This document shows, piece after piece, positions 1-11,019 of a DNA stretch of 11,019 bases. This DNA comes from Clostridia bacterium (GTDB lineage: Bacteria; UBA6262; WVXT01; JAUXBS01). The number at the start of each line of letters is the position of its first letter. Position 1 is the stretch's first letter. The notes under the pieces were generated by a model. That model saw nothing but the letters and a program-made list of their open reading frames with translations, was not told the DNA's origin and searched no databases. The translations under genes were made by a program, and so were the position numbers. The stretch covers positions 1 through 11,019 of the forward strand of contig JAUXDE010000055.1 of assembly GCA_030618495.1 (NCBI GenBank). The letters run 5' to 3'.

Positions 1-29
1 TCTTCCTAAGACCGCTTGGCCTCCGACTT
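1..29 (-). other. Sequencing-adapter contamination at contig end
   Basis: Read on the minus strand, these bases give AAGTCGGAGGCCAAGC followed directly by GGTCTTAGGAAGA. From memory, this is identical to the BGI/MGI (DNBSEQ) forward adapter sequence. In the rimO reading frame they encode residues unlike the conserved radical-SAM segment with its GFPGE-type motif that should precede the downstream residues. Good RimO homology begins exactly at base 30. The stretch is therefore best treated as untrimmed adapter carried into the assembly. Confidence 0.93.
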
Positions 30-419
30 AGGCAGTTCAGGGAACTTCTTGATTTTGTCAGGGAAACAAGGTTTGACAGGGTTGGAGTTTTTGAATACTC
101 AAGGGAGAAGGGGACCAGGGCATACAACTACCCCGCTCAGGTCTCCGAAAGGGTGAAGAAAAGCAGGCTCAGGGCATTAATGCTTGCCCAGCAGAAAGTA
201 TCCGAAGGAATAAACAGGTCGTTTGTAGGCAAACAGATGAAAGTGCTCGTTGACGGGGTGAGCAGTGATAAGCGGGTCTTGCTTTGCCGGACCTACCGGG
301 ATGCGCCGGAGGTGGATGGTTACGTCCTCGTGAAATCCGGAAAGGGAAGAGCCGGTGATTTTTTGAAGATAAAGATTACGGGAGCAAATGCCTACGACCT
401 TACGGGCAAAATAATCTAA
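30..419 (+). CDS. rimO: Ribosomal protein S12 methylthiotransferase RimO, 3' end (partial)
   Basis: This is the C-terminal ~129 residues of RimO, a radical-SAM enzyme that adds a methylthio group to a conserved aspartate of ribosomal protein S12 using two Fe-S clusters. Visible signatures are LLDFV followed by RFDRVGVFEYS, the YNYPAQV segment, and a C-terminal TRAM-type domain over roughly the last 65 residues. The TRAM domain contains DAPEVDG, the APE(V/I)DG hallmark that separates RimO from MiaB, and ends in a GDFLKIKITGA-type strand. The cluster-binding and SAM-binding N-terminal half is missing because the contig starts here. Bases 1-29 keep the frame open but are adapter, so residues read from them should be discarded. 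An internal GTG at 153 is not a real start, since homology continues upstream of it. The stop codon overlaps the ribosome binding site of the next gene, so the two are probably co-transcribed. Confidence 0.93.
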   Translation, partial: RQFRELLDFVRETRFDRVGVFEYSREKGTRAYNYPAQVSERVKKSRLRALMLAQQKVSEGINRSFVGKQMKVLVDGVSSDKRVLLCRTYRDAPEVDGYVLVKSGKGRAGDFLKIKITGANAYDLTGKII

Positions 420-424
420 GGAGG
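418..424 (+). promoter_or_regulatory. Strong Shine-Dalgarno for the GH130 gene
   Basis: AAGGAGG overlaps the rimO stop codon (TAA at 417-419) and lies 7 bases before the ATG at 432. It fixes that start and suggests translation follows directly on from rimO. Confidence 0.85.
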
Positions 425-431
425 AAATTGA

Positions 432-1361
432 ATGGCATCGTTTCAGTTAAAAAGGTATGAGAAGAATCCCATCATTGAGCCGATCATTGAAAATCCGTGG
501 GAAGCCATTATGACTTTCAACACGGCTGCATTACTGCTGGATGACAAGGTTTTTCTTCTGTACAGGGCAAGGGGTACCAGGGGCGGTATATCGAGGATAG
601 GGTACGCGCGCTCGAATGACGGTTTCAAGATTGACGAGAGACTCTCAGAGCCTGTTTACCTGCCTGACCCGATACATGACAGGGAAGCGTTTGGCTGTGA
701 AGACCCGAGGTTAACGATGATTGGCGACAGGATATACATGGTTTATTCGGCATACGGTACGGTACCGGGCATGATGAGCATCCAGAAATGGGTTCAGCTT
801 GCGATAACCTCGATTTCGGTTGATGATTTCAGGAAAAAGAAATGGAACTGGAGCAAGCCCGTTTACCCATTCCCCTACACCGATAACAAGGACGCTTACC
901 TGCTGCCTGAAAAGCACAAGGGCAGGTTTGTCCTGTACCACAGGATACCGCAGCATATATGGGTCGGGTATTCCGATGATGGGAAAAACTTCGTTGACAA
1001 CAATATCATCATGAAGCCCGAGGGCTATGGCTGGGAGTATTATAAAATCGGCGGCGGGGCGCCCCCCATTAAGACGGAAAAGGGCTGGCTGATGGTATAT
1101 CATTCCGTGGACAACAGGTCATACTACAGGCTTGGGCTTGCCTTCCTTGACCTGGAAGACCCGTCAAGGGTGATATACAGGCATCCCGAGCCGATACTTG
1201 AGCCGGGCGAAGTCTACGAGAAAACAGGGGATACTTCCAATGTGACATTCACCTGCGGGGCTGTGATAAAGGACGGGAAGCTCCTGGTGTATTACGGCGC
1301 GGCAGACATGGTCATAGGTGTCGCCTACGCCGACATGAAAGATGTACTGAAATTATTCTAG
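432..1361 (+). CDS. Glycoside hydrolase family 130 protein (beta-mannoside phosphorylase or beta-1,2-mannosidase type)
   Basis: The 309-aa protein has no signal peptide, so it is probably cytosolic. It shows the five-bladed beta-propeller pattern of GH130. Family landmarks are NPWEA..TFN at residues 21-30, LYRARG shortly after, and CEDPRLT around residues 89-95, where D91 matches the GH130 general-acid aspartate. Later blades carry YHRIPQHIW, GGGAPPIKTEKGWL and the C-terminal YYGAAD..I motif typical of the family. Known members either phosphorolyse beta-1,4- or beta-1,2-mannosides to mannose-1-phosphate or hydrolyse beta-1,2-mannosides. Telling these apart depends on phosphate-binding residues that I cannot assign confidently by eye. 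The gene starts 12 bases after rimO with an excellent ribosome binding site. No sugar transporter or other carbohydrate gene lies nearby to suggest the substrate. Family assignment is firm; the exact reaction is open. Confidence 0.9.
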   Translation: MASFQLKRYEKNPIIEPIIENPWEAIMTFNTAALLLDDKVFLLYRARGTRGGISRIGYARSNDGFKIDERLSEPVYLPDPIHDREAFGCEDPRLTMIGDRIYMVYSAYGTVPGMMSIQKWVQLAITSISVDDFRKKKWNWSKPVYPFPYTDNKDAYLLPEKHKGRFVLYHRIPQHIWVGYSDDGKNFVDNNIIMKPEGYGWEYYKIGGGAPPIKTEKGWLMVYHSVDNRSYYRLGLAFLDLEDPSRVIYRHPEPILEPGEVYEKTGDTSNVTFTCGAVIKDGKLLVYYGAADMVIGVAYADMKDVLKLF

Positions 1362-1362
1362 T

Positions 1363-1439
1363 GAATTATGGGGACACGTACCTAATTATTTTAAAGACAT
1401 AACTAGAAAAAAATAATTAGGTACGTGTCCCCATAATTC
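1363..1439. repeat. Perfect 30-bp inverted repeat with 17-nt loop (REP/MITE-like palindromic element)
   Basis: The left arm (1363-1392) and right arm (1410-1439) are exact reverse complements over 30 bp, separated by a 17-nt A-rich spacer (1393-1409). The core of the left arm is GGGGACACGTACCTAATTA. The element begins two bases after the TAG of the GH130 gene. I recall the GGGGACACGTACC/GGTACGTGTCCCC palindrome as recurrent in uncultured and deltaproteobacterial-type genomes near Y1 (IS200/RAYT-like) transposases; that is memory, not a search. The sequence ATTCTA occurs at 1355-1360 and again at 1436-1441, which is too short and too entangled with the arm to call a target duplication. In RNA it would fold into a very stable hairpin that could also separate the GH130 and dnaE transcripts, but no clean U-tract follows. 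Confidence 0.85.
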
Positions 1440-1467
1440 TATCTTATATCTGGAGTTTGAGGTTTTA

Positions 1468-4400
1468 ATGGTTCATTCCGATTTTGTCCATCTTCACGTT
1501 CACACCGAGTACAGCCTACTTGACGGCGCCTGTCCCGTTCTTGACAGTAAGGGCGGACCGGGCAGACTGATCAAAAAGGCTGTCCAGCACAAGATGCCCG
1601 CCCTGGCAATAACCGATCACGGCAACATGTTCGGAACCATAGAATTCTATAATGCGTGCGTGGATGCGGGAATAAAGCCAATAATCGGTTGTGAGATATA
1701 CGTGGCTTACGGCAGCAGGCACGATAAAAAGTCATCCAGGGTTGACGGTGATTCCAGGTATCCTTACAATCATTTGGTACTCCTTGCAAAGGATGACGAC
1801 GGATATAAAAACCTTATGAAGCTTGTAAGTATAGGTTATTTAGAAGGATTCTACTACAAGCCAAGAATAGACAAAGAGGTCCTTGCAGAGCACAGTAAGG
1901 GGCTGATTGGATTGTCAGGCTGCATGAGAGGTGAAATTGCGGGACATATTCTTAAGGATGAAACTGAAAAAGCCAGCCGGGCGATTTCTTTTTACAATGA
2001 CATTTTCGGTAAGGGCGATTTCTACCTTGAACTGATGGACAACGGCATCAGGGAGCAGAAAAAAATCTGCGAGGAATTGATTAAGCTCGGAAAAGAAACG
2101 AACACACCGCTTATCGCCACGAATGACTGCCATTACGTTAACAGGGATGATGCCTATTCCCAGGAAATACTTATGTGTATAGGCATGGGAAAAACCATAG
2201 ACGACCCTTCCCACCTGAAACTGTCAACGCAGGAATTCTACCTTAAATCTCCGCAGGAGATGAAAAAAATCTTTAAGAGTGTACCTGAAGCCATCCGTAA
2301 TACGATAGAAGTTACGGAAAAATGCAACCTTGAAATTGAATTTGGAAGGGTATTGCTTCCCAACTACGAAGCGCCGGAATCATACGAACTTAACGAATAC
2401 CTGAAGAAATTGTGCGAGGACGGGATTGAACAAAGATATGGAAAAGAAACTCCCCGGATAAGGGAACGCCTTGAACATGAACTGGAAGTTATCAGGAAAA
2501 TGGCTTACCCGGGGTACTTCCTTATTGTGTGGGACTTCATAGATTACGCGAAGAAGAACGGTATCCCGGTTGGCCCCGGGAGGGGTTCCGGGGCGGGCAG
2601 TCTCGTGGCTTACCTTCTCGGTGTTACGGAAATTGACCCGCTCAAGTACGGACTGTTGTTTGAAAGGTTTCTCAATATTGAGAGGAGAAACATGCCCGAC
2701 CTTGACATAGACTTTGCCGATACCGGCAGGGACAGGGTAATTAACTACGTAAAAAAGAAATACGGAGAGGAGAATGTTGCCCAGATAATCACTTTTGGCT
2801 CCCTGCTTGCCAGGGCAGTCATAAGGGATACGGGCAGGGTACTCAGTATACCCCTTACCAGGGTTGATGTGATTGCCAAACTTATACCGTTCGGCGATTC
2901 TATCCGGGAGGCGTTGAAATCATCGCGGGAGTTGAAACAGCTTTACGACACGGACAAGTCTGTCAGGGAGCTTCTGGATACCGCCAGGAAGTTAGAAGGG
3001 CTGAAAAGGCACAGCGGTGTTCACGCCGCGGGAACCGTCATCGCGCCCACTAAAATAACGGATTACACTCCATTTGCAGTTACCGGCAAGGGGGTTATCA
3101 CCTCACAGTACGAGGGGAAGTCGCTCGATAAACTGGGGCTGCTGAAGGTGGATTTCCTGGGACTGCGCACTCTAACGCTCATAGATGGGACGATAAAACT
3201 CATAAACGCCAGGCACAAGCTCAAACTGAATCCCGCCGGCATTCCCATTGATGATAAAAAGACCTATGAAATGCTTGGCGAAGCTAAGTCCGCGGGTGTT
3301 TTCCAGCTTGAAAGCGAGGGCATGCGCGACCTCCTGAGAAAGCTGCGTCCCACGGAGTTTTCGGACATCATCGCAGTCAATGCCCTCCACAGGCCGGGCC
3401 CCCTGGGAAGCGGGATGGTGGATGATTTTATTGAGAGGAAACATAAGAGGAAGAGTATTGAGTACGACCATCCTTTGCTTGAACCTGTTCTTAAGGACAC
3501 CTACGGTGTTATACTATACCAGGAGCAGGTGATGAGGATTGCCACGGATATGGCGGGGTTTCCCCTGGGACAGGCGGATATACTGCGCGCCGCAATGGGC
3601 AAGAAGAAACTTGACGTGCTTGAAAAGCAAAGGGAAAACTTTATTGAAGGAGCGGCAAAGAAGAAGATTAATAAAGACACGAGTAATGCCGTTTTTAACA
3701 AGATGGTTACTTTCGGCGGTTACGGGTTCAACAAGTCCCATGCCGCGGCATACGGACTGCTGGCGTACCAGACCGCCTGGCTTAAATGCAATTATCCGCT
3801 GGAATTCATGACAACGCTGCTAAATACCGAAATAGAGAATACCGATAAAATATCATTTTACATAAATGAATGCCAGTCGATGAACATCGTTGTAAAACCG
3901 CCCGATGTTCAGAAATCCGGAAGCAGGTTCAGCGTGGAGGGGGTTGGTGTGCGCTACGGGTTGTCTGCAATAAAAAACATGGGCTCCTCGGCTGCAGTAT
4001 CGGTCGTGAGCGAACGCGGGGACAACGGTGAGTTCAAATCATTCTTTGATTTCTGCTCAAGGGTTGATTCACAGGTGTTGAATAAGCGTATGGTCGAGCA
4101 TCTCGTCAAGGCGGGAGCGTTTGATTCGTTGAGTCCGGGCAGGGCGGCGTTAGCCGACGCGCTCGACGGGGTGCTGGAAAGAGCGGAAAAAGTCCAGCGG
4201 GACAGGCGTTCCGGGCAGACATCCTTTTTTGACAGGATAAGCGCTCCCGGGATGGAACAGGAAATGAGGATACCGACGGTAAAGGAATGGTCGGATGACA
4301 GGATGCTGGCTTACGAAAAGGAGGCGCTTGGATTCTACATATCGGGCCACCCGCTTGCGCGCTATGAGCAGGAGATGAAGAATTATATCAATATAAACAT

Positions 4401-4923
4401 ACATGAGATAATGAAAAAGGAAAAGAGGGGGTCGGTGACGATAGGAGGAATAATACTCCATCTTAAAAGAAAGAAAACAAGAACCGGAAAAATAATGGGT
4501 GTCTTCAAATTAGAGGATCTCACGGGTTCAATAGAGGTAATAGTATTTCCCGATACGTACCAGAAACTAGCGCAGCTGATGGAAGAAGATGAAATGGTCG
4601 TGGTCAGGGGAACCATTGACGAAAGGGATGATACCCCGAAAATTATTACCGATGACATCATTCCCTTTGCCGCCGCCAGGGACAAGCTTATACACGTGAT
4701 TGAACTGAGGCTTTCAACCGCGGGGCTTGAAGAGGAAACCTTGAAGAAACTGCAGGAACTTTTCAGTAAGCACGAAGGGAATTGCCGGGTGAACTTTGAC
4801 CTGAAAACGCTTCATCACGGGAACCTTCATATCAACACCGACTATCACATACGGTTGGATGACACCATGCTGAGGGACATAGAGGAACTGGTCGGCAAGG
4901 AAGCAATCCATCTGTCAAAATAA
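1468..4923 (+). CDS. dnaE: DNA polymerase III subunit alpha (replicative polymerase)
   Basis: This is a full-length 1151-aa DnaE, the catalytic subunit of the chromosomal replicase. Domain order: N-terminal PHP domain (about 6-230); polymerase core with GPGRGSGAGS at 369-378 and the catalytic PDLDIDF motif (D411, D413), with the third aspartate D562 in KVDFLGLRTL; fingers with FNKSHAAAY at 754-762; helix-hairpin-helix region (about 820-900); GHPL linker near 960; OB fold (about 988-1065); and a C-terminal tau-binding-type region. The PHP domain retains what look like all metal ligands: H10, H12, D19, H51, E76, H102, C152, D220 and H222. This is as in Thermus-type DnaE and unlike E. coli, whose PHP domain is degenerate, so intrinsic 3'-5' exonuclease activity is possible. 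The ATG at 1468 is preceded by TGAGG at 1458-1462. The gene stands alone between the palindromic element and a DnaA-box pair. Confidence 0.98.
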   Translation: MVHSDFVHLHVHTEYSLLDGACPVLDSKGGPGRLIKKAVQHKMPALAITDHGNMFGTIEFYNACVDAGIKPIIGCEIYVAYGSRHDKKSSRVDGDSRYPYNHLVLLAKDDDGYKNLMKLVSIGYLEGFYYKPRIDKEVLAEHSKGLIGLSGCMRGEIAGHILKDETEKASRAISFYNDIFGKGDFYLELMDNGIREQKKICEELIKLGKETNTPLIATNDCHYVNRDDAYSQEILMCIGMGKTIDDPSHLKLSTQEFYLKSPQEMKKIFKSVPEAIRNTIEVTEKCNLEIEFGRVLLPNYEAPESYELNEYLKKLCEDGIEQRYGKETPRIRERLEHELEVIRKMAYPGYFLIVWDFIDYAKKNGIPVGPGRGSGAGSLVAYLLGVTEIDPLKYGLLFERFLNIERRNMPDLDIDFADTGRDRVINYVKKKYGEENVAQIITFGSLLARAVIRDTGRVLSIPLTRVDVIAKLIPFGDSIREALKSSRELKQLYDTDKSVRELLDTARKLEGLKRHSGVHAAGTVIAPTKITDYTPFAVTGKGVITSQYEGKSLDKLGLLKVDFLGLRTLTLIDGTIKLINARHKLKLNPAGIPIDDKKTYEMLGEAKSAGVFQLESEGMRDLLRKLRPTEFSDIIAVNALHRPGPLGSGMVDDFIERKHKRKSIEYDHPLLEPVLKDTYGVILYQEQVMRIATDMAGFPLGQADILRAAMGKKKLDVLEKQRENFIEGAAKKKINKDTSNAVFNKMVTFGGYGFNKSHAAAYGLLAYQTAWLKCNYPLEFMTTLLNTEIENTDKISFYINECQSMNIVVKPPDVQKSGSRFSVEGVGVRYGLSAIKNMGSSAAVSVVSERGDNGEFKSFFDFCSRVDSQVLNKRMVEHLVKAGAFDSLSPGRAALADALDGVLERAEKVQRDRRSGQTSFFDRISAPGMEQEMRIPTVKEWSDDRMLAYEKEALGFYISGHPLARYEQEMKNYININIHEIMKKEKRGSVTIGGIILHLKRKKTRTGKIMGVFKLEDLTGSIEVIVFPDTYQKLAQLMEEDEMVVVRGTIDERDDTPKIITDDIIPFAAARDKLIHVIELRLSTAGLEEETLKKLQELFSKHEGNCRVNFDLKTLHHGNLHINTDYHIRLDDTMLRDIEELVGKEAIHLSK

Positions 4924-4971
4924 CGTGTAACCACAAGAAATGGGTGACTAAGTTACAAGGAAATACCGCAC

Positions 4972-4991
4972 TTATTCACAAGTTATCCACA
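4972..4991 (+). promoter_or_regulatory. Tandem pair of consensus DnaA boxes
   Basis: TTATTCACA (4972-4980) and TTATCCACA (4983-4991) both match the DnaA-box consensus TTATNCACA exactly. They point the same way and start 11 bp apart, about one helical turn. They lie in the 139-bp gap between dnaE and the lipoprotein gene. A weaker match, GTAACCACA, sits at 4927-4935 with two mismatches. Two boxes are too few to call a replication origin, and no dnaA, dnaN or gidA is present. DnaA-dependent regulation of the downstream gene, or a DnaA-titration site, is the more modest reading. Confidence 0.55.
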
Positions 4992-5062
4992 ATTCAAAAA
5001 AATCGCTGACAAACCCCGGGTTTTGGGATTTTAACAGGTTATATAGAAATGGTACTGCTAAA

Positions 5063-6379
5063 ATGATTACTAAGATAATTTTAATTATTTTCACGGGTAT
5101 TTACCTCTTTGGCTGTGGAAACGGCAGGGAAGAAAAAACAGAAGCCGTTAAGGCTAAGGGCACTTCAAAAAATGAAACCCGGGGAAGTGAAACTTATCGT
5201 TATATCCAGGAAGGGGTGGAGCATAACAACAAGGGTAAATACTCTGAAGCGATAGAATCCCTGAAGAAAGCTTTAGAAATAAATGATGGAAGCGCTCTGG
5301 TGAAGGAGAACCTGATTACGGTGTACGGCAACTACTGTGTTAAACTTATAAAAGAAGAGGATTTTGAGACAGCTGAGTTAGTCATAAGAGAGGCATCTGG
5401 CATTTTTCCCGAAGATACCCGGCTTAAGAAAATCTATGGACGTGTTCTGACAGAGTATGCTCTAAATAAACATAATGAGGGGAATAAGGAAAGAGCAAGA
5501 TGCCTGCTTGAAGACGCGGTTGTTAATGGTGAGGGAACAGCTGATTCATACAGTTTGCTCGGTAATATTTATTATGGAACCGAAGATAATGAAAAGGCAA
5601 TTTCCTGCTGGGAGAAAGCGCTGGAGCTTGACTCATCCAGGTCAAATACAAGAAGGATGCTGGAGAAAATCAAGAGAGAGTACAGTGTTGAATCATCGTT
5701 TCAGTCCCAGGAACTGGAGCATTTTGAAGTCAGGTTCAACGGCGTAGAGACCTATGATTTCGCCTGGGACGTATTGAAGGTCCTTGATGACGCTTACTAT
5801 GAGATAGGCGGTGAATTTGACGCGCTCCCGCCAAAAAAATATACGGTCATTATCTATACGGGAAAGGAATTTGAGAAAGCATTGATGATTCCCGATTGGA
5901 TAAGAGGCCTTTATGACGGTAAGATAAGAATAAGGATTGGAGACCTGAAGGGTGACATCCGGAAGTTAAAGGAACTGCTTTATCATGAGTACACGCACGC
6001 ATTGCTTCATTACATGCTGGGGGACGATGTTCCGGTATGGCTGCACGAGGGCGTAGCGCAGTACGAGGAACCGGGTTCTTTTGTCCGGCAGGATGAAAAA
6101 AACCTGCTTGTAAGGAATCTGAAGGCAGGTTCCCTGCTCTCACTTTCCGAGATTAATTGGGTTATCGGAGGCAAGAAGTCGTCAGTCGACAGGATATTTC
6201 TTGCGTACATTCAGGCGAAGTCGCTCATGCATTACATTGCAGGTTCTTACAGTAAGTATTCGATACGGTCAATAGTCAAGGAATTTGCGGAATCGAAAGA
6301 CATAAACACGGCGATAGAAAGAGCGCTGGGAATAAACTTAAAACAACTGGAACTTAACTGGAGGGAATCACTTAAATAA
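5063..6379 (+). CDS. Lipoprotein with TPR repeats and a gluzincin (peptidase MA-like) metalloprotease domain
   Basis: The 438-aa protein starts with a short hydrophobic signal ending LFGC (C18). This resembles a lipobox, although F at position -2 is unusual, and suggests lipid anchoring in the cell envelope. Residues about 45-193 contain TPR-type helical pairs, most clearly the unit with KYSEAIESLKKALEIN (59-74) and the unit with DNEKAISCWEKALELD (175-190). The C-terminal half (about 225-438) is a zinc-protease domain: HEYTH at 308-312, then a downstream glutamate in WLHEGVAQY (E329), matching the HExxH...E gluzincin pattern of the peptidase MA-like/DUF1570 group. The zinc ligands and catalytic E309 are intact, so activity is plausible; the substrate is unknown. 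The ATG at 5063 has no clear Shine-Dalgarno, and no alternative in-frame start is visible close upstream. The EamA-type gene follows after 20 bases. Confidence 0.85.
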   Translation: MITKIILIIFTGIYLFGCGNGREEKTEAVKAKGTSKNETRGSETYRYIQEGVEHNNKGKYSEAIESLKKALEINDGSALVKENLITVYGNYCVKLIKEEDFETAELVIREASGIFPEDTRLKKIYGRVLTEYALNKHNEGNKERARCLLEDAVVNGEGTADSYSLLGNIYYGTEDNEKAISCWEKALELDSSRSNTRRMLEKIKREYSVESSFQSQELEHFEVRFNGVETYDFAWDVLKVLDDAYYEIGGEFDALPPKKYTVIIYTGKEFEKALMIPDWIRGLYDGKIRIRIGDLKGDIRKLKELLYHEYTHALLHYMLGDDVPVWLHEGVAQYEEPGSFVRQDEKNLLVRNLKAGSLLSLSEINWVIGGKKSSVDRIFLAYIQAKSLMHYIAGSYSKYSIRSIVKEFAESKDINTAIERALGINLKQLELNWRESLK

Positions 6380-6399
6380 TTTTGTAAAGGGAGATGATT

Positions 6400-6819
6400 A
6401 TGAAGGCTTATTACTGGGCAATATTAGCTGCTCTTATCTGGGGAGTGGCCCCGATTGTGGAGAAAGCGGGTTTGGCGGAGATAAGCCCCATACCGGGGGT
6501 TTTTATAAGGAGCATGGCCGTGTTTATCGGGGGACTGGTAATTGCGGTATTCAGCCCCGGTGTTTTCAAGGCGCTTGCCGGTTACAGCATGAAGTCAATG
6601 CTCCTGATATGCGCGGGCGGGTTGTGCGCCAGCATAATCGGGTCTATTTTTTTCTACCATGCCCTGAAATCAGGGGAAGCATCGAAGGTGGTCCCCATCG
6701 GGGCGTCCTTTCCGCTTGTGAGTTTCATCCTTGGCGTGATTTTCCTTAATGAAGGGGTGACGGTGGCAAAGGTGGCTGGAATGGCGCTGGTTATTGCAGG
6801 CATATATCTTTTAAAGTAA
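6400..6819 (+). CDS. Single-domain EamA/DMT-family membrane protein
   Basis: This is a 139-aa, very hydrophobic protein with about five membrane-spanning segments (near 4-22, 30-49, 61-83, 88-108 and 115-137). It fits one EamA unit of the drug/metabolite transporter superfamily: N-terminal ALIWGVAPIVEK, the central FFYHALKSGEASKVVPI segment, and the final FLNEGVTVAKVAGMALVIAG. Most EamA transporters have two such units (about 300 aa). Half-size members are known and are thought to work as dimers. The substrate cannot be told. Two ATGs are possible: the one at 6394 directly abuts the ribosome binding site AAAGGGAG (6386-6393), while the one at 6400 has about 6 bases of spacing and is preferred. 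It is probably co-transcribed with the lipoprotein gene, but no functional link is evident. Confidence 0.85.
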   Translation: MKAYYWAILAALIWGVAPIVEKAGLAEISPIPGVFIRSMAVFIGGLVIAVFSPGVFKALAGYSMKSMLLICAGGLCASIIGSIFFYHALKSGEASKVVPIGASFPLVSFILGVIFLNEGVTVAKVAGMALVIAGIYLLK

Positions 6820-6825
6820 CGCAAT

Positions 6826-6844
6826 AGTGTAGTAAAACTACACT
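6826..6844. repeat. Perfect 8-bp inverted repeat before the recombinase gene
   Basis: AGTGTAGT (6826-6833), a 3-base AAA spacer, then ACTACACT (6837-6844) form an exact dyad between the EamA-type stop and the ribosome binding site of the recombinase. No T-run follows, so it is not a classic terminator. It could be a transcript hairpin affecting translation of the TTG-started gene, or a dyad operator for a dimeric repressor. Confidence 0.6.
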
Positions 6845-6862
6845 GGGCCGGGAGGAAACCGA

Positions 6863-7756
6863 TTGAAACCTGGAAAGGGCGAGCAGTTCGTTAGTGAATT
6901 CATAAATTATCTTTCAGTTGAAAGGGGCCTGTCCCTGAATACCAGGAAGGCATACAGGCGGGACCTGTCCAGGTACCTTGAATGGCTTCGGAAAGAGGAA
7001 AAGAATATTCTCGGTATCAGGCGCGACGGGTTAATGCGGTTTTTCATGTCTACAAGAAAGGCTTTGTCAGTCCCCTCGATCGCGCGGCTGATGGTAACCG
7101 TAAGGATGTTTTACAGGTTTCTTGTTGCGGAAGGTTACTGTAAGGAAGAACCAACCGTTGACATGGAATCTCCCAGGCTTGCCCGGCACCTTCCCGTGGC
7201 GTTAAGTCAGGGTGAGGTTGAATTACTGCTGCAGCAGGCCGGCGCGAACAGGCGTAACGGTACGAGGGACAGGGCAATGGTTGAACTTCTTTATTCCACG
7301 GGGATGCGTGTTTCAGAGCTGGTTAACCTGACTATGGAAAGGGTTGATTTAAAGAAGGGATACATAAGATGCATCGGAAAAAGAAACAGGGAAAGGATAG
7401 TGCCTTTTGGCAAAAGAGCCGGGGATTTACTGGAAAGATATGTTTATACGGTCCGCAATAATCAGAAGAATAAACAATCCGAGATTCTATTCCCGAACCC
7501 GTCCGGAGGGAAAATCTCCCGTTCAACCATGTGGAAGCGCGTAAGGGCCTATGCCAGACAGGCAGGGCTCAAGAAGGAAATAGGCTCTCATACGCTCCGG
7601 CATTCTTTTGCGACACATCTTCTTGAGGGTGGCGCAGACCTCCGTAGTATTCAAGAAATGCTCGGTCACAGGGATATTTCAACAACCCAGATATACACTC
7701 ATGTGAGCGGCCGGCACCTCAAAAATGCTCATAAAAAATATCATCCCAGGGGTTAG
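6863..7756 (+). CDS. xerD: Site-specific tyrosine recombinase XerC/XerD
   Basis: The 297-aa length and two-domain layout are typical of Xer recombinases, which resolve chromosome dimers at dif with FtsK. The N-terminal SAM-like core-binding domain (about 7-90) includes TRKAYRRDLSRYLEWL. The catalytic domain (about 110-297) has the full active site: R149 in TGMRVSEL, K173 in the beta-hairpin IGKRNRER, H243 and R246 in HTLRHSFATHLL, H269 in MLGHRD, and nucleophile Y278 in TTQIYTHV. The tail KKYHPRG and the N-terminal segment look slightly closer to XerD than XerC, but family members are hard to separate and this may be the only Xer in the genome. The start is TTG at 6863, fixed by GGAGG at 6851-6855 with 7-base spacing. 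No adjoining phage genes or attachment sites support an integrase role. Confidence 0.92.
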   Translation: MKPGKGEQFVSEFINYLSVERGLSLNTRKAYRRDLSRYLEWLRKEEKNILGIRRDGLMRFFMSTRKALSVPSIARLMVTVRMFYRFLVAEGYCKEEPTVDMESPRLARHLPVALSQGEVELLLQQAGANRRNGTRDRAMVELLYSTGMRVSELVNLTMERVDLKKGYIRCIGKRNRERIVPFGKRAGDLLERYVYTVRNNQKNKQSEILFPNPSGGKISRSTMWKRVRAYARQAGLKKEIGSHTLRHSFATHLLEGGADLRSIQEMLGHRDISTTQIYTHVSGRHLKNAHKKYHPRG

Positions 7757-7783
7757 AAACTTTATTTTGACGGGGTGAAGACC

Positions 7784-7812
7784 TTGACAAGTATATGATT
7801 CTATGTTAATAT
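7784..7812 (+). promoter_or_regulatory. Near-consensus sigma70 promoter
   Basis: TTGACA (7784-7789) is a perfect -35. After exactly 17 bases, TAATAT (7807-7812) is a near-perfect -10, and TGT immediately before it provides an extended -10 (TGn). Transcription would begin near 7819, leaving a leader of about 28 bases before the ATG at 7847. This is the clearest promoter in the window and marks a new transcription unit after the recombinase. Confidence 0.75.
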
Positions 7813-7846
7813 ATATATAAATTATGTAAATAAGGTAAATGTCATT

Positions 7847-8530
7847 ATGTTAATAAATATAATAAAAAAACTACTGTCAGGTAAATCGATAGAATCGCGC
7901 ATCTTCAGGATGGGTTGTTATCTCTTTGTCCTGGAATTCATGTTTCTGGTTTTTCTGTTTATATTCCAGCCTGAATCGTTTATGAATGTTGTAACCGTGT
8001 TTACCACCGGGGTTGTCGGAGGCCGCCTGATGGCTATTTCACTGGGGCTGGAGTTTGGTTTTCATCCGGTTAACCTTATTCTCTTATTGTGTTTTTTTAA
8101 TTCAACATGGTTGTTTATGTTCTATCCGTTGGTTTCAATGTTTTTTGACTATATAGTAGATGTAAGAATCCTGGGTAAAATGCTGAATACCACCAGGAAG
8201 ATTGCTGAAATGCAGAAGAAAAGAATTGAAAAATACGGCTCATTGGGACTGTTTGTGTTTGTCTGGCTGCCATTGCCCTGGACGGGATCCCTGATCGGCG
8301 CAATTATCGGTAAGTTAACGGGGTTGTCCACAAGAAAAAGTATTTTAATAGTAGTGCCTGCGATGTTGTTGGGTATTTACATGTGGACAGTGGCTTTCAA
8401 TGACCTGTTTGGGTTGTTTGGAATAATTGGCAAGGGGATTCCAACTATTTATTTAGTCTTATTTGTTTTTTGCATTTCTTTATTTATAAGAGTAAGGCGG
8501 TCCCGCAAATTGCGGAAAAAACAAGAATAA
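7847..8530 (+). CDS. Small multi-pass membrane protein, Sm_multidrug_ex (COG2426) family
   Basis: The 227-aa protein is strongly hydrophobic, with about six membrane segments (near 22-41, 47-70, 75-97, 131-155, 162-184 and 197-215) and a basic C-terminal tail (RVRRSRKLRKK), consistent with the cytoplasmic membrane. The central hydrophilic helix (TRKIAEMQKKRIEKYGSLG) followed by FVWLPLPWTGSLIGAIIGKL resembles the small multidrug export / DedA-like family PF06695. The family name rests on limited data, and transport of drugs should not be assumed. The gene has its own promoter (-35/-10 at 7784-7812) but only a weak AAGG ribosome binding site about 11 bases before the ATG. It is visibly more AT-rich than its neighbours, as expected partly from its Phe/Leu/Ile content. 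Confidence 0.75.
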   Translation: MLINIIKKLLSGKSIESRIFRMGCYLFVLEFMFLVFLFIFQPESFMNVVTVFTTGVVGGRLMAISLGLEFGFHPVNLILLLCFFNSTWLFMFYPLVSMFFDYIVDVRILGKMLNTTRKIAEMQKKRIEKYGSLGLFVFVWLPLPWTGSLIGAIIGKLTGLSTRKSILIVVPAMLLGIYMWTVAFNDLFGLFGIIGKGIPTIYLVLFVFCISLFIRVRRSRKLRKKQE

Positions 8531-8543
8531 ACGGAGAAATACC

Positions 8544-8700
8544 TTGATTGAAACGGGAAAAAAGGAAAAAATACTTATTTCATACCTTAATGCCGGCGCC
8601 GCTCACAAGACTTACAGCCGGGCAATAAAGGTACAGGAAATTCAACTTTAAACTAGGCACTGAAAAACTCTGCGAGCTGATTGTTGACAGAATTAAATAG
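8544..8700 (+). pseudogene. Short reading frame, apparently frameshifted (unknown function)
   Basis: A TTG at 8544, preceded by GGAG at 8533-8536 with 7-base spacing, opens a 35-codon frame (MIETGKKEKILISYLNAGAA...) that stops at 8649-8651. A second frame, offset by one base and open from about 8629, continues as KLGTEKLCELIVDRIK and stops at 8698-8700, just before the ribosome binding site of the next gene. Both halves look protein-like (alternating charged and hydrophobic residues) and together would make a helical protein of about 52 residues. This suggests a frameshift near 8635-8650, either real, a sequencing error or programmed. I do not recognise the family. Alternatively only the 35-aa frame is real, or neither is. 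Confidence 0.4.
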
Positions 8701-8712
8701 AAGGAGATTGAT

Positions 8713-9744
8713 GTGGAAAAAACACCTGGGAAAGAGGATTTGAAGTTAGTCCGGAAACTTGTTGATGGCAAGAAGTCCATCCTGGAACAGCTGCATAAGA
8801 TTATAGTCGGGCAGGATAGGGTGATAGAGGAACTCTTGATATCCCTGTTTGCGCGCGGGCACTGTCTCATAGTGGGAGTGCCCGGACTTGCAAAAACAAT
8901 GCTTATATCAACCCTGGCGGAAATTATTGATTTGAAGTTCAACCGTGTACAGTTCACCCCGGACCTGATGCCTTCCGATATCACGGGTACCGATGTCATA
9001 CAGGAAAACGTATCAACGGGCAAAAGGGAGTTCCATTTCATAAAAGGTCCGGTATTCGCAAACATCGTTCTTGCCGACGAAATTAACAGGACACCGCCGA
9101 AGACACAATCCGCCCTGCTTCAGGCTATGCAGGAATACAAGGTTACGGCGGGCGGGAAGACCTACCCGTTGGAACTGCCGTTTTTCGTGCTGGCTACACA
9201 GAACCCCATCGAACAGGAGGGGACGTATCCCCTGCCCGAGGCGCAGTTAGACCGTTTCTTTTTTGAAATAAACATCGATTATCCAAAGTACGACGAAGAA
9301 AAGGAAATTGTCAATAAAACGACGAGCACGTACCGCTCTGAACTGCATAAGGTTCTTAGTGCGGAAGAGATAAACAAGCTTCAGGATATCGTGCGTAAGG
9401 TCCCTGTTTCGGATTATGTCCTTGACTACGCGGTTAGCCTGACGACTTCAACAAGGCCCAATTCGGACAGCTCTCCGGAGTTTATTAAAAACTGGGTAAG
9501 CTGGGGCGCGGGCCCAAGGGCTTCGCAGAACCTTGTACTCGGGGGCAAGGCAAGGGCAATACTGGACGGAAGGTACAATGTGTCCATAGAAGACATAAAG
9601 AAACTTTCACACCCGGTTCTGCGTCACAGGGTTATACTGAACTTCAATGCGGAAGCTGAGGGAATCACGGTGGAAAAGGTTATAGATAAATTGCTGGAAG
9701 AAATTCCTGAAAAATCAAGTAATGGGCAAGGTGGAAAAATATGA
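8713..9744 (+). CDS. MoxR-family AAA+ ATPase
   Basis: The 343-aa protein has the standard MoxR layout: an AAA+ core followed by a small helical lid. Walker A is GVPGLAKT at 55-62 (K61 binds ATP phosphate), in the alanine-containing form characteristic of MoxR proteins. Walker B is IVLADEINR, with D122 and E123. Sensor 1 lies in LATQNP (N164) and is followed by the family signature EQEGTYPLPEAQLDRF. The lid near the C-terminus carries WGAGPRASQNL. MoxR ATPases act as chaperones that help assemble or activate protein complexes, often with VWA-domain partners. No DUF58 or VWA gene follows here; instead the stop overlaps a beta-barrel gene by four bases. The start is GTG at 8713 with AAGGAG at 8701-8706; the ATG at 8711 is out of frame. 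It is probably cytosolic. Confidence 0.95.
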   Translation: MEKTPGKEDLKLVRKLVDGKKSILEQLHKIIVGQDRVIEELLISLFARGHCLIVGVPGLAKTMLISTLAEIIDLKFNRVQFTPDLMPSDITGTDVIQENVSTGKREFHFIKGPVFANIVLADEINRTPPKTQSALLQAMQEYKVTAGGKTYPLELPFFVLATQNPIEQEGTYPLPEAQLDRFFFEINIDYPKYDEEKEIVNKTTSTYRSELHKVLSAEEINKLQDIVRKVPVSDYVLDYAVSLTTSTRPNSDSSPEFIKNWVSWGAGPRASQNLVLGGKARAILDGRYNVSIEDIKKLSHPVLRHRVILNFNAEAEGITVEKVIDKLLEEIPEKSSNGQGGKI

Positions 9745-10391
9745 AAACATTGTTACTGGTTTTTATGCTTATTCTTATTTCAGGTCAACCGTTGTTAGGG
9801 GGTGAATATGACTGCACCGAGAATAGTATCAGCCTCTACCTGTCAGGCGCCAGTCCTGTGTACTGGTATTACCCGGAATCCGACCCAAGCGGTGCATCGC
9901 TTCATTACCCCATGGAAGGGACGTTCGTGTTTGGCGGGGGATTTGACCTTGGGTGGGGATTAAAAGAGCAAATAGACCTGCTGGTCGGTTTCAATCAGAT
10001 TCTACGCGCTCCTATTGGCGAAGCGTTGAATGAGGAAACAGGCTTGTATGAGAAAGAAGCCATAACTCTGGCAGTTACTCCCATTTATATGAACCTGAGG
10101 TATAAAACACCGTTCCAGCTTTATGTGGGCGGTGGGTTTAACTGGTCGGTTATCAGGTTGGTTGATGAGGGGACCCCGTATGCCGCAAGCGGCGGGTTCG
10201 GTTTGCAGGGTTTTGTCGGGCTTGAGATGAGGGGGACATCCAGGGCGTCAAGGTCTTTCAGTGTGTTCGGTGAATTAGGTTACTGTATAATGTCAGGGTT
10301 CACGAATGTCATTGAGGGAAGTTCCCTTGCGAAGAGAATACAGATGAATTCGGGTTTATATGCGAGGGTAGGAGTACGGAAATATTTATAG
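9741..10391 (+). CDS. Putative outer-membrane beta-barrel protein (hypothetical)
   Basis: The 216-aa protein begins with a clear Sec signal peptide (MKTLLLVFMLILISG..., cleavage likely near residue 20-22 after LLG). The mature part alternates polar and hydrophobic residues in strand-length runs rich in Gly, Tyr and Phe, for example FVFGGGFDLGWGL, FQLYVGGGFNWSV, GFGLQGFVGLEM and FSVFGELGYCIM, ending in LYARVGVRKYL. This pattern fits an 8-stranded OmpA/OmpW-like outer-membrane barrel, though I cannot match a named family. The ATG overlaps the moxR-type stop (ATGA at 9741-9744) and is preceded by AAGGTGG at 9728-9734, so the two are probably translationally coupled. Why a MoxR ATPase and a barrel would be coupled is unclear. 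Confidence 0.65.
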   Translation: MKTLLLVFMLILISGQPLLGGEYDCTENSISLYLSGASPVYWYYPESDPSGASLHYPMEGTFVFGGGFDLGWGLKEQIDLLVGFNQILRAPIGEALNEETGLYEKEAITLAVTPIYMNLRYKTPFQLYVGGGFNWSVIRLVDEGTPYAASGGFGLQGFVGLEMRGTSRASRSFSVFGELGYCIMSGFTNVIEGSSLAKRIQMNSGLYARVGVRKYL

Positions 10392-10409
10392 GCGGGACGG
10401 GATTGTTAA

Positions 10410-11019
10410 ATGTCAAAACTGGTAAATCAATTTTCATGGTCGAATTCCCGTAACCTTTGTTTCTGGGAATGCAAGCGCAGGTACTTTTACAGTTATTACG
10501 GCCACTGGGGCGGCTGGGAAATAAATGCGCCGGAGGATGTCAGGGAGATATATGTTCTGAACAAGCTGAAGAACAGGTATATGTGGGCGGGAACCATCGT
10601 TCATGATTCGGTAAGCGAGGTACTCGGGAAGATGAAGTTGAACCTGCCGCATAAGCTTGAGGAAATTCTTCATTCCACAAGGGAAAGGATGCGTTCGGAT
10701 TTTAAATTATCAAGGGGCAGGGAATACTGGAGTAATCCCAGGACCTGCGCTTTATTTGAGCATGAGTATGAGATTGACATTCAGGATGAGCAGTGGAGGG
10801 GGATGTGGGACCAGGTGGAAAGGTGCATCGGGAATTTTTACAAATCGGACATTTTCAATGAGATAAAAAAAATAAGCGCTTCTTCCTGGCTTCCAATCGA
10901 AGAGTTCCAGAGTTTTGAGCTTGACGGTAATAAAATAAATGTTAAGCTTGATTTTTCCTATAAGGAAACAGATGGTTCTATTACCATAGTTGACTGGAAG
11001 ACAGGCAAGTCCGGGCTCG
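10410..11019 (+). CDS. PD-(D/E)XK nuclease-superfamily protein, RecB/Cas4-like (partial, 3' end outside window)
   Basis: An open frame of 203 codons runs from ATG 10410 to the window end. It begins FSWSNSRNLCFWECKRRYFY, the N-terminal signature of RecB/Cas4-type PD-(D/E)XK nucleases, in which C21 occupies the position of the first Fe-S cluster cysteine in related enzymes. Further active-site elements are H65 in GTIVHDSV, D181 in VKLDFSY, and D195-W-K197 in IVDWKTGK, together giving the H...D...DxK metal-dependent nuclease core. Whether the C-terminal cysteine trio needed for a cluster exists cannot be seen. Such proteins may act in DNA repair or recombination; no helicase, cas1/cas2 or CRISPR repeat is in view to support a specific role. 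The start sits 18 bases after the barrel gene, with a modest ACGGGA-type ribosome binding site at 10397-10402, so it may share that operon. Confidence 0.88.
   Translation, partial: MSKLVNQFSWSNSRNLCFWECKRRYFYSYYGHWGGWEINAPEDVREIYVLNKLKNRYMWAGTIVHDSVSEVLGKMKLNLPHKLEEILHSTRERMRSDFKLSRGREYWSNPRTCALFEHEYEIDIQDEQWRGMWDQVERCIGNFYKSDIFNEIKKISASSWLPIEEFQSFELDGNKINVKLDFSYKETDGSITIVDWKTGKSGL

Follow-up and report, generated by a model that had tools for sequence, protein, structure and literature searches.

An untrimmed DNBSEQ adapter at the end of a Clostridia bacterium contig that stops inside rimO

Features of the contig

The window analyzed here, a stretch of 11,019 bases, is the whole of contig C3 (C3:1-11019) in a genome assembly of 1,694,974 bases and 179 contigs that is 98% complete. 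At its left end lies an open frame (bases 3 to 419) that encodes the C-terminal part of RimO and in which a TRAM domain (TRAM_2) was matched; the match to the RimO model starts at residue 11 of the frame, which is base 33. The fragment is truncated by the contig end and scores 127 bits, below the curated TIGR01125 cutoff of 356.95 bits, and model positions 1 to 304 are absent from C3. The letters at bases 1 to 29 are TCTTCCTAAGACCGCTTGGCCTCCGACTT, the exact reverse complement of AAGTCGGAGGCCAAGCGGTCTTAGGAAGA. The coordinates of these features are given in Table 1, together with those adapter copies from other contigs and records that are discussed below.

Farther into the window, an inverted repeat (ATTATGGGGACACGTACCTAATTATTTT and its complement) occupies bases 1364 to 1438, between a GH130 gene and dnaE. 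The 19-base core of the repeat, GGGGACACGTACCTAATTA, has 47 copies in the genome (≤2 mismatches), mostly arranged as inverted pairs, and none in the control. The only Y1-type transposase found in the genome (PF01797, C61:1466-1789) sits between two copies of the core, and because it is flanked in this way, the repeat and the transposase together suggest a REP/RAYT-like system.

Table 1. Features at the left end of the window, adapter tails at contig ends of the same assembly, and phage records that carry the adapter
Feature	Record	Position	Strand	Evidence or extent
DNBSEQ (BGI/MGI) adapter left untrimmed, bases 1-29 of 32, outward	Window (C3)	1..29	-	29/29 identity; five more contig ends with adapter 1 or 2
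True 3′ portion of rimO (radical-SAM end and TRAM domain), cut off where C3 ends	Window (C3)	30..419	+	Profile match to TIGR01125 positions 305-432 of 432 (bases 33-407); TRAM_2; homology to C61 and G001
Nine spurious adapter-derived codons (FLRPLGLRL) in the rimO open frame	Window (C3)	3..29	+	Translation beside C61 and G001
Adapter 1 tail	C3	Left end, reverse complement		29/29 bases
Adapter 1 tail	C59	Contig end		All 32 bases, one mismatch (31/32)
Adapter 1 tail	C102	Contig end		20/20 bases
Adapter 1 tail	C157	Contig end		26/26 bases
Adapter 2 tail	C23	Contig end		35/35 bases
Adapter 2 tail	C149	Contig end		28/28 bases
Adapter in phage record	OR188718.1 (LPPA56)			
Adapter in phage record	OR188719.1 (LPPA36)			
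Adapter in phage record	OR188720.1 (LPPA33)			

Identity of the terminal bases and the state of rimO

The BGISEQ-500 adapters are printed as AAGTCGGAGGCCAAGCGGTCTTAGGAAGACAA (adapter 1, "left") and AAGTCGGATCGTAGCCATGTCGTTCTGTGAGCCAAGGAGTTG (adapter 2, its partner) (PMC10788357). Window bases 1 to 29 agree at every position with the beginning of this published BGISEQ/DNBSEQ adapter 1, which ends in CAA; those three bases are absent at the C3 end. When both strands of the window were scanned, the next-best ungapped match to adapter 1 was 16/29, and inspection of the contig ends found no adapter tail at the right end of C3. The tail occupies the very end of the contig and reads outward, with the 5′ side of the adapter (AAGTCGGA) adjoining base 30, and it appears as the reverse complement because it sits at a left end. 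The boundary between bases 29 and 30 is exact, since DNA homology starts at base 30 against C61, a 40,404-base contig of the assembly, and at base 31 against G001, a genome of the same genus. The genuine sequence of C3 therefore begins at base 30. An earlier note on this DNA, which had proposed a reverse-complemented DNBSEQ adapter at bases 1 to 29, is borne out in both identity and extent.

The adapter does not interrupt the open reading frame, which would suit the view that the 29 bases are genuine rimO of the organism and that their match to an adapter is a coincidence. Against this, exact 29-mer matches expected by chance in the window number about 8e-14, C61 and G001 have different DNA and a conserved GFPGET motif at the site, and five unrelated contig ends bear the same or the partner adapter. 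The recurrence at unrelated ends and the rimO genes of the relatives refute this view, to which we assign practically no probability. At the protein level, C61 and G001 read GFPGETDRQFRELLDF and GFPGETEGQFRELLEF across the junction, and the window reads FLRPLGLRL followed by RQFRELLDF; the first nine of these residues are translated adapter and take the site that holds the expected conserved GFPGET residues in the relatives. In G001, the rimO frame is intact (469 amino acids). Since the relatives carry GFPGET where C3 carries translated adapter, rimO is cut by the contig end and is not broken in the cell; it is uninterrupted in the organism, and C3 simply stops inside the gene. The break in rimO that had been described is therefore real in the contig, with the refinement that the contig end is what cuts the gene short and that C61 carries a version of the part lost from C3. 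A gene caller applied to C3 would yield a 5′-partial RimO with nine false residues, in agreement with the earlier concern about mis-annotation on the N-terminal side.

C61 carries TIGR01125 positions 1 to 356 of RimO at its own contig end, and this part alone scores 392.8 bits (cutoff, 356.95 bits). Its bases 1 to 163 overlap window bases 30 to 192, with 148 of the 163 bases identical (91%). An exact join of C3 and C61 after adapter trimming was considered and rejected, as the 163-bp overlap is only 91% identical. Judged by this alignment, C61 and C3 are probably sister strains or variants, and because the overlap is inexact, trimming alone would not merge them. Such sister variation may explain why the assembly halted at this site in rimO. 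At the other end of the contig, window bases 10467 to 11011 match C175, from the same bin, at 76% identity. The sub-identical matches at the two ends of C3 (91% and 76%) suggest sister strains; the one at the right end may instead be to a paralogue.

Adapter tails in the assembly and in public genomes

Contig ends were surveyed by a pattern search that covered remnants of at least 12 bases. Six ends among the 179 contigs, that of C3 included, have DNBSEQ tails, four of adapter 1 and two of adapter 2, its partner in the kit (Table 1). All six tails run to the final contig base with the AAGTCGGA side toward the genomic sequence, forward at one right end and reverse-complemented at five left ends, and no further genomic sequence was found beyond the adapter in any of them. 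A degenerate 12-mer covering both adapters has 10 sites, of which the six true adapter 12-mers are terminal and the four near-variants are interior; the number of true 12-mers expected to be terminal and outward by chance is about 0.001 for the whole assembly. Reversed patterns, used as a control in the same assembly, gave zero matches for the longer patterns.

Recurrence at several ends of one assembly would also be seen with a genomic repeat or the end of a mobile element, because repeats break assemblies and tend to gather at contig ends. However, the pattern search found no interior adapter copies in the same genome at ≤3 mismatches, the tails always point outward, and the sequence is identical to a published adapter and occurs alongside its partner. 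A search of the window for tRNAs and Rfam structured RNAs gave no match, which also counts against a repeat, as does the presence of the sequence in unrelated phyla with barcodes attached (see below). The lack of interior copies and the attached barcodes refute the repeat or mobile-element reading, which we consider extremely improbable.

From the position and orientation of the tails and the presence of the partner adapter, we infer that the adapter entered C3 by read-through. The insert of a library fragment would have been shorter than a read, so that sequencing ran on past it into the adapter; trimming would have failed on this adapter or targeted others; and the assembler, faced with a supported path from rimO into the adapter and a true path that ended or branched, would have followed the former. 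The terminal, outward placement of all six tails is the prediction of read-through. The adapter might instead be real and have arrived by chimeric ligation of library molecules, given that adapter dimers and chimeras do arise in libraries and that the two routes are indistinguishable by sequence alone; with six of six tails terminal, in the orientation of read-through, and followed by no genomic sequence, we regard this route as very unlikely. With a probability of about 0.99, bases 1 to 29 of the window are an untrimmed DNBSEQ adapter and an assembly artefact, not bacterial DNA; no observation speaks against this reading, and the terminal, outward copies of adapter 1 or 2 on five further contigs uphold the earlier note on this point.

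The adapter was also found outside this assembly. A contig of G001 terminates in the adapter, followed by 10 barcode-like bases and then CAAC. An 18-base part of the adapter is present in only 3 of 386 genomes sampled around the source, namely, the source itself, a neighbor of the same genus, and one more genome, in which the copies likewise lie near contig ends. The GTDB r220 genomes were scanned with an exact 26-base adapter pattern, which matched at least 118 stretches in about 38 genomes, counted by accession prefix; the matched genomes span unrelated phyla, with barcodes attached. Among the matches listed, 31 of the approximately 38 genomes are CSMAG metagenome-assembled genomes (MAGs), whose naming is that of a cold-seep catalogue (PMC10491686). 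Excluding JAQRGB, 102 of 104 matches listed face outward at a distance of ≤60 bases from the end of their contig. In the longest GTDB tails, the adapter is followed by a 10-base barcode and then by CAACTCCTTGGCTCACAGAACG, which is adapter 2 in reverse complement. Such a succession of adapter, barcode, and partner is what the structure of a DNBSEQ library molecule predicts. The pattern search did not find the adapter in plasmids, complete Escherichia coli genomes, or viral contigs.

Three Pseudomonas phage records (Table 1) carry the full 32-base adapter about 200 bases or less from the record end. JAQRGB, a public MAG of "Candidatus Thiodubiliella sp." TVD4-1sym, has the adapter, often with a barcode, inside long contigs; there are at least 22 matches (L067, L074, L087, L092, L141, and others), and in one case a run of N separates a copy from the partner adapter facing it. 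These interior adapters were probably left by gap filling or scaffolding. Inside a scaffold of Shewanella chilikensis JC5 (L127; NZ_NIJM01000066.1), the adapter with its barcode stands against its own reverse complement, with a short N-containing stretch between them; here a scaffold has been built across two contig ends that each carried an adapter tail. The earlier note had warned of false joins, which holds in principle, given the adapters inside scaffolds of two other public genomes; none was seen in the window. On balance, we favor the view that public MAG collections, and one cold-seep catalogue in particular, are systematically contaminated with DNBSEQ tails, for which too little screening is done, and that the copies found within scaffolds in a few records may be traces of joins mediated by the adapter.

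Comparison with known adapter contamination

For C3, data hygiene consists of trimming the 29 bases and counting the first nine residues of the rimO fragment as spurious. Matches or joins based on AAGTCGGA tails are untrustworthy. Because DNBSEQ tails occur in many public genomes, contig ends merit screening for the two DNBSEQ adapters in addition to the usual Illumina ones.

Moeller et al. (2024, PMC11536531) described adapter contamination concentrated at contig ends in public microbial genomes, and the MAG databases in which they found it include marine ones. The assembly studied here resembles those cases in that the forward adapter is found at contig ends and the reverse complement at contig beginnings. 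It differs from them in the adapters concerned, as that report names Illumina adapters and its text is without BGI or MGI, whereas the C3 case involves the two DNBSEQ adapters, and these would go unseen in a search with the Illumina 12-mer. The tail of C3 is the same phenomenon with DNBSEQ adapters, an ordinary artefact that holds nothing biologically new.
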